Virus record (IMG/VR): IMGVR_UViG_3300046535_000406
Span: 45,498-109,497 of that record
Direction: 5' to 3' (one strand)
Length of the DNA stretch: 64,000 nucleotides
Source: a virus
Of the stretch, positions 1-64,000 are shown piece by piece (position 1 is the stretch's first letter; each line of letters opens with the position of its first letter). The position numbers were made by a program, and so were the translations under genes. Below the pieces are notes generated by a model. It saw nothing but the letters and a program-made list of their open reading frames with translations. It ran no database searches and was not told the origin of the DNA.

Positions 1-2190
1 GCACGGTCACCCAGTCGCCTTGGTGAAAGCCCGGTTGGACCTTGACCAGCGTCAGGTCCTTCGTCTCCTGAGTGAGGTTCGCCGTCATGGTCGTGACATG
101 GGCCGTCAGGCCGTCGGGAGAGAGGTAGTTCACGACGCCCTCGTCGCCGCCGTAGGTGAGCACGGAGTCGCCGACCTTGATCTGAGGCTTGGGCGTGAGC
201 TTCGCTGGGTTGTAGATTTTCGATGACGGGGCGTTGGGCGACGTGAGCGGGTCGAACGACACCTCGACGGTGGCCGAGTTGACTTGGGCGATCGTGCCGA
301 TGCCGTAGTCGTTCGTCAGCACCTTGTCGCCGACGGCAAACTTGGGCGCAGGCGTGGTCGCCGTGATCCAGCCCTTGTTCACGCTCTCCGGGACCAGCAC
401 GAATGGCGTGCCGTCCACGCCCATCGCCTGCACGTTGCCGGTCACCGGGAACAGCTTGGTGACGGTCAGGTTCTGGCCGCCATAGTTGACGTGTTCGCCG
501 ATGCGGAACGGCGCCGGGTTGGCGTTCTCCAACTCGCTCGGCTCGAACGTCACCTGTGTGGCGTGCTCGTCGTTCAGGATCACTTCGATGTCCAAGCCGT
601 CAGGCGAGATGGCCGTGATCGTGCCCGTCTCGCCGTCGAAGGCGCCACCGATCGCCTTCACGGTGACCTTGCCACCGACCTTGGGACCGACAGCCGCCGA
701 CAACTGGGAGGTTGGGAAGTAGCCCCATACGGGCTCGCCCGGGAACTCGACTCCCCACGTCATCTCGCCGTTCACGATCCCGTGGGTGCCCATGACGGTC
801 CCTGTCTTGCCGTTCACGCTGACGGTGTCTCCGGCCTTGGGGGTAAGCGGGCTCGGGACAGCGGCAGGCGTCAATGTGCCTGCCTTGGCAGAGACGATCA
901 CCTCGTTCTGGGCGAAGGTCCCCGTACTCCCATCGAGCATGGTCACGTCCATCATCTGGCCGTTCAGTGACACGTAGTTCACGGTGCCCATCTGCCCGCC
1001 GTACGTGGCGACATCGCCGGTGGCGTCGCCGCCGCCGGGCTTGACCACGATTTCGTCGCCCACCTTGGCGAGCACAGGCGGCGGAGCACCGACCAGCTTC
1101 AGGTTCACCTGCGGCGACTCAAGCCCCTGCGCTCCACCGAACCCCGGCCACTTCACATTGGCGGTCTTGGATACGTCGTTGATCGCCACGACCGTGCCGC
1201 CCTTGTATGCGGAGTTGCCGTTCATGTGGTCCACGATGTCGCCGACCTTCAGGCCAGCTGGCTCAGCCGGTTTCGCGAGCAGCATGTCCTTGCCGAAGAA
1301 GGGCAGGCCCGGCGCACCGGCAACGTGGTATTCGTCCACGCCGTCGATCGAGGCGATCACGTCCACCTTGCCGTTCGGGAGCACGACCTGATCGCCGATG
1401 CTGAAGGCCGCCTGCTTGGTGGGCTCGGCCACCTTCGTCACGCTGCCCGCCGGAACGATGTCGCCGGGCGCGAAGGTGTTGCCGATCGACAGCTGCACGT
1501 TGCCGTTGTCGAAGGTGTGCATGACCTTGGCGTACTTGCCGTCCGGCTTCAGCGCCCAGTCTCCGACCTTCAGGCCCTCGGGCGGGATCGGCGTGAAGGC
1601 CGGGACCACGCCCACCTTCACGGCGTGCTCGCCGTTCATGTCGGCCCAGAGATTGCCGTCTGAGTCCTTCACGTCGATCAGGCCGTTCGGCTTCACGGCC
1701 ATGACCTCGTACGTGGGCGGACCGGAGCCGACGAACTTCACCTTGTCGCCGACAGCCAGTGTCGTCGGCGGCGGCTCGATCACGCCCTTCGCGAAGGAGA
1801 CGGCAGGCGCGACCTTCGAGAGGTTGGGGTTGGTGGCGGCCTTGTGCACGACCGCGCCGGACTGGGTCGTGATCGTAAGCTCGCCGGACTGGCTGATCTG
1901 GGTGACGGTGCCGGTCTGCATGGGCGTGCCCAAGCTCGGCTTCCCCCACTGCACCTGATCCCCGAGGTTGTAGCCGCCCGCCTTACTGCCCGGGAAGACG
2001 ACGTTCGGGGTGGTCGCGGTGTAGGGCGTCACGTCCTCGGGCTTCAGCTTGAACGTCGTGCCGCTGACGGAGGTGACGCTCAGCTTCCCGTTGTGGTCCA
2101 CGGAGGTCACGAAGCCGTTCAGCCCCTTGCCCCAGACGATGTGATCGCCTGCCGCGTAGCTGCTTGCGACGGTGGTGGCAGGGACCGGCT
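1..2190 (-). repeat. SH3/KOW-like repeat array 2 of the giant protein (at least 12 modules, continues past edge)
   Basis: The same module type resumes at about residue 4365, for example YNLGDQV, LKVGDWA, FSIGDQV, LKVGDIV and FAVGDKV. It is still in progress at the window edge, where the last module begins with FHQGDWV. Confidence 0.7.
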
Positions 2191-5100
2191 TGGGCGCTGA
2201 CTGGATCGTCGGCGCGATGCCGGGCGCAGCCTTGGCTTTGACTTCGTCGGCCTTCAGGTCCTTCAGCAGGGCCTCGGCGTCGAGTCGGCCCATCTTGATG
2301 TCGCCCTTGGTGGCAGCGGTGCCGTAGGCCACCTCGAACAGGTTGCGCAGGTCGAGCGGCATCCCGCCCACGATCGACGCCCGGACGACGGTGTATTCGA
2401 TGCCCGGCGTGGTTTCCATGGCCTCCGCCATGCGCTTCATGTGGGCCAGCAGCAGGGTGGGCGTGTAGTCGCCTTCGGCGCTTGACACCTCGATGCGCTG
2501 GCCGATCCGCCGCCACTGGACCTTCAGGGCCTGATTGCCGTCGCCGTAGATCGTCTCCTTCAGGGCCTTGTTGGCCGTGCCCGCGAGGTGCACCGGGTGG
2601 ATCGTCTGCTCGATGTCAGGGATCGACGCCAGAGCGATCGCCTGCGGGTCGTAGCCCTCGATGGTGCCGAGTGTCGAGAACGTCGGAGCGACCGGCGGTG
2701 GGGCGACGGTCACGATGGTGGGCGCCTGCCCATCGGCCACCAGCTTGTCCCGGATGGCCTGCACGTCCTCCGGCTTGAACGCCATGTCGTTGGTCTTGGA
2801 CAGCACGCCGCCGTACGCCTTCAGGGTGTCGCGCATCGACAGGCTGGTCGCGAGGAAGGCGTCGGAGTCAATGCGCAGCCGGTACAGGGAAGGCGTCTTG
2901 TCGAACAGGTCCGCCGCGTGCTGGATGAACGCGAACGCGACGTTGTCCGCGATGTGCTCGGATGGCGCGGTCAGCTTCAGAAGCTCCACCCGGTTGCCCA
3001 GTCGGCGGTAGTCGAGCGAGGAACCGCCGCCCCAGACGACGTGCTTGACGCTCGTGTTGGCACCCGACAGGTAGGCCGCCTTCTCGTTCGTCTCCACGCC
3101 CCAGTGCATGGCGAAGTTGTCCACCACGGCGGGGTCGTATCCGGGCACTGAGCCGAAGGCGAGCGTCACCGGGACAGCGTTGGTCGCGGCTCCCACCTCG
3201 GAGTCGAGGTCGGACACGATCTGGTCCACGTCGGACTTCAGCAGCTTCTGGCTCGGGTCCCAGCCAGCCTCCTCCAACCATGTGCGCACGGGACCCGGTT
3301 CGAGGATCGGCCCCTTCAGGTTCAGGTGAGTCAAGGACGGCGTCGCGTCCATGTAGTCGTTGAACTTCCGCATCTGGGCGGCGAACACACCCAGCTGGTC
3401 GCCGGTGGTCTGCCATAGCTCCAAGCGGTTGCCGATGCGCCGCCACTCCGCCGTGCCGCCGTCGATCGCGCCGGTGCCGTAGTGCGTCTGCTTCATGGTC
3501 GTGTTGGCGCCCGACAGGAGCGAGTGGCCGCTGACCGACTTCTCGTACTGGACGGTGTAGAGGGACGCCGTCAGGGGGTCGTACGCGCCGACGGTGACGG
3601 GATTGGGCACTGCCAGCGTCGCGCCGGTCAGCACGCCCGTCTGGGGCGGCACAGGGAGCGCCTGTGGACTGGCGATGCCCGACGCCTGCTTGATGTCCTT
3701 GGCAAGCTGCTGGGCGTCTTCGTAGGGCAGGATGATGCGGGTCTGGGAGCCGCTGAGGTCCAGCGATCCGTTGTAGTGGTCGAGCAGCATGTTCTTCCAG
3801 TGCTCATCGATCACGGACAGCGCCTGATCCTCGTAGATGAGCTTCTGCCCGTAGCTCAGTGACTCACCGGCGTACTGGGTGACGACCATGAAGGTCGTGT
3901 TCTGCATGGCGATAGGCGAGGTCAGGTTCAGGATGCGCATCGGCTTGGTGGCGTTGGGCGGGTAGTCGAGCGTCCCGCCGATGTCGAACTTGCCCGCCTT
4001 CCATGACAGGCTGAGCGCGCCACCTCCGAGGGCCAGCGTGTCTGGGATGGCTCCGATGGCGGCTGCCATCTGGGCGATGTCCTCGGTGGCCCAGCCTGCG
4101 AAGTCAATCGACCCGGCGACCTTGGTGCCACCGGCTGCCAGCGATCCGACGGTGATCAGCTGGGTGTCCGTGGAGAGTTTCGTCGCGAGGTCCGTGGCCT
4201 GCGCAGCCGTCAGCGTCAACCAGCCGTACTGGCTCTCGACCGCGCCCGCCTGCTTCATCAGGTCGCTCAGCGTGGGCATGGCGTTGAGGAACGAGGTGGG
4301 CACGATCAGGTTCTTTGGCGCGATCTTCAGCGGGTCGAGCGGGAACGAGGCGATGCCGGACAGCGCGGCCAGATACGAGGCGTCGCTGCCCAGCGTCGTG
4401 CCGCCGATCGAGTAGAGGACCAGATCGCCTTGCAGGTTCTTCTTCATCGAGGCGTACAGGCCGCCGATCGCGCCGCCGACGGGCTTGACTTGGTACGCAG
4501 ACTCACCCGTGGCGAGTTGGGTCTGCCAGCCCTTGTCGAACTCAGCCTTGCTGACGCCCAGCTTCTGGAACAGGCCGCCGACTGCCCCCGGCGGACGGGT
4601 CATCTTCAGTGTCGCGGGGCTCGTCACGAGCGAAGTGCCGTCGGGGAGCTTCATCACGATCATCCCGCCGGACACGCCCTGCGGCGGAGTGATTTCGCTG
4701 ACCACGCCCGAGGAGCCTGACGGCGTCGTCACGTGGTCGCCGATCTTGAACGGATTGGTGGGTACGACAGGCGTCGGTGCGGCCCCGGCTGGCTTCACCA
4801 GCGCCCAGACAGGCCACTTGTCGATGTGGCCGTCGGCGTATTGGACGGTCGCGCCGTAGAAGTCGAGGCCAGTGATCGACTTGATTTCGACCTTGGTGCC
4901 GCTCGGCAGCAGGGCCGTGTCACCCACGTTCCACGTCAGGAACGGGTGCAGGTTCTTGGCGCTCACGTCCTGCGCGGTCGCGCCGTCGAGCTTGGTGACC
5001 GCGTACGTGCCGTTCGGGTGGATGGCAGAGATGATGCCGTCTTGGCCGTCGAGCGAGGACACGCCGGTGCCAGAGATGTGGACCTTGCCGTCGATCCGCA

Positions 5101-8100
5101 ATGGCGGGCCGTGCTGGACCATCACCACCTTGGCGTCGCCGATCCCATAGGCCGTGGTCGAGCCCCCGGTATCGACCGCGATGGTCAGGATGCCGTTCGG
5201 CGCGATCTGGGTGACCGTGCCGGTCAGGCCCTCGATTTCGACCTTGGCCCCCACGGTGATGCCCGCAGGCACCCCGCCGGGAGCCATGACGCCGGGCGCC
5301 GTACCCGGAGCGGGCGCCAACTCCTCGGCCTTGAACGAGACATAGGGAGCGCCGGGCAGCGCCACGTCGTAATACGTCTCGCCGGACGAGAGCAGCCCCA
5401 CGTGGGTGATCGAGCCGACCTGCCCGCTGAACGCAGCGCCCTTGGTGACCAGCACCGCATCGCCGACCTTGAACGGCTCGGTAGTCGCTGCCGGGACCCG
5501 CGCCAGTTCCGTCGGTGCGACGGGGAAGGCGTTGGCCGCAGCGCCCTTGACGGTGATCAGGCCGCTGGGCGAGACTGCTTGGATGGTCACCTGCTCCGGG
5601 TGGGCGAAGCCGGGTGGCTGCCAGAGAGCCTGATCGCCGACCTTCCACGGCTCGGCAGCAGTCGTCACGGCACCCGTGCCCGGCGTAAGGCCCGGGTACT
5701 TGCCGAGCTTCAGGTCCTTCTGAACCTCGGAGACGGGGCTGGTGAACTTCGCGCCGCCCGTGACGGCGATGACTTGGTTCGCGTCGATGGTCTGGACGAT
5801 CGCTCCGTGTTGGAGCTTGTCGCCGACCTTCACCACGTTGTCCGGGTTAGCCCACGCCCAAGCCTCGCTGCCGACAGCCTTGACCTGTATCTGGACCGGC
5901 GTGATCCCGGTGTCGATCTTGGTGATCGTGGCGTGGCCCAGCGTCGGGTGGATGACCGCGTCGCCCACCTGCGGAGCCACCGAGGACAACTCGCCGACGG
6001 TGAAGCTCTTGTAGGCGCCGGACGGCAGGGTCACCTCGATCACGTCACCGGGCAGGACCTTGTTGACCTTGCCCACGCCGAACGCGGTCTTCACCACGTC
6101 GCCCTGCACGAAGGTGGTGACGGCGGCCACGGGGGTGGCTGTTCCGACCGCCCACGCCGGGCTGCTGAAGCCGGGTTTCACGAGCGACGACACGGCCATC
6201 CACGTGGTCGAGCCATCCGGAAGCTCCACGAGCGCGAGTGTCCCGACCGGGTCGATGGTCTGAACGGTGACCATCTGGCCCTTGCCGCTGATCTGCTCGA
6301 TGACCGTGTCGCCGACCTTCAGCGGCGGCTGGGTCACGCCGACATCCGGTACGTGCTTCAGGCCAACGGTGGTCGGGTCGATCAGCAGCCCCGCTCCCGC
6401 TCCGGGCGAGATGTCCCACGTGATGCCGACCTTGCCGTCCGCCACGTTCGTGATCGTGCCGGTGGCGTCCCACATATTCGCGACGTGATCCCCGACCTTG
6501 AACGTGGCCGACGGCTCGACGTGCTTCAGCATGACGTTCGGGTGCGTGGGATCGAAGGCGGTGCTCGTGATGCCGCTGTCCCACGTGACGGTCACCTTGC
6601 CTGCGTCTGGGAACACGGCAGCGATCACGCCCTTGGTGCCAGAGAGGCCGCCGGACTGGACCTTGTCGCCGACGCGGAAGCCAGCAGCAGAGGGAGCCGC
6701 AGGCGCAGTAGGCGCACCGAGCGACCCGGTCTTGGTGAGGGGAACGCCGAGCGTCGTCGCGTTGGGGTCCACGTGGATGGAGGGTGAGGTTCCAGTGGCC
6801 CAGTGCACGTCGATGAAGCCATCGGCATGGACGAACGTCACCGCGCCCTTCACGCCTGCGCCGTTGACGAGCGTGTCGCCGACCTCCCACGCGGGCTGCG
6901 ACCCGATGAACGTCAGGTTCGCGTTCCATGGCTCGGTCGCGAACAGCTTGCCATCGGCGGTGGTCTTCAGGAACAGGATGTCCGGCTCGATCTTGGTGAT
7001 CGAGCCCTCGTTGCCGAGATAGTTGACGAGGTCGCCGATCTGCCATTGGTGGGCCAGCGACAGGTCGGCGATCGAGAAGGTCTGCTCCCCGAAGCCGATC
7101 TTCACGAGGGCCTTCTGCCCATCGGCGCTGATCGAGGCGATCAGGGCGGGCTTGTTGTCGAGGGTGTGCACCATGTCGCCGGGCTTCAGCGACGTGATCG
7201 CCTTCACGATCGGCTTCAGCTGGTCCGCGAGGAAGTAGCTCGTCACGCTCGGGAACTTCACGTAGAACGTGCCGCCCGCCACGGCATCGATCACCGTGCC
7301 GATCCCATAGGTCGCGTGGAGCACGGTGTCGCCGATCGCGAACGCTGCCGGGGCGACCGAGGCGACCGCCGCCACGTCGGTCAGGTCGTTCAGCAGCGAA
7401 TGGACGAGGCCGATGGTGTTGGGGCGGCTGAGTATCCAGCCACCGAGCACGCTCGACGGCTTCAGCCCGGCAGCCGTGAGCATCTGCTTGGTCTTGTCGC
7501 CCAGCACGTTCATAACCGCGTCATCGATGCGGACCGCGAGGTGGTTGACCCCGTACAGGGCGGGGTTCTGCATCACGCCCGCGAAGTATTGGAGTTGCCC
7601 CACCAGCGCCGCCGCCACGTCAGGCTCGCTTACGTTCTCGCCGGTGATCACTTGGTTCAGCCGGAGGTTGCCGTTGGGCGACGTGTCCCAGTAGAACTCC
7701 ACGTCGCCGCCCTTGCTGGTCGTCCACACCTGCTTCTGCGGGTGCGACTTCAGGTCAGGGCCGTCAGGCGTCGGGATGCCGGTCCCGGTGCCGTTGACGA
7801 AGTTGTACGCCTCGTGCTGGTCGAAGCCCCACTTCTCGCCGATGCCCGTGGTGCCTTGGGCCGACAGCTTGTTCGGCGTGGCCGTGACCACGTGGCCCAG
7901 CGTCTGATCGAGCGACTTGGCCTGCGCAGCAGGGTGCATGGCAGCCGTGGTGATCCCGGGTGGCGGCAGCAGTGACGTGATCGAGACGTTCTGGTCGGTG
8001 GCCTTCCGGAGCAGCTGAAGCTGCGGAGCGTCAAGCCGCCACGAGCCACCCTCGCTCTTGCTGCCGAGCACGGTGAACAGGTCCGCCAGCTTGGCCGTCT

Positions 8101-11100
8101 CGGTGGTGGAGACGGTGACTTCGACCTCCATGCCCTTGTCGGCCTGTCGCAGGATTTCCTTCAGCAGGATCGCCCGGCGCGTCTCGATGCCGGTGACCTT
8201 CCACTCGGGCACGCCCATGCGGACGAAGCTGCTGGCCGCGTTCGGGTAGAACAGGTTGATGGGCTGATCGGTGGTGCCGATCTTCCAGTGCACGCTGCTC
8301 AGGACTTCGTCCGGTGCCTTGCCTTCGCTGACGAACAGCGAGGTGTCCCATGCGGGCTTGGCGACGCCGTACGTCTCGAAGAACGGGTCCGCCGGAGCCT
8401 CCACGCCATGGGTGGCGAAGTGCGTTGGCGTGTTCGTGCCGACGATCTGTCCCACGGCGATGGTCGGGTCAGCCGGTCCCAGCTTGGCCGCGAGGGTGTC
8501 AGTGACAGCCGGTGTCAGTGTCAGTGTCGGGGCGTCAGCCGACAGGGCGGTGGGATCGGCCATGATCTTGGCGACCTTCACCGCATCGCCGTTGCCGATC
8601 AGCAGGGTCTTGCCGAAGCCGGGCACCTCGCCCGGGATGCCCAGCAGGGCGAAGTCAGCCTTGCCGAAGCCCATGGAGCCCTCGATCGAGAGGTCCCAGC
8701 CCTTGGGCAGGTTGGTCACCATGGCGAGCATCGCGTTGGCCCGAAGCTGGGCCATGGCCGGATCAGCCGCCGCCACCAGCACGCCGCTGTCGTTCTTGAA
8801 CGCCGTCAGCACCCAGCGACGTGTCTTGGCCGCTTCGTCGTCGCGGAAGAACACCGAGGACGTGCCATCTGGTCCGCCCGGAAGCTCGACCTTCATCAGC
8901 CCGGTCGGCATCGAGGTGGGCGTCCAGACGCCAGCCGATGCCTCAGCGATCTGGGGGTCGTACCCCAGTTGCTCGTGGAGGAACGGCGATCCGCCACTCA
9001 CGTCATCGGGGGACATGCCCAGCAGGCGGGCAGGCGGCTCGGTGATCGGAGGCGCGACCGGCGGCAGGCCAGCCTGTTCGAGGTAGGAGTCGAGCACCTT
9101 GGTGTCGCGGGAGTCGGGCTTGTCGTAGCGCAGCAGGACCGGGCGCACCTCGGACGGAGTGCCCAGTCTTACGCTGTACGTCTCCTTGATCGTCTTGGCC
9201 CACGCCGGACCGCCGCCTGTCCGGTGGGCCACGTAGTAGCGGGTGATCGAGCCGTTGTCGGTGGCGGTGAAGTCACCGAGGTACTTGTCAAGCTCCACGC
9301 TGAAGCCCATTTCCTCACGGGCCTCGCGCACGGCAGCCTGCGCGGTCGTCTCGTTCAGGTCCACGCCGCCCTTGGCGAAGGTGTTCTCGTAGCCCGCCCA
9401 GCGGTTGCGCGGGGAGATGATCCACATGCGGCCATCGGGCTCGACCAGCACCACGCCTGCACGGAGGCTGTGTGTGCCCTTCTTTGCCACGTCGTAGGCG
9501 TCGATCGTGTCCAGCTGCTTCTGGCTGTAGCCCAGCGTGTCCTTCCAGAACGCATCGCTGTTGGTGTCGAGCCCACCCTTGACGGCCTTGTCCAGCGCAT
9601 CGAGGTCGGCCTTGGACTTGGCCGCGTAATACTGGCTGCCGATCTTCTGCTCGAACAGGCCAGCCTTCTTTGCGGCGTCCGACTCGGCTTGGCTCCACGT
9701 GATCGCGTACTTGGCCTCGCCCGACTGGACGGCCTCCCAGCGCAGCCACGCCTTGTCGGCGGCCTCGCGCATGTCCTTCAGCTGCCAGTCCGCCACGGCG
9801 CCTTCAGGCAGCGGAGGCTCCTCGGGCACATGGCCGGTCCAGTCAACCGGCGGCGTGTTCAGCGGAGCGATCCCTTCGACGGGGATGGGCTCCACCGTGG
9901 TGCCGGGTTCGAGCACCGGCGCCTTCTCATCGATCTTGAACGTCAGCCCGTCGAACGGCGTGTCAGGCTTTGGCGGGGCCGTGAACGACTTGAACGGGAC
10001 GCCCGTGTATTGGTAGCCCGGCACGACCCCGGTGTCCGGCACGAGGTCTACGACCGAGACGTTCTCGGCCAGCCCAAGCTCCTTGCCGTCGGTGACGCGC
10101 ACGATCCGCCAGCGCAGGTTGCGCGGCAACTGGACCTGATAGGTGGCCTCGCCTGCGCTGAGCCGGAAGCCCTTGGGCACGTGCATTCGCTGGACCACCC
10201 CGCCGGGGATCGCGAAGTTGTACGCCTTGTTGCCGCTGCTCGTGGCGAACGGGATGGCCTTGTCCACGTAGCTGTCGCCGACCTTGCCCAGCGCGCCCGC
10301 CTTCAGGCTCTGGCCTCGGTACAGGATGCCCGGGGCCGTCGTCTCGGCTTGGGTGGACAGGCGGTCGTAGTAGTCGAGCAGGTCCTTGCCCTTGACCATG
10401 GTTCCATCGACCGACTGGTCGGCGACGTGCTCCCCTGCGCGAAGGGACTTGTTGATGGCGCCCGTGTCCACCGCGTTCCACTCGGCGGCGTCCGCGATGG
10501 GCTTCAGGTTCGGTTCCAGCCACCACTCGTCCTTCGGGTTCAGCAGCTGGGTGACGATGCCAGCCGAGCCCTCCGGCGCAAACTCGGCGGCGGTGGGCGC
10601 TGGCGGCAGTGGCACTTCTGGCTTGGACCACTGCGGCGTGAGCTTCTTGTCCCAGAGCGTCGCCGCAGCCGGTAGCACCTCGGTGGGCGCCTCGAACGTG
10701 CTGCCCTTGATGAGCCACACCTGCCAGTCGGTGGGCACGACGGACACGTCCTTCTTCCACAGCGTCGCCATGTTCCGGATCAGCTTGGTGGCGCCTTCGC
10801 GCTCAGCCTCGGGCAGAGCGAGCACGGCGTCGCGCACCGCCTGCGGCGTGTTGTTCTTGAAGAAGCCGGTGTCCTTGGGCTTCATCACGTCCGTCAGGTT
10901 CACGCTCGGCAGGTCCTGCGGAGAGAAGCCCAGCAGCGGATCGGCTGGCTTGGCCGGGTAGAACTTGTCGAAGATCGCGGCCAGCTGCTTCGTCTCGGGC
11001 TGGTTCATCCCCTCGATGGCGCCCGCGAACGTCTCGGCCCATAGCTCGTGCTGGTTCGAGCGGGCGTACTTCGAGATGTGCGTCGTCTTCAGGGCAGGCC

Positions 11101-14100
11101 AGAGGGTTGACTTCAGCCACGGCTCCAACTCCTGCCGCACCGGCGCGTAGCGATCCGCGCCCAGCCGCGAGTGGAGGTTCATGCCCAGCCATTCGTGGCC
11201 CATCTCGTGGGTCACCACGTCGGAGGCCCACTCGTCGGCGTTGGTCGCGATCTGGCCGCCGACGCTGAACGGGACGTTGGCCTTGTCCCGCAGGAACGCC
11301 TTCTGCAAGGCCGTCGAGTCGGTGAACATGGCGCGGTTCAGGAACACCTTGGAGCCGGGCACGTTGGGGTCGATGCGGGCCACTTCGGCGATCGTGCCCT
11401 TGCCCGGCGCGTAGGTGCGCAGCGCGACGCCACGGAAGCTGGGGATCGTGCCGAAGCGGCTGAACAGCATGTCCATGCGCTTCGCCAGCACCTTGCCGGT
11501 GTCAAACGGCACTTCGAGCAGGCCGCTCCAATCCGTGCCCGGGTAGCGGGCCTCCATGCGCGCCACAAGCTCGGACACGTTGGTGACCTCGGACACGGTC
11601 GCGCCCAGATCAGCCGGTGGCGTGTACGGGAAGGTGCCGCCGTCATCGAGCCACGCCTTCCACGCTGCGCTCGGGTGGTCGGCGATGGTGGTGCGATCTG
11701 CGAACAGGTCCTCGACCGATTGACGCAGGTTGTGCTTGCGGCTCAGCAGGTCGGCCTTGGCGGCGTCCGTGGTGAGCGCGTCACCGACGGCGTTCAGCAA
11801 CTGCTGGTCGGTGACGCCATCGAAGCGATCGAGCGTGGTCGCCACGTCCTGTGGGGTGAGGCGCAGCAGCAGGTCCGGGGAGTGGTCGATCCTGCCGAAC
11901 ATCGACGCATCAGCCCGCTCATAGAAGTCCGTCAGGGATGGCGTCAGGCCGGAGCCCAGCCGGTCGAAGCCGTAGCCCTTGTCGATCGCCCACACGCGCC
12001 CGGAGTCGTAGAGGTAGTTCCCGCCGTGGCCGTCGGCGTTGTGGATCAGGTAGTCAACGAGCCCGTGGCCGAACAGCTGCCGTTCCTCGTCGTGGCCCAG
12101 CACCCGGGCCAGCGTGGCGGCGTCGGGCGCTCGGACCCAGTAGCTCTGGGCGGTGCGAGGCACGAGTGCCTGCCACGCATACCACGGGTTGTCGCCGGTG
12201 CCGAACGCGATCCGCGCAACCGGCGGAGCATCGAGGCCAAACAGGGTGGTGACGCGGGAGCCTGCGACTTCCTCCGAGACGCCGTAGGGCTTCAGCAGGA
12301 ACTCCTGCCCGGTCGGGTCCTTCAGCAGGACACGCGGCGTGGTGCCCTTGCCCAGCTTGTCCGCGCTGCCCCACTTCCAGCCGGGCAGCAGGCCGCCGGT
12401 GCCCCACTTGCTCGGGTCAACGAGCACCTGCTCGGTCGGGAAGGCGCCGAACTTGGTGACCGGGAACGTAATCTCGGGCGTGTGCCACACACCCCCTTCG
12501 CGCATCAGCGACCACGCCTCGGTGTCACCGGCCAGCGTGCCGGGAATGTAGTCGGGCCGGGTCATGGCGGTGAACGCCTCGGCCCAGAACTCCTCGTCCG
12601 AGGTGTCGGCGTAGGACTTCAGCTTCAGCAGGTTGTCGCCCCGGAAGTCAGCCTTGAACGTGTTCCAGCGATCAGCGCCCAGTCGCTGAGAGAGGCGGTT
12701 CGACACGAGGTGGCCGTACTCGTGAGCCCATGCGTCGCCGAAGGTGTTCGAGACGGTGATCTTCCCGGCCAGCCCCATCTCGGGTTCGAGGTTGATGCGC
12801 CCGTCGCTGAAGGCTCGGCCCGCGTAGCCCACGCCGTCGCTTGACTCGATCACGGACAGCGCGCTGTTCAGGGAGCGGTCGATGCCCAGCTGGTCGAATA
12901 GCTCGGCCTTGGCTCGCAGCATGTCCCACTGGGCAGACGAGAACGCCTCGCCCGCGAGGTTCTTCATGCCCGGGAACAGGGCCATGGCGTCGGCCATGGG
13001 GTGCTCCGGCGACGGCTCGAAGGCGGTCTGGACGATGGCGTTGGCGTTGCTGACGTGCGGCTCCGCCGCAAGGGCGCGGAAGCTGGGCATCTCCGGCATC
13101 TCGCGCATCCACGTCAACTGCGGCCCGGGCAGGATCGGGTGCTCGGTGAAGATCGAGGCTCCGGCGGCGATCGTGTCGGGGATGCGCTGTGCCAGCGGTA
13201 GCTCGGCGGACACCGCGCCCAGCCCGTTCAGGAAGTCGGCCAGCCCCTGATTGACCAGCCGGTTGTCGAACTGAAGGCTGAGCCCGCGCTCTGCTGCGCT
13301 CTGAGCGGCCCAGCGGATGGCCGCCACGGTCATTTCCGGCTCGAAGGTGTGTGAAGACGCACCCGTCATCGCGCCGGTGATGAAGCGCAGGTTCTTGGCG
13401 TCCTCCTGATAGACGGCGGAGTAGGTGTTGTCGCCCAGCGCGAACTTCTGGACCAGCACCGGACCGACGCCCGGCTCGCGTATCCCATCCCGAATGTACG
13501 GAGCGTGCAGATCGGGCGGGTGCTTCAGCCACGCAAGCTCCTCGGGCAGGGCCAGCGCCGGGGCGTCAACGACGATCTGGGAGGCCACGTCGGTGTCCCA
13601 CGTGAAGGCGTTCTGGTCGGCCACCGGCTGCTGCGACGGACCGTAGTCAGGCAGGTCGCCCAGCAGCGACGCCACCGGGATGGGCGTGCCGCAGGCGTCG
13701 GCCTCCTTGATCCACACGAGGTTGATCGGTCCCTCGGTGACCATGGACTCGGCGAAGTCGGAGATGCCTGCCAGCGGGTCGCCGCAGACGGTGTCGGGCA
13801 CGTCGTACTCGAAGCGGCACTTGCAGTTGAGTCCGCACTGGGTGTGGCCGGAGCCCGGGAACAGGCCCATGCTCATCAGCGCGTCGTAGCTGTACGGGCT
13901 CATGTCCGATAGCTCGATGCAGTCGTCGCAGTGGTCCGCGTCGCCCAGCGTCCACCAGACTTGGATGATCTGGCCCATGGGCGTCGGCGAGAACACGTGA
14001 TCCTGACCGATGGCCGACTGCACGTTCGCCACGTCGGCAACCGTCTGGGCCGTGGGTGTGGCGCCCGTCACGGGCGCGATGTTGTCGCCCACTCGGAAGG

Positions 14101-15283
14101 CTGCGCGCTCGCCCGCCTGCGCGAGGGAGTGGAAGTCGTTCAGGGCACCGCCGACCAGCAGCGCCCGGAGCCACTTCACCGTGTCCGGCTGTGCGAGGTT
14201 CCACGGGTTCAGGACGTTCTTCACGATCCAGTTCAGCAGGCCGCCCTTGGCGTGGAGCGCGGCATCTGCCGCCACCATGCTGTCGGTGATGTCGCCTTGG
14301 TTGTCGGCGCTCAGCTGGTTCGCGTTGCGAGCACCAGCGGCCCTGCGCGCTGCCCGCATGGCACGGAGAGCTTGGGCGTGCAGGATGGCGTTGACTCGGG
14401 CAGCGGCCTCCTGCGGCGTGATCCTCCCGGATTGGAGCAGCCGGGTGACCACGGCCAGCTGGTTGCGCACGGCGGCCTGAGCACTGGCGCTGATCTTGGC
14501 GATGGCGGCCAGCAGCTTCCTGACTTGGGCCTGCTGCACCAGCGTCTGGTTGGCCTGTGCCAGCTTCGCTCGCTCAGCCGCGATGCGATCGAGGATGACC
14601 GGGATTGACGTGTTCTCGGAGTCGGCCACCGCCCGAGCGAAGCCCTTGCGCATCACGTCGTCCATGCGCACGGCGACCGACTGCAACAGCAGGGCCTCCA
14701 TGGCCGGGGCGTCCTTGGCCTGCTTGGGGTCCTTGCCGTTGGTGGTGGTGATCAGGCGCCCGATCAGGTCGCCCACGGAGCCGACCGGGATGACCGTCTC
14801 GGCGGGTGCCAGCCCGGCGGCCATGAGCGTGCGCTGAATGTCCTGCTGGTCCTGCGTCGAGAGCCGTGACAGGTTGCCCAGCGATCGCTTGCCGACGGTG
14901 TAGGCGTTGCTCGCCTGACGCAGGTAGGCCGCGCTGAGCGCCGCCGTGAACTGGGTGCTGGTCAGCGTGCCAGCCTGAAACTGCTCGATCAGCAGCAGCG
15001 CCGACTCCACGAACTGGCGCACTGCCCGGGACAGGCGCTCATCGGCGCCGGGGTTGCGCTGGGCCGGTCCCCAGCCGATCACCGGCAGCCCTGCGCTCAG
15101 CGCGTAGGCGATCGCCTGAAGGTGGTTGATGTCCCGGTCCGAGGCGACGATGCCCGTCGCGTCCTCTTGGATGGCAACGTCGTACTGGGGGTCGTACCAG
15201 AGAGGATCACTGGCGCTTCGCAGCGCCTCGGTGATCTGTTCCAGCAGCGCCTCGGTGAGGTCCCGGTCAGTCTCCGCGACCAT
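1..15283 (-). CDS. Giant polyvalent virion protein, at least 5,094 codons, C-terminus beyond window edge
   Basis: A single frame opens at ATG 15283, preceded by a GAGG Shine-Dalgarno-like sequence, and reaches the left edge without an in-frame stop. An alternative ATG lies at 15301. The start overlaps the portal stop by 17 nt, the usual position of the head-morphogenesis (SPP1 gp7/Mu gpF) gene. Domains in order are: head morphogenesis (about 1-500), HExxH peptidase (about 830-920), HipA/PI-kinase-like (about 950-1135), second HExxH peptidase (about 1330-1430), ADP-ribosyltransferase-like (about 1580-1750), Nudix (about 1937-2055), an unassigned stretch (2060-2640), SH3/KOW-like repeats (2640-3565), an unassigned stretch and a tripled domain (3565-4370), then more SH3/KOW-like repeats. 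Such fusions are known as polyvalent proteins and are proposed to be packaged and ejected into the host with the DNA. That role is inferred here. Domain calls come from motifs only. Confidence 0.9.
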   Translation of the reverse strand, partial: MVAETDRDLTEALLEQITEALRSASDPLWYDPQYDVAIQEDATGIVASDRDINHLQAIAYALSAGLPVIGWGPAQRNPGADERLSRAVRQFVESALLLIEQFQAGTLTSTQFTAALSAAYLRQASNAYTVGKRSLGNLSRLSTQDQQDIQRTLMAAGLAPAETVIPVGSVGDLIGRLITTTNGKDPKQAKDAPAMEALLLQSVAVRMDDVMRKGFARAVADSENTSIPVILDRIAAERAKLAQANQTLVQQAQVRKLLAAIAKISASAQAAVRNQLAVVTRLLQSGRITPQEAAARVNAILHAQALRAMRAARRAAGARNANQLSADNQGDITDSMVAADAALHAKGGLLNWIVKNVLNPWNLAQPDTVKWLRALLVGGALNDFHSLAQAGERAAFRVGDNIAPVTGATPTAQTVADVANVQSAIGQDHVFSPTPMGQIIQVWWTLGDADHCDDCIELSDMSPYSYDALMSMGLFPGSGHTQCGLNCKCRFEYDVPDTVCGDPLAGISDFAESMVTEGPINLVWIKEADACGTPIPVASLLGDLPDYGPSQQPVADQNAFTWDTDVASQIVVDAPALALPEELAWLKHPPDLHAPYIRDGIREPGVGPVLVQKFALGDNTYSAVYQEDAKNLRFITGAMTGASSHTFEPEMTVAAIRWAAQSAAERGLSLQFDNRLVNQGLADFLNGLGAVSAELPLAQRIPDTIAAGASIFTEHPILPGPQLTWMREMPEMPSFRALAAEPHVSNANAIVQTAFEPSPEHPMADAMALFPGMKNLAGEAFSSAQWDMLRAKAELFDQLGIDRSLNSALSVIESSDGVGYAGRAFSDGRINLEPEMGLAGKITVSNTFGDAWAHEYGHLVSNRLSQRLGADRWNTFKADFRGDNLLKLKSYADTSDEEFWAEAFTAMTRPDYIPGTLAGDTEAWSLMREGGVWHTPEITFPVTKFGAFPTEQVLVDPSKWGTGGLLPGWKWGSADKLGKGTTPRVLLKDPTGQEFLLKPYGVSEEVAGSRVTTLFGLDAPPVARIAFGTGDNPWYAWQALVPRTAQSYWVRAPDAATLARVLGHDEERQLFGHGLVDYLIHNADGHGGNYLYDSGRVWAIDKGYGFDRLGSGLTPSLTDFYERADASMFGRIDHSPDLLLRLTPQDVATTLDRFDGVTDQQLLNAVGDALTTDAAKADLLSRKHNLRQSVEDLFADRTTIADHPSAAWKAWLDDGGTFPYTPPADLGATVSEVTNVSELVARMEARYPGTDWSGLLEVPFDTGKVLAKRMDMLFSRFGTIPSFRGVALRTYAPGKGTIAEVARIDPNVPGSKVFLNRAMFTDSTALQKAFLRDKANVPFSVGGQIATNADEWASDVVTHEMGHEWLGMNLHSRLGADRYAPVRQELEPWLKSTLWPALKTTHISKYARSNQHELWAETFAGAIEGMNQPETKQLAAIFDKFYPAKPADPLLGFSPQDLPSVNLTDVMKPKDTGFFKNNTPQAVRDAVLALPEAEREGATKLIRNMATLWKKDVSVVPTDWQVWLIKGSTFEAPTEVLPAAATLWDKKLTPQWSKPEVPLPPAPTAAEFAPEGSAGIVTQLLNPKDEWWLEPNLKPIADAAEWNAVDTGAINKSLRAGEHVADQSVDGTMVKGKDLLDYYDRLSTQAETTAPGILYRGQSLKAGALGKVGDSYVDKAIPFATSSGNKAYNFAIPGGVVQRMHVPKGFRLSAGEATYQVQLPRNLRWRIVRVTDGKELGLAENVSVVDLVPDTGVVPGYQYTGVPFKSFTAPPKPDTPFDGLTFKIDEKAPVLEPGTTVEPIPVEGIAPLNTPPVDWTGHVPEEPPLPEGAVADWQLKDMREAADKAWLRWEAVQSGEAKYAITWSQAESDAAKKAGLFEQKIGSQYYAAKSKADLDALDKAVKGGLDTNSDAFWKDTLGYSQKQLDTIDAYDVAKKGTHSLRAGVVLVEPDGRMWIISPRNRWAGYENTFAKGGVDLNETTAQAAVREAREEMGFSVELDKYLGDFTATDNGSITRYYVAHRTGGGPAWAKTIKETYSVRLGTPSEVRPVLLRYDKPDSRDTKVLDSYLEQAGLPPVAPPITEPPARLLGMSPDDVSGGSPFLHEQLGYDPQIAEASAGVWTPTSMPTGLMKVELPGGPDGTSSVFFRDDEAAKTRRWVLTAFKNDSGVLVAAADPAMAQLRANAMLAMVTNLPKGWDLSIEGSMGFGKADFALLGIPGEVPGFGKTLLIGNGDAVKVAKIMADPTALSADAPTLTLTPAVTDTLAAKLGPADPTIAVGQIVGTNTPTHFATHGVEAPADPFFETYGVAKPAWDTSLFVSEGKAPDEVLSSVHWKIGTTDQPINLFYPNAASSFVRMGVPEWKVTGIETRRAILLKEILRQADKGMEVEVTVSTTETAKLADLFTVLGSKSEGGSWRLDAPQLQLLRKATDQNVSITSLLPPPGITTAAMHPAAQAKSLDQTLGHVVTATPNKLSAQGTTGIGEKWGFDQHEAYNFVNGTGTGIPTPDGPDLKSHPQKQVWTTSKGGDVEFYWDTSPNGNLRLNQVITGENVSEPDVAAALVGQLQYFAGVMQNPALYGVNHLAVRIDDAVMNVLGDKTKQMLTAAGLKPSSVLGGWILSRPNTIGLVHSLLNDLTDVAAVASVAPAAFAIGDTVLHATYGIGTVIDAVAGGTFYVKFPSVTSYFLADQLKPIVKAITSLKPGDMVHTLDNKPALIASISADGQKALVKIGFGEQTFSIADLSLAHQWQIGDLVNYLGNEGSITKIEPDILFLKTTADGKLFATEPWNANLTFIGSQPAWEVGDTLVNGAGVKGAVTFVHADGFIDVHWATGTSPSIHVDPNATTLGVPLTKTGSLGAPTAPAAPSAAGFRVGDKVQSGGLSGTKGVIAAVFPDAGKVTVTWDSGITSTAFDPTHPNVMLKHVEPSATFKVGDHVANMWDATGTITNVADGKVGITWDISPGAGAGLLIDPTTVGLKHVPDVGVTQPPLKVGDTVIEQISGKGQMVTVQTIDPVGTLALVELPDGSTTWMAVSSLVKPGFSSPAWAVGTATPVAAVTTFVQGDVVKTAFGVGKVNKVLPGDVIEVTLPSGAYKSFTVGELSSVAPQVGDAVIHPTLGHATITKIDTGITPVQIQVKAVGSEAWAWANPDNVVKVGDKLQHGAIVQTIDANQVIAVTGGAKFTSPVSEVQKDLKLGKYPGLTPGTGAVTTAAEPWKVGDQALWQPPGFAHPEQVTIQAVSPSGLITVKGAAANAFPVAPTELARVPAATTEPFKVGDAVLVTKGAAFSGQVGSITHVGLLSSGETYYDVALPGAPYVSFKAEELAPAPGTAPGVMAPGGVPAGITVGAKVEIEGLTGTVTQIAPNGILTIAVDTGGSTTAYGIGDAKVVMVQHGPPLRIDGKVHISGTGVSSLDGQDGIISAIHPNGTYAVTKLDGATAQDVSAKNLHPFLTWNVGDTALLPSGTKVEIKSITGLDFYGATVQYADGHIDKWPVWALVKPAGAAPTPVVPTNPFKIGDHVTTPSGSSGVVSEITPPQGVSGGMIVMKLPDGTSLVTSPATLKMTRPPGAVGGLFQKLGVSKAEFDKGWQTQLATGESAYQVKPVGGAIGGLYASMKKNLQGDLVLYSIGGTTLGSDASYLAALSGIASFPLDPLKIAPKNLIVPTSFLNAMPTLSDLMKQAGAVESQYGWLTLTAAQATDLATKLSTDTQLITVGSLAAGGTKVAGSIDFAGWATEDIAQMAAAIGAIPDTLALGGGALSLSWKAGKFDIGGTLDYPPNATKPMRILNLTSPIAMQNTTFMVVTQYAGESLSYGQKLIYEDQALSVIDEHWKNMLLDHYNGSLDLSGSQTRIILPYEDAQQLAKDIKQASGIASPQALPVPPQTGVLTGATLAVPNPVTVGAYDPLTASLYTVQYEKSVSGHSLLSGANTTMKQTHYGTGAIDGGTAEWRRIGNRLELWQTTGDQLGVFAAQMRKFNDYMDATPSLTHLNLKGPILEPGPVRTWLEEAGWDPSQKLLKSDVDQIVSDLDSEVGAATNAVPVTLAFGSVPGYDPAVVDNFAMHWGVETNEKAAYLSGANTSVKHVVWGGGSSLDYRRLGNRVELLKLTAPSEHIADNVAFAFIQHAADLFDKTPSLYRLRIDSDAFLATSLSMRDTLKAYGGVLSKTNDMAFKPEDVQAIRDKLVADGQAPTIVTVAPPPVAPTFSTLGTIEGYDPQAIALASIPDIEQTIHPVHLAGTANKALKETIYGDGNQALKVQWRRIGQRIEVSSAEGDYTPTLLLAHMKRMAEAMETTPGIEYTVVRASIVGGMPLDLRNLFEVAYGTAATKGDIKMGRLDAEALLKDLKADEVKAKAAPGIAPTIQSAPKPVPATTVASSYAAGDHIVWGKGLNGFVTSVDHNGKLSVTSVSGTTFKLKPEDVTPYTATTPNVVFPGSKAGGYNLGDQVQWGKPSLGTPMQTGTVTQISQSGELTITTQSGAVVHKAATNPNLSKVAPAVSFAKGVIEPPPTTLAVGDKVKFVGSGPPTYEVMAVKPNGLIDVKDSDGNLWADMNGEHAVKVGVVPAFTPIPPEGLKVGDWALKPDGKYAKVMHTFDNGNVQLSIGNTFAPGDIVPAGSVTKVAEPTKQAAFSIGDQVVLPNGKVDVIASIDGVDEYHVAGAPGLPFFGKDMLLAKPAEPAGLKVGDIVDHMNGNSAYKGGTVVAINDVSKTANVKWPGFGGAQGLESPQVNLKLVGAPPPVLAKVGDEIVVKPGGGDATGDVATYGGQMGTVNYVSLNGQMMDVTMLDGSTGTFAQNEVIVSAKAGTLTPAAVPSPLTPKAGDTVSVNGKTGTVMGTHGIVNGEMTWGVEFPGEPVWGYFPTSQLSAAVGPKVGGKVTVKAIGGAFDGETGTITAISPDGLDIEVILNDEHATQVTFEPSELENANPAPFRIGEHVNYGGQNLTVTKLFPVTGNVQAMGVDGTPFVLVPESVNKGWITATTPAPKFAVGDKVLTNDYGIGTIAQVNSATVEVSFDPLTSPNAPSSKIYNPAKLTPKPQIKVGDSVLTYGGDEGVVNYLSPDGLTAHVTTMTANLTQETKDLTLVKVQPGFHQGDWVTV
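2370..3610 (-). repeat. Three diverged copies of a roughly 150-residue domain within the giant protein
   Basis: Copies begin near residues 3897, 4045 and 4207, at YDP or GYDP motifs. Each continues through GANTxxK or similar and then WRRIGNRLEL, YRRLGNRVEL or WRRIGQRIEV. I do not recognise the family. The Arg/Asn core is the best-conserved part and is a good query for profile searches. Confidence 0.6.
4585..7380 (-). repeat. SH3/KOW-like repeat array 1 of the giant protein (about 16 modules)
   Basis: About 16 modules of 40-60 residues follow the pattern xFxVGDxVxxxxGxxGxVxxVxxxGxxxVxxxxG, for example FKVGDHV, FRVGDKV and WNVGDTA. The modules differ at the DNA level, so this is an old array rather than a recent tandem expansion. 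Comparable small-barrel repeats act as binding or spacer modules; the ligand here is unknown. Confidence 0.7.
9110..9475 (-). other. Domain: Nudix hydrolase (about residues 1937-2055)
   Basis: A perfect Nudix box (Gx5Ex7REUxEExGU) lies at residues 1972-1994 and ends in REAREEMGF. The flanking beta-strand pattern is also right. It directly follows the ART-like domain, so NAD, ADP-ribose or an ADP-ribosyl product is an attractive but unproven substrate. Confidence 0.85.
10040..10540 (-). other. Domain: ADP-ribosyltransferase-like, catalytic motif altered (about residues 1580-1750)
   Basis: The layout matches exoenzyme-type ARTs: NKSLRAG, then LYRGQ (conserved Arg), then PFATSSG in place of the STS motif, then a C-terminal TYQVQLPRN segment. 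In active enzymes the equivalent of QVQLPR is usually E-V-L-L-P-R preceded by Q/E-x. Here the presumed catalytic Glu is Gln and the residue two before it is Thr, so the domain may be inactive or have a different chemistry. Confidence 0.55.
10994..11296 (-). other. Domain: zinc metallopeptidase-like module 2 (about residues 1330-1430)
   Basis: HEMGH occupies residues 1359-1363, followed by SRLGADR and HELWAETF. It parallels module 1 closely, so the two peptidases flank the kinase-like domain as a duplicated pair. Either could process the giant protein itself or a host protein; the sequence does not decide. Confidence 0.65.
11879..12438 (-). other. Domain: HipA/phosphatidylinositol-kinase-like fold (about residues 949-1135)
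   Basis: A phosphotransferase-like core is visible. FLLKPYG could supply the ATP-binding lysine, HNADGHGGN (1081-1089) matches the catalytic loop with Asp1084, and AIDKGYGF matches the metal-binding motif with Asp1101. This HN.D..., ID.G pattern is typical of HipA and PI3/4-kinase-like phage and toxin domains. Activity is inferred from motifs only. Confidence 0.65.
12524..12796 (-). other. Domain: zinc metallopeptidase-like module 1 (about residues 830-920)
   Basis: The motif HEYGH occupies residues 854-858 and is followed by SQRLGADR and, about 35 residues on, EEFWAEAF. The second motif supplies a plausible third zinc ligand (Glu). The same order of motifs recurs in module 2 about 500 residues later, which points to an internal duplication. 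The substrate is unknown. Confidence 0.65.
13784..15283 (-). other. Domain: SPP1 gp7/Mu gpF-like head morphogenesis region (giant protein residues 1-500)
   Basis: The first 440 residues are helix-rich and full of Ala, Gln and Arg. They end in the family-typical cysteine cluster: WWTLGDADHCDDC around residues 445-455 followed by a second Cys cluster (CGLNCKC) about 35 residues later. In SPP1 gp7 and Mu gpF relatives this motif closes the minor head domain that sits near the portal. Its position directly after the portal gene supports the assignment. Confidence 0.75.
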
Positions 15284-17342
15284 ACGTCGCCTCGGCAGCA
15301 TCTGCGGCCTGCCGTGCAATCTCTACCAGACGGTGGACGCGGACCCGCTCGTCCGGCGGAGCCCACGACTCCTGAATGGGAGGCGCGGTGTCCTGCTTGA
15401 CTCCGGCCTTCTGTGCCGCCGTCGGCATCATGCCCGGCACCGGCGAGAGCTTCGTCGGGAAGCCGCCCTGAGCCGCCAGTGGCGTCAACAGCGACTGCGG
15501 GTCGATCGGCTGTGGGCCGGTGGCGCCCTTCATCATGCCCTCGGGCAGCGGCGGGAACAGGCGGTCCATCAGCTGGTCCACGTCCTCGATTTCGAGCGCG
15601 ACCATGGCGATGGACAGGACCCACTTGCCAGCCTCGGGGTTCTGAAGCGGCAGCATGTCGTAGAGCGCCTTCAGGGCCGTGAAGTAGGCCGCAAGGTCCT
15701 TCTTGATGATCGGCGGGAAGACGACGCTCACGTACCAGTCGATCGGCTTGCTCGGCCCCGGGTCTTGGTCCGACAGGGCCGTGAAGACCATCGGCTGGAC
15801 GGCAGGCGGCGGCGGCGGCACGAACGGCTGGGGCGGGCCACCCGGCGCGGCGGGGTCGGCAGGCTTGGACGGATCGGCAGTCGCCTTGGCAGGGTCGGCG
15901 CCGTTCACCTTGGCGCTGTCGCCCTTCACGTGAATGTTGATGTCGCCCTCGTGCAGTTGCACCGGCGAGCCTGCGCGACCGGCAGGCGGTCCACCTGCGC
16001 CGACGGGTGCCGTGGTCGGACCCGGGTTCAGCTGAGGCGGTCCAGCTGGCTGTGCGGACGAGGTGTCAAGCACCTGCTGCGCCGTCATCGACCGCTCGCT
16101 GTATTTCGTGGAGTCGTCGCGTGGGCCGAGCTTGCCAGCGTCGTGAGCCGTCTCCAACGCGAAGGTGACGATGTCCGACATGATGTCGCCCAGCCACTTC
16201 TGCCACGACTCGTACATCTTCAGGAGCGGAAGCTCCATGGCGGTCGCGGTCGCGAGGTTGGCGTTGGCCTCGTCGCCGAAGTAGTGGTTCGGGATGCCGC
16301 CCATGCCCGAGCCGCCCATCATGCGGAGGATGCGCTCGTCGGCCAGCGCGTTCGTGCCGCCGGTGTCGTTCTTCATCCATTCGAGGGACGAGTAGTCGTT
16401 CTCCACGATGGTCGAGCCCGGCGCCGGAGCAGGGTTGGTGTCGTAGCCGGTGGCGCTCACCTGCATTGACGACTGAAGCCGGGCGACCTCGGCGGCCACA
16501 TCCTGAGCCGTGCTGTTCTTGCGCTTCTTCTTCCACGCGAACGTGGCAGCTGCGTCAGTGATCGTGGAGCGGTTCTCCATGAACCGCTTGTGCGCGTTGA
16601 CCCAGTCGAGCGCGGCCTCTATCTCGGACTCGCCCATCTTCGACTTGCCACGGCGGCAGAGCATGACCAGCCCGTCCTCGACCGCCTTGGGCGCGGTCTG
16701 GCCCTTGGGGTCCAGAGGAGCGTCGTTGCGCCACTCGCGATACCAGATGAAGTCGTCTGCCGTGGTGGCGGAGTAGGAGCCAACGTTGAAGTCGTAGCTG
16801 CCGCCCAGCTTGCGCACCTTCACCCAGAGCGGGATGCGCCAGTTCTCGGGATCGGTGACCACGTCCTCGATCAGCAGCGAGTCGATCGAGCCAAGCTCGA
16901 CCTTGCCTTCATCGGTGTCGGGGAACATGACCAGCACTTGCAGGCCGTCGGTGAAGGCACCCTTCAGGAAGTCGGACTGGGCCATGTAGCCGAAGAACGT
17001 CTGCTGGTTCACCGGGTTCTGGACAAGCTCGTCAACGATCTTCGCGACACGGGTCTTGTTGGCGGCGGAGAGAGTCACGCCGCGCCCGATGGTGTAGTTC
17101 ACGAGCAGGTTGGACGCCTGCTTCACGAGCGGGCTGCGCCGGGCTGCGCGTCGCGCACGGCGGATCGTCGTGATCCGCTCGTCTCGGGTCAGGTACGTCT
17201 CGTCGCCGGAACGGTCGTACGAGAGGTTCGTCCAGTTGGCGTCTTCGAGAGCGCGCTCGACCGTCAACAGGGCTTCGCGAATGCTGACCGGCTTGGGTCC
17301 AGCGAAGGCGGGAGCGCCGTTCGGCTGCACGGTGAGTCCCAT
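15267..17342 (-). CDS. Phage portal protein
   Basis: The 691-residue protein forms the dodecameric DNA-entry ring of the capsid. Portal features include the Arg-rich N-terminal helices, LVNYTIGRGV, a WVNAHKRFMENRS segment before a helical stem, and a C-terminal crown region. After about residue 430 there is a Pro/Ala/Gly-rich insertion, then a conserved-looking C-terminal section. I chose ATG 17342 because coding character begins there; longer readings upstream lack it. The Shine-Dalgarno is weak. The next gene (the giant protein) overlaps its end. The nearest upstream gene, 17486, is divergent, so the portal needs its own promoter or a long leader. Confidence 0.85.
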   Translation of the reverse strand: MGLTVQPNGAPAFAGPKPVSIREALLTVERALEDANWTNLSYDRSGDETYLTRDERITTIRRARRAARRSPLVKQASNLLVNYTIGRGVTLSAANKTRVAKIVDELVQNPVNQQTFFGYMAQSDFLKGAFTDGLQVLVMFPDTDEGKVELGSIDSLLIEDVVTDPENWRIPLWVKVRKLGGSYDFNVGSYSATTADDFIWYREWRNDAPLDPKGQTAPKAVEDGLVMLCRRGKSKMGESEIEAALDWVNAHKRFMENRSTITDAAATFAWKKKRKNSTAQDVAAEVARLQSSMQVSATGYDTNPAPAPGSTIVENDYSSLEWMKNDTGGTNALADERILRMMGGSGMGGIPNHYFGDEANANLATATAMELPLLKMYESWQKWLGDIMSDIVTFALETAHDAGKLGPRDDSTKYSERSMTAQQVLDTSSAQPAGPPQLNPGPTTAPVGAGGPPAGRAGSPVQLHEGDINIHVKGDSAKVNGADPAKATADPSKPADPAAPGGPPQPFVPPPPPAVQPMVFTALSDQDPGPSKPIDWYVSVVFPPIIKKDLAAYFTALKALYDMLPLQNPEAGKWVLSIAMVALEIEDVDQLMDRLFPPLPEGMMKGATGPQPIDPQSLLTPLAAQGGFPTKLSPVPGMMPTAAQKAGVKQDTAPPIQESWAPPDERVRVHRLVEIARQAADAAEATYGRGD

Positions 17343-17485
17343 CACCAGCACCTGAAGTGCGCCCCATCCTGAACGTCGAAGCTCGGCACGCCCGGATGGG
17401 GCAGAACGCCGCTCCTCAAGAACCGGGGTTGCCGGTCGCGGGGAAAGCCTATCACGGGCGTCCAGACTGCTGGTACTGTGCGCGC

Positions 17486-17713
17486 ATGACCCGCCCCCAT
17501 CCACGCCAAGCGGACGCGCTTGCGCTCGCCTCGGGCATCGCCATCGTCTCCGTGGCCCTCATTGCCGTCGCAGACATCGTCGCCCACGGATCACTCGAAC
17601 CGGCGGTGATGACGCTCGTGGCCTCCACGATCGCGCCTCTGACGCCCGCCCTGATCATCCGCTACGGGATCAACCCGAACCGTAGCGGGCACGAGCAGAG
17701 CCCGCCCCAGTGA
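17486..17713 (+). CDS. Small two-helix membrane protein, holin-like
   Basis: 75 residues with two hydrophobic stretches (ALASGIAIVSVALIAV and a second ending ALIIRYG) and a charged tail. It is one of only four plus-strand genes. A TACTGT box 6 nt before ATG 17486 would give a leaderless mRNA. The stop overlaps the GTG of the next membrane gene, which implies coupled translation. A holin or antiholin role is inferred from size, topology and pairing; no lysin is adjacent. Confidence 0.5.
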   Translation: MTRPHPRQADALALASGIAIVSVALIAVADIVAHGSLEPAVMTLVASTIAPLTPALIIRYGINPNRSGHEQSPPQ

Positions 17714-18027
17714 ACATTCCCGACTGGCTCGCGTGGGTCCTGCTGGCGATCCCCGTATTCACGTCGGTCGTGTTCGTGCGCATGGCGTGGCGAGCAGGGA
17801 AGGACATGCTCGGGCTGAAGGCGACGACGCTGCCGCTGGTGGAGGCGCGGCTGGTGGTCGGCTGCGGGTTGGCCCTGATCAGCCTCGGTAACGTCCAGAC
17901 CGGGATCGGCTACATCGCCCAGATCGGGAGTGCGACGGACATCAACATCGCCGTCGGCGCCATCGTGGTCCGGGGAGCCCTCCTGCCGGTCGCGCTGTAC
18001 GTCCTGCTGCGGTATCGGGGCGGCTGA
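17710..18027 (+). CDS. Three-helix membrane protein, holin-like partner
   Basis: 105 residues with three predicted membrane segments (around 6-27, 50-75 and 80-100). It starts at GTG 17710 inside the stop region of the upstream gene (GTGA). A hairpin immediately after its stop probably terminates the pair. The two genes form an inverted island between the fibre genes and the portal. Holin function is inferred. Confidence 0.5.
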   Translation: MNIPDWLAWVLLAIPVFTSVVFVRMAWRAGKDMLGLKATTLPLVEARLVVGCGLALISLGNVQTGIGYIAQIGSATDINIAVGAIVVRGALLPVALYVLLRYRGG

Positions 18028-18031
18028 GGAA

Positions 18032-18053
18032 GTTAGCACCCGGGGGTTGCTAC
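18032..18053 (+). terminator. Hairpin after the plus-strand membrane gene pair
   Basis: An AGCACCC/GGGTTGCT-type inverted repeat begins 4 nt after the stop codon. There is no T-tract, as is usual for GC-rich hosts. Confidence 0.4.
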
Positions 18054-18246
18054 CGGAGTCCCAGAGCGGCGTTCTGATCGCTCGCCCCAGACCTTCCTGC
18101 CGGTCAGAGCTTCCCTATCACCTCAGTTGCGGCTACCGCAGAGACAGTTGGCGTCCAGCACGCTCGGGCCACATGCAACCCGGGCTGCGCCCTCCCGTGA
18201 GACGGCGCGAAGCTGACGCCCGTCGTCATTAGCGCCGGGCTCCGCC

Positions 18247-18266
18247 AGTGTACCGCAGGGAGTCAA
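18247..18266 (-). promoter_or_regulatory. Dispersed TTGACT motif, short-spacer variant
   Basis: TTGACT (18261-18266) is followed by CCCTG and a TACACT box (18247-18252) after only 8 nt. It directly follows the stop of the LamG-like gene. Transcription from here would run antisense through the plus-strand pair towards the portal. Confidence 0.35.
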
Positions 18267-18271
18267 TAGGT

Positions 18272-19639
18272 CTAGTGGAAGCGTCCCGTGGAGCGGTGGC
18301 TCCCAAAGCGCCTCATGCGGGCTCCCGGCGCTCCCGTTGGCGGCGGGATGCCAACGGAGACGGCTGGCGTACCCGGGCGAGCGTGCGCCACGACCGGGTC
18401 CGGGTGGAGCCCGTAGGCCCAGTTGATGGTCGGAGCCTTGGCAAGCGCGGCCACTGCGGTCGGCGTGAGGGTGACGTTGTTGTAGCCGAGCAGGACCGTG
18501 GCCGCTATGCCGTCCATGTAGGGCACGGACGCGATGTTGTTCGAGAAGCCGCCACGCATCTTCAGGGAGTTGACCTTGGCGGCAGTCCACGAGCCACCCG
18601 ACGGCGGAGCCGAGAGGAACACGTGCCTCACGACCACGGTCGTGTCTGACACGTCCTCGTTGGTCAGCAGGCTCGTGGTATGAGCCCAGTTGTCGTCAGA
18701 CACCTGAATGCTGATCTGATCGGCGGTCGTGCCGCTGGCGTGGAACGTCATGGTGAAGCCCACACCCTTGATGACCTTGCTGCCAGTCTCGGGCAGGTCG
18801 GACATCAGCCATTCGAGGTAGGCGGTCGAGCGCGCAACCTTCTGGCGCAGCGGGTTGGTGATGACCGACAGGTCAGTCTTGCCGACGTAGGTGTTCGTGT
18901 CGGTCGCGTTGGTCGCCACGTCGCCGCCAGCCGTCCCGTATCCGAAGTCGCCAGCCGTGAAGCTGTGCGAGCCATCAGAGGTTGGGCGGAGCACCACCTG
19001 CTCGCTGCCGAACGCGCCGGAGGTGGCGTAGTCCGCGCCGGGAGTTGTTCCGGGAGCCGACCAGATGTCCACCCAACGCGCATTCAGCACGGAGGTGGCG
19101 CCTCCGGCGGCAACCGACCAGTTGGAGATGTTGAACGACTCGGACAGGCCGAGTGAGCCGTTCGTTCTCGTCGTCCAGACGCCAGTCGAGCTATCCCACG
19201 TGCGCCAGCGCACCGTGTTGGTGCCGGTCGTGGCGTCAATCTCGAACGCCAGCGCATACAGCCGGTTCGCCACGAGCGTCGGCCCGCTGACGGTGCCGTA
19301 GTTGCATTGCAGGACGCCGCCGGTCGTCACCTGAAACGTGAGGTTGTTGCCGCCTGCCTTCACGACATTCACGAGGGCGACCGTTGCGCCGACGGGTAGC
19401 GCGTCGATGGTGAAGTAGCCCTCCCACGCCAGCACCTTGTTCCCAGATGGAATGGGGTGGCGGTGTAGTTGGACCGTCGCGTTAGGCGACTCCTTGTAGC
19501 AGTGCGAGCGCCCGGAGCGGATGCTCGACGCCTCGATGGACGCCGCGCCGTTCACGAGCGACCAGTACGGGCTTGTGCCCTGCGTCGCGCCCGTGACGTT
19601 GATGCCCTCCTCGGAGGTGGTGCAGAAGTCAACGGCCAT
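18272..19639 (-). CDS. LamG/concanavalin-like virion protein, probable tail-fibre or receptor-binding
   Basis: 455 residues. The first half reads like a jelly-roll lectin: repeated Trp-bearing strands such as VLAWEGYFTID, LTFQVTTGG and TNTVRWRTWDSS. The remainder is Ser/Thr/Gly-rich beta structure ending in a Pro/Arg tail. I start it at ATG 19639, which overlaps the stop of the upstream beta-propeller gene (TGATG), so the two are probably cotranslated. The context of neighbouring virion-like genes suggests an adhesion role, which is inferred. Confidence 0.6.
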   Translation of the reverse strand: MAVDFCTTSEEGINVTGATQGTSPYWSLVNGAASIEASSIRSGRSHCYKESPNATVQLHRHPIPSGNKVLAWEGYFTIDALPVGATVALVNVVKAGGNNLTFQVTTGGVLQCNYGTVSGPTLVANRLYALAFEIDATTGTNTVRWRTWDSSTGVWTTRTNGSLGLSESFNISNWSVAAGGATSVLNARWVDIWSAPGTTPGADYATSGAFGSEQVVLRPTSDGSHSFTAGDFGYGTAGGDVATNATDTNTYVGKTDLSVITNPLRQKVARSTAYLEWLMSDLPETGSKVIKGVGFTMTFHASGTTADQISIQVSDDNWAHTTSLLTNEDVSDTTVVVRHVFLSAPPSGGSWTAAKVNSLKMRGGFSNNIASVPYMDGIAATVLLGYNNVTLTPTAVAALAKAPTINWAYGLHPDPVVAHARPGTPAVSVGIPPPTGAPGARMRRFGSHRSTGRFH

Positions 19640-20934
19640 CAGAGCACCAGCCCGGTGACGAACGGATGGCCGTTGTCGATGGTGTTGTCGCCGCCCCATT
19701 CAGTCGTGAAGAACTGCCGCTTCCCGTCCTGCGACGGCACCGCCATGGGATCGTTGTTGTAGTGATCGTTGCCGTGGTGGGAGAAGCAGAACGGGTGCCA
19801 CGTGCCGGTCCCGTCGAGGTCGAGCACGCCCACCTGATCATTGCCCTTCAGCCCGGCACCGGCGGTCGAGTCGTAGCAGGACAGCGTCACCTTGCCCGGC
19901 TGCCAGATGTTGCGGCACGAGATGTGGCCGAAGGCCATGGCCCCGGTGCCGGTTAGCTCGTTCCGCTCGGTGCCGTCCGAGAGACGGTGCGTGATCAGGT
20001 TGGAGCCCTTGTAGACGACGGCGACCTCGTTGCCCGCCGAGTCGTAGCCGAAGTCCCAGTGCTGCCCACCCGAAGTGCTCATCTGGCGGATGCGACCGTA
20101 GTCGTTCGCGCCGGTGAAGAAGTCCGATGCCCGGAACAGCCAGATGCCGCGATCCGTCGTGCCCGTGTTCAGGCCCGTCTCGCTCGTGGCGAACTGGACG
20201 CCCACGTACTGGCCCGATTGACTCACGGTGGCGTTGTTGGCCCGAGGCGAGCACGGGAACAGGACCCCGACGCCATCCGAGTTCGTGCCGCCGGTGCCAG
20301 CCATGCTGTAGAGCACGACCTTCTCGGCACCCGACACCGAGCCCTGAAAGACGACCCACAGATCGTCGTTCGACAGGTTGCCCTCCGCGTCTCCAATCTC
20401 CATGTTGGCGAGCCCGAGCCCGGAGAAGTCATGGATCGTCGTCAGGGCGAGCGACGAGATGGTGCGCTTCGAGAACACGCTCTTGGGAGAGCCCCCGGTC
20501 GTGTAGAGGAACGGTGCCGACAGGAAGCCCGCCGTCACGGTGTTGGGCCATCGCGACCCCGAGTTGATCGTGACCGTCGGGCCTTTGGCGACGGATAGGT
20601 CGCTCATGTTGACGATGATGCGTCCGCTCGTGCTGTCCAGTTGCAGGAGCTTGCCGTCAGGCGACAGCGGCTGCTGGCGGGAGTAAAGCTGCTTCGACCA
20701 CGTCGTGTCGCTGAGCTTCTTGACTTTGGCTCCGAACGTGGAGTCCGTGATCACGGAGCCTGCCGATGCAGGGGCAGAGTCACCGTTGGTGGCGGTGTAT
20801 GTCATCGCGACACCAGCTGGGGTCACCCCGGACGCACTCAGGACGGGACGGGCGTAGGCCCGGACCGCCTGCGGGTTCAGGTTCCGAGCCGGAGGCGACC
20901 AGCTATGAGTGATGGTGACGCTGCGACCGGCCAC
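19639..20934 (-). CDS. Beta-propeller-like virion or fibre protein
   Basis: 431 residues with blade-like repeats in which a strand ending in W/Y-F/V is followed by a polar turn and an S/T-G-rich strand (GIWLFRASD, GQHWDFGYD, GKRQFFTTEWGG). The histidine-rich SHHGNDHYNND segment resembles those in oligogalacturonate-lyase-like and WD40-like propellers. It starts at GTG 20934, 6 nt after the upstream stop. A polysaccharide-binding or -cleaving receptor protein is the best guess. Confidence 0.5.
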   Translation of the reverse strand: MAGRSVTITHSWSPPARNLNPQAVRAYARPVLSASGVTPAGVAMTYTATNGDSAPASAGSVITDSTFGAKVKKLSDTTWSKQLYSRQQPLSPDGKLLQLDSTSGRIIVNMSDLSVAKGPTVTINSGSRWPNTVTAGFLSAPFLYTTGGSPKSVFSKRTISSLALTTIHDFSGLGLANMEIGDAEGNLSNDDLWVVFQGSVSGAEKVVLYSMAGTGGTNSDGVGVLFPCSPRANNATVSQSGQYVGVQFATSETGLNTGTTDRGIWLFRASDFFTGANDYGRIRQMSTSGGQHWDFGYDSAGNEVAVVYKGSNLITHRLSDGTERNELTGTGAMAFGHISCRNIWQPGKVTLSCYDSTAGAGLKGNDQVGVLDLDGTGTWHPFCFSHHGNDHYNNDPMAVPSQDGKRQFFTTEWGGDNTIDNGHPFVTGLVL

Positions 20935-20940
20935 CGAGGG

Positions 20941-21384
20941 TTACCCGGCTGCGACTTGCAGCAACCCTGCCACGTCCACCGTCACGTTCACGGCACCGCC
21001 ACCACCGGCGAAGGGGAAGCCGCCGCTGTCCACGAACGCAATCGGGATGTCGTTCGCACCACCGTTCACGTTCTTGACGATCACGTATCCCTGCGCCTGA
21101 CGGGTGCCGGGGCCGACCGTGGTGCCGAACGTGAAGTCAGCGGCGTCGGTCCATGAGAGGTGTGTGCTGTTGTTCTCCGCAGAGGCGGACATGCTCAGGG
21201 TCGGGCGGGAGTAGCCCGAGCCGTCGAACTCATCCAGTGTCGTGAAGCCGCCGACGGTCGCCTTGTCGCGCTCCGTGTCGGCGGTCGTGTTGGTCATCAC
21301 GAGGATCGCCCGGAGGTCAGACGTGCCGGGGTTCAGGGCCGCCGTGTTCAGCAACTGCAACGCATGGTCGTACCAGAAGCTCAC
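20941..21384 (-). CDS. Putative virion protein, unrecognised (147 aa)
   Basis: The Thr/Asp-rich N-terminal half has LRAILVMTNTTAD. The C-terminus is a glycine-rich beta segment (FAGGGGAVNVTVDVAG). This pattern is common in small phage tail or baseplate proteins. It sits 2 nt from the upstream gene in the fibre operon. The function is unknown. Confidence 0.5.
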   Translation of the reverse strand: MSFWYDHALQLLNTAALNPGTSDLRAILVMTNTTADTERDKATVGGFTTLDEFDGSGYSRPTLSMSASAENNSTHLSWTDAADFTFGTTVGPGTRQAQGYVIVKNVNGGANDIPIAFVDSGGFPFAGGGGAVNVTVDVAGLLQVAAG

Positions 21385-21386
21385 GG

Positions 21387-21737
21387 TCAGTCCCTTCCGT
21401 AGGTCAAGTGCACGACGGCGGCAGCCGACGTGGAGCGGACATGAGCGGTGTCGTCAGCGCCGACACCGCTCGCCTTCGTGGGATACGTGATGGACGCTCC
21501 GGCACCCTGCCAGTAGCCGATCCCGTTCGTCGTCGCCTCGCCCATCGCCACGGCGCACTCAGCCGAGCAGTAGACCGTGACGTAGGTCGTGCCAGCTGGC
21601 ATCGCGCCGCTGGCCGGGTAGTCGGTGTTCGCGTTGGTGCAGGTGACCGCCTCGTGTGCACTCCGGCCCTTCAGGAGAGGGTTGGCCGTCACGGCGGCAC
21701 CCGTTACCTCGACCCCGTACAGCGGCTGCGAACCCAC
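21387..21737 (-). CDS. Putative virion protein, unrecognised (116 aa)
   Basis: Beta-rich, with an AGTTYVTVYCSAECAVAMG core containing two cysteines and a C-terminal VHLTYGRD. It is the first gene of the four-gene fibre operon (21737-18272). Decoration or accessory tail function is inferred from position only. Confidence 0.45.
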   Translation of the reverse strand: MGSQPLYGVEVTGAAVTANPLLKGRSAHEAVTCTNANTDYPASGAMPAGTTYVTVYCSAECAVAMGEATTNGIGYWQGAGASITYPTKASGVGADDTAHVRSTSAAAVVHLTYGRD

Positions 21738-21941
21738 GTGTCACTCCCAGTTGGCGATGGCGTGGTGATCCTACACGATGCAGGAAGTGCCGGGCGGGTG
21801 CCCCAGTGCCCAGAGCCCCCAGTCCTTGACGAGCCCAGCCACTTCCGCCCGGCCCGGCACAGCATACGTTGCCCGGGGCCTACTTGCGCAAGCCCCGGGC
21901 TGCCCAAACGGCTCCTCGGTTACCCGGGGCGCTGGAACAGC
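21738..21941. other. Intergenic region with hairpin upstream of the fibre operon
   Basis: It contains a perfect 9-bp inverted repeat (21871-21900) and, on the minus strand, CACTTCCTGC followed by a TAGGAT box near 21770. The second part recalls the dispersed promoter without its TTGACT. It is the likely terminator-promoter junction of the fibre operon. Confidence 0.45.
21871..21900 (-). terminator. GC-rich hairpin after the 21942 gene
   Basis: GCCCGGGGC and GCCCCGGGC form a perfect 9-bp stem with a 12-nt loop. It lies 41 nt past the stop of the upstream gene and before the fibre operon. Confidence 0.55.
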
Positions 21942-22154
21942 CTAGCGGACACGTCTCTTGGCGGGCGGCTCGACCTGTAGGCGGATCAGGTCCTGAAGGG
22001 CGGCCATCTCGGCGAGCACGCGGACGGATCGACTACCCATCTCGTCGGCGTCCTTGGAGAGGCGTACGGCGCTCGCTGCACTCGCCCGTGTCGCGGCGGC
22101 CTCCGTGGAAGCCTGCCGCCCCGGAGTGAACGCCCGGCGCAGGCGATCGATCAC
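21942..22154 (-). CDS. Small helical protein, unrecognised (70 aa)
   Basis: Starts at GTG 22154 (VIDRLRRAFTPG), with a GGGGG run upstream. It is Ala/Arg-rich with a likely amphipathic helix and ends LQVEPPAKRRVR. It follows a membrane protein gene. No family recognised. Confidence 0.45.
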   Translation of the reverse strand: MIDRLRRAFTPGRQASTEAAATRASAASAVRLSKDADEMGSRSVRVLAEMAALQDLIRLQVEPPAKRRVR

Positions 22155-22207
22155 GTGCCACAGATTACCCCCTACGGCCAATAGGTCGTAGTGCTTAGTG
22201 GCCCGGA

Positions 22208-22558
22208 CTATGCGTTCCGGATGCAGGCGATGAACAGGTAGCCCAGCGACAGGGCGATCACGCCGCGAGCCAGATCGACCGAAGTCGCGACCCACTCCGG
22301 GAACACGGTGTGTCCCGCCGGTGTCGAGGGCAGATACAGCTGGCGGAGGATGCCGATCGCGCACAGGTAGACGGTAGCGACGGCGACGCCGGTGAGTGAA
22401 GCTGCCAGCACATGGGTGAGCCACAGAGTCTTGCGACCTTCTGCCACGGCGAGCCTCCGGTCAGTCAGGTACAGCCGCCACATGAACGCCGGTGCGCTCA
22501 CCGCGAGAGCCCCGAAGATTGCCAGCGCGAGGATGATGACCATGCCGGAGAGGTCCAT
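22208..22558 (-). CDS. Membrane protein with about three helices (116 aa)
   Basis: Hydrophobic segments lie at about residues 4-26, 48-70 and 95-112, separated by an Arg-rich cytoplasmic loop. Its ATG abuts the stop of the zinc-ribbon gene 22559. The function is unknown; lysis or superinfection roles are possible. Confidence 0.55.
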   Translation of the reverse strand: MDLSGMVIILALAIFGALAVSAPAFMWRLYLTDRRLAVAEGRKTLWLTHVLAASLTGVAVATVYLCAIGILRQLYLPSTPAGHTVFPEWVATSVDLARGVIALSLGYLFIACIRNA

Positions 22559-22921
22559 TCACGTGGATCGTAGCGCGCTTGCACCCGCATTGCGAGCTTC
22601 CTGAGCCCTTCGATAGGTTCGCCGTCCGATTGCAAGGTGGCATTCCTTGCAGCGAGCGCGATCAGGCCGGTCGCGCCCAGCTGAGTGGATCACCGTGTTT
22701 GACGCCTCTCGGGGATGCCCGCACGGGTAGCGCGCCTCGATGGTGACGTGAGGCTCGGCCAGCCGACAGGCTCGGCATCGGGAGTAGGACCAGACGCGGC
22801 CATCCGGCCTCTTGCGAAGGTGCCAGAACTCGGCGTCGAACGGCCACCACTCACGGCAGCCGAAGCACAGGCGCTGAGGTCCAAGCTCAGGCTCGGACGG
22901 CACCACGAGGGTCAGGCTCAC
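22559..22921 (-). CDS. Multi-Cys zinc-binding protein, possibly HNH/endonuclease VII-like
   Basis: 120 residues with three Cys pairs: CFGC, CRAC and a late CKEC, plus CGHP. The spacing CFGC, then a Trp/Phe stretch, then SRCRACR resembles the first half of phage recombination-endonuclease VII and HNH proteins. The start is set at GTG 22921, overlapping the upstream stop (GTGA) with GGAG 8 nt before it. No clear catalytic His pair, so the nuclease call is weak. Confidence 0.5.
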   Translation of the reverse strand: MSLTLVVPSEPELGPQRLCFGCREWWPFDAEFWHLRKRPDGRVWSYSRCRACRLAEPHVTIEARYPCGHPREASNTVIHSAGRDRPDRARCKECHLAIGRRTYRRAQEARNAGASALRST

Positions 22922-23121
22922 TCGCCCAACTCCGATCGCGCCCAGTCGCGCCAGCACTCGGGGCAGAAGTCGAGATACCGTCCGTAGTGGACGACGTACA
23001 GGCGACCGTATCCCTGCTTGCGAGCGGCGGTCCGGGCCTCGCGCTTGGTCGGCTCCATGCTGGACTCGTTCTCGCAGTCTGGGTCGTCGCAGTGGACGAC
23101 GTTGTAGGCGCGGCTGGTCAC
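22918..23121 (-). CDS. Small zinc-finger protein (67 aa)
   Basis: It carries CDDPDC near the N-terminus and CPEC near the C-terminus, flanking a basic helix (KREARTAARKQGYGR). It overlaps both neighbours by 4 nt. Function unknown. Confidence 0.55.
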   Translation of the reverse strand: MTSRAYNVVHCDDPDCENESSMEPTKREARTAARKQGYGRLYVVHYGRYLDFCPECWRDWARSELGE

Positions 23122-23591
23122 CCCGTCACCTCATCGCGGGCCTCGGCTGCGCGGAACGCCCTGTCACGGTCACAGTGCGTGCATTCGCCCGGTGGGCAGA
23201 GATAGAGCAATCCATCAGCCACCACCGCATCCCGCTCCGCGCTGGCGGGTGGCGTGGCGGCTAGGATCAAGTCGCAGACTTCGCACTCGTCGGTCGGTGT
23301 CTCGTCGTCGTACTCCACCCAGCCATCGCGGATGCCGACGTGACCGCCGAAGTTGCCGCTCCACTCTGATACGGCCTTGCGGTGCTCTCCGATCAGCGCC
23401 TCCCGCTCCGCGCTGGCGGGTGGCGTGGCGGCGAGGGCGGTCAAGATCGCATCTGTCGCGGCTGTCGCTTCGCCTTCAATCTCCCTGACCGCATCGGCGT
23501 AGTCCGAGTGGTCGGTGGCGACACCGTAGATGTGCGTCAGCGACTCGAAAGCGTGTACCAGCGCCTCCCGCAGCAGCGCGTCCGGGGTCAC
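23118..23591 (-). CDS. Helical protein with two copies of the ATPPASAER linker (157 aa)
   Basis: Starts at GTG 23591. A helical N-terminal part is followed by LAATPPASAER twice (near residues 55 and 112), each before a different segment. A C-terminal Cys/His cluster (CPPGECTHC) looks zinc-binding. The linker DNA is nearly identical between copies and recurs in the next gene upstream. Function unknown. Confidence 0.55.
   Translation of the reverse strand: MTPDALLREALVHAFESLTHIYGVATDHSDYADAVREIEGEATAATDAILTALAATPPASAEREALIGEHRKAVSEWSGNFGGHVGIRDGWVEYDDETPTDECEVCDLILAATPPASAERDAVVADGLLYLCPPGECTHCDRDRAFRAAEARDEVTG
23230..23261 (-). repeat. ATPPASAER coding repeat, copy 1
   Basis: 32 nt identical to 23401-23432. 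It is read in the same frame as part of gene 23118-23591. Confidence 0.75.
23401..23432 (-). repeat. ATPPASAER coding repeat, copy 2
   Basis: 32 nt identical to 23230-23261. It encodes the same linker peptide about 57 residues earlier in the same protein. Confidence 0.75.
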
Positions 23592-23884
23592 GACCGGGCC
23601 TCGGCTGCGCGCTGTCGGCGTCCACCCTTCGGGTGACCGCCTCGGGTGTGCCGGGTTGCGGGACTTCGCTCCGCGCTGGCGGGTGGCGTGGCGAGTCCTT
23701 CGCGACGCACCGCGTCGTCGTAGCCGTTCTGATACGCCTGCTTCAGTTCAGTCGCTTGACTCGATAGGTCACGAGCACAGTGTTCGCAAACGGTGAGGCT
23801 GCTGGCGAACGGCATCACTCGGTCGCAATCACCGCACATGCAATGGCGATCTTCGTTGGCGCGTCCCGTGGTCGGGGTGGTCAT
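23588..23884 (-). CDS. Small zinc-finger protein with ATPPASAER linker (98 aa)
   Basis: The N-terminal CMCGDC and CEHC pairs form a likely zinc site, then a helix, then the linker and a basic tail. The tail reads like an out-of-register extension, so it may be recent sequence. Overlaps both neighbours by 4 nt. Confidence 0.55.
   Translation of the reverse strand: MTTPTTGRANEDRHCMCGDCDRVMPFASSLTVCEHCARDLSSQATELKQAYQNGYDDAVRREGLATPPASAERSPATRHTRGGHPKGGRRQRAAEARS
23667..23693 (-). repeat. ATPPASAER coding repeat, copy 3
   Basis: 27 nt identical to the core of copies 1 and 2. It lies in the neighbouring gene 23588-23884 and again encodes ATPPASAER. Confidence 0.75.
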
Positions 23885-24096
23885 TCGCGTTCCTCGATCG
23901 CCTGACGGAGGTAGACCACGAGGTCCAGCGCCTCCTGATAGGCGTCAACGAGGGCGTCGCGTCCGTTGTGCGCCTGCAAGGGCGTGCCGTACCGCGCTCG
24001 ACCTACCCGGTCGCGCTCCTGCATGTCGGCCACCACAAGCTCCCAGATCGGCTTGCCCGGCGTGGGGATCGGCGGCGGCTGGTCGATGATCTTCAC
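23881..24096 (-). CDS. MazG-like small helical protein (71 aa)
   Basis: Starts at GTG 24096 within the upstream stop (GTGA). The core MQERDRVGRARYGTPL, then NGRDALVDAYQEALDL and VVYLRQA, matches a phage family related to MazG-type nucleotide pyrophosphohydrolases. It is much shorter than full MazG, so it may act as an oligomer or be regulatory. Confidence 0.55.
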   Translation of the reverse strand: MKIIDQPPPIPTPGKPIWELVVADMQERDRVGRARYGTPLQAHNGRDALVDAYQEALDLVVYLRQAIEERE

Positions 24097-24344
24097 GACG
24101 TTGACTTCGAGCGGGGCGACCAGCCGTGCGGGTGGACGCCCTGCTCGGTCGTGTAGTCGAGGCCGCACTGGGCGCACCGTGCGATGGCCTCCGGCGTGGA
24201 GAGCCGCTTCACCACGGCTCGGCATTCCCGGTCGATCGCCTCCGCGTAATCAGGGGCGTCTGGCTCAGGGAAGCCGTACATGCGAACCCGCTCGACAAGC
24301 TCAGAGAGTGTCGAGCGGAGAGCGCCGGTGCGAGGTTCGGTCAT
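24093..24344 (-). CDS. Small protein with C-terminal zinc finger (83 aa)
   Basis: A helical N-terminal half is followed by CAQC and a downstream HPH, a possible zinc site. The ATG lies 6 nt after a TAAGAT box, so the mRNA may be leaderless. First gene of the 24344-21942 run. Confidence 0.5.
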   Translation of the reverse strand: MTEPRTGALRSTLSELVERVRMYGFPEPDAPDYAEAIDRECRAVVKRLSTPEAIARCAQCGLDYTTEQGVHPHGWSPRSKSTS

Positions 24345-24350
24345 GCCTGT

Positions 24351-24370
24351 ATCTTACTACAGGAAGTCAA
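24351..24370 (-). promoter_or_regulatory. Dispersed TTGACT motif, short-spacer variant
   Basis: TTGACTTCCTG (-35 part at 24365-24370) is followed by TAAGAT (24351-24356) after only 8 nt, then 6 nt to ATG 24344. The motif begins 3 nt after the stop (TAG) of the secreted-protein gene. Confidence 0.45.
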
Positions 24371-24373
24371 TAG

Positions 24374-25054
24374 CTACCCGCTGACGCCGGAGTCCGTGCA
24401 GCTGCCAGAGTCGGCCTCAGCACGAGCCTGTCCGAGCAGCCTGCCAGCCTGCGTGAAGCCGTCACCGATCGACTTGGGCGGTGTGCCCGCGCCGTTGGTG
24501 CGCACGATCCAGCGGAGGAAGGCGACGATCTTGCCGTGGAGGGTGGACATGCCCTGCCGGTAGCTGTTCCACGCATCGGTCATGCAGGCCGAAGGCGTGT
24601 AGCTCAGGGCGACCTGCTGCTTGGCGAAGGTGCCGATCGAGACGTAGGCGTTGATCAGCTGCCGCAGGGTGGACATGGACGCCACCGAGTTGGACCAGTC
24701 GAACACCCGCTGGACGCCGTCGTCAATCGTGGTGACGATCAGCTGGTCGTCGTTGGCGGCGGTGGGCTGAGGTGTGGGGTCAGGCGTCGGAGCCGTGGTC
24801 GGCTCGGTGGTGGGAGCGGGACTGGCGCACGGTCCTGCCGCGATGATGACGACGGAGTGGTCCGCGACGGCGGCTGCCAGCGTGATCGGGTCCCAGCCCT
24901 GAGACGGCACTGGGCCGTACACGTCAACGCACAGCGAGGTCGTGGTGGGAGCCGGTGCCTGCGATGGCGACTGGGCGAAGGCCGTGCTGCCGATCGCCAC
25001 GAAGGTGGCGGCCAGCACGGCGATGGCGATGGGTGAGAGAGAGCGAGTGCGCAT
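24374..25054 (-). CDS. Secreted protein with signal peptide and Pro/Thr-rich linker
   Basis: 226 residues from ATG 25054, preceded by the strong Shine-Dalgarno AGGAAGG. It has a classical signal peptide (basic MRTRS, hydrophobic core, cleavage after AFA), a domain with two Cys, a TTEPTTAPTPDPTPQPT-type linker and a helical C-terminal domain with two or three Cys. A phage-made exported protein might modify the host surface or block superinfection. Function inferred only. Confidence 0.6.
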   Translation of the reverse strand: MRTRSLSPIAIAVLAATFVAIGSTAFAQSPSQAPAPTTTSLCVDVYGPVPSQGWDPITLAAAVADHSVVIIAAGPCASPAPTTEPTTAPTPDPTPQPTAANDDQLIVTTIDDGVQRVFDWSNSVASMSTLRQLINAYVSIGTFAKQQVALSYTPSACMTDAWNSYRQGMSTLHGKIVAFLRWIVRTNGAGTPPKSIGDGFTQAGRLLGQARAEADSGSCTDSGVSG

Positions 25055-25056
25055 GA

Positions 25057-26232
25057 TCAGCCTTCCTGTTCGGTGATGACGTTGGAGTGAGCCTTGGTGT
25101 TCTCGACCAGCGGCTCGTTGCGGTCCCGGGACTGCCAGCCCTCGCGGAACCACGCCGAGTGCTCGTCGTCCGGGCCGGGCGTGTCGCCCAGTGATTGGGT
25201 GGCGTAGTGCCACGGGTTGCCGCACCCGATGACCGGGATCGGCTTGGAGTCCTTCCAGAACACCGGCCAGCCATCGGCCAGCCGGGCCATGATCCCGTCA
25301 CCACAGACAGGGCAGACCTCGACCGGGCTGCCGCCACCAGCAGGCTGAGCGGCCATGTCCCGGAGCGCGTCTCGCAGCGCGGCGTAGGTGAGCGCGTCGG
25401 CCTCGGACGGACGGACGGGTTCCTCGAAGGACATGCGGATGTCCGCCTCCACCTCGACCTCGTCGTCCGACGCTGGGGCCAGCGGCTGCCAGATCGTGGG
25501 CGGATGCGGCTGCCCGTACCACGGGTTGTGTGACGTGTCGTCCTCGCTGAGCGTGTCCTCGACAGAGGCCGTCAGGTGGTTCTGCCGCCACTCCTCCTCG
25601 GCGATGGCGCGGTAGTCGGCAGTCGAATACAGGTCGGCGAGCACCGCTGCCCGGGCGACGTAATACTCGGCCATGTAGCGGTTCTGGTCCTCGATGTCAT
25701 CGGCCTGCTCCAACGCACGGATGGCAGCGAGGCGATAGCTCTCCGGATCGGGGCGGGGATCGGTCATGGGAGCCTCCTTGTGCTCAGGTGGGGTGGCTTG
25801 GATGGCAAACTCCCCGTGGGAGTGGTCATCGAACCAGCTGTCAATCCGCTTCTTGCGGGCCATCAGAGCCCAGAAGTCCTCGAATGCGCCCTCTGGATTG
25901 TTGGGAACCGCGCTTATGGCGCGATCATCGATGTAGACCTCGGCTGGCACCTTGTCCGCCGTGATCAGGTCGAACGGCAACTCCCACTTGTTCAGCCAGT
26001 CGCGGACCCACTTGCGCTCGCGCTTCACGTCCCCCGGGGAGATGGAGGTCCGGCTGCACCGCGTGGTGTGGATCACGATGCGGTAGCCCTTGGCGCGAAG
26101 GTCGTCAAGGAAGGTGGTGGCGCCCGAGAGTGGTGTCGCCCCCATGTGGTAGAGCGATGTGTTCGGGTAGATCACGCCGTCGAAGTCAACGGCCACCACT
26201 CCGGTGCCGGTGTGCAGGTTGGGCCAACTCAC
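25057..26232 (-). CDS. HAD-superfamily phosphatase fused to an uncharacterised zinc-ribbon region
   Basis: 391 residues from GTG 26232. Residues 1-120 show HAD motifs: VDFDGVI (nucleophile Asp and acid/base Asp), IHTTR (motif II) and YIDDRA (motif IV). The rest is acidic and helical, then has CPVCG and a GCGNPWHYA segment. An in-frame ATG at 25767 has a near-ideal Shine-Dalgarno (AAGGAGG, 5 nt spacing), so a second, shorter product starting MTDPRP is likely. The substrate is unknown; small phage HADs often act on nucleotides or nucleic-acid ends. Confidence 0.65.
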   Translation of the reverse strand: MSWPNLHTGTGVVAVDFDGVIYPNTSLYHMGATPLSGATTFLDDLRAKGYRIVIHTTRCSRTSISPGDVKRERKWVRDWLNKWELPFDLITADKVPAEVYIDDRAISAVPNNPEGAFEDFWALMARKKRIDSWFDDHSHGEFAIQATPPEHKEAPMTDPRPDPESYRLAAIRALEQADDIEDQNRYMAEYYVARAAVLADLYSTADYRAIAEEEWRQNHLTASVEDTLSEDDTSHNPWYGQPHPPTIWQPLAPASDDEVEVEADIRMSFEEPVRPSEADALTYAALRDALRDMAAQPAGGGSPVEVCPVCGDGIMARLADGWPVFWKDSKPIPVIGCGNPWHYATQSLGDTPGPDDEHSAWFREGWQSRDRNEPLVENTKAHSNVITEQEG

Positions 26233-26453
26233 AGGATTGGGTTCCTCCGGTCATACAGGGCGATGCCAACGAGCGCCCCGGGGATGCCGCACAGCAGACC
26301 GAGGATCAGGCCAACGATGAACGCGACGCCGGTGCTCCACGAGCCGATGCCGCCGGTGAGCGTCATCAGCAGCAACTCGACCAGCCAAGCGAACAGGCAG
26401 CCGATCAGGGCTCCCCCCATCACGTAGGCGGCGTACCTCACAGATCGGCCCAT
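26229..26453 (-). CDS. Two-helix membrane protein (74 aa)
   Basis: Two hydrophobic Gly-rich segments (around 8-32 and 40-66) end in an Arg/Asn tail. Starts at ATG 26453 inside the upstream gene end (16-nt overlap). Function unknown. Confidence 0.5.
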   Translation of the reverse strand: MGRSVRYAAYVMGGALIGCLFAWLVELLLMTLTGGIGSWSTGVAFIVGLILGLLCGIPGALVGIALYDRRNPIL

Positions 26454-27022
26454 GGGCGCTGCCCGGCGTATCGGCACTTGGCGCCGGGGTGGAGGTCGTG
26501 CCATGCCCGGTGCACTGACGGCTTGGCCGTGCCCTTCACCGGCTGGTCGTCAAGGTCGGGCTCGCCCATCATCGTCACGATGGTCCACGCCAACGCCAGC
26601 GACGGCTCGGCCATCCCATTGGCTTCCAGCGCCGTGGCGATGTCGATCAGGGCGTGCCACGGAGAGCCCGGGGCAGCATTCCGCAACGCCTCGATCAGCC
26701 AGTCCTTGTGCTCGGCCACCGGGCTCGCGGTGTAGAAGCCCATCCGCTGGGGGTTGCGCAACTGCATCAGGGTGACGAACGCCTCGGCTCGCCGTCGGCA
26801 CGTCACGCAGTCGGCGGCATCGCCGGTGTGATGGCGATCGAGGAAGTGGAAGGACGCCGCCACGTCCTCGATGCTCAGGCTCACCAACAGGCTCCGTTCG
26901 ACCCGGGCCTGCCCACTGCGCCACTCGCACTTGCAGCCCTGCATCGAGCAGCGCGAGCCACGCGGGTGGTGGTGGTGATCCTCGATCACGCAGCTGCCGC
27001 ACAGGTCCTCGAACGCGGTCAT
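26438..27022 (-). CDS. Cys/His-rich protein, unrecognised (194 aa)
   Basis: The N-terminus has CGSC, a His run (EDHHHH), then CSMQGCKC and later CVTC: two candidate metal sites. The C-terminal half is helical and ends near AKCRYAGQRP. Overlaps both neighbours. Confidence 0.5.
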   Translation of the reverse strand: MTAFEDLCGSCVIEDHHHHPRGSRCSMQGCKCEWRSGQARVERSLLVSLSIEDVAASFHFLDRHHTGDAADCVTCRRRAEAFVTLMQLRNPQRMGFYTASPVAEHKDWLIEALRNAAPGSPWHALIDIATALEANGMAEPSLALAWTIVTMMGEPDLDDQPVKGTAKPSVHRAWHDLHPGAKCRYAGQRPWADL

Positions 27023-27237
27023 CGCTTTGGGTTCTCCCTAGCCAGCACGGTCATGTCGCCGTTGTCGTCAGCGCCGACGGAGGCGTTCGGATACCACTGG
27101 GACACGGCCTGAAGGATCGCGGCGGAGCAGCCCATGTCGATGGGCAGGTGGAGCGTCACCAGTGGACGGGCCACCACGCCCCGCGCCTTCAGGTCGCGGT
27201 CAATCTCCTGCCGGTGCCGCTTGGTGGGCGTGCTCAT
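27019..27237 (-). CDS. Small protein, unrecognised (72 aa)
   Basis: A basic N-terminus is followed by an alternating hydrophobic pattern (VTLHLPIDMGCSAAIL). Overlaps neighbours by 4 nt on both sides. Confidence 0.5.
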   Translation of the reverse strand: MSTPTKRHRQEIDRDLKARGVVARPLVTLHLPIDMGCSAAILQAVSQWYPNASVGADDNGDMTVLARENPKR

Positions 27238-27443
27238 TGCGCAGCCAACGCGATGGCCTTGCGGACAGCGCCTGCGATGGCCTCGGATGCCTCCATGATC
27301 CAGACCTCGCGCAGGTGGGCCTCCAACTGTTCCGACTCGTCGTCAGGCACGTCGATGGGGCGCTCCTTCGGCCCCCAGCCGCAGTCGCAGGACACGTGCT
27401 CGTACGCCCAGTCGATCCGGATGCCGTGCTTCACGTCAGCCAT
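27234..27443 (-). CDS. Small acidic protein, unrecognised (69 aa)
   Basis: A CDCGWG motif near residue 20 is followed by an acidic helical part (DVPDDESEQLEAHLREV). Overlaps upstream gene by 8 nt. Confidence 0.5.
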   Translation of the reverse strand: MADVKHGIRIDWAYEHVSCDCGWGPKERPIDVPDDESEQLEAHLREVWIMEASEAIAGAVRKAIALAAQ

Positions 27444-27747
27444 CGGTCGGCTCCTTCACGGTCGGCTCCTTCACGTTGCGCCATACGTCAGGCGAACGCT
27501 GCGCCCAGTCGAGGACGTTCCGGTACAGCAGCTTGCCGACCACCTGATCGAACGAGGACTGCTGCCAGACCGAGGCCCCGCGCTCCTGCCCGCAGGGACA
27601 GGTGTACCAAGCCTCGGTGACGTGCTCGACGGACAGGATGCCGCTCACCTCGAAGGGGATGACGCCCGGGTCATGGACCTCGGACCGGCGCACGGTCAGC
27701 GGGTGGTAGAGCCACGCGCAGCGGAGTCGGCGGAGTCGGCGCCTCAT
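27436..27747 (-). CDS. Small protein with tandem C-terminal VKEPT repeat (103 aa)
   Basis: A basic N-terminus (repeated RRLR from a 9-nt tandem repeat), CPCG in the middle, and VKEPTVKEPT from a 15-nt tandem duplication near 27445-27475. Function unknown. Confidence 0.5.
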   Translation of the reverse strand: MRRRLRRLRCAWLYHPLTVRRSEVHDPGVIPFEVSGILSVEHVTEAWYTCPCGQERGASVWQQSSFDQVVGKLLYRNVLDWAQRSPDVWRNVKEPTVKEPTDG

Positions 27748-27962
27748 GCGGCCACCAGTCTCAGCGCCACGTCACGCTCGGGATCGAACACGGCCATGAC
27801 GATCAGGTCATCGGGCAGGTCGAGCGTCGCCATCAGGTTGCGCTCGAAGAACTGGGAGTGGCCGCACAGGCAGGGATCGCTGTCGCCGTACCCACCGAAG
27901 CGGGCGGGACACGGCTGGTCGCCGTGGGCTCGATGTGCGCAGCTGGGGCAGGAGGGGAGCAA
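27744..27962 (-). CDS. Small zinc-ribbon protein, TTG start (72 aa)
   Basis: CPSC and CLCG motifs near the N-terminus suggest a metal site. The only workable start is TTG 27962, with GAGG 6 nt upstream. First gene after the promoter at 28074-28102. Confidence 0.5.
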   Translation of the reverse strand: MLPSCPSCAHRAHGDQPCPARFGGYGDSDPCLCGHSQFFERNLMATLDLPDDLIVMAVFDPERDVALRLVAA

Positions 27963-28073
27963 CGGTTACCTCGGTCAGTGCTAAGCGCGGTCCCAGAGCC
28001 CTCGAAGTGGAGCCACCGCCGTTCTTCCCGGGGGATGAATGGTGGTTCCTGACTCTCAGGACCGCGTCCAGAG

Positions 28074-28102
28074 AAGGTACAGGAAGATGTGCAGGAAGTC
28101 AA
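28074..28102 (-). promoter_or_regulatory. Dispersed promoter copy
   Basis: -35 TTGACT (28097-28102), 17-nt spacer beginning TCCTG, -10 TACCTT (28074-28079). It drives the 27962 operon with a leader of about 105 nt. Confidence 0.7.
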
Positions 28103-28117
28103 CAGCTAGGTTTGGTC

Positions 28118-28143
28118 CGGGTGCCGCTCGACGGCGGCACCCG
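28118..28143 (-). terminator. Perfect 10-bp hairpin
   Basis: CGGGTGCCGC and GCGGCACCCG flank a 6-nt loop. It sits just upstream of the 28074-28102 promoter, as expected for a terminator insulating the next operon. No T-tract. Confidence 0.55.
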
Positions 28144-28334
28144 GCTGCACCACATGGACACCGCTCGTGCTTGCATCCTCTCGCGACCGTCGAGTCCGGA
28201 GGCTGGACTATGGGCACGTGCTGGTCCGTACCACGCCCGGGTGGAGCAAGCGACCAACCACCGTCACGGGCCGTGTCAGGGCAGACGGTGGGGCTTCCCG
28301 ATCGACGGCTCGCCCCTGCGCAGTGTGCCCGCGC

Positions 28335-28351
28335 ATCATACATGAGGTCAA
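28335..28351 (-). promoter_or_regulatory. Degenerate copy of the dispersed promoter motif
   Basis: ACCTGTTGACCTC is conserved but a TATGAT box follows after only 5 nt, so it is unlikely to be a normal promoter. Confidence 0.3.
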
Positions 28352-28383
28352 CAGGTATGATGCCCTCGCGAGGCTGTCCGGCT

Positions 28384-28400
28384 AAGCGCCTTCGGGCGTT
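28384..28400 (-). terminator. TTCG/CGAA-loop hairpin after the 28504 gene
   Basis: A 6-7-bp stem (AAGCGCC with GGCGTT) closed by a TTCG loop on the plus strand (CGAA on the minus strand). It lies about 100 nt past the stop of the peptidase/ParB-like gene. Confidence 0.4.
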
Positions 28401-28503
28401 ACGGTTAGGAGGGTGGCGGGCAGTGACGGCCACGTCCCCGTGAAACATCGGGGCTCCGTGAAGGCCATGGCACGCGGTGACGTTGTGCGCTGTAGCTGCC
28501 GGA

Positions 28504-29952
28504 TCAGCCTCGCAGGATGATGCCGTCCACTTCGGCGATCTGGGACTCGTGGAGCGCCTTGCGGGCGATGCCCTCATTGGCGGCCCACTGGTCGGCGTTG
28601 CGCAGCAGGGCGACAGCTGGCATGTCCACCCGGAGCACCGGCACCCGGTAGTCGGCAGCCGTGCTCATGTCGTGCGCGATCGAGGCGGCCCATTGGTGGT
28701 GGCCGTCGATCACATAGTTGTCGGCGGAGATGAGCACCGGCTTCATCGGCTGGCCGCTGCCGTGCCCTTCGAGCGAGTCCAAGAAGCCAGCCGTCTTGGC
28801 GACATTGACTTCATTCTGGGAAGGCTTCAGGTCCTGCGGTCTGATCCGATCGCTGGTCACAGCGATGCCATCGTCGCGCAGCCCGTTCAGGTAGTCGTTC
28901 ACCTTGGTCGCCGGTATCTGGGGCATCTCGTCACGTGGGATGCCCAGCGACGGGCCGAACGTCTCGTTGCCGTCCACCCTCAGCTTCGTCAAGTCGAGCG
29001 GAGCGCCATCGTGGGACTGGGACGCCTGAAGTGTGGGCTTCAGGTCGGACCGGGCGACGTTGGCGTCCTTCCCGGCAGCCAAACGCTGGATGGCCTCGGA
29101 CGGTGAGTGGGCCGCGTGTCCCCCGGCACCAGCTGATCCGCCCAGCCACGCGCCATAGAAGTGGCCGTCTTCCGACTCCTTGACCGGCACGAAGCTCACC
29201 GTCCGGTGGTCCATGGGTCCGCCGTGCACCGCCGTGTAACCCCGGGTCGGGTAGCCGTTCCGCCCGGCTGCCGCCATGACGGCGTCGATGAACGCCTTGG
29301 CCCCACCCTCGTAGCCGCCTGAGCCGTACAGCATCCCGTCCGCATAGGCGTCGGCAATGTCTTCGCTGAGCGATCCGCCGGTGATCGAGCCGTTGCCCTG
29401 CACGGTGAACAGGCCCGGGACGTTCCAGTGGTTCTCTCCGACCTTGTATTGGTCCAGCACCGACTTCACGTCCGCGTAGGCAACACTCGTTCGGTGCCCG
29501 GCCTCGTGGTACATCAGGTTCATCAGCCGGTTGTTGCGCTCCTCCGGCGTCTCGCTGATCCGCCCGCCGGTGCCCAGCACGTTCGACCCGAGGGTGATGT
29601 TGCGATCCGTGTTGTAGCCCGCATGGCCCACGATGGCGCCTCCGCCGGGATGGCCCTCGTCGTGTGCCGCCGCAGCGTTGATCGAGCCGAGACTGCCCGT
29701 GATCACGATGCCCGGGGCCTCACCGTTCTGAAGCTGCTGGTCGGTCATCGCCCACGGCTTGGTCTGGGGCCAGCCGTTCACGTCCTTCCTGAGCGCCTGA
29801 GAGGCCGGGAAGTCAGCGAAGCGGTCCTTGGTCGCCGGGTGACCACCGGCTGAGGCGCTACCGCCCGTCCAAGCGCCGTAGAAGTGATTGTCGTCGTCCG
29901 ACTCCCGGTAGCGACCCATCGCCGCCTGAATGTCGTCGCGAATGCCGCTCAC
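28504..29952 (-). CDS. Modular effector: HEAGH metallopeptidase-like plus ParB-like domain with two HFYGAW tags
   Basis: 482 residues from GTG 29952. An HFYGAWTGGSASAGGHPA-type tag near residue 22 precedes a region with YHEAGHRTS, a zinc-peptidase signature. A second tag (HFYGAWLGGSAGAGGHA) near residue 265 precedes a C-terminal domain with RPQDLKPSQNE and NYVIDGHHQWAA. The latter is the core of the ParB/sulfiredoxin-like superfamily. Each tag therefore sits just before a functional unit. The gene is directly downstream of a tagged RelA/SpoT-like gene. Ejection into the host with the DNA is an inference from similar polyvalent proteins. Confidence 0.65.
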   Translation of the reverse strand: MSGIRDDIQAAMGRYRESDDDNHFYGAWTGGSASAGGHPATKDRFADFPASQALRKDVNGWPQTKPWAMTDQQLQNGEAPGIVITGSLGSINAAAAHDEGHPGGGAIVGHAGYNTDRNITLGSNVLGTGGRISETPEERNNRLMNLMYHEAGHRTSVAYADVKSVLDQYKVGENHWNVPGLFTVQGNGSITGGSLSEDIADAYADGMLYGSGGYEGGAKAFIDAVMAAAGRNGYPTRGYTAVHGGPMDHRTVSFVPVKESEDGHFYGAWLGGSAGAGGHAAHSPSEAIQRLAAGKDANVARSDLKPTLQASQSHDGAPLDLTKLRVDGNETFGPSLGIPRDEMPQIPATKVNDYLNGLRDDGIAVTSDRIRPQDLKPSQNEVNVAKTAGFLDSLEGHGSGQPMKPVLISADNYVIDGHHQWAASIAHDMSTAADYRVPVLRVDMPAVALLRNADQWAANEGIARKALHESQIAEVDGIILRG

Positions 29953-30146
29953 GCGATCGCCTTGTTGACTTCGTCCATGGACACCCGGTCGATGTCGGCG
30001 CCGGTCACCAGCAACTCGATCAGCCGGGGATCAGGGACCCACTTCTTGGACGCCCAGTCCCAACGCTCAGCCGTGGAGCCGTCATCGGCTCGCCGGTAGG
30101 CGACCTCGACCTTGCCGTGGTTGTCGTGGATCAGGTAGCCGATCAT
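29949..30146 (-). CDS. Small protein between the two tagged effectors (65 aa)
   Basis: Starts at ATG 30146 in the upstream stop (ATGA) and ends in the start of the next gene. GYLIHDNHGKVEVAYR followed by WDWASKKWVPDP suggests a small beta domain. It could be a partner or immunity factor for a neighbour, by position only. Confidence 0.5.
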   Translation of the reverse strand: MIGYLIHDNHGKVEVAYRRADDGSTAERWDWASKKWVPDPRLIELLVTGADIDRVSMDEVNKAIA

Positions 30147-31273
30147 GGGTTGCGCAACTGCACGCCACTGGGCGGCCACCCGCCGGGGACCGGCACGGTG
30201 TTCTGGTTGGCCTCCATCTGAAGCCACAGAGACGCCCTTTCGTCAGGGCTTGACGAGGTCCGCCACGCCTCGTAGAGCACGTGCTGCGAGCGCGCCGTCG
30301 CGACGGACTCCGGCGTGTGGAACTGCAACTCGAAGCGAATGTCGGTGCCCGGCTTCTCGAAGACGGCGTTGACGCCCTGATAGACCGCCGGTGGTGGCTC
30401 ATGGTCCCAGAAGTTCTTGGGCGCCTTGCCGCCCAGTGGGGCGTAGCCCTTCCGAAGCAGGTCGGTGTAGGCGCTCTGGAAGGTGTCCCGGTACGTGGAG
30501 TCGTCAGCCACCATCGTGTAGCGGAGGCTGTCGTTGATCCCGCCCGCCGCCTCCGGGATGGTGAGGTTCTTGTCCCGGGCGTCAGCGGCGATCTTCTCGG
30601 CCAGTCGGTCCTCGCCCTTCAGCCGGGCGTCAAGGCCCTGCATGGTCGCTCCGACCTTGCCGGAGATGGTCTGAAGGTCGGCTGTTACCTGCGGCTCGTT
30701 CTTCACCGCCGCCAAGCGCATCGCGTGGGCGGCTGCCGCCACCGTCGTCATGCCAGCTGGGATGGGATGGCCGCCCTTCCCGCCCCACCACGCGCCGTAG
30801 TAATGGTCGTCGTCGCTGGCCTCGTGAAGGGGCTTCCACTGCCAGTCCCACGCCTTGCCAGCATCGGTCAGGGCCGGTGTCGCCTTGGCTGCCTTGTCCG
30901 CTTCCGCCTTGGCTGCCTTGGTGAGCATCGCCGACACGCTGTTCGCGACATCGGGTGCCCAGATGCCTTGCGAGTGCGCGGTCATGTACCAGATGTCACC
31001 GACACGATTGAACGTGGCTGACGCCTTGCCCTTCGTGATCGTGACTGCCTGCCCGTCCGGGTGGACCTCCACCTTGTCCGGGTGAGCGGCCAGCCGCTTC
31101 TGCTCGTCGTGCCCAGCGTGCGCCGACAACTCGTGACCCATCGCCTCCGGGTGTCCGCCGGACGATGCCTTGCCGCCTTCCCACGCTCCGTAGAAGTGAT
31201 CGCCGCCCGACTCGACCAGACGGTGCGTGTCCATCTCGGTGGCGATCGCCTCGCGGAGGCTGGGCTCCCTCAC
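30143..31273 (-). CDS. RelA/SpoT-like nucleotidyltransferase-fold effector with two HFYGAW tags
   Basis: 376 residues. I start it at GTG 31273 (GTGA overlap), because longer readings run out of frame through the methyltransferase gene. Tag 1 (HFYGAWEGGKASSGGHPE) is near residue 25 and tag 2 (HYYGAWWGGKGGHP) near residue 155. The C-terminal 200 residues match the synthetase-type fold: DSLRYTMVADDSTY, PKNFWDH, VYQGVN and the closing FELQFHTPES, then HVLYEAWR. Such domains occur in alarmone synthetases and in toxins that pyrophosphorylate nucleotides or tRNA. Which of these applies is unknown. Confidence 0.65.
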   Translation of the reverse strand: MREPSLREAIATEMDTHRLVESGGDHFYGAWEGGKASSGGHPEAMGHELSAHAGHDEQKRLAAHPDKVEVHPDGQAVTITKGKASATFNRVGDIWYMTAHSQGIWAPDVANSVSAMLTKAAKAEADKAAKATPALTDAGKAWDWQWKPLHEASDDDHYYGAWWGGKGGHPIPAGMTTVAAAAHAMRLAAVKNEPQVTADLQTISGKVGATMQGLDARLKGEDRLAEKIAADARDKNLTIPEAAGGINDSLRYTMVADDSTYRDTFQSAYTDLLRKGYAPLGGKAPKNFWDHEPPPAVYQGVNAVFEKPGTDIRFELQFHTPESVATARSQHVLYEAWRTSSSPDERASLWLQMEANQNTVPVPGGWPPSGVQLRNP

Positions 31274-31482
31274 GACACGAGCCTTGACTGGCGTGGGGCG
31301 ATCAGCGTCGGGTTGCAGCAGCAGGCGTAGGCGTTCATCACCGCACAGATCGGCTGGTGCATGACGACGAAGTTGCCCTGATCGTGGTTCTCGCCGGTCC
31401 GGGGCCAGACGCTGAGCAGAGCGTCCAGCGTGGAGTCGTACTCGCCCGCCGCCGGGAGCACATCGATCGACGTGTGTTCCAC
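31270..31482 (-). CDS. Small Cys-rich protein (70 aa)
   Basis: Starts at GTG 31482. It contains an ACCCN triple cysteine near the C-terminus. Overlaps the RelA/SpoT-like gene by 4 nt and is separated from the methyltransferase by 24 nt. Function unknown. Confidence 0.45.
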   Translation of the reverse strand: MEHTSIDVLPAAGEYDSTLDALLSVWPRTGENHDQGNFVVMHQPICAVMNAYACCCNPTLIAPRQSRLVS

Positions 31483-31506
31483 CCGGGCACGATAGCGTGA
31501 TCGGGA

Positions 31507-32550
31507 CTAGAGCGCCAGCCCGCGTTGCAGCCAGTGGAGCCGGTCCTCGGCGATCAGCACGTACTCGTGCTCGCGCTCGATGCCGATCCAGCGGTAGCCC
31601 TCCAACTCGGCGGCCACGCCGGTCGTCCCTGACCCGAGGAAGGGATCGAGGACCACGCCGTCCCGGGGCGTCACGAGCCGGACCAGATGGCGCATCAGGT
31701 CCACCGGCTTGCACGCCGGGTGAGTGTTCTGGCGCATGGTCTTGCGCTCGTAGACCTTCTGGTCGGCGTCGCCCCAGTTGACTGCCGTGACCTTCGAGCT
31801 TCCCGTGCTCGCGACCGGCTGCGCTTCGCGGTCGGACAGGATCGGCTCCCGATCGGGTCCGGCTTTGGGCACGAGGAACATACGGGAGTAGTCGCCTCGC
31901 AGGACAGGGTCGGTGAGCAGCAGGTTCGCGGGCCAGCGGTCCCCGACCCGTGCCCCCTCGATGTTCAGCGCGCCGGTGCCGGAGCGGAGCACATTGGCGG
32001 CGATCGAGCCGGGGTGTGGCTTGCGCGCCATGACGATCGGCTCCCACGCTGGCTTCAGCGCGGTGCCCCAGCCTTGCCACTTCTGGGCGTCAGATGTGAT
32101 CGCCACATCTGAGAGCACGTCGAAGTCCAGCTTCGAGCGGCCCTGATCGCCCTGCTCGACGTTCGTTGACGCCATTCCGGGTGCGCGCATGGTGCCGACC
32201 ACCTCGCGCTGTGCGCCTTGGAGCCGGTCGATGTCCTTGGAGATGTTCCGGGACTTGGGGAAGCCCTGAGCGTAGGCCCAGCAGAGGGTGTCGCGAAGCT
32301 CCCAGCCAGCGTCCTCGATCGCCACCATCATCCGGTGGAAGGTGCGCGTGCCGCCGAAGGCGAGCAGGTAGGCTCCCGGCTTGGCGACCCTCAGCATCGC
32401 CGACCACGTGGCCGGGTCGAAGGCGATGCCCGTGCTGTCCCACGCCTTGCCCATGAAGCCAAGCTCGTAGGGAGGGTCTGTGGCGATTGCGTCAATCGAG
32501 TCCGCTTCCATGTCCGCCATGGCCGCGATGCAATCCGCCTCGATGATCAC
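31507..32550 (-). CDS. DNA methyltransferase (N6-adenine or N4-cytosine, beta-type order)
   Basis: 347 residues from GTG 32550 (GTGA overlap). The catalytic motif DPPY lies at residues 25-28. The SAM-binding motif DPFLGSGTT comes near residue 300, the order of beta-group enzymes, followed by GIEREHEYVLIAEDRL. The central 150 residues presumably form the target-recognition region. No restriction endonuclease is adjacent, so protection from host restriction or epigenetic control of phage DNA is more likely than a full R-M system. Confidence 0.9.
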   Translation of the reverse strand: MIIEADCIAAMADMEADSIDAIATDPPYELGFMGKAWDSTGIAFDPATWSAMLRVAKPGAYLLAFGGTRTFHRMMVAIEDAGWELRDTLCWAYAQGFPKSRNISKDIDRLQGAQREVVGTMRAPGMASTNVEQGDQGRSKLDFDVLSDVAITSDAQKWQGWGTALKPAWEPIVMARKPHPGSIAANVLRSGTGALNIEGARVGDRWPANLLLTDPVLRGDYSRMFLVPKAGPDREPILSDREAQPVASTGSSKVTAVNWGDADQKVYERKTMRQNTHPACKPVDLMRHLVRLVTPRDGVVLDPFLGSGTTGVAAELEGYRWIGIEREHEYVLIAEDRLHWLQRGLAL

Positions 32551-32729
32551 GGGAGTGTCCGGTAGACCAGCGCCCAGACGACCGCCGTCAGCACGACAAC
32601 GAGGACCAAGCTGGCAGCGCCAACGGTGTTGTCGTGTGGCAGGCCGAGCAGGTTGATAGCCGTCGCCACGACGGCGCCCACGCCCATCAGGACGAGCCCA
32701 GCGCACCATCCCCAGAGGTCACGGGTCAT
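32547..32729 (-). CDS. Two-helix membrane protein (60 aa)
   Basis: Two hydrophobic segments (about 8-28 and 38-57) with a short polar loop. ATGA overlap upstream and GTGA overlap downstream. Function unknown. Confidence 0.55.
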   Translation of the reverse strand: MTRDLWGWCAGLVLMGVGAVVATAINLLGLPHDNTVGAASLVLVVVLTAVVWALVYRTLP

Positions 32730-32932
32730 TCGGTCGTCCCCAGACCCGGCAGAGGCTGCTCGGACTCAGGCGTCGGGATCGGATCGTCGGCGTGCCTCCA
32801 CGGGATCACCGGGCGCAGGAACGATCCTGCCAGCCGCCGACCGCATCGGATCGTCCGCTTCTCGTTCAGGAATGTCTCGCAGAACCAGTCGCCCTTCTCG
32901 TGGCCGCCGGGCGCGTAGTGCGGGTCGATCAC
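32726..32932 (-). CDS. Small protein, unrecognised (about 68 aa)
   Basis: Coding resumes after the upstream stop with ALTEHVIDPHYAPGG. A CTG overlapping that stop (32944) or GTG 32932 could start it; I give the GTG. A WFCETFLNEKRTIRCGRR segment may bind metal. Confidence 0.45.
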   Translation of the reverse strand: MIDPHYAPGGHEKGDWFCETFLNEKRTIRCGRRLAGSFLRPVIPWRHADDPIPTPESEQPLPGLGTTE

Positions 32933-32940
32933 GTGCTCGG

Positions 32941-33186
32941 TCAGGGCAGCACCTCGATCGAGGAACGGTCCACGTCGTACTGACCGTTGATGCCGTCGAG
33001 CATGATCAGGGCGCGGATGCGCTTCGCCCCGGCCCCAGAGCCGTCGTAGACAGCGAGCACGGTCCCCATGACCCCGGGCTTGGCGACCCGCTCCGTCGCC
33101 CACTGGCGATGGCCGAGCGGGATCGCCCGGGCTACGCGGCAGCGCGGCCCGGGAGGCGGCTTGGGGAACGCAACGACATCGCCCAC
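32941..33186 (-). CDS. Small protein, unrecognised (81 aa)
   Basis: GTG start 33186 one base after the upstream stop. GDVVAFPKP, then GTVLAVYDGSGAGAKR and YDVDRSSIEVL suggest a small beta-barrel. Confidence 0.5.
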   Translation of the reverse strand: MGDVVAFPKPPPGPRCRVARAIPLGHRQWATERVAKPGVMGTVLAVYDGSGAGAKRIRALIMLDGINGQYDVDRSSIEVLP

Positions 33187-33187
33187 C

Positions 33188-33577
33188 TCAGACGATCAGG
33201 CCCGTCTTCCGCTTGGGCTTCAGGCCGAAGTAGCGCACGTCGTACTGGCAGTGGAAGCAGCGGGCGACGTTGCGCTCCACCGCCGGGTTGGCGTCGTTCG
33301 GGTCCATGCCCTTGGGCACGGAGGCGTACCACTGTTCGAGCGCCCCGGGCTGGGCCACGTTGGTGTGGGTGACAGGGTCAATCTCGACCTGCTCGATCGT
33401 CGGTGCCCAGATCAGGTAAGCGTCGCAGCACTTGCAGTAGAGCGGAGGACCCGACAGATCGAGGCTGTTCTGCTGGAAGATGGCGGCGGCCTCGCCCAGC
33501 CGTTCACGTGATCCACGGCAGTAGCCGGTGCACGGAGGGATGATCGGGCGCTGGTCGTACTCAGCTGAGACGGGCAT
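33188..33577 (-). CDS. Zinc-ribbon-like protein (129 aa)
   Basis: Three Cys groups: CTGYC, CKCC and CFHC, with a Trp/Glu-rich centre. Overlaps the upstream stop (ATG within TGA). Function unknown. Confidence 0.5.
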   Translation of the reverse strand: MPVSAEYDQRPIIPPCTGYCRGSRERLGEAAAIFQQNSLDLSGPPLYCKCCDAYLIWAPTIEQVEIDPVTHTNVAQPGALEQWYASVPKGMDPNDANPAVERNVARCFHCQYDVRYFGLKPKRKTGLIV

Positions 33578-34035
33578 CAGTCGTTGTCTCCCATGGGCAG
33601 GTCGCCTTCCTCCCAGATCGCGAGAGGCACCTCGGCGAGAATGCGGGACTCCTCGGGCTCGGCGCCCTCGGCGATCAGCTTCGCCAGTAGCTCGTGACCG
33701 GCGTCAAGCGCCTTCTGAAGCATGTCGTCGGAGACTGGGACACCGGGCCTCACGAGCGCGCCGGTGCGCCGGTCGATCACCGGCATCTTCTCCATCGGGT
33801 CGCCCAGATACTCCCTGATCTGCTTCAGGCTGTAGCCGTCGCGCTGCATCCGGGCGGCGGCCAAGATCGTGTCCTGAGCCGACACCTTGGTCAGCTTGCC
33901 GGGCTCACCGATGCGGTCGATCGAGAGCAGACCCATGGGCTCCTGACGAATGTGCTCGCCGGACACGCTGATCGTGCCGTCGGCGTTCTTCACGAGCCTC
34001 GGGCCACCGCGCCCGGGGATGATCAGTCGGTCCAT
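33577..34035 (-). CDS. Protein with possible MerR-like helix-turn-helix segment (152 aa)
   Basis: MQRDGYSLKQIREYLGDP resembles a MerR-type recognition unit; the N-terminus is a beta-rich GTISVSGEHI region. The C-terminus is acidic. Regulatory function is a guess. Confidence 0.45.
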   Translation of the reverse strand: MDRLIIPGRGGPRLVKNADGTISVSGEHIRQEPMGLLSIDRIGEPGKLTKVSAQDTILAAARMQRDGYSLKQIREYLGDPMEKMPVIDRRTGALVRPGVPVSDDMLQKALDAGHELLAKLIAEGAEPEESRILAEVPLAIWEEGDLPMGDND

Positions 34036-34220
34036 GCGCCGTTCTCCTTGGCTGCGTCAACGAGGACGTGCAGCTGCTTCTGACCGGCTGGCCCGATCAG
34101 GCCCCACATCCGGTTGGCCTCCATCAGGTGGGCCGAGCAGGGCGGGCTGACGGCGGGCACACGGTGGGCCGCGACGCACAGGCGCCTCGCAAGCTCGACG
34201 TTGGTGATCTGGCCGCTCAT
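34023..34220 (-). CDS. Small helical protein (65 aa)
   Basis: NVELARRLCVAAHRVP and QKQLHVLVDAAKENG form likely helices. Overlaps the next gene by 13 nt. Function unknown. Confidence 0.45.
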   Translation of the reverse strand: MSGQITNVELARRLCVAAHRVPAVSPPCSAHLMEANRMWGLIGPAGQKQLHVLVDAAKENGAWTD

Positions 34221-34423
34221 ATCATCCTCTCCATTGCCTTGGGGTCGAACACGACCAGCTGGTCAGGCGGGCACACGGGGTTCACCTCGATCAGGTCCAG
34301 CAGGCCGCCCGTCAAGCCGCGCTCCCGGAGGCTCTCAATGGTCGCAGCCGTGGCGTAGACATGAGCGCCATTGCGGATGGCCTCTCGGGCGCGCTCCCAG
34401 CGGGCTTCCTCGTCGGGGCTCAT
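34217..34423 (-). CDS. Small protein, unrecognised (68 aa)
   Basis: Starts at ATG 34423 (ATGA overlap). A charged N-terminal helix (DEEARWERAREAI) then a hydrophobic C-terminal strand. Function unknown. Confidence 0.45.
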   Translation of the reverse strand: MSPDEEARWERAREAIRNGAHVYATAATIESLRERGLTGGLLDLIEVNPVCPPDQLVVFDPKAMERMI

Positions 34424-34863
34424 CCGGCCACCAGCATCTTCTGGCCGTCCCCGGCCACCCAGTCGGCCATCGTCTGGCCGTTGGCGAGCATCAGGTAGGG
34501 CATGAACTCGCGCTCGACCGTCGTCTCGCCGCCGTCGGCAAACTCCATCTTGGCCTTGATGAGCAGGACGATCGCCCGCCACCTTCGGCGCCACTCGGCA
34601 TCGAGCGCGACCTCCTGATCAGCTTGGTGACGCCAGCCCCAGTCGGTCTTACCGGCGGAGAGGAACGACTCGCGGGCGTCATCCATGGACGGTCGGTCGA
34701 TGCTGAACTTGTAGAGCTTGCCGCCAATCTCGAACTGAAGGAAGTCGCCGGTCGGCTTGGTGCCCCACGCCATCGTGGACACGCCGTGCTTCGCGAGGAT
34801 GCCCGTAATCTCGCCCCGGCTGTCTGTGGCGCTGACCTTGGTGCCGTAGGCGTATCGAGCCAT
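34420..34863 (-). CDS. Conserved-looking phage protein, unrecognised (147 aa)
   Basis: Starts at ATG 34863. ARYAYGTKVSATDSRGEI, then a YKFSIDRPS segment and WRRRWRAIVLLIKAKME helix, ending in an ATP-cone-like or DUF-like YLMLANGQTMADW. Short alternating beta structure suggests a compact fold. Function unknown. Confidence 0.5.
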   Translation of the reverse strand: MARYAYGTKVSATDSRGEITGILAKHGVSTMAWGTKPTGDFLQFEIGGKLYKFSIDRPSMDDARESFLSAGKTDWGWRHQADQEVALDAEWRRRWRAIVLLIKAKMEFADGGETTVEREFMPYLMLANGQTMADWVAGDGQKMLVAG

Positions 34864-35639
34864 CAGTCTGCCCACTCCGTAGCGAGTCCGATGCGATGGG
34901 TGGAGCAGCGCCAGCACATCGCGTTGCGATAGTCCGGGTCCTCTGGGAAGGTGGCGCTGCTCACCGCTGGGTGCATGACCTCCCCGCAGTCGGCGGTAAC
35001 GGCGGTTCCGCCGGTGCGCCAGTAGTCCGGGAAGTCAGCAGGTAGTGTAACGGTGTGCCACCAGCCGACGAAGCCGTCACGCTTCGGGCGGACCCACCAC
35101 CTGCTCGATATGGACGTGGACGGCTGAGAGCTTGGGGGTGACGACGATGACTGGGCTCCCGAGGATGACGTGATCGGCGGAGTCGTCCGGAATGAGATGC
35201 GCGTCTCGGATGCCGTCAAGGATGGGCTTGCAGGCGGCGACGAGGTTGTCGCGATCACGCCGGGATCGACTCGGTACGTGGAACTCGTAGGTGATCCGAG
35301 TGGTCGGCCACGGAAACTCACTGGCCCGAGCCTCGTTTCGAGCCGAGACGGCTGCGAGGTAGGCGTCGGATCGCCACTGTCGGACGATCTTCCCCTTGGA
35401 GCCCCAGTGGAGCCGGTTGAGTTGGTTGGGTCCGGGCGGGATGCCTGCGAGGACGACCGTGATGCTGTCTGCCATGCGTACATCATCAGGCACCCGAGCA
35501 CATAGGCACCGGCCACCATGATGGCCGTTCGGACATCGATCCCCACCCACGCGATCGCCAAGCATGTGACCCCCTCGATGATCAGACCGATGCCGAGCGT
35601 CGCGAGGAACGCCGCTCGCCTCACGGCCTCATCTGTCAT
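34863..35639 (-). CDS. Open frame with membrane N-terminus and Cys-bearing C-terminus enclosing rusA
   Basis: From ATG 35639 the first 60 residues look like a real two-helix membrane protein (IGLIIEGVTCLAIAWVG, VAGAYVLGCLMM). The last 70 also look coding (GWWHTVTLPADF, ADCGEV and CWRC). The middle 130 are Ser/Arg/Pro-rich and lie entirely over rusA in another frame. The frame is open throughout. Either it is one 258-residue protein with rusA nested inside, or two pieces were once separate genes. No good start exists for the C-terminal piece alone except ATG 34976. Confidence 0.4.
   Translation of the reverse strand: MTDEAVRRAAFLATLGIGLIIEGVTCLAIAWVGIDVRTAIMVAGAYVLGCLMMYAWQTASRSSSQASRPDPTNSTGSTGAPRGRSSDSGDPTPTSQPSRLETRLGPVSFRGRPLGSPTSSTYRVDPGVIATTSSPPASPSLTASETRISFRTTPPITSSSGAQSSSSPPSSQPSTSISSRWWVRPKRDGFVGWWHTVTLPADFPDYWRTGGTAVTADCGEVMHPAVSSATFPEDPDYRNAMCWRCSTHRIGLATEWAD
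35077..35475 (-). CDS. rusA: RusA-like Holliday-junction resolvase
   Basis: 132 residues from ATG 35475. The family signature is clear: PPGPNQLNRLHWGSKGK, then RDRDNLVAACKPILDG followed by LIPDD, containing the metal-binding aspartates. RusA resolves branched DNA in recombination and before packaging. The gene lies wholly inside another open frame on the same strand (34863-35639), and its Shine-Dalgarno is weak. Confidence 0.9.
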   Translation of the reverse strand: MADSITVVLAGIPPGPNQLNRLHWGSKGKIVRQWRSDAYLAAVSARNEARASEFPWPTTRITYEFHVPSRSRRDRDNLVAACKPILDGIRDAHLIPDDSADHVILGSPVIVVTPKLSAVHVHIEQVVGPPEA

Positions 35640-35988
35640 AGACACGAAGCTCCTTCCCCCGGCGATGCACGCCGAAGTGGCCCCCGCACACGTCAACGGG
35701 GTCGTCCTCGGTGAACAGGCGGATCACCGCGTCCTTGGGGCACTGGCCGCCGCTCGCCTCGGAGAGGGACATGCAGCGCGTCAGTGGGCAGGTCGAGCCG
35801 CAGTAGTCGTACACGTCGTTGGTCGGTACGGGTGGCGCCGGGTCGCGCATGATCACCGAGCCGTTGGGCCGGTGCTCAGCCAGTTCGAGGGCGTGGTAGG
35901 CGTTCGGGTCGATGTGGGCTTGCAGCCGGTAGGTGTTCCGATCGTCGGCTTCCTGCCGGGCGCAGCAGAGCGTGTGGGTGTAGCTCAC
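35629..35988 (-). CDS. Multi-Cys protein, unrecognised (119 aa)
   Basis: GTG start 35988. LCCARQ, DYCGSTCPLTRC and a later CGGHFGVHRRG give several potential zinc ligands. Overlaps the next gene by 11 nt. Function unknown. Confidence 0.5.
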   Translation of the reverse strand: MSYTHTLCCARQEADDRNTYRLQAHIDPNAYHALELAEHRPNGSVIMRDPAPPVPTNDVYDYCGSTCPLTRCMSLSEASGGQCPKDAVIRLFTEDDPVDVCGGHFGVHRRGKELRVYDR

Positions 35989-37152
35989 CTAGCGGACCAA
36001 CTCGAACACCCGGGACTTGCGGACGATCAGGTCCTTCTCAGGCGGACCCTTGACGAAGCTGTTGATCCAGACCTGCCGGTGGATGCCCAGAGACTTGTAG
36101 GGCTGGTTCCGCCAGAAGCCACGGACGATCCAGCGTCCACGCCACTCCACGTGGCGCACCGGCTGGCCGTCGGGGGGCTCGTGCTTGGGGCGCCGGAGCC
36201 GGATCACGGTGATCGGCTTGGCCGTGAGGTTGGCCCGCTCCCAGCGGCGGCGGAAGTTGTTGGGCGCCCGGACCTGCTCGCGGGTGGCGAGCGTCTGCTG
36301 CATCAGCCGCCACAGCGACTGGACGTGGACTTCGATGCTGTCGGTCTTGGTGCGGGCCGCCTCGAACTCCGGGGAGCCCGGCTCGTAGATATGGCCCTTG
36401 CCGTCGCGCTCTTGGACCTCCACGCGCTCCATGCCGTGGCTGGTCCCAAACTCCCACGTGTAGAGCATGTCCACCGTCAGGGTGCCGTTCCGGAACGGGA
36501 TGCGCGTCCGGGTCACGCCCTCCGTGCCATCCAACTCCGAGGGCGGGATGACGTGATCGTCCAGCACGTGAGTCATGGACAGGTCCTCGTCGGGCCGGAC
36601 TTGACCCCCGGACAGGCGGCGGCGTTCCTCGTCAGCCTCTGGGCCGTTGTAGTGCAGGAAGTCACCGCCCAGATCGTAGTCGTCGGTGTCACCGACGGCA
36701 TGGAAGGCGTAGATGGCGATGCCCTTGGCGTCGGCGGGTGAGTCGTCGCCCATCCCGGGCAGCATCTTCTTCTTGGGCATCTTCAGCTTGGCGGGCGACC
36801 ACATCAGGGCGCGGTAGGTCGTCTTGCGACCGTGCACGTCGAGCGTCGTGTGGGGGCGCGGGAACAGGACGAACCCGGCGGGCATGATCAGGTCTTCCGG
36901 CACCAGTGGCTCCGGCTGGAAGGTCGGGATGGCGGCCTCCCAGAGCGTCTGCATGTCGGGATCGACCCACACCGGGTCAGCCGCCATGGCGCTCCATCTG
37001 ATCTTGGCCGCGATGTCGTGCGACGGTGCCAGCCGCTTGGACTCGACCTCCTGATCGAACCAGCCGTTCACGTACATCTTCATCGTGGGCTCGTCCATGG
37101 ACGTGATCAGGTCCAGCTGCGCGTCGAGCGCGTCTTCCCATCGGGCGGTCAT
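35989..37152 (-). CDS. Conserved phage/actinobacterial protein of unknown function (387 aa)
   Basis: Starts at ATG 37152 overlapping the SprT-like stop (TAATG). The C-terminal WIVRGFWRNQPYKSLGIHRQ followed by a GPPEKDL segment resembles a family I have seen in actinobacterial mobile elements and phages. The middle carries a WSPAKLKMPKKKML stretch. Function unknown. Confidence 0.6.
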   Translation of the reverse strand: MTARWEDALDAQLDLITSMDEPTMKMYVNGWFDQEVESKRLAPSHDIAAKIRWSAMAADPVWVDPDMQTLWEAAIPTFQPEPLVPEDLIMPAGFVLFPRPHTTLDVHGRKTTYRALMWSPAKLKMPKKKMLPGMGDDSPADAKGIAIYAFHAVGDTDDYDLGGDFLHYNGPEADEERRRLSGGQVRPDEDLSMTHVLDDHVIPPSELDGTEGVTRTRIPFRNGTLTVDMLYTWEFGTSHGMERVEVQERDGKGHIYEPGSPEFEAARTKTDSIEVHVQSLWRLMQQTLATREQVRAPNNFRRRWERANLTAKPITVIRLRRPKHEPPDGQPVRHVEWRGRWIVRGFWRNQPYKSLGIHRQVWINSFVKGPPEKDLIVRKSRVFELVR

Positions 37153-37724
37153 TACGCGCCCCCCATCGGGGTCGCGTACGTCTTGCCGCCAGCGAAGATG
37201 ATCAGGCGCTCGCTGTGCCGGTGGCCGGGCTTCATCTTGGGCTCGCTCGTGGTGTACGGGCACGTCTCCCCAGCCGCCTCGACCGGACAGGGCACGAGCT
37301 TCCCGCGCTTGGCTGCGATGCGGGCCTGATACGCCTCGTACCGCTTGGCTTCAGCGGGGGCTCCGAGGGCGATCACGGCCTTCTTCCAGCCGGGTCCGTG
37401 GCTGCCCTTGCGGATGAGGTGGGCCACCTCGTGGATCAGCATGTCGGTGGCCTTGCCGGATGGCGTCAGGACGCGCTTGGCGGAGCGGAAGCACACCCAG
37501 TCGAGCCACGGGTCGCCCAGTCGGTTGTGGGCGTGGGCAGAGCGGCGGAACGCGCCCTGCCGGTCGGTGCCGATGGCCTCGACGCAGCCACCGACCGAGA
37601 CGCCGCGAACGGCGTCGATGGGCAGCGGGTAGAGACGGGCGTCGTCGGCCCGGAGGGACAGCGCGTTCAGCGCGTCGCGGACCGGGCCGTAGAGGTTGAT
37701 TTCGTCGTACAGGACCTCAGCCAC
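37152..37724 (-). CDS. SprT-like zinc metalloprotein
   Basis: 190 residues from GTG 37724. HEVAHLIRKGSHGPGWK near residue 98 is the SprT-type zinc motif with a third His in HGPGW. A C-terminal CPVEAAGETCPY pair may form a zinc ribbon. SprT/Spartan relatives cut proteins crosslinked to DNA; in phages the target is unknown. Overlaps the next gene start. Confidence 0.75.
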   Translation of the reverse strand: MAEVLYDEINLYGPVRDALNALSLRADDARLYPLPIDAVRGVSVGGCVEAIGTDRQGAFRRSAHAHNRLGDPWLDWVCFRSAKRVLTPSGKATDMLIHEVAHLIRKGSHGPGWKKAVIALGAPAEAKRYEAYQARIAAKRGKLVPCPVEAAGETCPYTTSEPKMKPGHRHSERLIIFAGGKTYATPMGGA

Positions 37725-37881
37725 GGGACACCGCCTTGGGCTTGGGCGCGTGGAGCAGCCCGGCCTCGGCGGCGTGATGCCAGCAGTACCACTTGCCATT
37801 GCGCTTGTCCTCGACGTTGCCGCGACGGCCATCGCGGCCATCGCAGAAGCCGCGCCGGGGAGCGCGGATCGTTGCCTTCAC
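37717..37881 (-). CDS. Very small Cys/His protein (54 aa)
   Basis: GTG start 37881 in the upstream stop (GTGA). CDGRDGRRG, then WYCWHHAAEAGLL gives a plausible zinc site. Ends 8 nt inside the SprT-like gene. Confidence 0.5.
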   Translation of the reverse strand: MKATIRAPRRGFCDGRDGRRGNVEDKRNGKWYCWHHAAEAGLLHAPKPKAVSRG

Positions 37882-38234
37882 GGTGCAGTCTCCTGAGTCT
37901 TGGGCTGGAATGTCCAGCCGGGGAGGGTCCCGGCCATCAGCCGGTTCAGGTCGCGCCGGGCTCCGGCGACGTAGAGCTTGAACTTCGTCTCGCGGCTGCC
38001 CTCGGTGTCGGGCTTGTCGGCACCGCCGACGTTGACTGGGTTGGGGCGCAGGAAGCGGGTGAAGGCCGCCTTCCGCTGGCCCTCGATGGTGGATAGCTCG
38101 GGCCATGCAGCGCAGACGCGCTTCGAGGCTTCGAGGCGGTGCTCCCCGAAGACGATCGGCTCGCCCTTGGCGGGCAGCTTCGCCTTGCGCTCGGGCAGCT
38201 TGTTCTTGTCGTCGGCGGTCAGCTTGCGGGCCAT
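37878..38234 (-). CDS. Basic protein, unrecognised (118 aa)
   Basis: Lys-rich start (ARKLTADDKNKLPERKAK), then helical AAFTRFLRPNP and KFKLYVAGARRDLNRLMAG. Possible nucleic-acid binding. TAATG-type overlap upstream. Confidence 0.5.
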   Translation of the reverse strand: MARKLTADDKNKLPERKAKLPAKGEPIVFGEHRLEASKRVCAAWPELSTIEGQRKAAFTRFLRPNPVNVGGADKPDTEGSRETKFKLYVAGARRDLNRLMAGTLPGWTFQPKTQETAP

Positions 38235-38566
38235 TACGACTGCACCATCCCACGCGACTCGGCCATGGCCGCGACGAGCGCCGTGATGCCGTTGGGGTCG
38301 AGCCCGTCGCCCGGGGTGTTGTACCCGCTGGGGCGGAAGGCGAGCTTGCCGTCGGTGCGGAGCGTGGCGACCACTTCCGTCGAGTCGCCCTCGCGACCGA
38401 CGTAGATCACCGCGCCCAGTTCGCGCCGGTAGGTGTCGCGGGCCTGAGCACGAGCAGCTGCGATGGCAGCCTCGTGGTCCATGGCCGTGACCATGAATGA
38501 GTATCCGTCTGGGACTACTGAGAAGCCCAGTGCGCGAAGCGGATCGTTGACGCTTGGAGTCGTCAT
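38234..38566 (-). CDS. Small protein, first gene of operon (110 aa)
   Basis: Starts at ATG 38566 after a strong AGGAGG. Pattern GFSVVPDGYSFMVTAMDHEA and a long Ala-rich helix. About 45 nt downstream of the promoter at 38613-38641. Function unknown. Confidence 0.55.
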   Translation of the reverse strand: MTTPSVNDPLRALGFSVVPDGYSFMVTAMDHEAAIAAARAQARDTYRRELGAVIYVGREGDSTEVVATLRTDGKLAFRPSGYNTPGDGLDPNGITALVAAMAESRGMVQS

Positions 38567-38612
38567 CGGAACCTCCTGTGGGGGCCGGGTCACTCGCTCG
38601 GCCTCCACCTAG

Positions 38613-38641
38613 AGCCTAGCAGGTCAGCTACAGGGAGTCAA
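38613..38641 (-). promoter_or_regulatory. Dispersed promoter copy
   Basis: -35 TTGACT (38636-38641), 17-nt spacer starting CCCTG, -10 TAGGCT (38613-38618). It begins 4 nt after the TAA of gene 38646-38897. Confidence 0.65.
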
Positions 38642-38645
38642 TAGG

Positions 38646-38897
38646 TTAGATCAGGACCCGGGTCGGGTGGCACCGCTGCGCGATCTTCGGATCGGTCGCG
38701 TCCATCCCGCACCGCTGGCAGAACCGGCTGTCCGGCTGCCCAGTCAGGGAGTGGGTCCAGTGGCGCTTCCGCTTGATCGTGGCCGAGAAGCGCGGCTTCG
38801 CTAGAGCCCGCTGGTGGGTCATGCCGTGGGTGTGGTCCCGGTAGAACCCCTTGGGGTAGTGGCCGTCGCATCGGCGGCAGGTCGCTTGGGTGTTCAT
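38646..38897 (-). CDS. Small zinc-finger protein (83 aa)
   Basis: CRRCDGHYPKGFYRDH, then CQRCGMDATD and a final RCHP. Two CxxC knuckles and basic residues resemble HNH-like or nucleic-acid-binding zinc proteins. Shine-Dalgarno GGAGG upstream of ATG 38897. Single-gene unit with its own promoter (38942-38970). Confidence 0.55.
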   Translation of the reverse strand: MNTQATCRRCDGHYPKGFYRDHTHGMTHQRALAKPRFSATIKRKRHWTHSLTGQPDSRFCQRCGMDATDPKIAQRCHPTRVLI

Positions 38898-38941
38898 GGC
38901 TTGGAGCCTCCATGTTGACGGGGTGGTCCCCGCCTAGTACC

Positions 38942-38970
38942 AGTCTACCACAGTCGCGACAGGAAGTCAA
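38942..38970 (-). promoter_or_regulatory. Dispersed promoter copy overlapping a stop codon
   Basis: -35 TTGACT (38965-38970), 17-nt spacer starting TCCTG, -10 TAGACT (38942-38947). The TGA inside TTGACT is itself the stop codon of gene 38967-39173. Confidence 0.7.
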
Positions 38971-39173
38971 TAGGTTGTTGGGCGGGCCTCGACAACTTGA
39001 TCCGACCGGACGACTCCGTAGGTCCCGTCGCGCCAGCGGATCACCGGGTCGTCGCCTCGGTGCCCGACCACCATGCCGCTCTGCTCGGCCTCGAACGTCA
39101 GGGGGTCGTCGCCTCGGGGGTCAAGGTTGTCGGCGGCCTCCTTCAGCTGGACCGTGGTCCCGGAGGCGATCAT
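38967..39173 (-). CDS. Small beta-rich protein (68 aa)
   Basis: Starts at ATG 39173. GTTVQLKEAADNLDP and VIRWRDGTYGVVRSDQV suggest a small barrel. Its stop codon lies within the -35 box of the next promoter. Confidence 0.5.
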   Translation of the reverse strand: MIASGTTVQLKEAADNLDPRGDDPLTFEAEQSGMVVGHRGDDPVIRWRDGTYGVVRSDQVVEARPTTY

Positions 39174-39394
39174 CGGACGCGGAGCACAACCGGCAGCCTG
39201 ACTACCTCGAAGGTGGCGTGCCATCGGTCCGGGGTGCCCTCGACCGAGCGGCACACGGCCTCGCGGTCAGGGAGCTTGGTGCCGTCGTTGCCGGTCAAGG
39301 ACCAGCGGTCCCCGAGCTTGGGTGGCCGGAGCTTCTGGCTGTAGGACCAGCCCGGTCCCGGCTCAGGTCCATCCACCGCGAACACCCAGCCCAC
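39170..39394 (-). CDS. Small protein, unrecognised (74 aa)
   Basis: GTG start 39394 with GGGG upstream. WSYSQKLRPPKLGDRWSL and a C-terminal FEVVRLPVVLRVR strand pair. ATGA overlap downstream. Confidence 0.45.
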   Translation of the reverse strand: MGWVFAVDGPEPGPGWSYSQKLRPPKLGDRWSLTGNDGTKLPDREAVCRSVEGTPDRWHATFEVVRLPVVLRVR

Positions 39395-39413
39395 GTCCCC
39401 GAACCGGGGCTCG

Positions 39414-39938
39414 CTACCGGACCCGGAGCCCGGCACAGACGGCGCAGCGCATGGCGGCGTGAGGCGACATGGTGAAGCCGCCGCCCGGGGCAGCACCCAC
39501 GAGGTTGTAGAGCACCCGGCGCTTGCCGCATCCGGCGCACCGGGCTCGGTCGCTCATCCGGCGAAGCTCGATCGTCAGCGACAGCCTGCGCTCGCGGACC
39601 GGCTTGACGAGCGTCCCGATCAGGGCTTGCACCCGGGCGTACTTCTCGTCCGTGGAGTGGCCGTCCCACGTTCCTCCGAGCGGGCTGACGTGCCTGAACA
39701 GGGGCATCTCGGAGTCGTGCACGTGCCATGACACCTGCCCGGTCGGCAGATCGACGTACACGACGTTCCCCCAGCCCTCACCAGCCGACAGGTCGCGGCC
39801 CAGCCACGACGGGTAGAGGGCAGCCAGCAGGGCGACCAGCTGGTCACGCTCCTGATAGGCGGCGTTCTTGTCCTTGACTGCCGCGAGAGCGGCGTCATCC
39901 GACGCCTTCAGTAGCTCGCTGTCAGTCGGTGCTCCCAT
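39414..39938 (-). CDS. Protein with helical N-terminus and zinc ribbon (174 aa)
   Basis: An early coiled-coil-like helix (LLKASDDAALAAVKDKNAAY) precedes YVDLPTGQVSWHV, a motif seen in small phage proteins. The C-terminal pair CAGC and CAVC forms a likely zinc site. Function unknown. Confidence 0.55.
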   Translation of the reverse strand: MGAPTDSELLKASDDAALAAVKDKNAAYQERDQLVALLAALYPSWLGRDLSAGEGWGNVVYVDLPTGQVSWHVHDSEMPLFRHVSPLGGTWDGHSTDEKYARVQALIGTLVKPVRERRLSLTIELRRMSDRARCAGCGKRRVLYNLVGAAPGGGFTMSPHAAMRCAVCAGLRVR

Positions 39939-40200
39939 CGTCGTCCTCCACGGACAGGACCACGGTGCCGGTCGTCATGTCTGGTTCGAGCTTCAGCCCG
40001 CCGGGGGCGCGTAGCTCGTCAGCGCGGAGCACCAGCGGCCCAGTCCGGCGCACGAGCGCCCGGATGATGGCGTAGCTCCATTGCAGCGCACCGGCTTGGT
40101 CGATGATCTGGGCGGTGGCCTCGATCGGGTTGTCCTCGACCGCCTTGACGGTCCGAACAGCGCCGGTCAGGTCCTCGTCGGAGAAGGTGGGCTCGCTCAC
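39922..40200 (-). CDS. Small protein, unrecognised (92 aa)
   Basis: An acidic helical N-terminus is followed by LVLRADELRAPGG and a final TGTVVLSVEDDDG strand. Overlaps upstream (4 nt) and downstream (17 nt). Confidence 0.5.
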   Translation of the reverse strand: MSEPTFSDEDLTGAVRTVKAVEDNPIEATAQIIDQAGALQWSYAIIRALVRRTGPLVLRADELRAPGGLKLEPDMTTGTVVLSVEDDDGSTD

Positions 40201-40385
40201 GAGGGCACCGGGTGTCGGCGGGCTTCAGCGCACACGTGGTCCGGGCACTCCTCATAGGGGTAGGGCTCGCCAGTCCACTTGTGATGGGTGCGGACATGGG
40301 GATGACAGGAGCACCCGCCTTCGATGTGGCGTAGCCGGGCCATGGCGTGCATCCCCTTCAGGTAACGCTCGGGATAGTCGCTCAC
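40197..40385 (-). CDS. Small Cys/His protein (62 aa)
   Basis: GTG start 40385 (GTGA). GGCSCHPHVRTHHKW and ECPDHVCAEA give a dense set of metal ligands. Confidence 0.5.
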   Translation of the reverse strand: MSDYPERYLKGMHAMARLRHIEGGCSCHPHVRTHHKWTGEPYPYEECPDHVCAEARRHPVPS

Positions 40386-40576
40386 GAGGCCACCGCGCAA
40401 AGCTCGCAGAGCATCTTGTCCTCGACCTCCATGGCCGACTCGGCGGAGCGCACGCGCTTCAGGGCGATCGCCCGGCCACAGCGGGCCACGATGGTCTTGC
40501 CCGGGCGGACGGCAGAGACGATGTGCCAGCGTCCTCGGCGCGATACCCGGGCGTACTTCGGCTTCCGGGCGGTCAT
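40382..40576 (-). CDS. Small basic Cys protein (64 aa)
   Basis: ATG 40576 (ATGA overlap). VARCGRAIALKRV and a C-terminal LCELC. Nucleic-acid binding is possible. Confidence 0.5.
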   Translation of the reverse strand: MTARKPKYARVSRRGRWHIVSAVRPGKTIVARCGRAIALKRVRSAESAMEVEDKMLCELCAVAS

Positions 40577-40794
40577 CCGAGCGCGGGGAGGGCCGCCTTC
40601 AGGGCGCCCAGTCGTGTGCTGGCCCGGACGGTGATGGCCTCGATGGTGGTGATGCGGATGACCGTGCAGGTCCACACATCGTCCGTGCCCTTGGCGATCG
40701 ACGCGATGGTGGCTCCTGCCGCCCTGATCTTGTCGGCGACTGCCGCCTCACTGGGTGTGGCGTGCTCGATCTGGTGGTCATCTGGCTGGGACAA
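40573..40794 (-). CDS. Small protein, TTG start (73 aa)
   Basis: TTG 40794 has an excellent AGGAGG 5 nt upstream. A longer reading from GTG 40839 lacks one. An alternating beta/alpha pattern (IASIAKGTDDVWTCTVIRI). First gene after promoter 40888-40917. Confidence 0.5.
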   Translation of the reverse strand: MSQPDDHQIEHATPSEAAVADKIRAAGATIASIAKGTDDVWTCTVIRITTIEAITVRASTRLGALKAALPALG

Positions 40795-40887
40795 GGAGCC
40801 TCCTGCGAAGTTGCCGACCGGGACGTTTGCACCGGCCACCGGACCCGCCCTTGGATCAGAGTGGACCCGCCCCGGTCGGCTGCGCTG

Positions 40888-40917
40888 AGTCTAGCAGGAA
40901 GTCCAGCAGGAGGTCAA
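40888..40917 (-). promoter_or_regulatory. Dispersed promoter copy
   Basis: -35 TTGACC (40912-40917), 18-nt spacer, -10 TAGACT (40888-40893). The spacer holds a second partial copy of the motif (GGACTTCCTGC), a possible tandem operator. Begins 4 nt after the TAA of gene 40922-41275. Confidence 0.65.
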
Positions 40918-40921
40918 TGGG

Positions 40922-41275
40922 TTAGACGGTCTGCGTCTCCCACGGCGCGTGGCCCTCGACCAAGACGCCCGGGCCTGCCCGCTCCACCGGCGCGACCGGC
41001 TCAGGCGGCTCGGGGACGGGCAGCAGGCCAGCTGCCTCCTTGTCCCAGTAGTCGGCGTTGGTGGGCTCGCGGTACTTGCCGTTCATCAGGGCCACGCCTG
41101 CGGCGGTGGGGATGGGCAGGTACTTCTCCACGAACGTCGTGTCGTACTCGCCGATGGGCATGGACCACGACGTGGGCAGCGCCTTCATCACCACGATCGA
41201 GGCGTAGCCGGACGAGACGCCCTCGACCTTGACGACCACGTCGTTGTCGCGCTTCCGGAACAGGGGACCGTGCAT
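40922..41275 (-). CDS. Protein downstream of terminase, unrecognised (117 aa)
   Basis: Beta-rich N-terminus (VVVKVEGVSSGYASIVVM) and a Pro/Glu-rich C-terminus (LLPVPEPPEPVAPVE). Last gene of the terminase operon. Possibly a virion or packaging accessory. Confidence 0.5.
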   Translation of the reverse strand: MHGPLFRKRDNDVVVKVEGVSSGYASIVVMKALPTSWSMPIGEYDTTFVEKYLPIPTAAGVALMNGKYREPTNADYWDKEAAGLLPVPEPPEPVAPVERAGPGVLVEGHAPWETQTV

Positions 41276-41278
41276 CGC

Positions 41279-41524
41279 TTAGACCTCCAACCTGCCAAGC
41301 AACTCTGGGGGCAGGCTTCTCTGCCAATAATCGACGTTGTTCAGCGGGATGACAACCTCACCGGGCAGCGACCGCCACGCCACGTTGTTGGTGTTGGGCA
41401 CCTCACCGGCGATCTGGGCCGCCGCGAGGATGAAGCCGTTCTCGCCCACCTCGCGCAGGACGCCACGGATAGTCGTGTCGGTCTTCAGGGTCACGATCAC
41501 GACCGCCAACGGTTCAGTAGGCAT
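41279..41524 (-). CDS. Possible LSm-like small protein (81 aa)
   Basis: VTLKTDTTIRGVLREVGENG followed by FILAAA resembles the Sm1 strand pattern of LSm/Hfq-like barrels, but the second Sm motif is not clear. Overlaps the terminase end by 11 nt. Confidence 0.4.
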   Translation of the reverse strand: MPTEPLAVVIVTLKTDTTIRGVLREVGENGFILAAAQIAGEVPNTNNVAWRSLPGEVVIPLNNVDYWQRSLPPELLGRLEV

Positions 41525-43169
41525 TGCCGATCCTCACTCGCTCGTACTCCTCATCGAGGTCTTCGGCCATCACCACGTTGGTTTCACCCGGCTTCAAGCC
41601 GTTCACCTCGATCATGCGGATGCCTCGCTCGGCGAGCCACCACGCCATCACGGTGTCGTCGTGCTCGCCGACGGACTGCAACTTGCCGTCAGCGTAGCCG
41701 AAGGCGTTGGCCTCGGTGCGCCACGTGCTGGCAAACTCCGCCGACTCGGCGTCGCCGGACGGGATCATCCAGAGGTTGTTGGCGAGGATCACCTTCAGCG
41801 ACGGGACGCCCTCGATCAGGGACTGCTTCTCGATCCCGGTGGTGTGCCCGAACACCCGGCTGGCCGTCTCGGCGTACTTCATCAGGTGCTGGGCCAGCCA
41901 CTTCTGGAAGGCGTTCTGCTCGATGATCAGGACCTCGGGCCAGAAGTCCTTGCACACCTGCCGGACCATGGCGACCTGCTCGTCAAACGTCAGCCCGCGC
42001 AGGCGGCAGGCCCACAGCAGGCGCCGTTTCCCGGTCACCCGGTTGTAGCTCACCATCCAGACGACGGTGTAGTCGGCTCCGGCTGTCTCCGACACAGCCA
42101 AGTCCATGCCGCCCACGACCGCCTCGTTGGGCTCTCGATCGGCAGGCAGGTAGGGCCGGACGAAGTTCAGGCCCTCTCCGCCCATCAGAGCCCGGCCTGT
42201 CAACTCCCACGGGAAGGTGGAAGTGGCGTCGTCGCGAGGGTCCATCTGGTACTCGCGGCTGAACAGGACCGGGTCTGTCTTCTGAAGGTCCAGCAGGTAC
42301 TTCAGCGAGTAGCGTTCCTCCCAGAGCGCCTGCCCGGTGTCGAGGTTGGCGGCCCGGGACTTGACCCACGTCCAGCCCGGCTTCCCGCGCAGCCGGTGGA
42401 GTGCGTCCTCGTAGTGCTGGGGCGTGCCGACCACGATCAGCTGGCCCGTGGCGCCCGCCATCGGCATCAGGGTCGAGACGATGTACGACCAGACGCGGCC
42501 TCGCTGAAGCGGCGTGCGCCCGTTCTTCTCCGTCACGATGTCGTCGGCGATGATCACCTGCGGGTGCGGGCCTCGGATGGACGAGCCGATCGACTTGGGC
42601 TGAAGCGTCGCGTGGTTGCGCAGCCGGAGCTTGGTTCTGGACCACACGTCCTTGATGACCGACTGCGGCAGGCCCTTCAGGCGGATCGGGAGGATGTCCT
42701 CGAAGAACTGCTCGTTGTCCAGCATCAGCTGCTTGACTCGCTCGAACCGCTCCTTGGCGATGTCGATGTTCGAGGTGAAATACATCACTTCGAGGTCGCC
42801 CTCGGGCCAGCTGGGGATCAGGAACCCGTCCGGGCCTCGGTTGTGCCGCCACATGCGCCACGCGATGTAGGCGTAGCAGACGAAGGTCTTGCCGTGGTCG
42901 CGGGCCGCCATGAGGCACAGCAGCCGCTCGTCCTGAAGGAGGTTGCACCACTCCCGGTTGTGCCAGCGGCTGATCAGGTAGGCGCCCTTGTCGTCCTTCA
43001 GCTTCGACAGGAAGTAGGCGAACGAGCCCCACAGAAGCGCGGACTCGGTGACCTCGTAGCCCTGACCGACCAGCCGGACGGCGGCTTCCTCGCGGGCTGC
43101 CGCCGCTTGGATCGCTGCGCCGATCCGGTTGTCAGCCGCGCTCGATGGTGACCAGTCCTGAGCGAGCAT
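41514..43169 (-). CDS. terL: Terminase large subunit
   Basis: 551 residues; the motor that pumps DNA through the portal and cuts it. The ATPase half has a deviant Walker A, ARDHGKT (about 88-94), a Walker B, VIIADD (about 205), and coupling motif VVGTPQH. The nuclease half has GGMDLAVSE (about 352), LIIEQNAFQ and EHDDTVMAW (about 500), the RNase H-like acidic residues. ATG 43169 lies inside the small-subunit gene (38-nt overlap). Portal and capsid-end genes are about 24 kb away, an unusual separation. Confidence 0.95.
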   Translation of the reverse strand: MLAQDWSPSSAADNRIGAAIQAAAAREEAAVRLVGQGYEVTESALLWGSFAYFLSKLKDDKGAYLISRWHNREWCNLLQDERLLCLMAARDHGKTFVCYAYIAWRMWRHNRGPDGFLIPSWPEGDLEVMYFTSNIDIAKERFERVKQLMLDNEQFFEDILPIRLKGLPQSVIKDVWSRTKLRLRNHATLQPKSIGSSIRGPHPQVIIADDIVTEKNGRTPLQRGRVWSYIVSTLMPMAGATGQLIVVGTPQHYEDALHRLRGKPGWTWVKSRAANLDTGQALWEERYSLKYLLDLQKTDPVLFSREYQMDPRDDATSTFPWELTGRALMGGEGLNFVRPYLPADREPNEAVVGGMDLAVSETAGADYTVVWMVSYNRVTGKRRLLWACRLRGLTFDEQVAMVRQVCKDFWPEVLIIEQNAFQKWLAQHLMKYAETASRVFGHTTGIEKQSLIEGVPSLKVILANNLWMIPSGDAESAEFASTWRTEANAFGYADGKLQSVGEHDDTVMAWWLAERGIRMIEVNGLKPGETNVVMAEDLDEEYERVRIGNAY

Positions 43170-43674
43170 CTTCGTCGGGCTCTGGGCCTGTCAACTGGGA
43201 GAGGAGGCGCTGGTTCCCCATGGCTTCGAGGTCGGCTCGGGTGATGACGACCACGTTGGTCTGCTGGCCGATGCGGGGACCACTGGCGATCGCGGGCGGC
43301 GGCGCGGGCGGCGGAGGCATGTGGCGTTGACGCCAGTGTGGGTCCTCGTTCTCTAGGAACCACATGGCGGCCTTGGGGTCGGCGAGCATGTGGAGGTTGA
43401 TGGACGACATGGCCCGGGCGTGGGCCTTGGCACGGGCCATCCGGATGTCCTCGGCCAGCTGCCGGTAGAACGGCGTCGCCGGGCGCTCGTCTCGGCCCTC
43501 GCCACGCCGGACCCACTCCTCGATCGTGTTGGCCGGGACACCAGCCAGAGCGGCGGCGACTTGGAGCTTGTTGCCTTCCTCGATCCGGGCCAGCAGGACC
43601 TCCCGCTGGTCCTCGGCGAGAAGCGGCTTCCGCCCGCCCTTGTGCCGGATGATGGTGCCCTGTTCAGCCGCCAT
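43132..43674 (-). CDS. Terminase small subunit-like DNA-binding protein
   Basis: 180 residues from ATG 43674. A helix-turn-helix is visible in LQVAAALAGVPANTIEEWVRRG, after a GGRKPLL start. A helical oligomerisation part follows (FYRQLAEDIRMARAKAHARA) and a Pro-rich linker. Position directly before terL, with overlap, supports the role of recognising phage DNA for packaging. Confidence 0.75.
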   Translation of the reverse strand: MAAEQGTIIRHKGGRKPLLAEDQREVLLARIEEGNKLQVAAALAGVPANTIEEWVRRGEGRDERPATPFYRQLAEDIRMARAKAHARAMSSINLHMLADPKAAMWFLENEDPHWRQRHMPPPPAPPPAIASGPRIGQQTNVVVITRADLEAMGNQRLLSQLTGPEPDEDARSGLVTIERG

Positions 43675-43730
43675 GAGCGAAGTGTTGCACAGCCCCGATA
43701 GGAGTAGGATCACTGGTCCTAGAAAGCGGA

Positions 43731-43758
43731 AGGCCCCCCTCCAATCGAAGGGGAGCCT
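43731..43758 (-). terminator. Hairpin in the leader of the terminase operon
   Basis: AGGCTCCCCT and AGGGGGGCCT pair over 10 positions with one mismatch and an 8-nt loop, then TTCCGCTTTCT on the minus strand. It lies between the promoter at 43785 and the small-subunit start, so it could act as an attenuator. Confidence 0.45.
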
Positions 43759-43784
43759 CGCGCAAGCTGACCGAGCCTGCGCAC

Positions 43785-43814
43785 ATCTTAGCCCTTGTGG
43801 TCACAGCAAGTCAA
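43785..43814 (-). promoter_or_regulatory. Terminase-operon promoter (variant of the dispersed promoter)
   Basis: -35 TTGACT (43809-43814), 18-nt spacer, -10 TAAGAT (43785-43790). Here the conserved TCCTG is TGCTG. The -35 sits inside an 8-bp inverted repeat. Confidence 0.65.
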
Positions 43815-43823
43815 CACCACAAG
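43794..43823. promoter_or_regulatory. Candidate operator: 8-bp inverted repeat between divergent genes
   Basis: CTTGTGGT (43794-43801) and ACCACAAG (43816-43823) form a perfect inverted repeat with a 14-nt centre. It spans the -35 of the terminase promoter and ends 6 nt before the winged-helix gene start. It is a likely site for that regulator. Confidence 0.5.
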
Positions 43824-43829
43824 ATGTAG

Positions 43830-44309
43830 ATGTTCCGCCTCGGTACGAAGGAGTATCAGGTGGACCACTGGCAACGCCGTATCGACCGACCGAACGCCCC
43901 GGCAGTCCCGATCAGGGTCCGGCGAATGCACCGCACGTTCTGGGCACCTCCCCGCTACGAGGCCCTGTGCCGCTACGTCGCCTCCCACCCGGAGTTCGAC
44001 CAGCGCACCGCCGCCGAAGCCACCGGCTACTCGCTCACCGGCCTCCACCGCGCTCTGGCGCGGCTCGCCGAGTGGGGCTGCCTGATCCTCTCGGCGACCC
44101 GGGGCAGGCTCGGCAGGACCCGCGTCACCGTCCAGTCCGACGTTCGCTTGGCGAATGTTTCACCCACAGGAGAGACTTCGTATCTCCCCCCTAGATACAG
44201 GTTCTTAGAGAGTGCTTCTGTGGCTGAAACATTCCCGGAGGTGACGGTCCCGGAGTCATGGACGGCGCTCCGAGGGCTAAGCTGGAATGCGACCCGCACC
44301 GCGCTCTAA
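43830..44309 (+). CDS. Winged-helix DNA-binding regulator
   Basis: 159 residues from ATG 43830 (a later ATG at 43926 is possible). Residues 40-95 read as a winged helix: RYEALCRYVASHPEFDQRTA, then ATGYSLTGLHRALARL as recognition unit and a TRGRLGRTRVTV wing. It is transcribed away from the terminase operon across a shared control region, typical of an autoregulated repressor. Target sites are inferred. Confidence 0.6.
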   Translation: MFRLGTKEYQVDHWQRRIDRPNAPAVPIRVRRMHRTFWAPPRYEALCRYVASHPEFDQRTAAEATGYSLTGLHRALARLAEWGCLILSATRGRLGRTRVTVQSDVRLANVSPTGETSYLPPRYRFLESASVAETFPEVTVPESWTALRGLSWNATRTAL

Positions 44310-44362
44310 CACCGCCCAGTTCGGCGGAGCACGAGAGCGGGTCGCCTGTGGAGGGTAAGCGA

Positions 44363-44974
44363 ATGGGCAAGCTGCCGGTGGTCGTTGTTGCGGGGCTGGG
44401 CCGGTGCGGGACCAGCTTGGTGTTGCAGATGCTCGACAAGGCGGGCGTCGCCACGGTCGGGACCTTCCCGGACTACGAGTCCCGGGGCACCCATGCCTCA
44501 CCCGGTCAGGCCGTGAAGTGGCTGGACGCCTTCCGCACGAACCCGCCGTTCAATCGCTCACGACGGGCGATCGTCATCTGGCTGGACCGTGACCCGGAGC
44601 AGCAGGCGCTCTCGATGGTGAAGATGCTCGGGCTCGGCCTCGCGGTTGACGTGCCCGAAAGCGCGGTGGTCCAGATCGCCACCTCGATCGGCCCGGACAC
44701 GAAGCGGTGTCTGGCGGTTCTCGGCCAGTGGCCCAAGCTCCTGCTCCGCTTCGAGGACCTGATCGACCGGCCCCAGATGGCGGCGGAGCGGATCACGGAC
44801 TACCTCTCCCGGTACGGCTTCCCGGAGCTTGATCCCTCGGAGATGGCGGGCTGCCTGATCCCACGCGAGTCGGCGTGCACGCCGGACCTGTCGATCGAGC
44901 TTGCGCTGATCGCTGAGTCAGCCCCAGCGGATGTCGGAGGGATGATCGAGCACATCACCGGGGCTCGGGTCTAA
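44363..44974 (+). CDS. Sulfotransferase-like P-loop protein
   Basis: 203 residues from ATG 44363 (GGAGG upstream). GLGRCGTSLV at residues 11-20 is the PAPS-binding loop form seen in sulfotransferases (usually GxxRSGTS/T). Further matches are IVIWLDRDPEQQALS and LLRFEDLIDRP with a helical end, where FEDL is family-typical. The 3' end overlaps the convergent gene 44918-45226 by 57 nt. It may modify a host surface glycan or metabolite; the substrate is unknown. Confidence 0.65.
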   Translation: MGKLPVVVVAGLGRCGTSLVLQMLDKAGVATVGTFPDYESRGTHASPGQAVKWLDAFRTNPPFNRSRRAIVIWLDRDPEQQALSMVKMLGLGLAVDVPESAVVQIATSIGPDTKRCLAVLGQWPKLLLRFEDLIDRPQMAAERITDYLSRYGFPELDPSEMAGCLIPRESACTPDLSIELALIAESAPADVGGMIEHITGARV

Positions 44975-45226
44975 CGGCGCGAGGGTGATCGTGCCCTTCG
45001 CCACGACGGGGCCGAACGGGTCCGGCAGAGGGTCGTCAAGGTCAGGAACGTCGGGCAGTGGCTCCTCCTCCGCCTCCGTCTCGGTGGGCTGAGAGTCCTC
45101 GATCAGGACCATTCCCCAGCCTTCGCAGGTCTGGCACGGGTCCCCAGTGGAGTCAATGCAGGCTCCGCCGCAGTCGGGGCAGAGCGGCGGGATGCCCTTG
45201 GGCTGGACTTCAGGCATGTCGATCAT
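44918..45226 (-). CDS. Zinc-ribbon protein with acidic tail (102 aa)
   Basis: CPDCGGACIDSTGDPCQTC is a DnaJ-like double CxxC. The tail is Asp/Pro-rich (PDVPDLDDPLPDPFG). A TACAAT box 6 nt before ATG 45226 suggests leaderless expression. Convergent overlap with the sulfotransferase-like gene. Confidence 0.55.
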   Translation of the reverse strand: MIDMPEVQPKGIPPLCPDCGGACIDSTGDPCQTCEGWGMVLIEDSQPTETEAEEEPLPDVPDLDDPLPDPFGPVVAKGTITLAPLDPSPGDVLDHPSDIRWG

Positions 45227-45241
45227 GGCCGGATTGTAGAC

Positions 45242-45292
45242 ACAGAGACGCCCCCGCCAGTCGCTCCAATCGACCTACGGGGGCGTCTCTGT
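45242..45292. terminator. Perfect 15-bp hairpin, probable bidirectional terminator
   Basis: ACAGAGACGCCCCCG (45242-45256) and its exact complement (45278-45292) flank a 22-nt loop. It would end rightward transcripts from the plus-strand island, and could end or attenuate leftward transcripts before gene 45226. Confidence 0.65.
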
Positions 45293-45368
45293 TCGCTCGC
45301 GTCACCCCGACCCCGAAGGGTGGGCTCCACTCCGGGATCGTACCCTGACAGGCAAGGGCTGCGAGCTA

Positions 45369-45374
45369 TGTCAA
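45369..45374 (-). promoter_or_regulatory. TTGACA motif after a stop codon, weak -10
   Basis: A consensus -35 (TTGACA) begins 3 nt after the TAG of gene 45378-45644, like the dispersed promoter. The TCCTG is missing and the best 17-nt partner (CTGTCA) is poor. Confidence 0.35.
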
Positions 45375-45377
45375 TGG

Positions 45378-45644
45378 CTAAGTAACGGGCTCGAACCCGG
45401 GAGGGGCCTCCTTGTAGCCGTCTCCCAGATCGACCAGTGCGGCGACGGCCTGACCGGCATTGGCGTACCGGATGGTCACGGACTTGACCGCCATGGTGAG
45501 GGTGCCGCCGGAGCGGTACATGAACGCGAGGTCGTCCCCCTTGCGGGGGACGAAGCTCTCATCGAGGCTGGCCTCGTAGCGGACCGGCTGGTCGCCCTTT
45601 GGCCCGAGGATGGCGTGGTGGAGATAGGTGGCAATGATCTGCAT
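45378..45644 (-). CDS. Small beta-rich protein (88 aa)
   Basis: IIATYLHHAILGP, a DDLAFMYRSGGTLTMAVKSV centre and a Gly/Asp-rich end. Last gene of the 47007-45378 unit. Function unknown. Confidence 0.5.
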   Translation of the reverse strand: MQIIATYLHHAILGPKGDQPVRYEASLDESFVPRKGDDLAFMYRSGGTLTMAVKSVTIRYANAGQAVAALVDLGDGYKEAPPGFEPVT

Positions 45645-45653
45645 AGGGGGCCT

Positions 45654-45995
45654 CTAGTTGGGTCGCTCCCCCTTGGGAGCGAGTCCGGACATGGCGGCGA
45701 AGCCCTCCGCCTCCGGGTCGATGTCGAGCAGCTGGCCGGTCTTGAGCGCCTCGGTCATGTCGGCGGTGATGCCCAGCGCCGCGCCGTTCTTGGCGAGGAT
45801 GGCAGCCGCCTTGCACAGGTCGAGCAGCTGGTCGCGGTCCACGTTGTCAAGCGACGCGAACCGGGACAGGAAGCCGGTCTTGTTCAGGGCCTCCTGCATC
45901 TCGTCGCGGGCTTCGCGGGTCGAGATGAACAGGAGCTTCCCGGTGGACTGGGCGGCCTCGATGGCCGCCTCCTTGTGTTCGTTGGACATGGACAT
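45654..45995 (-). CDS. Helical acidic protein (113 aa)
   Basis: Almost entirely helix-forming (HKEAAIEAAQSTGKLLF, DQLLDLCKAAAILAKNG). Located immediately after the DUF932 gene. No family recognised. Confidence 0.5.
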   Translation of the reverse strand: MSMSNEHKEAAIEAAQSTGKLLFISTREARDEMQEALNKTGFLSRFASLDNVDRDQLLDLCKAAAILAKNGAALGITADMTEALKTGQLLDIDPEAEGFAAMSGLAPKGERPN

Positions 45996-46014
45996 GGTGG
46001 TGGTTCTCCTTCGA

Positions 46015-47007
46015 CTAGGACAGCAGCGCGAGCGCCTTGTCCTTCAGCGCGGCGGCAGGGCCGTCGAGGATGGCCTCAGCCCGAACATCGGCGGGGCTGG
46101 CGCCCTTCTTGCGGTAGGTCCGGAAGTGGTCGGCGTACTCGATCGTCGCCTGAAACAGCCGGTAGCTGGTGTTGGGGACTCCGACCAACGTCTCGCTGTT
46201 CACGAACAGGTCGGCGATCAGGTCGCGTGCGGCCTCGCGGCGGGGAGCCTGCTCGGCCTCCGGCGGGGTGGGGATCAACTTCTCCGTGAAGGCGAGCACG
46301 TCGTCCAGAGAGAGGGTCCGCTTGGTCAGCGCGATCATCTTCTGCTCGAACGCCTCGTCATACGCGGCGACCATCTTGAGTGCCCGGCGGGCCTCATCGA
46401 CGTTGACATCCATGTGCTTGGTGTGGCGGACGGTAATCTCGGGGCTGACCTCACCCATCGCCGCACTGGCGGTGTTGGAGCAGACCACCCGGGTCTGGAC
46501 GCGCTTGGCCTTCATGGCGTGGCGCCCATCGTGGCCGGTGATGCCCAGAAGGCGTCGCTGCCACGGAGAGTCGTCGCCCGGAACCTTGAACTTGTCGCTG
46601 TCACCGAGGTCCAGCTGGGCGAAGACGATGCGACCGTTGTAGAGCGAGCCCGCCGTGTCGTACTCGGCACCGGACTCGTCCCGGACCGCGTCGAGGAAGT
46701 CGGTCAGGTCGGTGAACTGGAACAGGCTGTAGGACGGGCGCACGAGCCCAAGCTGGGCGTTCGTGTCGGTGCGGATGACGGCGTTCCAGTCCGGAACGGC
46801 CACGTGGAGCGGGCCGTCGGGCGTGGGGACCACGGCCTCGACCGGGACCTTGGCGACCTCGAAGGCCACTTCGGCGCAGACCTCTACGATCTTCTTGGCG
46901 GTCATGCCGCCCGGGAAGGCGGTGCCGTCGCCGTGCCACGGCTTGCCGTTCAGGGAGTTGTAGACGAAGGCCGCTTTGCCGGTCGTCTTGTCGATCATTG
47001 CTGGCAT
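46015..47007 (-). CDS. DUF932 / phage-plasmid-like protein (TIGR03299 type)
   Basis: 330 residues. Family features: KPWHGDGTAFPGGMTA near the N-terminus, then RTDTNAQLGLVRPSYSLFQ, and AGSLYNGRIVFAQLDLG, CSNTAS and a C-terminal helical region. Members are widespread on phages and plasmids near replication and recombination genes, with no firm biochemical role. GAGG Shine-Dalgarno precedes ATG 47007. Confidence 0.8.
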   Translation of the reverse strand: MPAMIDKTTGKAAFVYNSLNGKPWHGDGTAFPGGMTAKKIVEVCAEVAFEVAKVPVEAVVPTPDGPLHVAVPDWNAVIRTDTNAQLGLVRPSYSLFQFTDLTDFLDAVRDESGAEYDTAGSLYNGRIVFAQLDLGDSDKFKVPGDDSPWQRRLLGITGHDGRHAMKAKRVQTRVVCSNTASAAMGEVSPEITVRHTKHMDVNVDEARRALKMVAAYDEAFEQKMIALTKRTLSLDDVLAFTEKLIPTPPEAEQAPRREAARDLIADLFVNSETLVGVPNTSYRLFQATIEYADHFRTYRKKGASPADVRAEAILDGPAAALKDKALALLS

Positions 47008-47212
47008 TGGAGCTACCTCGTGTGGGGGAGCGAAGCGATTGGAGTGATGATCCTGCCCCGGGGGTTCAGCCCATGTTCCGGGGACAGGTCATCAGCGGGA
47101 ACAATCCGGCGTAGCGTCGCGCCGGTCGCTCGTGGGTGCCGTTGGGCCTCCTTCCTGACTGGGTGTTCCATCTGACGTGATTGTGCTCCTGTCGGAGCAG
47201 GAAGTCAACAGG
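47008..47212. other. Leader region of the DUF932 operon
   Basis: About 170 nt of leader between the promoter at 47180-47208 and ATG 47007. It includes a strong ribosome-binding site (AAGGAGG) followed by CCCA and ACG instead of ATG, which opens only a 16-codon frame. I see no full gene. Confidence 0.5.
47180..47208 (-). promoter_or_regulatory. Dispersed promoter copy
   Basis: -35 TTGACT (47203-47208), 17-nt spacer starting TCCTG, -10 CACAAT (47180-47185). Begins 4 nt after the TAA of gene 47213-47749. Confidence 0.65.
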
Positions 47213-47749
47213 TTACTTGGTGGGTTCGCAGGACAGGTGGTTGCCCGTCTCGCCGTTCCAGCCGGGCGTCAGGTCGTCGGCCCACTCGATCTTGGTGCAG
47301 TAGTCGCAGTGGAGCATCCCCTCCGGCTCGGGCTCGATAGGCTCGTTCCCGGGCGGGTCGCCCTTGCGCTCCATGAAGTGTCCGTTCGGCTTCCAGCGGG
47401 AGCCCGGGTTGGAGGCGTGTTGCTTGCAGACGGCCATGGGGCCGCTATCAGACTCGATGACGAGGGTCGGCTTCCGCTCGCAGCGCCACGTGTGCGGGGC
47501 TCGCCCCTGCTCCCAGACGGCAGTCTGGCAACGGGCGATCGTGCCGCTGTACGGGATGGCAGCGACGAGCCGGTCGGCCCGCCGCTGCTTGTCCTTCGCC
47601 TTCTCCCACTCCGGGTAGTCGAGCGATCGTGGCTGGTGAACGAGGCCATCCTTGGTCTGTGTGAGCGCCCGGTGGCAGGTGCCACAGGCGTAGGTCACGA
47701 CCGGGACGGCCTCGTGGCCGTAGAAGTCTTCGGGTGGGCGGTAGCTCAC
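47213..47749 (-). CDS. Multi-Cys zinc protein (178 aa)
   Basis: GTG start 47749 (GTGA). Cys pairs CGTCHRA, CQTAVW, CERKP and CDYCTK are spread through the protein, suggesting two zinc sites. Trp-rich segments (APHTWRCERK) lie between. Function unknown. Confidence 0.55.
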   Translation of the reverse strand: MSYRPPEDFYGHEAVPVVTYACGTCHRALTQTKDGLVHQPRSLDYPEWEKAKDKQRRADRLVAAIPYSGTIARCQTAVWEQGRAPHTWRCERKPTLVIESDSGPMAVCKQHASNPGSRWKPNGHFMERKGDPPGNEPIEPEPEGMLHCDYCTKIEWADDLTPGWNGETGNHLSCEPTK

Positions 47750-47946
47750 TTGGAGCCCGCCTTCGGGAGCGCATGGGCGTTGATGCCCTGCGTGAGAAGG
47801 CGATCGAGAGCGCCGTAGTAGGCGGCGAGAGCCGCGTCCTGCGCCGCGTCGCCGACAGGTCCGTCGCCGAAGTAGGCGTCGTACGGGTTGCCCTGCTGGA
47901 CGACCGCGATGTCCGCGTCGTTCTGGGCGGTGGTGGGATCGGTCAT
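47746..47946 (-). CDS. Small Ala/Asp-rich protein (66 aa)
   Basis: ATG 47946, GAGG upstream. GNPYDAYFGDGPVG then a helix (DAALAAYYGALDRLL). First gene after promoter 48000-48028. Confidence 0.5.
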   Translation of the reverse strand: MTDPTTAQNDADIAVVQQGNPYDAYFGDGPVGDAAQDAALAAYYGALDRLLTQGINAHALPKAGSK

Positions 47947-47999
47947 CTTGCTGGACCTCGCGGCGGGGGGCCTCTTGGAGCGGGCCTCCCGACACACGT

Positions 48000-48028
48000 A
48001 GTCTGCGCCTTCCTGCTCAGGAAGTCAA
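48000..48028 (-). promoter_or_regulatory. Dispersed promoter copy
   Basis: -35 TTGACT (48023-48028), 17-nt spacer starting TCCTG, -10 CAGACT (48000-48005). It lies 22 nt after the stop of gene 48051-48281. Confidence 0.65.
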
Positions 48029-48050
48029 CAGGTCACGCCGAATAATCACG

Positions 48051-48281
48051 TCAATCGTCGTCTCGATCGAGCCCGAGTGCGCCACGAGCCCAGTTCTGGA
48101 CGGCGGTCTTGCGCAGGTCCCTCTCTCGCAGGATCGCCCAGAGGCTGTCGCGCTCGACGCGCCCGATCGGCGGCACGGCCTGTCGCTCGACCTCGATGGG
48201 TTCGGCTGGTGCGCCACATCTGGTCAGGGCCGGGTGGGACTGCTTGCAGCTGGGGCACACCCGGGGGTTCAGGGTCGTCAT
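48051..48281 (-). CDS. Small zinc-finger protein (76 aa)
   Basis: ATG 48281 (ATGA overlap). CPSCKQSHPALTRC near the N-terminus, then a helical charged part. Function unknown. Confidence 0.5.
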   Translation of the reverse strand: MTTLNPRVCPSCKQSHPALTRCGAPAEPIEVERQAVPPIGRVERDSLWAILRERDLRKTAVQNWARGALGLDRDDD

Positions 48282-48802
48282 GCCCAGCCTTCGTCGTCGG
48301 ACCAGCCCATCAACTCGCGCAGATCGAAGCGTTTGCCCAGCGCATCCCGTATGCCGATCAGCGGCCCGGAGAACTTCGGGCTCACCAGACGGCCATCGTA
48401 GACGTGCGCGTACTTGGGTACATACAGCGTCCCGAGGATGAAGCGCACGCCGTCCGGGGTGAGCCGCCACCAGCCAGCACGCCCGCCGTCGGGGCGCTTC
48501 TCATGTGCTTCGAGGGTGAGTCCCCAGTAGACCAGCTTGGCGTCGTCGCCTGCGCGACCGGGTCCCCGGCCCAGCACGGTCGGCACGTCTACGAAATCGT
48601 CAGCCGCGCCCGCCCGGTACATCTTGACCAGTGCCCACGCCATCGAGGACGTGATCGTTCGCTTGTAGACCTTCGCGAACTGGGTGCAGCAGGGGCACTT
48701 GGCGCCTTCGAGGCGACGGTCGCGGAGCCATTGACGGGCATCCCCGAGCGTCATGTGATCGGGGAGGTTCGGCCCCTCGTTTGCGTCGGTGGCAACAGTC
48801 AT
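48278..48802 (-). CDS. Conserved phage protein with N-terminal zinc site (174 aa)
   Basis: ATG 48802. CPCCTQFAKVYKRTI, KLVYWGLTLE, GWWRLTPDGVRFI and a LIGIRDALGKRFDLREL ending. This arrangement matches a small family I know from actinobacteriophages, without an assigned function. Confidence 0.6.
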   Translation of the reverse strand: MTVATDANEGPNLPDHMTLGDARQWLRDRRLEGAKCPCCTQFAKVYKRTITSSMAWALVKMYRAGAADDFVDVPTVLGRGPGRAGDDAKLVYWGLTLEAHEKRPDGGRAGWWRLTPDGVRFILGTLYVPKYAHVYDGRLVSPKFSGPLIGIRDALGKRFDLRELMGWSDDEGWA

Positions 48803-48818
48803 GCAGTCCTCCAATCGC

Positions 48819-49235
48819 TCATCCGAGCCATCCATTCGCGATGCCGAACAGGCTGCGTGAGTAGAGGGCGGCAGCCAGTGCGCCCAGATCGTCAACCTTG
48901 GACAGATACGTGCGGATCACATCCCGGTTGGCAAGCTCCCATCGCTGGACGCCGTGACCGGCGCAGGTGACGATCAGGTGGGCGGCGTCCGACGGGGCGC
49001 GCTTCCCCATCATCGCGTGGTCCCGAACGTGGTCGAGCGTCATACGCTCCACGTTGGTGGCAGCCAGCACGTTGTCGAAGGTGTCGGTGCACAGGCCCGG
49101 AGCGCCCAGCATCGACGGCACGCAGGCGCCGTCGCGACGGAACACGAACGCGGCCACGTCCGGCGTCACCTTGTCCTCGGGCTTGCGCCGCCATGCCTTC
49201 AGGGGCGTCCGGCGGATCGGGGCGCTGCGCTTCAC
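48819..49235 (-). CDS. HNH-like endonuclease
   Basis: 138 residues from GTG 49235 (GAGGAG upstream). FVFRRDGACVPSM with later LC, then VERMTLDHVRDHAMMG and a CAGHG knuckle give the HNH order (DH, then zinc ligands and a final His). It is near SbcCD but far from terL, so a homing or recombination role is as likely as packaging. Confidence 0.6.
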   Translation of the reverse strand: MKRSAPIRRTPLKAWRRKPEDKVTPDVAAFVFRRDGACVPSMLGAPGLCTDTFDNVLAATNVERMTLDHVRDHAMMGKRAPSDAAHLIVTCAGHGVQRWELANRDVIRTYLSKVDDLGALAAALYSRSLFGIANGWLG

Positions 49236-49474
49236 TTGTCGTTCTCCTCGATGAACCCGGCCCACTGGTCGAGCCTCGCGGCACCTTCTGGGTGCACTCG
49301 GTCGTGCTCCTCCCGTATCTTCCGCACGACCTCCGCCGGAAGGCGGGCTGCCATCATGGCCCCGGCGATGAACAGGCCAGCTGCGAGCTTGTTGCCCTCG
49401 AAGCCGTTGACGCCTGCGTACGCCTCGGCGGTGTAGATCAGGGCGTCAGCCGCATCCGCCTTCCGCCTGCTCAT
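49232..49474 (-). CDS. Small helical protein (80 aa)
   Basis: Ala-rich helices (ADALIYTAEAYAG, LAAGLFIAGAMMAAR). Overlaps both neighbours by 4 nt. Function unknown. Confidence 0.5.
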   Translation of the reverse strand: MSRRKADAADALIYTAEAYAGVNGFEGNKLAAGLFIAGAMMAARLPAEVVRKIREEHDRVHPEGAARLDQWAGFIEENDK

Positions 49475-49683
49475 GCCGGAGCCGCCTTCCGCTTCGGATG
49501 CCTGCCTCCCCGGGCCGCGCTCCCACGGTGGCTGGGGGCATCGGCGTAGGGGGACTTGCCGGTGGTCGAGATGGCCCGCTCCACGTCACCGTAGGTGCCA
49601 TCGTCGCGCTGGAAGCGTTCGAGCACGTCCTGTTCGAGCGGCGGCACGATCCGCCAGCCGCCGCCCGGGAGCTTGACTTTCAT
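49471..49683 (-). CDS. Small basic-tailed protein (70 aa)
   Basis: ATG 49683. KLPGGGWRIVPPLEQDVLER then a Lys/Arg-rich tail. ATGA overlaps. Confidence 0.5.
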   Translation of the reverse strand: MKVKLPGGGWRIVPPLEQDVLERFQRDDGTYGDVERAISTTGKSPYADAPSHRGSAARGGRHPKRKAAPA

Positions 49684-50342
49684 TCCGGGATCAGCCCCCG
49701 ATCCTCGGCGGTGCGCTGGCACATGGCGGCAGTCTGCACCAACTCCTTCAGGGCCTTCCTGTCCGAGGTGTCACGGCCCTTGTGGCCCTGAGAGTGCCAC
49801 CGCTGGACCTGCCGCCAGAACTCGCCCAACTCCTCCTTGATGATGGCGTAGCCCTCGTGGAGGCTGTTCACGGGTCCGTGGGCCTCACGGGCCTTGGCAA
49901 GCTCCGTCTCCACCATCTGGGGGAAGCTGCCGTAGCGAGGCTGCCCGGCGATGCGGCCACGCTCGATGGCGTTGGCGAACCAAGCGTGCAGGTCGTCCAG
50001 CAGCCCTTGGTCGTACGGGATGCCGGTGGCGTGGCGCTCGCCCGGCAGGGGAATGTACCTGCCCCCGAAGCGGGCCTGAAACGCCTTGGCCCATTCCATG
50101 CCGTCGGTGGTTTCGAGGGGGTCCGGCTCGGCCTTGACGGCCTCGGCCTTCACCACGTAGCTCTGCTGCTCCCGGTTCCAGTGCTCGCCGCCCATGGACT
50201 TCCACTCGTCGTGGCTCAGATGATGGACCTTGCGGAGGTGCATCACCCACGACTGGGCGGACCCGATCGGCCCGTGCTCGGAGCACCAGTCGTGACCGTT
50301 CCCGGATATGAACGCAGGGACATCAAGCGGCAATGCTGGCAC
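49680..50342 (-). CDS. Zinc-finger plus MazG-like protein (220 aa)
   Basis: GTG start 50342, overlapping the sbcC end by 20 nt. The N-terminus has WCSEHGPIGSAQSW followed by MHLRKVHH, a C2H2-like arrangement. The C-terminus, HEGYAIIKEELGEFWRQVQ followed by LKELVQTAAMCQRTAED, resembles a MazG-like nucleotide-pyrophosphohydrolase family common in phages. A role in nucleotide-pool control is inferred. Confidence 0.6.
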   Translation of the reverse strand: MPALPLDVPAFISGNGHDWCSEHGPIGSAQSWVMHLRKVHHLSHDEWKSMGGEHWNREQQSYVVKAEAVKAEPDPLETTDGMEWAKAFQARFGGRYIPLPGERHATGIPYDQGLLDDLHAWFANAIERGRIAGQPRYGSFPQMVETELAKAREAHGPVNSLHEGYAIIKEELGEFWRQVQRWHSQGHKGRDTSDRKALKELVQTAAMCQRTAEDRGLIPE

Positions 50343-52362
50343 TGGCGACTCCTTCGCTGTTCTGGGTGACCTCGATGCGGTGCGCTCCCATGCGCTCCAA
50401 CCGCTCGATGACATCTGGGTGGTGGGACACGACGAGGATGCGGGTGAAGTCGTCGGCGATCGACGCGAGGGTGTCAAGCACGGCGTTGCGCCCAGCGTCG
50501 TCCTGCCAGCGGTCGAAGCTCTCATCGAGCACGAGCGTGTCGATGTGCCGGTCGGACAGGACCGAGGTGATGCCCATGCGGAGCGCCAGATCGACCCTGA
50601 ACTGCTGCCCGCCGGAGAGCATGGCGTAGTTACGTGGCGAGCCCGTCCCCGGATCAACGACCACGTCGAGCGTGTCCGTCGCCGTGCCCTTGGCAGTGGC
50701 CTTCTGGGTCAGGAGCCGCAGGCTGAAGTTGCCCGGCATCCGGGCCAGCACGCCGTTGGCGTGATCCTCGATCACCGGCAGGGCCGCTTCGAGCTTCATG
50801 GTCGGGATGCCGTCCCGACTGAATGCGTCCCGGACCACGGAGAAGATCGAGGCATCCTTCCGGGCAGCCTCCGTCTCGGAGAGCAGCCGGGTGTGTGTCT
50901 CGATGTCGCGGTCGATCGACATGCGCTCCAACGACTCGCTGGCGAAGTCCGACTTGGCCTCTTGGAGTCGCCCGACGATCCGGTCGCGACTCGCCTTGGC
51001 GGCTGCAAGCTCGACCTCAGCCGCGCTGAGCTTGCCTGCCTCAGCTTCCAGAGCGTCGTTCTCGGCCTTCAGGGCGCGACCGCGCTCCGCCAGTGGCGTC
51101 AATGCAGCCAGAGCCTCCGCTACGGCGCTCTGGGCACGCTCCAAGCTCGTTCTGGCATCGGAGTGGCGTCTATCCCAATCCAGCCAGTCGGAGCGCCCTG
51201 AGCGAGCCTTGGAGGCGACGGATGCGGCTTCGATGGCACGCTTCTGCGCCTCACCCAGCAGGGACTCCACCATCGCCAGATCGGCCTGAGCCTGCTCCAC
51301 GGCCACGGCGTCCACGCCGGGCTGGAAGACCTCACCGCAGTTGGGGCAGGTGACGGGCTTTGACTGACCGGCGGCGTCGAGCAGCGCCTGAGCGTGGGAC
51401 TTCTGATCCTTCAGCGCGAGGTGCTGGGCACGAGCGGTGGCGGCATCCTCAGCTGAGGCGGTCACCTGATCCTCGGACACGATCGCGAATGGGGAGGTGG
51501 TGACCAGCGTCAGGGTGGCCTGAGCCGCCGTGACACCCGCCAGAGCGTCGGTGTGCTTCACCTTGGCCGCAAGGAACTCCTTGCGTGCATCCGCAAGCTG
51601 GGCCTCGACCACGGTGGCGCGGTAGGCCCGCGCCTTGGCGTCAGCCAGCGCGGTGACGGCCTCGTCCGCCTCGGTGGTGGCCTTCAGCAGCGATAGCTCG
51701 CCCTCGCGGATCACCTCTGCGGCTGCCGCCAACCGCGCTGCCGCCGCTTCACGGAGCGCAGGAAGGTCGGCAGTCGAGAGGTGTGCCAGCTGGGTGGCGT
51801 TGGAGTCAATGATGGCCTTGGCGGACGCGACGTGGGCCTTGGCGGCCTCCACCCACTCCGGGTACTGCTCCTGATCCAGCAGCAGGTCGATCAGCAGGTC
51901 TTTGCGATCCTTGGGCTGCTCGTCCATCAGGTTCCGGGTGCGCTGCAAGGCGAACGGGCCAGCCAGCAGGGCGTCGTAACCGATCCCGATGCGTCGGCGT
52001 ACCTCGGCCCGCGTCTCGGGGCCGGTGGCAGCGGTCCCCAGACCGACCTTCAGCGGCTGCCCATCAACCGCGAGAGACAGGGTAGCGTCGCGGCCACGGC
52101 CCTTCGAGCGGGTGATCGTCAGGGGCTGGCCCTCCACGACCACGTCCAGCGACACGGAGCACGAGTCGGCACCGTCGCGGATCAACTCGTCCAGCGTCGG
52201 GGCTCGGGACTTGTCCCAGATGGCCCACGTGATCGCTTCGATGATCGCGGACTTGCCAGCGCCGACGGGTCCCGTCAGGACCCCGATGTGGATGCCTCGC
52301 AGATCGAGGTCGGTGTCCTCGTGGGCGAACCAGTTGCGAAGCCGAATGGCCTGAACGTCTAT
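50323..52362 (-). CDS. sbcC: SbcC/Rad50-like ATPase of the SbcCD nuclease; AUA start
   Basis: 679 residues if started at ATA 52362, which follows a GGAGG at 5-nt spacing. The first in-frame TTG (52185) would remove the Walker A, GPVGAGKS (residues 31-38). A stop lies just upstream, and no ATG, GTG or TTG precedes the Walker A. Long Ala-rich coiled coils flank the zinc hook CPNC (about 338). The C-terminus has the signature LSGGQQFRVDLALRMG (about 581), Walker B LVLDES and an H-loop VVSHH. With SbcD, 0.9 kb upstream, it forms an exonuclease/hairpin nuclease for DNA ends and recombination. Confidence 0.85.
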   Translation of the reverse strand: MDVQAIRLRNWFAHEDTDLDLRGIHIGVLTGPVGAGKSAIIEAITWAIWDKSRAPTLDELIRDGADSCSVSLDVVVEGQPLTITRSKGRGRDATLSLAVDGQPLKVGLGTAATGPETRAEVRRRIGIGYDALLAGPFALQRTRNLMDEQPKDRKDLLIDLLLDQEQYPEWVEAAKAHVASAKAIIDSNATQLAHLSTADLPALREAAAARLAAAAEVIREGELSLLKATTEADEAVTALADAKARAYRATVVEAQLADARKEFLAAKVKHTDALAGVTAAQATLTLVTTSPFAIVSEDQVTASAEDAATARAQHLALKDQKSHAQALLDAAGQSKPVTCPNCGEVFQPGVDAVAVEQAQADLAMVESLLGEAQKRAIEAASVASKARSGRSDWLDWDRRHSDARTSLERAQSAVAEALAALTPLAERGRALKAENDALEAEAGKLSAAEVELAAAKASRDRIVGRLQEAKSDFASESLERMSIDRDIETHTRLLSETEAARKDASIFSVVRDAFSRDGIPTMKLEAALPVIEDHANGVLARMPGNFSLRLLTQKATAKGTATDTLDVVVDPGTGSPRNYAMLSGGQQFRVDLALRMGITSVLSDRHIDTLVLDESFDRWQDDAGRNAVLDTLASIADDFTRILVVSHHPDVIERLERMGAHRIEVTQNSEGVASASIAA

Positions 52363-52387
52363 GGGAGCCTCCGGTCAGCGTGCGAAC

Positions 52388-52476
52388 GCACTGGTGGCAG
52401 AGTCCGAGGTTCGAGCAGAGCCTCGGACCCCCCGTGAGGACCTGCGAAGGTCGCGGGGCTGGACTGCCACCAGTGC
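52388..52476 (-). ncRNA. Structured leader RNA (three-way junction) of the sbcC operon
   Basis: Three nested stems are visible. P1 has 13 bp, GCACTGGTGGCAG (52388-52400) with its complement (52464-52476). P2 has 8 bp (52402-52409 with 52421-52428). P3 pairs CCCCG with CGGGG (52430-52434, 52454-52458) and GACC with GGTC. The promoter's expected start is about 52477, so the transcript would begin with P1 itself. The sbcC ribosome-binding site follows 17 nt beyond. A regulatory or RNA-stabilising element is likely; the ligand, if any, is unknown. Confidence 0.55.
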
Positions 52477-52483
52477 TTCGGAG

Positions 52484-52512
52484 AAGGTACTCCTGCGCCG
52501 ACAGGAAGTCAA
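52484..52512 (-). promoter_or_regulatory. Dispersed promoter copy
   Basis: -35 TTGACT (52507-52512), 17-nt spacer starting TCCTG, -10 TACCTT (52484-52489). Begins 4 nt after the TGA of gene 52517-52888. Confidence 0.7.
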
Positions 52513-52516
52513 TAGC

Positions 52517-52888
52517 TCAGAGGCTGGCAATCCAGTCATCGAACGTCTTGCCCGGGTTGGCGGTCTGCCACTCGAACAGGGCACGCCGCTGACGCATCGA
52601 CAAGCCCGAGGGCATGTGCGGGCCGCAGGTGCGCCGGTAGCCGGTCATGGTGGGCGTGCCGCACGAGGACTGCTCCATGCACCCGGGCTCGTCACAGCGG
52701 GCCTGTGGGGCAGGCATGGGGTCATCCCAGCCAAGCACCTCGAACGCTTCCTCCAACGCCGACAGGCCGCCGGTCCAGTAGCCGCCATCCCTGTCGGACC
52801 AGTAGGCGAACTGGCGGCACATGCCTTCGAGGGCTTCGCGAAGCTCCTGTTCGGTGGGGTGGCGGGTCAGGGCTTCTTCTTGCGCCAT
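52517..52888 (-). CDS. Cys-bearing protein (123 aa)
   Basis: ATG 52888. A helical N-terminus (TEQELREALEGMCRQFAYW), then CDEPGCMEQSSC and a CGPH knuckle. Ends with KTFDDWIASL. Last gene of the SbcD-containing operon. Function unknown. Confidence 0.5.
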   Translation of the reverse strand: MAQEEALTRHPTEQELREALEGMCRQFAYWSDRDGGYWTGGLSALEEAFEVLGWDDPMPAPQARCDEPGCMEQSSCGTPTMTGYRRTCGPHMPSGLSMRQRRALFEWQTANPGKTFDDWIASL

Positions 52889-53061
52889 GTGCTGGCCTCC
52901 GGGCAGGTGCTGAAGTGAGAGGTGCCGTCTGGGTTGACTGGCGTCATCCGGCCCTCGCGGGTGCGGCACCACGAGACACGCTCATCGCAGGATCGGCACC
53001 GGCTCACGCTCAGGAAGGAGTAGCCCTCGGGGATCGTGAAGCCGGGTACGAGGTCAGCCAC
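52867..53061 (-). CDS. Small zinc-ribbon protein (64 aa)
   Basis: GTG 53061 overlaps the upstream stop by 8 nt (TTG 53076 is an alternative). CRSCDERVSWC and a final CPEAS. Overlaps the next gene by 22 nt. Confidence 0.5.
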   Translation of the reverse strand: MADLVPGFTIPEGYSFLSVSRCRSCDERVSWCRTREGRMTPVNPDGTSHFSTCPEASTWRKKKP

Positions 53062-53269
53062 TTTCAGCCGCGTCAAGCGTCTGGAACGCCTTCAGCGTGG
53101 CTTCGATCGCCACGGCCCGGTCACGCTCCGGCAGCGACTCGATGGTGCGGATCAGCAGGTCATAGCACGGGCAGATGCACATGCCCATCTTGTGGAACAT
53201 CTGGTGGTTGGCGACGGACTTCGCCTCGTCCTCGGTGAACAGCGGCACCGTCTGCACGAGGCCGCTCAC
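53054..53269 (-). CDS. Small protein with CICPC motif (71 aa)
   Basis: GTG 53269 (GTGA overlap with sbcD). HKMGMCICPCYDLL then a helix (RAVAIEATLKAFQTL). A small metal-binding protein; function unknown. Confidence 0.5.
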   Translation of the reverse strand: MSGLVQTVPLFTEDEAKSVANHQMFHKMGMCICPCYDLLIRTIESLPERDRAVAIEATLKAFQTLDAAESG

Positions 53270-54438
53270 TGCGCCGGTCCGATCAGGGACTGGAAAGCCG
53301 CCACGTACACCTCGGGTTCGAGGCCACGCCAGCTGCAATAGGCGGTCAGGGCGTCAACCGGCGTGGAGGCGCGCTCCAACGCTCGCTCGGTGGGTTCTGC
53401 TCGCTCGGGCACGATCACCTCGGTCTGGACGTAGCTGGCGCCCTTCAGGTAGAACTGCTGCTCGGTGATCCGGGAAGCCCGGGATGACGAGCGATCCGGG
53501 TAGTGCAGCCGCAGGCGCACGATGGCGCCGGGAGCCAGATCAGCCGGTGCGTCGAAGATGCCAGCCTCGATGTCCGCGTCGCCCTCGAATAGCTCCATCG
53601 GCCTCGGGTTCGAGGGGATGACCGTAACCTTGGGCAGCTGTCCGCGCTCCACGTCAACGAGCAGGAAGCCCTTCGACTGACCGGCCTCACCGAAGTCCAC
53701 CCACTCGGGCGCTCCGGCGTACCACGCCTTCTGGCCGATCTGCTGCTGCTTGTGGATATGTCCCAGAGCGGCGTAGTCGAACAGGTCCAGCACGTGGCTG
53801 CCCACGCTCACGTCGTTTTCGAGGCGCATGGTGCGCTCGGAGCCAGCCACAGCGCCGACGGCGGTCAGGTGCCCGGCGAAGATGATCGGCGTCACGGAGT
53901 CCGACGATGCGACGGCTTCCTCGTAGAGCGCCGTGATCGCGTTCTCCAAGTCATTCGACAGAGTCTCGTGGCGCTCCTGATCGTCGGTCAGGTCAGGGCG
54001 GCTTACGTCGTACGCCCGCTTATGCGGGTAGGGCACGGAGACAAGCTGGACCGTCTCACCGGCCACCAGCGTGGTGATGCCGGGGCTCGTGATGACCTGC
54101 CCGCGTTCCCAGTCAATCTCGGCCAGCATCCGCAGGGTGGCACTCCCCGGGTCGCTGATCACCCATCGCCCGTCGTGGTTGCCGTCGAGTAGGACCCACT
54201 CCGTGAACAGGGACAGCTGTTCGAGGAAGCGAGTGGCGACGGCGATCGCCCGGGGCTCTGGCTTCCGCCCGTCGAACAGGTCGCCGACGATGATCGCCAG
54301 ATCGGGCTTGTGCTCGGCGGCGGCTGCGCAGAAGCGGTTCAGGACGGCGTCAAGATCATCCAGCCGGGAGTAGGGCTTCCCCGGCTGGGCCATGTTCGGC
54401 ATCCCCAGATGGATGTCAGCGGTGTGCAGGAGCTTCAC
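53266..54438 (-). CDS. sbcD: SbcD/Mre11-like nuclease subunit
   Basis: 390 residues from GTG 54438 (GAGGAAG upstream). Calcineurin-like phosphoesterase motifs appear in order: HTADIHLG, VGDLFDG, LLDGNHDG, FAGHLT and LGHIHKQ. The two-metal site is therefore complete. It pairs with the sbcC gene, from which it is separated by three small genes and a promoter. Expected role: processing of DNA ends and hairpins during phage replication or recombination. Confidence 0.9.
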   Translation of the reverse strand: MKLLHTADIHLGMPNMAQPGKPYSRLDDLDAVLNRFCAAAAEHKPDLAIIVGDLFDGRKPEPRAIAVATRFLEQLSLFTEWVLLDGNHDGRWVISDPGSATLRMLAEIDWERGQVITSPGITTLVAGETVQLVSVPYPHKRAYDVSRPDLTDDQERHETLSNDLENAITALYEEAVASSDSVTPIIFAGHLTAVGAVAGSERTMRLENDVSVGSHVLDLFDYAALGHIHKQQQIGQKAWYAGAPEWVDFGEAGQSKGFLLVDVERGQLPKVTVIPSNPRPMELFEGDADIEAGIFDAPADLAPGAIVRLRLHYPDRSSSRASRITEQQFYLKGASYVQTEVIVPERAEPTERALERASTPVDALTAYCSWRGLEPEVYVAAFQSLIGPAQ

Positions 54439-54587
54439 GCCTTCTTCCTCCGCTGGTGCTGCCAGTGCGACACTTCGGTGGTGGGGTTCCAGATGTAGGT
54501 GACCGGCTCCCCGCAGACGGCACAGGTCATCGAGCCCGTGCGGTTCCACGCCTGAACGCGGTGGCCGCGAGGTGGCTTCGGGGGCAT
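54435..54587 (-). CDS. Very small zinc-finger protein (50 aa)
   Basis: ATG 54587 to TGA 54435, ATGA and GTGA overlaps with both neighbours. CAVCGEPVTYIWNP followed by SHWQH gives a compact CxxC...HxxH site. Short but well supported by overlaps and composition. Confidence 0.55.
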   Translation of the reverse strand: MPPKPPRGHRVQAWNRTGSMTCAVCGEPVTYIWNPTTEVSHWQHQRRKKA

Positions 54588-54787
54588 CAGGGGCGCACCT
54601 CGTTGCGGATCGTCACGTTGACATGACTGTGGGGCCGGTGAAAGGCGACGCCGGTCAGCGTGCCCTCGCGTCCGCCTGAGTGGTGGTGCTCGTGTTCATG
54701 CTCCACGAACACGAGCGGGGTCTGGGTGGTGTGTCGGTGCCGGTGGCTGTGGGTGACGTGCTCCGGGGCTCGGTTAGCGCGTGCCAT
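54587..54787 (-). CDS. His-rich small protein (66 aa)
   Basis: HVTHSHRHRHTTQT and EHEHEHHHSGG, with a C-terminal RPHSHVNVTI. About a fifth of residues are His, which suggests metal binding. Abuts the next upstream gene. Confidence 0.5.
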   Translation of the reverse strand: MARANRAPEHVTHSHRHRHTTQTPLVFVEHEHEHHHSGGREGTLTGVAFHRPHSHVNVTIRNEVRP

Positions 54788-55798
54788 CTACTGGCCCGTC
54801 CAGAACTCGGCATCGTGCTCGTGGCTGCGCGCCGTCTGGCGGGACTTCGCTTCGTCCGCCTCGTGGTCCATCCCGGACAAGTCCACTCGGGCGTTGTCGG
54901 ACGGCTGGGTGTCGGCCTCGTCAGCCGCAAACTGCTGGTTGACAGCCTGATCCAGATCGTCGTCAGTGCCGCCGACCTCGATGTCCTGCAACTCGGTGTG
55001 GCTCAGGCGCCGGACCTCCGGGGCCTCCTGCCCGAACAGGTTGCTGAGCACCCGCTTGGCGGAGTCCTGCCGCTCGACCGGCGTCATCTCGTCCCGGTAG
55101 CCGACCACGCGGACGGTCACGTCACGAGGTGAAGTCAGGCGACCGAGGGTCTTCAGCCCGGTGGCGACCTTCATAATCCGGGTCCGGGCGACGGTCTGGG
55201 CGTAGCGGATGCCCATGGTGCGGGCCTGCATGTACGCCTTCATCGCCTTGCGCTCGGCAGCCGCATCCTTCAGGACGTAGAGCGGGAAGCCGAAGGCGTC
55301 GAAGATGGGCTGCTTGTTGTCGTCAAGCGCCGGGATGGAGTCGTACGACTCGACGCGGGCACCGGCCAAAATCCACTTCGGATCGACCTCGATGTCCTCG
55401 ACGGTGGCGACCATCTGCCCGGCCTCGTTGTACCAGACACCGGCCATCCGAATGTAGACGTAGCCGTTGGCATCGTGGATCGGGTTGTTCGCCATGGCGC
55501 CGTCGCGGCCCACGACCTTCTCCGGGAGCCAGAAGCTGACGCCCAGCACGCGGTTGATGTAGTCGTAGCCGTCGGACGTGATGCCGACCTTGGGCGGGAT
55601 GAAGCCAGCCGTGCCGGGGTTGCCGGAGCCACGGATGGCGTACTGGAAGCCAGCCGGGAGGGCGACGACCGTCTCGATGCGCGTGACCTTGCCACGGACC
55701 GCGACCTGCGCGACCTCGATCAGGGGTCCGCCAATCTCCATGGGAGCGACGGCGTTGGGGTTGGCCTGCTGCTCAGCAGGCGGAGCGGCCTGAGCCAT
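54788..55798 (-). CDS. Possible annealing/ssDNA-binding-type recombination protein (336 aa)
   Basis: GGAGG upstream of ATG 55798. A beta-rich N-terminal half ends in YVYIRMAGVWYNEAGQ. A basic helical element follows (RKAMKAYMQARTMGIRYA, then QTVARTRIMKVATGL), a pattern I associate with phage annealases and ssDNA proteins. The tail is acidic. The SbcCD context supports recombination. I cannot name a family with certainty. Confidence 0.45.
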   Translation of the reverse strand: MAQAAPPAEQQANPNAVAPMEIGGPLIEVAQVAVRGKVTRIETVVALPAGFQYAIRGSGNPGTAGFIPPKVGITSDGYDYINRVLGVSFWLPEKVVGRDGAMANNPIHDANGYVYIRMAGVWYNEAGQMVATVEDIEVDPKWILAGARVESYDSIPALDDNKQPIFDAFGFPLYVLKDAAAERKAMKAYMQARTMGIRYAQTVARTRIMKVATGLKTLGRLTSPRDVTVRVVGYRDEMTPVERQDSAKRVLSNLFGQEAPEVRRLSHTELQDIEVGGTDDDLDQAVNQQFAADEADTQPSDNARVDLSGMDHEADEAKSRQTARSHEHDAEFWTGQ

Positions 55799-55852
55799 GT
55801 GCTTGGAGCCTCCTGTGGGGTTTGACGCGAGCGTGGGCGCTGGTCGTGCCAG

Positions 55853-56056
55853 CTAGGGTGTCGCAACCTTGCGACGGGGCGGACCGATCGGCTTGGGTGG
55901 CCCGGATCGGAGGATGGACGCGACCCGCTGCTTCGTCAGCGGCGGATCGAATAGCTCGCCTATCTCGGTCAGGCTCTTGCCGTCGTCCCGGGAAGCGCGG
56001 ATGCGCTCGAAGCGAGCGATGCGTTCCTCGTGGGAAGTCGTGACGACTCCGGGCAT
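55853..56056 (-). CDS. Small helix-turn-helix DNA-binding protein (67 aa)
   Basis: RIRASRDDGKSLTEIGELFD then TKQRVASIL forms a sigma-region-4-like or repressor-like HTH, with a basic Pro-rich tail. It is a candidate binder for the dispersed TTGACTTCCTG elements, by proximity and type only. Confidence 0.6.
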   Translation of the reverse strand: MPGVVTTSHEERIARFERIRASRDDGKSLTEIGELFDPPLTKQRVASILRSGPPKPIGPPRRKVATP

Positions 56057-56066
56057 GGGCTACCTC

Positions 56067-56450
56067 TCATTCGGGCTCGGGGATGGCGAGCATTCGCCGG
56101 GCCTTCTGCATGGCCCAGCACCCCTTGGGGCGCAGGGCAAGACTCTTGGTCGCCTCGCAGCGACACAGGACGGCTCGGTCGTTGGGGCCGAAGTCGAACA
56201 CCGACACGACATGCGGCGGACCGTCATGGCGCGAGGGGAAGACCAGTGCGACAGGGTCTGGGAACGGGTCCGGCACCGGCACGGGAACGGGCTCCGAACC
56301 ATCCATGGTCAGTTGCTCGAACGGAGCGGGCGGCTTCCGCCCGGACTTGACTTCGAGCACGGTCGCAGAAGCTCCCCCAGAAGGAGCCTCCTCGAACGGG
56401 CGGACGACGGGACCGGCGAACTCCGTGTCCTCGTCGAGCAACGTAACCAT
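56067..56450 (-). CDS. Protein with Pro/Val linker, leaderless (127 aa)
   Basis: ATG 56450 is exactly 7 nt after the -10 CATACT, so the mRNA should begin at the start codon. A low-complexity EPVPVPVPDPFPDP linker joins two parts; the second has CRCEATKSLALRPKGCW. Function unknown. Confidence 0.5.
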   Translation of the reverse strand: MVTLLDEDTEFAGPVVRPFEEAPSGGASATVLEVKSGRKPPAPFEQLTMDGSEPVPVPVPDPFPDPVALVFPSRHDGPPHVVSVFDFGPNDRAVLCRCEATKSLALRPKGCWAMQKARRMLAIPEPE

Positions 56451-56457
56451 GCGTCGG

Positions 56458-56486
56458 AGTATGGGCTTCCGGGGTCAGGAAGTCAA
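56458..56486 (-). promoter_or_regulatory. Dispersed promoter copy, leaderless, inside a coding end
   Basis: -35 TTGACT (56481-56486), 17-nt spacer starting TCCTG, -10 CATACT (56458-56463). The upstream gene is read through TTG ACT TCC and stops at the following TGA. Confidence 0.75.
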
Positions 56487-56876
56487 CAGGTCAGGTGCCG
56501 GAGACGGACTCCCACGCGGGCCACCATCGTCGCCGGTATCGGCGGCTGCCACGAGGCACAGGTCGCACATGACCGCGTGGATGCCCTTGCCCTCGGGCCT
56601 CGAACGAGCGTCCAGCTTCACTGACTTGGCTTCGGGGTCAATCGGCAGTCCGCACTCGGTGTGCCCCTCCCCGAACTCGGTCGGCGTGTCGGACACGAGG
56701 TGCCACCACCCGGGGCCCATCGAGTTGTCGATCCAGCGGATGCCCTCAGCCGACTCCGTCGGCTTGCCGGGATCGAGATGGAACACGCCCGTCTCGGCGC
56801 GATAGAGCAGGTCAGGCGAGCCCATGGGCTCAGACACAGGCAGGTCGTAGGGTGGGTGGTCGCCACGAGTGCACAC
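56475..56876 (-). CDS. Protein with Trp/Cys motifs (133 aa)
   Basis: GTG 56876 with GGAGG upstream. RWIDNSMGPGWWHLVSDTP, HTECGLPID and VMCDLCLVA suggest a zinc-binding fold. Its last codons (LLTS) come from the promoter element. Confidence 0.5.
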   Translation of the reverse strand: MCTRGDHPPYDLPVSEPMGSPDLLYRAETGVFHLDPGKPTESAEGIRWIDNSMGPGWWHLVSDTPTEFGEGHTECGLPIDPEAKSVKLDARSRPEGKGIHAVMCDLCLVAAADTGDDGGPRGSPSPAPDLLTS

Positions 56877-56878
56877 GG

Positions 56879-57109
56879 CTACGTGCCCTCCACCCACCCG
56901 TCGAAGCCGAACTCATCGAAGCTCGGCACGAGGGTGGTCCCGCAGTCGGCGCACCACGCCTCGCCCCGGCGCTCCGTCGTCCCGTCGGGGCTGAGGGCGG
57001 CCTCCGTGTTCTCGTGCTCGCAGCAGCCGAGGTGGTGGGTGACACTGGCGGAGTCCATGGCGTCCAACTCCTCGTGGCAGACGACGCACTGGCGGTCGAT
57101 GGCAATCAT
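56879..57109 (-). CDS. Multi-Cys zinc-ribbon protein (76 aa)
   Basis: ATG 57109 (ATGA). CVVC, CCEHE and CADC: two CxxC pairs and a CC. Function unknown. Confidence 0.5.
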   Translation of the reverse strand: MIAIDRQCVVCHEELDAMDSASVTHHLGCCEHENTEAALSPDGTTERRGEAWCADCGTTLVPSFDEFGFDGWVEGT

Positions 57110-57306
57110 CAGACGGTGACCTCCTCGCATTCCATCCCGCCCGTCGCATCGTGAGCGTAGACCCGACCCGGGCAACGCCCTTCGACCCGCTCGCGTGCGG
57201 TGCGGGTGATGTGGTGCTCCTTGACCCCGCAATCCACGAGCGACACGGGTCGCCCGCAGTGGGGGCAATCGGTCCGGCTCGCTCGGCGGGGGTATCGCTT
57301 CGTCAT
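57109..57306 (-). CDS. Small basic zinc-ribbon protein (65 aa)
   Basis: ATG 57306 (GTG 57309 is also possible). CPHCGRPVSLVDCGV and CPGRVYAH, Arg-rich start. Confidence 0.5.
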   Translation of the reverse strand: MTKRYPRRASRTDCPHCGRPVSLVDCGVKEHHITRTARERVEGRCPGRVYAHDATGGMECEEVTV

Positions 57307-57710
57307 CACGCCACCTTCGGATCGCGGTCGATAGCGTCCGGGTTCACCGTGAGCTTGTCGGCCCAGACGGTGACCGTCGGGCGGGGTGAGTCGGCGTGGA
57401 CCCAGACGGCCACGTCGGTGGTGCCCCAGCTGACCACGTTGCCGGTGCGCCCGTCAGGGAGCGTCACGTTGGCGGCCCAGTGGGGGACCGGGAGAGGGAA
57501 CACGCTCGTCCCGATGTAGGGGGCGTGGATCATCGCGTCGTACCGACCGTCATCGGAGTTGTCGGGATCGACCATGAACAGGGCGACCACGCCCATGACG
57601 GGGTCCACGTCGAGGAAGGTCATCGCGACCGGGTCATCGGTGTTGTAGTCCACGATGTACCGCTGGCCGGGAACGAGGTCGGCGATCGTGAGGGGAATGG
57701 TGTCAGGCAT
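57306..57710 (-). CDS. Beta-rich protein, unrecognised (134 aa)
   Basis: ATG 57710 after AAAGGAGG. Repeated strand pattern (VALFMVDPDNSDDG, WAANVTLPDGRTGNVV, TVTVWADKLTV). First gene after promoter 57760-57788. Confidence 0.5.
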   Translation of the reverse strand: MPDTIPLTIADLVPGQRYIVDYNTDDPVAMTFLDVDPVMGVVALFMVDPDNSDDGRYDAMIHAPYIGTSVFPLPVPHWAANVTLPDGRTGNVVSWGTTDVAVWVHADSPRPTVTVWADKLTVNPDAIDRDPKVA

Positions 57711-57759
57711 CTTGGCCTCCTTTGGCCGCCGGGGGAGTGGAGCTTCCGGCGACAACGTC

Positions 57760-57788
57760 AGTATGCGCCTGATCTAGCAGGAAGTCAA
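57760..57788 (-). promoter_or_regulatory. Dispersed promoter copy
   Basis: -35 TTGACT (57783-57788), 17-nt spacer starting TCCTG, -10 CATACT (57760-57765). Begins 4 nt after the TGA of gene 57793-57984. Confidence 0.75.
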
Positions 57789-57792
57789 CAGG

Positions 57793-57984
57793 TCAGCGGT
57801 GGCGTCCGTTCACGGTGCGCTGGTCGGAGCCGGTGTCGCGTTGCGACCATTCGAGCCGGGGGTCGGAGCCGTGCGAGACGGCCATCCCGGCGAAGCACAC
57901 CCGGCAGCTGGTCTTGGCGACCGAGCCGCTGTAGTGGCCGCGCCGATCTTCCTCGGTGTAGTCAAGGGATCGTCCGCTGCTCAT
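57793..57984 (-). CDS. Small protein, unrecognised (63 aa)
   Basis: ATG 57984 (ATGA). SVAKTSCRVCFAGM then a polar tail. Function unknown. Confidence 0.5.
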   Translation of the reverse strand: MSSGRSLDYTEEDRRGHYSGSVAKTSCRVCFAGMAVSHGSDPRLEWSQRDTGSDQRTVNGRHR

Positions 57985-58349
57985 GCCAGTGAGTCCTCCA
58001 AGTCTGGGTGGGTGTGCTCGCCGGTGGCGAGCGCGATGGCCTCGGTCATGGCGTCCATGAACTCGTGGGCCTGCTCGATCGACACGCGGCCACGAGCTTG
58101 CCACGAGATGGAGGGGTCTTGGTGACCCCGGATCATCGAGTCGTACTCGATGTTGCCCCGGCACAGGAAGCCGCTGGGGCTGCTCTCGATGGTGAAGTCG
58201 TAGCCGTTCTGGTTGACATGGACGGTGAGGTCGGCAGTGGGCTCGGCCTGCTTGTGGCGGCGAGCCTCCTGCTTCTCAGCGCGGTCCATCTTGGCGAGTC
58301 GGTCCCGGCGCTCACGGAGCATCGGGGCCGACGTGGCGTGGGTGTTCAT
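57981..58349 (-). CDS. Protein with charged helix and beta C-terminus (122 aa)
   Basis: ATG 58349. RERRDRLAKMDRAEKQEARR then LTVHVNQNGYDFTIESS and an Ala/Glu helix. Function unknown. Confidence 0.5.
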   Translation of the reverse strand: MNTHATSAPMLRERRDRLAKMDRAEKQEARRHKQAEPTADLTVHVNQNGYDFTIESSPSGFLCRGNIEYDSMIRGHQDPSISWQARGRVSIEQAHEFMDAMTEAIALATGEHTHPDLEDSLA

Positions 58350-58354
58350 CTTGC

Positions 58355-58954
58355 TTACCACGACAGTCCCTCCACTTCGAGCGCGTCGGGGTCGATGTTG
58401 GTGAGCCACTGGTCCCAGCTGACGTTGCTGTCGGTCACGTCGTACAGCTGGGCGTACTTGCCGTTCAGGTGCTTGGGCGTGGCGAGGATCGTGTCGGCGA
58501 TGGCCTTGGCGTCCTCGTCGGTGAAGATGCCCGCCTCGGTCAGCGTGCGGGCCATGGTGGCGAGCGTGGGCTCGTCCACGTAGACCTTGCGCCCGAGGGT
58601 GTCGAGCGTCACGTCGATCTGGGTGTACGGAGCGCCCATGATGTTGATCCAGTCGGCGGTCATCACGGGCCGCTGGGGGATGCGGGGTGGGGCCTCGGGC
58701 GTGTGGGTGAGGTAGCAGCCGTCGCACAGGGCGACCCGGCCCTCGGGGCTGATCGCTCCGAGGTTGCGATTGGTCAGCGGGACGACGCAGCCGTGTGCGC
58801 AGCCGCATATCTCGGCGGCTGGCTTGGCCGCCTCGAAGGCGGGGCTGGGAGCCGACAGCACGTCGGCTACGGCGTCCCAGTCAATCTCGTTCAGGCGTGG
58901 GTTGTTCAGGGGGCTCGCCTTGGCGATCGCCTCGCGAAGCTCTTGTCCAGTCAT
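58355..58954 (-). CDS. Cys-bearing protein, unrecognised (199 aa)
   Basis: ATG 58954, AGGAG upstream. CGCAHGC and CDGCYLTH in the first half; the second half is helical (ATMARTLTEAGIFTDEDAKA). Function unknown. Confidence 0.5.
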   Translation of the reverse strand: MTGQELREAIAKASPLNNPRLNEIDWDAVADVLSAPSPAFEAAKPAAEICGCAHGCVVPLTNRNLGAISPEGRVALCDGCYLTHTPEAPPRIPQRPVMTADWINIMGAPYTQIDVTLDTLGRKVYVDEPTLATMARTLTEAGIFTDEDAKAIADTILATPKHLNGKYAQLYDVTDSNVSWDQWLTNIDPDALEVEGLSW

Positions 58955-59322
58955 CGTGGTTCTCCTCGTAGCACTCGAAGTGCGGTCAGAAGCATCGCGG
59001 TGTCGCAGGGCCAAGCGGCCCCGTCGGCAGCGCACTGGTAGTCGGTGGTGAAGCCCCGCACCGGATGGTTCCGGCGCGGACCCGCGATCTTGTAGTGGTC
59101 GTTCTCCATGCGCCCGATGTCCATGAGCATGGACTCAAGGGTCGCGGTCTGCGGTGCCTCAGCAGCCGCTACGTCGGCCCACGTGTGGCCGTCGGCCAGC
59201 ACCAGCACGCGATGGGTGCCCACGTCGCGGACGATCCCCATCTGGATCAGTGTGTCGGCCACCTCGGGCAGCACGTCGGTGCTGTCGCGGTCGGCCCGTG
59301 CGTCATAGATCGTTGCGTTCAC
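58951..59322 (-). CDS. Protein of unknown function (123 aa)
   Basis: DTLIQMGIVRDVGTHRVLVL and LMDIGRMENDHYKIAGPRR; ends ALRVLRGEPR. Overlaps neighbours by 4 nt. Confidence 0.5.
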   Translation of the reverse strand: MNATIYDARADRDSTDVLPEVADTLIQMGIVRDVGTHRVLVLADGHTWADVAAAEAPQTATLESMLMDIGRMENDHYKIAGPRRNHPVRGFTTDYQCAADGAAWPCDTAMLLTALRVLRGEPR

Positions 59323-59582
59323 GCTGCCTCCAACGTCGCGGCCATCAGGTCGCTGGTCCAGCGGCGGGGGCTCGTGTCCCAGCCGACGGTGTAGCGGCGT
59401 CCGGCGAACGAGTCGTCGGCCACGAGAGCGCCGTCTCGAAGGTGGAGGCTGCGGACCTCCACGATGGTGCCGGTGGTCCCGGCAGGGATGGCCCCGATGG
59501 GCTCAGGGGTCGAGACTCGCTCGCCCCGGCGCCAGTAGGGAGCCGCCTTGGGGGTGGCGGGGGCCTCGATCAGGTCGATCAC
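59319..59582 (-). CDS. Small beta-barrel-like protein (87 aa)
   Basis: GTG 59582 (GTGA). AGTTGTIVEVRSLHLRDG and RRYTVGWDTSPRRW resemble a KOW/SH3-like barrel of the type repeated in the giant protein. Confidence 0.45.
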   Translation of the reverse strand: MIDLIEAPATPKAAPYWRRGERVSTPEPIGAIPAGTTGTIVEVRSLHLRDGALVADDSFAGRRYTVGWDTSPRRWTSDLMAATLEAA

Positions 59583-59929
59583 GAGGCACCGCCTGCGAGC
59601 ACCACGCTCATGCGGGTGGGCTTGAAGTAGAGGTCGCGCTCGACCGGGAGGCCGAACGGTGGGGCCTTCAGCGCGGCAAGCTCGTTCATGTCGAAGTCGC
59701 CAGCCTCGCGGACGTGAATGTCGGCGACGCCGTAGGCGAGGCCGGTGTCCGGGTCGAAGCCCGCGAGGAACCACGTGCCGACGCCGTAGGGATTGAACAC
59801 CTTCACGCGCAGCATGGGGTCGTCCTGATCGGCTGCCGCGTCCGTGCTGGGCAGCTTGTCCGTCGTGCGGACGTACTGGAAGGCGGGGGTCCCGAAGCCC
59901 TTGCGGGCCTGACCGAGGATCGTTGCCAT
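59579..59929 (-). CDS. DUF2958-like protein (116 aa)
   Basis: ATG 59929. VFNPYGVGTWFLAGFDPDTG, YGVADIHV, then FDMNELAALK and GLPVERDLYFKP match DUF2958, found on plasmids and phages. No known function. Confidence 0.7.
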   Translation of the reverse strand: MATILGQARKGFGTPAFQYVRTTDKLPSTDAAADQDDPMLRVKVFNPYGVGTWFLAGFDPDTGLAYGVADIHVREAGDFDMNELAALKAPPFGLPVERDLYFKPTRMSVVLAGGAS

Positions 59930-59963
59930 TGGTGTCTCCTTGGAGTGGAGGGGTGACAAGGGC

Positions 59964-59992
59964 AGTATGCGCCTGCCCTTGCAGGAAGTCAA
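59964..59992 (-). promoter_or_regulatory. Dispersed promoter copy
   Basis: -35 TTGACT (59987-59992), 17-nt spacer starting TCCTG, -10 CATACT (59964-59969). Begins 4 nt after the TAA of gene 59997-60230. Confidence 0.75.
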
Positions 59993-59996
59993 CAGG

Positions 59997-60230
59997 TTAG
60001 GCCGATGGGCTGACCATCGTGTAGGGAGCGTCGAGGTCCCGTCGGCGGGCGGTGACCGCCTTCCGCACGTCGTGGTAGAACGCATCCGCCGACTCAGCTG
60101 AGGCGAGCAGCATGTCCTTGACGGGCGAGTCCTTGGGCTCGCGCCGGTAGTCGGCCCACGATCGGGCCGCTTCGCGGTAGGCCCGCTCGCTCATGGCGTG
60201 CAGGTCGAAGGTGGAGACGGTGTCGAACAT
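59997..60230 (-). CDS. Small helical protein (77 aa)
   Basis: ATG 60230. SERAYREAARSWADYRREP and ADAFYHDVRKAVTARRRDL. Function unknown. Confidence 0.5.
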   Translation of the reverse strand: MFDTVSTFDLHAMSERAYREAARSWADYRREPKDSPVKDMLLASAESADAFYHDVRKAVTARRRDLDAPYTMVSPSA

Positions 60231-60589
60231 CAGGAACCTCCTGCGATGGCTAGGTCGGGGGCGACGTAGAAGGTGACTCCCACGTCGTGCCCGCAGAAGA
60301 TCGAGTGGACCGCGAGGATATGCCCGGGGGGCACGTCGATCGGGGCGAAGGCGGGCTTGTTGGCCCACGGTGCGCCGACCACGGTCACGTTGGCGCTGGC
60401 ACCGTCCGGGCGGAGCAGGACCAGCGAGTCTTTGGTGCCGCCGTCCCAGTAGAGGTCGAAGGTCCGGGGCGTCGTGTACGGCGCGACCGTGATCTTCCGG
60501 CCCTTGTAGGTGGGGAACGAGGCGGCGAGCGCCCGCTTGATCAGCGGGTGTGCCCGGGAGACGGTGACGGGAGGGAGCGAAGCGTTCAT
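60230..60589 (-). CDS. Beta-rich protein, unrecognised (119 aa)
   Basis: ATG 60589 after AAGGAGG. RKITVAPYTTPRTFDLYWDG and a GVTFYVAPDLAI ending. The pattern recalls phage proteins that sense or bind small molecules, but no family is clear. Confidence 0.5.
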   Translation of the reverse strand: MNASLPPVTVSRAHPLIKRALAASFPTYKGRKITVAPYTTPRTFDLYWDGGTKDSLVLLRPDGASANVTVVGAPWANKPAFAPIDVPPGHILAVHSIFCGHDVGVTFYVAPDLAIAGGS

Positions 60590-60623
60590 TGGGCCTCCTT
60601 GGGAAGCGGGAAGGGACAAGGAG

Positions 60624-60652
60624 AGTATGCGCCTGCCCTAGCAGGAAGTCAA
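60624..60652 (-). promoter_or_regulatory. Dispersed promoter copy
   Basis: -35 TTGACT (60647-60652), 17-nt spacer starting TCCTG, -10 CATACT (60624-60629). Nearly identical to the 59964 copy. Begins 4 nt after the TAA of gene 60657-60878. Confidence 0.75.
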
Positions 60653-60656
60653 CAGG

Positions 60657-60878
60657 TTACTTGCGGGTCCGGAGGTACTTGATGGCGCAGCCCCGGCAGT
60701 AGAAGCGAGGCCCGGGGGCCTCGTCGTCCTGCGTCTCGACGGCCACCTCGGCCCCCTTCGGGCACGCGGTGCCTCGGGGTAGCTCGCCGAAGCCCAGCGT
60801 GCCGACGTGGATCAGGCGGTCCTGCTGCTCGTCGCTCAGGCCGTTCCAGCAGGCCATGTTCCACCAGCCCCGGGTCAT
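60657..60878 (-). CDS. Small zinc-site protein (73 aa)
   Basis: CWNGLSDEQQDRLI, then CPKGAE and CRGCAIKYL. Overlaps upstream by 4 nt. Confidence 0.5.
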   Translation of the reverse strand: MTRGWWNMACWNGLSDEQQDRLIHVGTLGFGELPRGTACPKGAEVAVETQDDEAPGPRFYCRGCAIKYLRTRK

Positions 60879-61066
60879 CCGTCGATCTTGCGCAGCAGCC
60901 CGATCAGGGCTCGCGACGCATCCTTGCGGCGGTTGTTGTGGCGGATGCGGGTGCCGCCCCAGATGATCAGCACTTCGCCGGTCCGGGTCACCGGCTCGAC
61001 GGTGCCGCCCGCAGCTTTGACTCGGGCGATCGCCGCCCGGAGGGTGGGGACGCCATCGTTGTTCAT
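60875..61066 (-). CDS. Small protein, possibly DNA-binding (63 aa)
   Basis: RAAIARVKAAGGTVEPV then TGEVLIIWGGTRIRHNNR, a two-strand plus helix layout. Function unknown. Confidence 0.5.
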   Translation of the reverse strand: MNNDGVPTLRAAIARVKAAGGTVEPVTRTGEVLIIWGGTRIRHNNRRKDASRALIGLLRKIDG

Positions 61067-61398
61067 CGGGAGTGCTCCTTGTGGGGCCGAGCCTCGTCCA
61101 GCGGAGCGCGGGCCGACACGTAGCGCCGGACCTCGTCGTACAGGTCGTACCGGAAGGTGAGCGCCCGGTCGAGGCTGGCCGCGAACCGCTCGAAGTCGGC
61201 GGGGTCCTGCCCCGGGTGGGGCTCGATCTTGACTCGATTGCGGACCCGCTTGCGGATGTCCATGCGGAGGATCGACTCGATCAGGCCCAGCTGGCCCCGG
61301 GTCAGGGTGAGGGTGACGGGCTCGCCGGTGTCCAGTTCCACGTGGTCCGGCTCGTCGTAGCCGGGCACCACGTGGCGCGGAAGGGTCGTGTCGCTCAT
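61063..61398 (-). CDS. Protein of unknown function (111 aa)
   Basis: ATG 61398. VTLTLTRGQLGLIESILRMD then helical FERFAASLDRALTFRYDLY. Function unknown. Confidence 0.5.
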   Translation of the reverse strand: MSDTTLPRHVVPGYDEPDHVELDTGEPVTLTLTRGQLGLIESILRMDIRKRVRNRVKIEPHPGQDPADFERFAASLDRALTFRYDLYDEVRRYVSARAPLDEARPHKEHSR

Positions 61399-61703
61399 TC
61401 GTGGCCTCCTACGGGGGTCAGGACGGGCACAGAGGGCACGAAGGCCGTCGTGGGCTCGCTGGTGTCTTCCTTGCCGCTCAGCGTCAGCCGGAGGTCGTCC
61501 AGCGAGCGGCAGAGCGGGCAGCACGTCTCGTTGCCGGGGCGCGGGGCGCTCACCTTGGGGGGCTTGCGCACGAGGCCGCAGGCGAGCTTGGCCGTGGAGC
61601 CATCACTCGCGGCGATGGCGTGCCAGCGACCGAGGTGCTTGGGGTACTGCCAGCGGCCCCACTTGGAGGGCTCGAAGGGTACGGGCTCGGACTTGTCAGG
61701 CAT
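61395..61703 (-). CDS. Protein with CCPLC zinc site (102 aa)
   Basis: ATG 61703 after AAGGAGG. KWGRWQYPKHLGRWHAIA, ACGLVRKPPK, then ETCCPLCRSL. Function unknown. Confidence 0.5.
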   Translation of the reverse strand: MPDKSEPVPFEPSKWGRWQYPKHLGRWHAIAASDGSTAKLACGLVRKPPKVSAPRPGNETCCPLCRSLDDLRLTLSGKEDTSEPTTAFVPSVPVLTPVGGHE

Positions 61704-61714
61704 CTTGGCCTCCT

Positions 61715-61858
61715 TCACTTGCCGGGCGCGGTCAGCGTCCAGCCTCTTGCCGTCAGTGCGGCCTTGACCTTCGCGGTCATCGCCGTGAACGGCCACATGT
61801 CCGTGTGGACCACGGTCTTCTGGGCGGGGACGCCCCATGGCGTCTGCATCTTGGTCAT
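61715..61858 (-). CDS. Very small protein (47 aa)
   Basis: ATG 61858 to TGA 61715, with AAGGAGG 4 nt upstream. MTKMQTPWGVPAQKTVVHTD then a basic helix. Supported by the ribosome-binding site and fit between neighbours. Confidence 0.5.
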   Translation of the reverse strand: MTKMQTPWGVPAQKTVVHTDMWPFTAMTAKVKAALTARGWTLTAPGK

Positions 61859-61867
61859 TGGGCCTCC

Positions 61868-62083
61868 TTACGAGACGGTGCGGATGGTGCCGAGGCAGCG
61901 AGTGCACGAGAGCCACGTTCGGTTCAGGTGCGACATGAGCTTGCCGAAGCGATCGGTGCGGCAGTGGCAGCGGTGGTCCATGGCAGCGCGGGCGCGTAGC
62001 CGGACGCACTTCATGCAGGGACCGCCGTCGGCGATCGCCCAGATGTCGGCGGGCTTGCCGCAGACGGGACAGGTTCGAGGCAT
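61868..62083 (-). CDS. Zinc-ribbon protein (71 aa)
   Basis: ATG 62083 after AGGAGG. CPVCGKP, CMKC, CHC and CTRC: four pairs giving two zinc sites. First gene after promoter 62129-62158. Confidence 0.55.
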   Translation of the reverse strand: MPRTCPVCGKPADIWAIADGGPCMKCVRLRARAAMDHRCHCRTDRFGKLMSHLNRTWLSCTRCLGTIRTVS

Positions 62084-62128
62084 CTTGGCCTCCTGTAGGG
62101 CGGGCTCTTGGAGCGGCCCGGCAAGGCC

Positions 62129-62158
62129 ATCCTACACCCGCGCCCTACAGGAGGTCAA
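62129..62158 (-). promoter_or_regulatory. Dispersed promoter copy
   Basis: -35 TTGACC (62153-62158), 18-nt spacer starting TCCTG, -10 TAGGAT (62129-62134). Begins 4 nt after the TGA of the preceding gene. Confidence 0.7.
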
Positions 62159-62162
62159 TAGG

Positions 62163-62348
62163 TCACTTGCGCTTCTTCTTGGGTCGGATCGTGGGGTCCC
62201 GGAGCGCCAGCTTGGACCACGCACGCATGGCCGGGCGGACAGCTGCCGGGTAGGGCGAGTCGTCGTACTTCAGGATGCCGGACCTGACCAGCCTTCGGAA
62301 CCGGACAAGCTCGGGTCCCTCGATCGGCGGCGTGAACGGGTAGGTCAG
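62163..62348 (-). CDS. Small basic protein, apparent CTG start (61 aa)
   Basis: The frame between the RlpA-like stop and TGA 62163 is coding-like (TYPFTPPIEGPELVRFRRLV, then a KKKRK end), but no ATG, GTG or TTG opens it. CTG 62348 follows GGATGG at a fair distance. Function unknown. Confidence 0.4.
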   Translation of the reverse strand: MTYPFTPPIEGPELVRFRRLVRSGILKYDDSPYPAAVRPAMRAWSKLALRDPTIRPKKKRK

Positions 62349-62352
62349 GGCG

Positions 62353-62724
62353 TCACCATCCGACCCGCCAGTGACCTCGACGGATCGTGTGCGCCGGGCG
62401 ACCGACGAGGTCGATGTCCGTCTGGGCCGTCAGGTCGAGGTGCCACGAGACGCCGTACGGCCCTCGATCCACCACCCGGGTGCGCACGCAGCGGTGCTTC
62501 ACGCAGACGGTGACCCGGGTGCCGCAGGGGAGCGTTCGGTTGGCGACGCCGCGCAGTCCGTGGTCGTGGTACGGGTGCGTGAGCCTCTGCCCACAGGCGG
62601 TCCGGTTGCCGTAGAAGTGAGGCCCGTACCACGTCATGCGTTCGTAGTGCCAGCCGCTGGCCTCAGCGGTGCTTGGCAGGGCGAACAGGGCGAGTGCCAA
62701 CAGAGCGGCGGCGAGCTTCCTCAT
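62353..62724 (-). CDS. Secreted RlpA-like double-psi beta-barrel protein
   Basis: 123 residues from ATG 62724 (GGAGG upstream). A signal peptide (MRKLAAALLALALFALPSTA) is followed by the RlpA-like core: WYGPHFYGNRTACGQRL, VANRTLPCGTRVTV, RVVDRGPYG and HLDLT. This fold acts on or binds peptidoglycan. An exported version in a phage could help lysis or alter the wall of the infected cell. Confidence 0.75.
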   Translation of the reverse strand: MRKLAAALLALALFALPSTAEASGWHYERMTWYGPHFYGNRTACGQRLTHPYHDHGLRGVANRTLPCGTRVTVCVKHRCVRTRVVDRGPYGVSWHLDLTAQTDIDLVGRPAHTIRRGHWRVGW

Positions 62725-62772
62725 CGGGAGTCCTCCGGGTGGGGTTGGAAGTCGCCACCTTACCCCGGGGTG

Positions 62773-62979
62773 TCAAGCCCGGGGGTTGCGCGGACCCGAC
62801 CTGATCATCGCCTCAGCGCGATCCTGCGCGAAGCCGCACGTGCTCTCGGGGATGCCTCGGGTGCCGTCCCAGCCAGCGAGCCACCAGTACCAGTTGTGCC
62901 CGATCTTCGACACGCTCGCAAGGCGCTGGCCCTCGTGGCGTAGCTCGTATTCGCCGGGCACGACCATGTGCCACTTCAT
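62773..62979 (-). CDS. Small Trp-rich protein (68 aa)
   Basis: HEGQRLASVSKIGHNWYWWL then GTRGIPESTCGFAQDRAEA. Compact alpha/beta pattern. ATGA overlap upstream. Confidence 0.5.
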   Translation of the reverse strand: MKWHMVVPGEYELRHEGQRLASVSKIGHNWYWWLAGWDGTRGIPESTCGFAQDRAEAMIRSGPRNPRA

Positions 62980-63239
62980 GCCTTCACCGGCTCCTGACGG
63001 ATCGAGGCGAGCATGGCCTGCTTCTCCGTCTCGATCAGGTTCAGGTCGATGTCGAAGTAGCGGGCGAGCACGGGGGTGATGCCCTCGTGGGTGGGGTACA
63101 GGGTGTCCGGGTCGTCGGCGTCGAGGCCGTACTTCGCCATCAGGATGCCCTGCTCGTTCAGCCAGTCAAGGAACTCGCCGATGGCTTGGGACTTGCGCTG
63201 AACGGCGGCCAGCTTGTCGTGCTCGGGATAGTCGCTCAT
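62976..63239 (-). CDS. Conserved small phage protein (87 aa)
   Basis: ATG 63239. SDYPEHDKLAAVQRKSQAIG and EFLDWLNEQGI match a family I know from many actinobacteriophages; function unassigned. The final part is acidic and helical. Confidence 0.6.
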   Translation of the reverse strand: MSDYPEHDKLAAVQRKSQAIGEFLDWLNEQGILMAKYGLDADDPDTLYPTHEGITPVLARYFDIDLNLIETEKQAMLASIRQEPVKA

Positions 63240-63433
63240 GCTCGGACCTCGGAGTAGCCGTCGAACCAAGCGCCCACTCGGCGGGTGCGCGCCCGGGCCA
63301 CGCTGGACGTGGCCGTGTTGCTGCTCGTCTCGGGGTCATGGCACCACGCCTGAGCCTCGGCGAGAGTCAAGCCGTCCCGGATGGTCCGGCGGCGGTAGCT
63401 GTTCTTGTAGTGGCGGACGATCTTGTAGAACAT
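63236..63433 (-). CDS. Conserved small phage protein (65 aa)
   Basis: RRRTIRDGLTLAEAQAWCHD, then PETSSNTATS and WFDGYSE match another widespread actinobacteriophage family of unknown function. Confidence 0.65.
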   Translation of the reverse strand: MFYKIVRHYKNSYRRRTIRDGLTLAEAQAWCHDPETSSNTATSSVARARTRRVGAWFDGYSEVRA

Positions 63434-63753
63434 CAGTGGCCTCCCTTCGGCAGGTCGTCATCGACCCACGGCTTGCGGACCCAGTTGTCGAATAGCTGGA
63501 CGAAGATGACGACGGCGGCGGTGGCGACGATCGTCAGCCACGGCATCCCCTGCGTGATCAGGGCGATCGCTGATCCCACGAGGAATGCGATCCACAGCGG
63601 GATCACCGGCCCGGGATCAGGGCTCAGGCGGTGGCGCTCGCTGAACTGGGGGTCGCCGCAGATGGGGCACCAGTCGCGCCAGTGGGCCGAGGCCACGTAG
63701 CGGTGGCGGGCTTTCAGCGGCATCCGGAACAGGAGGTCTTCGGCCTTGTTCAC
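63433..63753 (-). CDS. Membrane protein with N-terminal zinc site (106 aa)
   Basis: GTG 63753. CPICGDPQFSERH is followed by two hydrophobic segments (IPLWIAFLVGSAIALI and a second). Function unknown. Confidence 0.55.
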   Translation of the reverse strand: MNKAEDLLFRMPLKARHRYVASAHWRDWCPICGDPQFSERHRLSPDPGPVIPLWIAFLVGSAIALITQGMPWLTIVATAAVVIFVQLFDNWVRKPWVDDDLPKGGH

Positions 63754-64000
63754 AGGACGATCCGGAACCCGCCGCCCCGCGTGGCAGACTCGGCGAGCAG
63801 GTCAGCGAGGAACGCCTCGCTGTTCATGGCGGCCTTCACGCACGCCTTGCGGGAGGTCAGCTGGTCGGTCACGAGGACCCAGCGGAAGTGGAAGTTGCCG
63901 TCGGCGATGGCGTCGGACTCCTGCCGGAACAGCATCCAGTCGCGGCCAGCGAACCCGGCCTCGTTGCGCATCGCGCCGTAGGTGGCGCCGGTTGACGGAA
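63750..64000 (-). CDS. Partial gene, N-terminus beyond the window edge
   Basis: ATG 63971 is possible but has no Shine-Dalgarno, and the frame upstream to the edge is open and coding-like (STGATYGAMRNEAG). The true start is probably outside. The visible part is alpha/beta with WMLFRQESDAIADG. Function unknown. Confidence 0.5.
   Translation of the reverse strand, partial: PSTGATYGAMRNEAGFAGRDWMLFRQESDAIADGNFHFRWVLVTDQLTSRKACVKAAMNSEAFLADLLAESATRGGGFRIVL

What the first reader, a model, noticed from the sequence alone, without database searches (positions are those of the whole stretch)
52388..52476. Three-way-junction leader RNA beginning at the sbcC promoter start site
P1 (13 perfect bp), P2 (8 bp) and P3 form a compact junction, and the predicted transcription start falls at the first base of P1. 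The structure ends just before the sbcC ribosome-binding site. This is the strongest candidate for a new structured RNA in the window.
Basis: partly seen in the sequence, partly recalled or inferred. Interest (0 to 1): 0.75.

Follow-up and report, generated by a model that had tools for sequence, protein, structure and literature searches.

The report
Phage mRNA leaders capped by hairpins
The folded RNA in front of this phage's DNA-repair gene (sbcC) is real and begins exactly where its messenger RNA should start; it is the most elaborate of a set of start-site hairpins made from one phage promoter family, which most likely shield the message from decay, though that function is untested.

Summary
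On the minus strand, 52476-52388 folds into a three-way junction (-56.2 kcal/mol, z -6.0) closed by 13 perfect pairs, among the strongest folds in the window. It lies in the 5' UTR of an sbcC-like gene of a 109.5-kb uncultured phage, probably of an actinobacterium. No Rfam family matches and no homologous leader was found, so covariation of this junction cannot be tested.

The context is the result. Its promoter (TTGACTTCCTG-N12-TACCTT) is one of 16 members of a phage-wide minus-strand family. Across the other 15 leaders, helix strength with the outermost 5' base at position +8 after the -10, the predicted start site, exceeds shuffles (z 4.4). At least five leaders start with a stem there, three of them large. 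Unrelated stem sequences keep the pairing. A second uncultured phage group with the same -35 motif also has a hairpin at +8, with different base pairs. Streptomyces phage Moab, with many similar promoters, does not.

Best explanation: a 5'-terminal stem-loop leader that leaves no unpaired 5' end, most likely protecting mRNA from 5'-end-dependent decay. A ligand-sensing RNA is less likely, because the three large leaders share no interior architecture. Function is inferred. Side finding: sbcC appears to start with ATA.

The parts
52484..52512 (-). Promoter of the phage family: TTGACT (-35) - 17 nt - TACCTT (-10)
   Evidence: Family of 16 minus-strand sites scoring 22-40 bits; 0-2 sites above 13 bits in shuffled sequence
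52476..52476 (-). Predicted transcription start, first base of P1 (+8 after the -10)
   Evidence: Inferred: apparently leaderless sibling gene has the A of its ATG at +8 (56450); stems of other leaders also begin there
52388..52476 (-). Three-way-junction leader RNA, 89 nt, closed on itself
   Evidence: MFE -56.2 kcal/mol, z -6.0; one of the strongest folds in the window
52464..52476 (-). P1 5' strand (pairs with 52388-52400)
   Evidence: 13 perfect pairs
52430..52458 (-). P2 hairpin, CCCCG-GACCU / AGGUC-CGGGG (5+5 pairs with a bulge)
52401..52429 (-). P3 hairpin, 8 Watson-Crick pairs plus one G-U and an inner 2-bp extension; abuts the 3' strand of P1 without a linker
52388..52400 (-). P1 3' strand
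52368..52372 (-). Shine-Dalgarno GGAGG of sbcC, 15 nt after P1
50323..52362 (-). sbcC-like gene, 679 aa, apparent start codon ATA at 52362-52360
   Evidence: phrog_77 SbcC-like subunit E 5e-48 from residue 5; no ATG/GTG/TTG in frame before 52185, which would remove the Walker A motif
40813..40880 (-). Sibling sealed leader: 13-bp P1 starting at +8 of promoter 40917; gene starts TTG at 40794
27987..28066 (-). Sibling sealed leader: P1 starting at +8 of promoter 28102; gene starts TTG at 27962
57725..57753 (-). Sibling leader with an 8-bp stem at +7/+8 of promoter 57788
38917..38934 (-). Sibling leader with a 7-bp hairpin at +8 of promoter 38970
56450..56486 (-). Apparently leaderless member of the promoter family, used to place the start site

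Best explanation
The element is a 5'-terminal stem-loop leader of the sbcC mRNA. Transcription from a phage-family promoter begins at the first base of P1, so the first 89 nt of the mRNA fold into a closed domain with no unpaired 5' nucleotides, followed by a short linker, the Shine-Dalgarno and the gene. The most likely job is to protect the message: enzymes that start mRNA decay at the 5' end (RppH, the 5' sensor of RNase E, RNase J) need a single-stranded 5' end. A secondary effect may be to keep upstream sequence from pairing with the ribosome-binding site. The interior (P2, P3) looks like filler or extra stability, not a specific pocket, because the other large leaders reach the same sealed end with different interiors. 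Shown by computation: the fold, the promoter family, and the enrichment of stems at the predicted start site in this phage, with the same arrangement in a second phage group. Inferred: the exact start site, that the RNA is made, and all of its function.
For: Fold and position. Promoter family of 16. Helix strength with the outermost 5' base at +8 after the -10: mean 15.5 for 16 leaders against 10.5 +/- 0.8 in shuffles; leaving out sbcC, 14.2 against 10.4 +/- 0.86, z 4.4, 0 of 600 shuffles as high, and 4 leaders above the strong-helix mark against 0.45 expected. Predicted unpaired probability of the first five nucleotides is about 0.01 or less for 52476, 40880 and 38934. Stems differ in sequence: each 5' arm fits its own 3' arm (7 of 7) but others only 0-5 of 7. 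A second phage group with the same -35 motif has hairpins at +7/+8 directly before its Shine-Dalgarno, 39 of 42 pairs kept across six different stems, 14 of 5000 arm swaps as good. Control: Streptomyces phage Moab, 41 TTGAC/TANNNT sites, no rise at +8. [quoted passage not shown] B. subtilis RppH needs at least two unpaired 5' nucleotides (PMC3997798).
Against: No transcript, 5' end or half-life data. Only about a third of the family's leaders are clearly sealed at +1; several are open and one looks leaderless, so sealing is not needed for expression. In Mycolicibacterium smegmatis a 5' double hairpin did not stabilise a reporter and 5' structure did not correlate with half-life genome-wide (PMC11728522); the host here is not known. 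A simple hairpin would cap an mRNA, so the 89-nt junction is larger than this explanation requires. No homologous leader was found to test covariation of P2 and P3.
Confidence: 0.6

Rival explanations
1. It is a specific regulatory RNA (riboswitch-like or a protein-binding operator, for example autoregulation by SbcC/SbcD) that controls sbcC translation.
For: Compact three-way junction just upstream of the ribosome-binding site; one of the strongest folds in the window. The P1 3' end (GUGC) could pair instead with the GCAC just downstream, a possible switch.
Against: No Rfam match. The other two large sealed leaders have different interiors. No homologue is known that could show conserved junction residues. 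No competing structure between the junction and the Shine-Dalgarno was predicted in the transcript from its own start site.
Confidence: 0.12
2. It is an RNase III processing site: P1 (13 bp) stacked on P3 (9 bp) gives about 22 bp of near-continuous duplex that is cut to make a processed mRNA.
For: P3 abuts P1 without a linker in the predicted fold. RNase III processing of phage leaders is established in T7 and lambda (own knowledge).
Against: The sibling leaders of 7-8 bp and the second group's 5-8 bp hairpins are too short for this, so it would not explain the class. Coaxial stacking was not tested.
Confidence: 0.1
3. It mainly acts as an insulator that keeps the leader from pairing with the ribosome-binding site, including silencing of read-through transcripts whose -35 sequence pairs with the Shine-Dalgarno.
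For: Opening the sbcC Shine-Dalgarno costs 9.9 kcal/mol in a read-through transcript, 4.8 from the own start site and 5.4 +/- 2.3 with shuffled upstream sequence; 62158 shows it strongly (14.4 against 6.2 and 7.2). T4 genes with internal late promoters are described as working this way (PMC3014915).
Against: Not general: 6 of 12 leaders exceed shuffled upstream. It does not explain why stems begin exactly at +1.
Confidence: 0.12
4. The palindrome matters as DNA (cruciform, replication or recombination site, or a remnant of a mobile element), not as RNA.
For: The single DNA strand also folds well (-31.5 kcal/mol, z -6.4), the gene next to it encodes a nuclease of a hairpin-cutting family, and both strands fold.
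Against: Alignment of P1 with the predicted start site, repeated in sibling leaders and in another phage group, has no reason on a DNA model. No target-site duplication is seen next to it; single copy in the genome.
Confidence: 0.06

Closest known systems
5'-terminal stem-loop mRNA stabilisers (E. coli ompA and papA, B. subtilis aprE leaders; references in PMC3997798 and PMC7509114)
   Same: Stem-loop at or near the extreme 5' end of the mRNA, followed by a single-stranded stretch with a strong Shine-Dalgarno.
   Different: Those are single host genes; here it recurs across one phage promoter family with unrelated sequences, and the sbcC case is a three-way junction. Stabilisation is not shown here.
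SAS/ESAS elements of cluster K mycobacteriophages (PMC3203893)
   Same: Repeated elements in an actinophage with inverted repeats upstream of the Shine-Dalgarno of a subset of genes.
   Different: SAS/ESAS have a conserved sequence (GGGATAGGAGCCC and 17-bp imperfect repeats); here the promoter is conserved and the stems are not.
T4 late-gene leaders (gene e type; PMC3014915)
   Same: Promoter position decides which leader structure the mRNA carries.
   Different: In T4 the structure blocks translation of longer transcripts; here the structure lies wholly downstream of the start site. The T4-like arrangement is only hinted at for 62158 and sbcC.

Membership tests
5'-terminal stem-loop stabiliser leaders | Stem begins at or within a few nucleotides of the mRNA 5' end | tested here: met
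   P1 begins at the predicted start site; enriched at +8 across the family. The start site itself is predicted, not mapped.
5'-terminal stem-loop stabiliser leaders | Strong ribosome-binding site downstream of the stem | tested here: met
   GGAGG at 52372-52368, 15 nt after P1
5'-terminal stem-loop stabiliser leaders | Longer mRNA half-life that depends on the 5' pairing | not testable with these tools
   Needs RNA decay measurements
Riboswitch or other described RNA family | Match to an Rfam covariance model | tested here: not met
   None at gathering threshold in the window or the rest of the genome; best weak hit RT-13, 15.8 bits against 69.1 needed
Conserved structured RNA family | Covariation across homologous leaders | tested here: inconclusive
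   No homologous leader found. Only analogous +1 stems in a second phage group could be compared, in a hand-centred set of six.
SAS/ESAS (cluster K mycobacteriophages) | 13-bp GGGATAGGAGCCC at the start codon plus 17-bp inverted repeats | tested here: not met
   Leader and Shine-Dalgarno read TGACCGGAGGCTCCCATA; definition
Intrinsic terminator or attenuator | GC-rich hairpin followed by a run of T | tested here: not met
   None found in 52200-52700

The most novel reading that the evidence does not exclude
Two groups of uncultured phages lock a stem of free sequence to +1 of a shared promoter type, a genetically encoded substitute for an mRNA cap that guards phage messages against host or defence RNases, with the sbcC junction as an enlarged form that lets genes with poor start codons be expressed.
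Probability: 0.2. Interest if true: 0.65.

Novelty: new variant of a known kind. Interest (0 to 1): 0.45.

Why it matters
If right, these phages pair a promoter family with start-site stems of unrelated sequence, so the same protective end is reached again and again by selection on pairing alone. That gives a clean, testable case for 5'-end protection of phage mRNA in a group of bacteria where host 5' structure has been reported not to matter (M. smegmatis, PMC11728522), and a sequence-only way to look for such leaders in other phages.

Tried and rejected
Close relatives for covariation: DNA search in phages, SbcC, SbcD and DUF932 proteins in viral contigs and the P1 pattern gave none; terminase gave only about 25-40% identity. 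The upstream gene has no phage homologue. SbcC relatives in distant phages are too diverged to align leaders; their upstream regions were not folded. Promoter pattern in bacterial genomes: 25 single hits, judged mostly chance. Further viral hits of the promoter pattern in other contigs (L064-L070) look unrelated by composition, though L064/L067-L069 and L070 also predict a stem at +8; I did not pursue them. MAFFT misaligned the short hairpins, so pair counting was done on hand-centred 17-mers in a script; centring them on the loop favours pairing, so the arm-swap control is the fair comparison. tRNA or tmRNA: none. Read-through silencing as a general rule: rejected (6 of 12). Literature searches for start-site hairpins in phage leaders returned nothing specific, which shows only that this library holds none under those words.

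Full report
Setting. The window is bases 45498-109497 of a 109.5-kb virus record. It has a phage terminase, a portal protein and SbcC/SbcD-like genes. Its DUF932 protein matches mainly phages of Mycobacterium, Streptomyces, Arthrobacter, Gordonia and Microbacterium, so the host is probably an actinobacterium; this is an inference. No close relative was found in the phage or viral collections.

The structure. Genes around 52 kb lie on the minus strand, so the relevant RNA is the minus strand. It folds into a three-way junction of -56.2 kcal/mol (z -6.0), with a 13-bp perfect P1. Both strands fold well and the plus strand folds better, but the promoter, Shine-Dalgarno and gene are all on the minus strand. 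In a scan of 21,304 windows of 90 nt on both strands, this stretch ranks first (plus strand) and third (minus strand) after overlapping windows are merged. It is single copy in the genome and matches no Rfam family.

The promoter. TTGACTTCCTG-N12-TACCTT at 52512-52484 is one of a family found on the minus strand only: 16 sites with spacing 17-18. Two more sites (24370, 18266) carry the -35 motif but have a -10-like sequence only 8 nt further on. Many spacers hold a CCTG-N6-CAGG dyad, perhaps an operator. One member (56486) drives a gene whose ATG is at +8 after the -10, which looks leaderless and so places the start site at about +8; the same rule puts the sbcC start at 52476, the first base of P1.

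Stems at the start site. I scored, for each position, the strongest uninterrupted helix whose outermost 5' base is at that position. Averaged over the leaders, the transcribed region peaks at +8. Against dinucleotide shuffles the 16 leaders score 15.5 against 10.5 +/- 0.8. Leaving out the sbcC leader that prompted the test, the other 15 score 14.2 against 10.4 +/- 0.86 (z 4.4, 0 of 600). A second peak at -24, slightly higher than +8 once sbcC is left out, lies in the untranscribed -35 region; I attribute it to the spacer dyad and to similarity of the -35 motif to an anti-Shine-Dalgarno, without having tested that separately. Leaders with large sealed domains are 52476 (13 bp), 40880 (13 bp) and 28066 (9-10 bp); 57753 (8 bp) and 38934 (7 bp) have small ones. 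Several members (60652, 59992, 47208, -44168, 56486) have no sealed 5' end. The score and the offset were chosen after seeing the first cases, so the z value should be read as strong but not as a planned test.

A second phage group. Contigs L029, L032 and L033 carry the same -35 motif. Their leaders have 5-8 bp hairpins at +7/+8 followed by CACCCC-NN-ACTGGAGAAC and the ATG; L071 and L074 carry similar leaders, and L079 has a hairpin before the same Shine-Dalgarno without a clear promoter. Sites of the same Shine-Dalgarno that lie behind an upstream gene mostly lack such a hairpin next to it. Six different stems keep 39 of 42 pairs; 14 of 5000 arm swaps do as well. One gene behind this promoter in L033 is phrog_1221 (DUF932), the same family as window 46015-47007, which also sits behind the promoter family. 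Streptomyces phage Moab has 41 TTGAC/TANNNT sites and no rise at +8; not all 41 need be promoters. Three other actinophages had no sites of this form and give no information.

Interpretation. Conservation of pairing at +1 without conservation of sequence or interior shape points to the sealed 5' end as the selected trait. RNase E and RppH need single-stranded 5' ends, and B. subtilis RppH needs at least two unpaired nucleotides (PMC3997798). The sbcC leader leaves none. Against this, 5' structure did not stabilise mRNA in M. smegmatis (PMC11728522). I put the cap/stabiliser reading at 0.6.

Start codons. The three large sealed leaders precede genes that start with ATA (sbcC), TTG and TTG, whereas the other members with a clear Shine-Dalgarno start with ATG. 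This is a small, after-the-fact comparison. Poorly initiated messages are less protected by ribosomes, so sealing could compensate; that is speculation. For sbcC no ATG, GTG or TTG lies in frame before 52185, inside the conserved ATPase domain, so ATA, or less likely the ATT five codons on, is the only plausible start unless the assembly has an error.

Noticed in passing
52360-52362 (-): sbcC appears to start with ATA (GGAGG-N5-ATA); no ATG/GTG/TTG in frame before the Walker A motif. Rare start, or a sequencing error.
   Followed up: partly
16 promoters, e.g. 60652, 59992, 57788, 47208, 48028 (-): Phage-wide promoter family TTGACTTCCTG-N12/13-YANNNT, minus strand only, many with a CCTG-N6-CAGG dyad in the spacer that may be an operator.
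   Followed up: partly
24370 and 18266 (-): Same -35 motif but with a -10-like hexamer (TAAGAT, TACACT) only 8 nt downstream; may not be ordinary promoters.
   Followed up: no
62085-62158: 18-bp inverted repeat between the -35 region and the Shine-Dalgarno of the same gene; a read-through transcript would hide the Shine-Dalgarno (opening cost 14.4 against 6.2 kcal/mol).
   Followed up: partly
28314-28120 (-): Region behind promoter 28351 with no clear gene before the next promoter at 28102; possible small RNA.
   Followed up: no
45242-45292 (-): Strong 22-nt-arm hairpin (ACAGAGACGCCCCCGCC) between genes, second-best fold of the window; no obvious T run.
   Followed up: no
L029, L032, L033, L071, L074: Repeated leader in uncultured phages: +1 hairpin, CACCCC-NN-ACTGGAGAAC, ATG; a candidate for proper covariation analysis.
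   Followed up: partly
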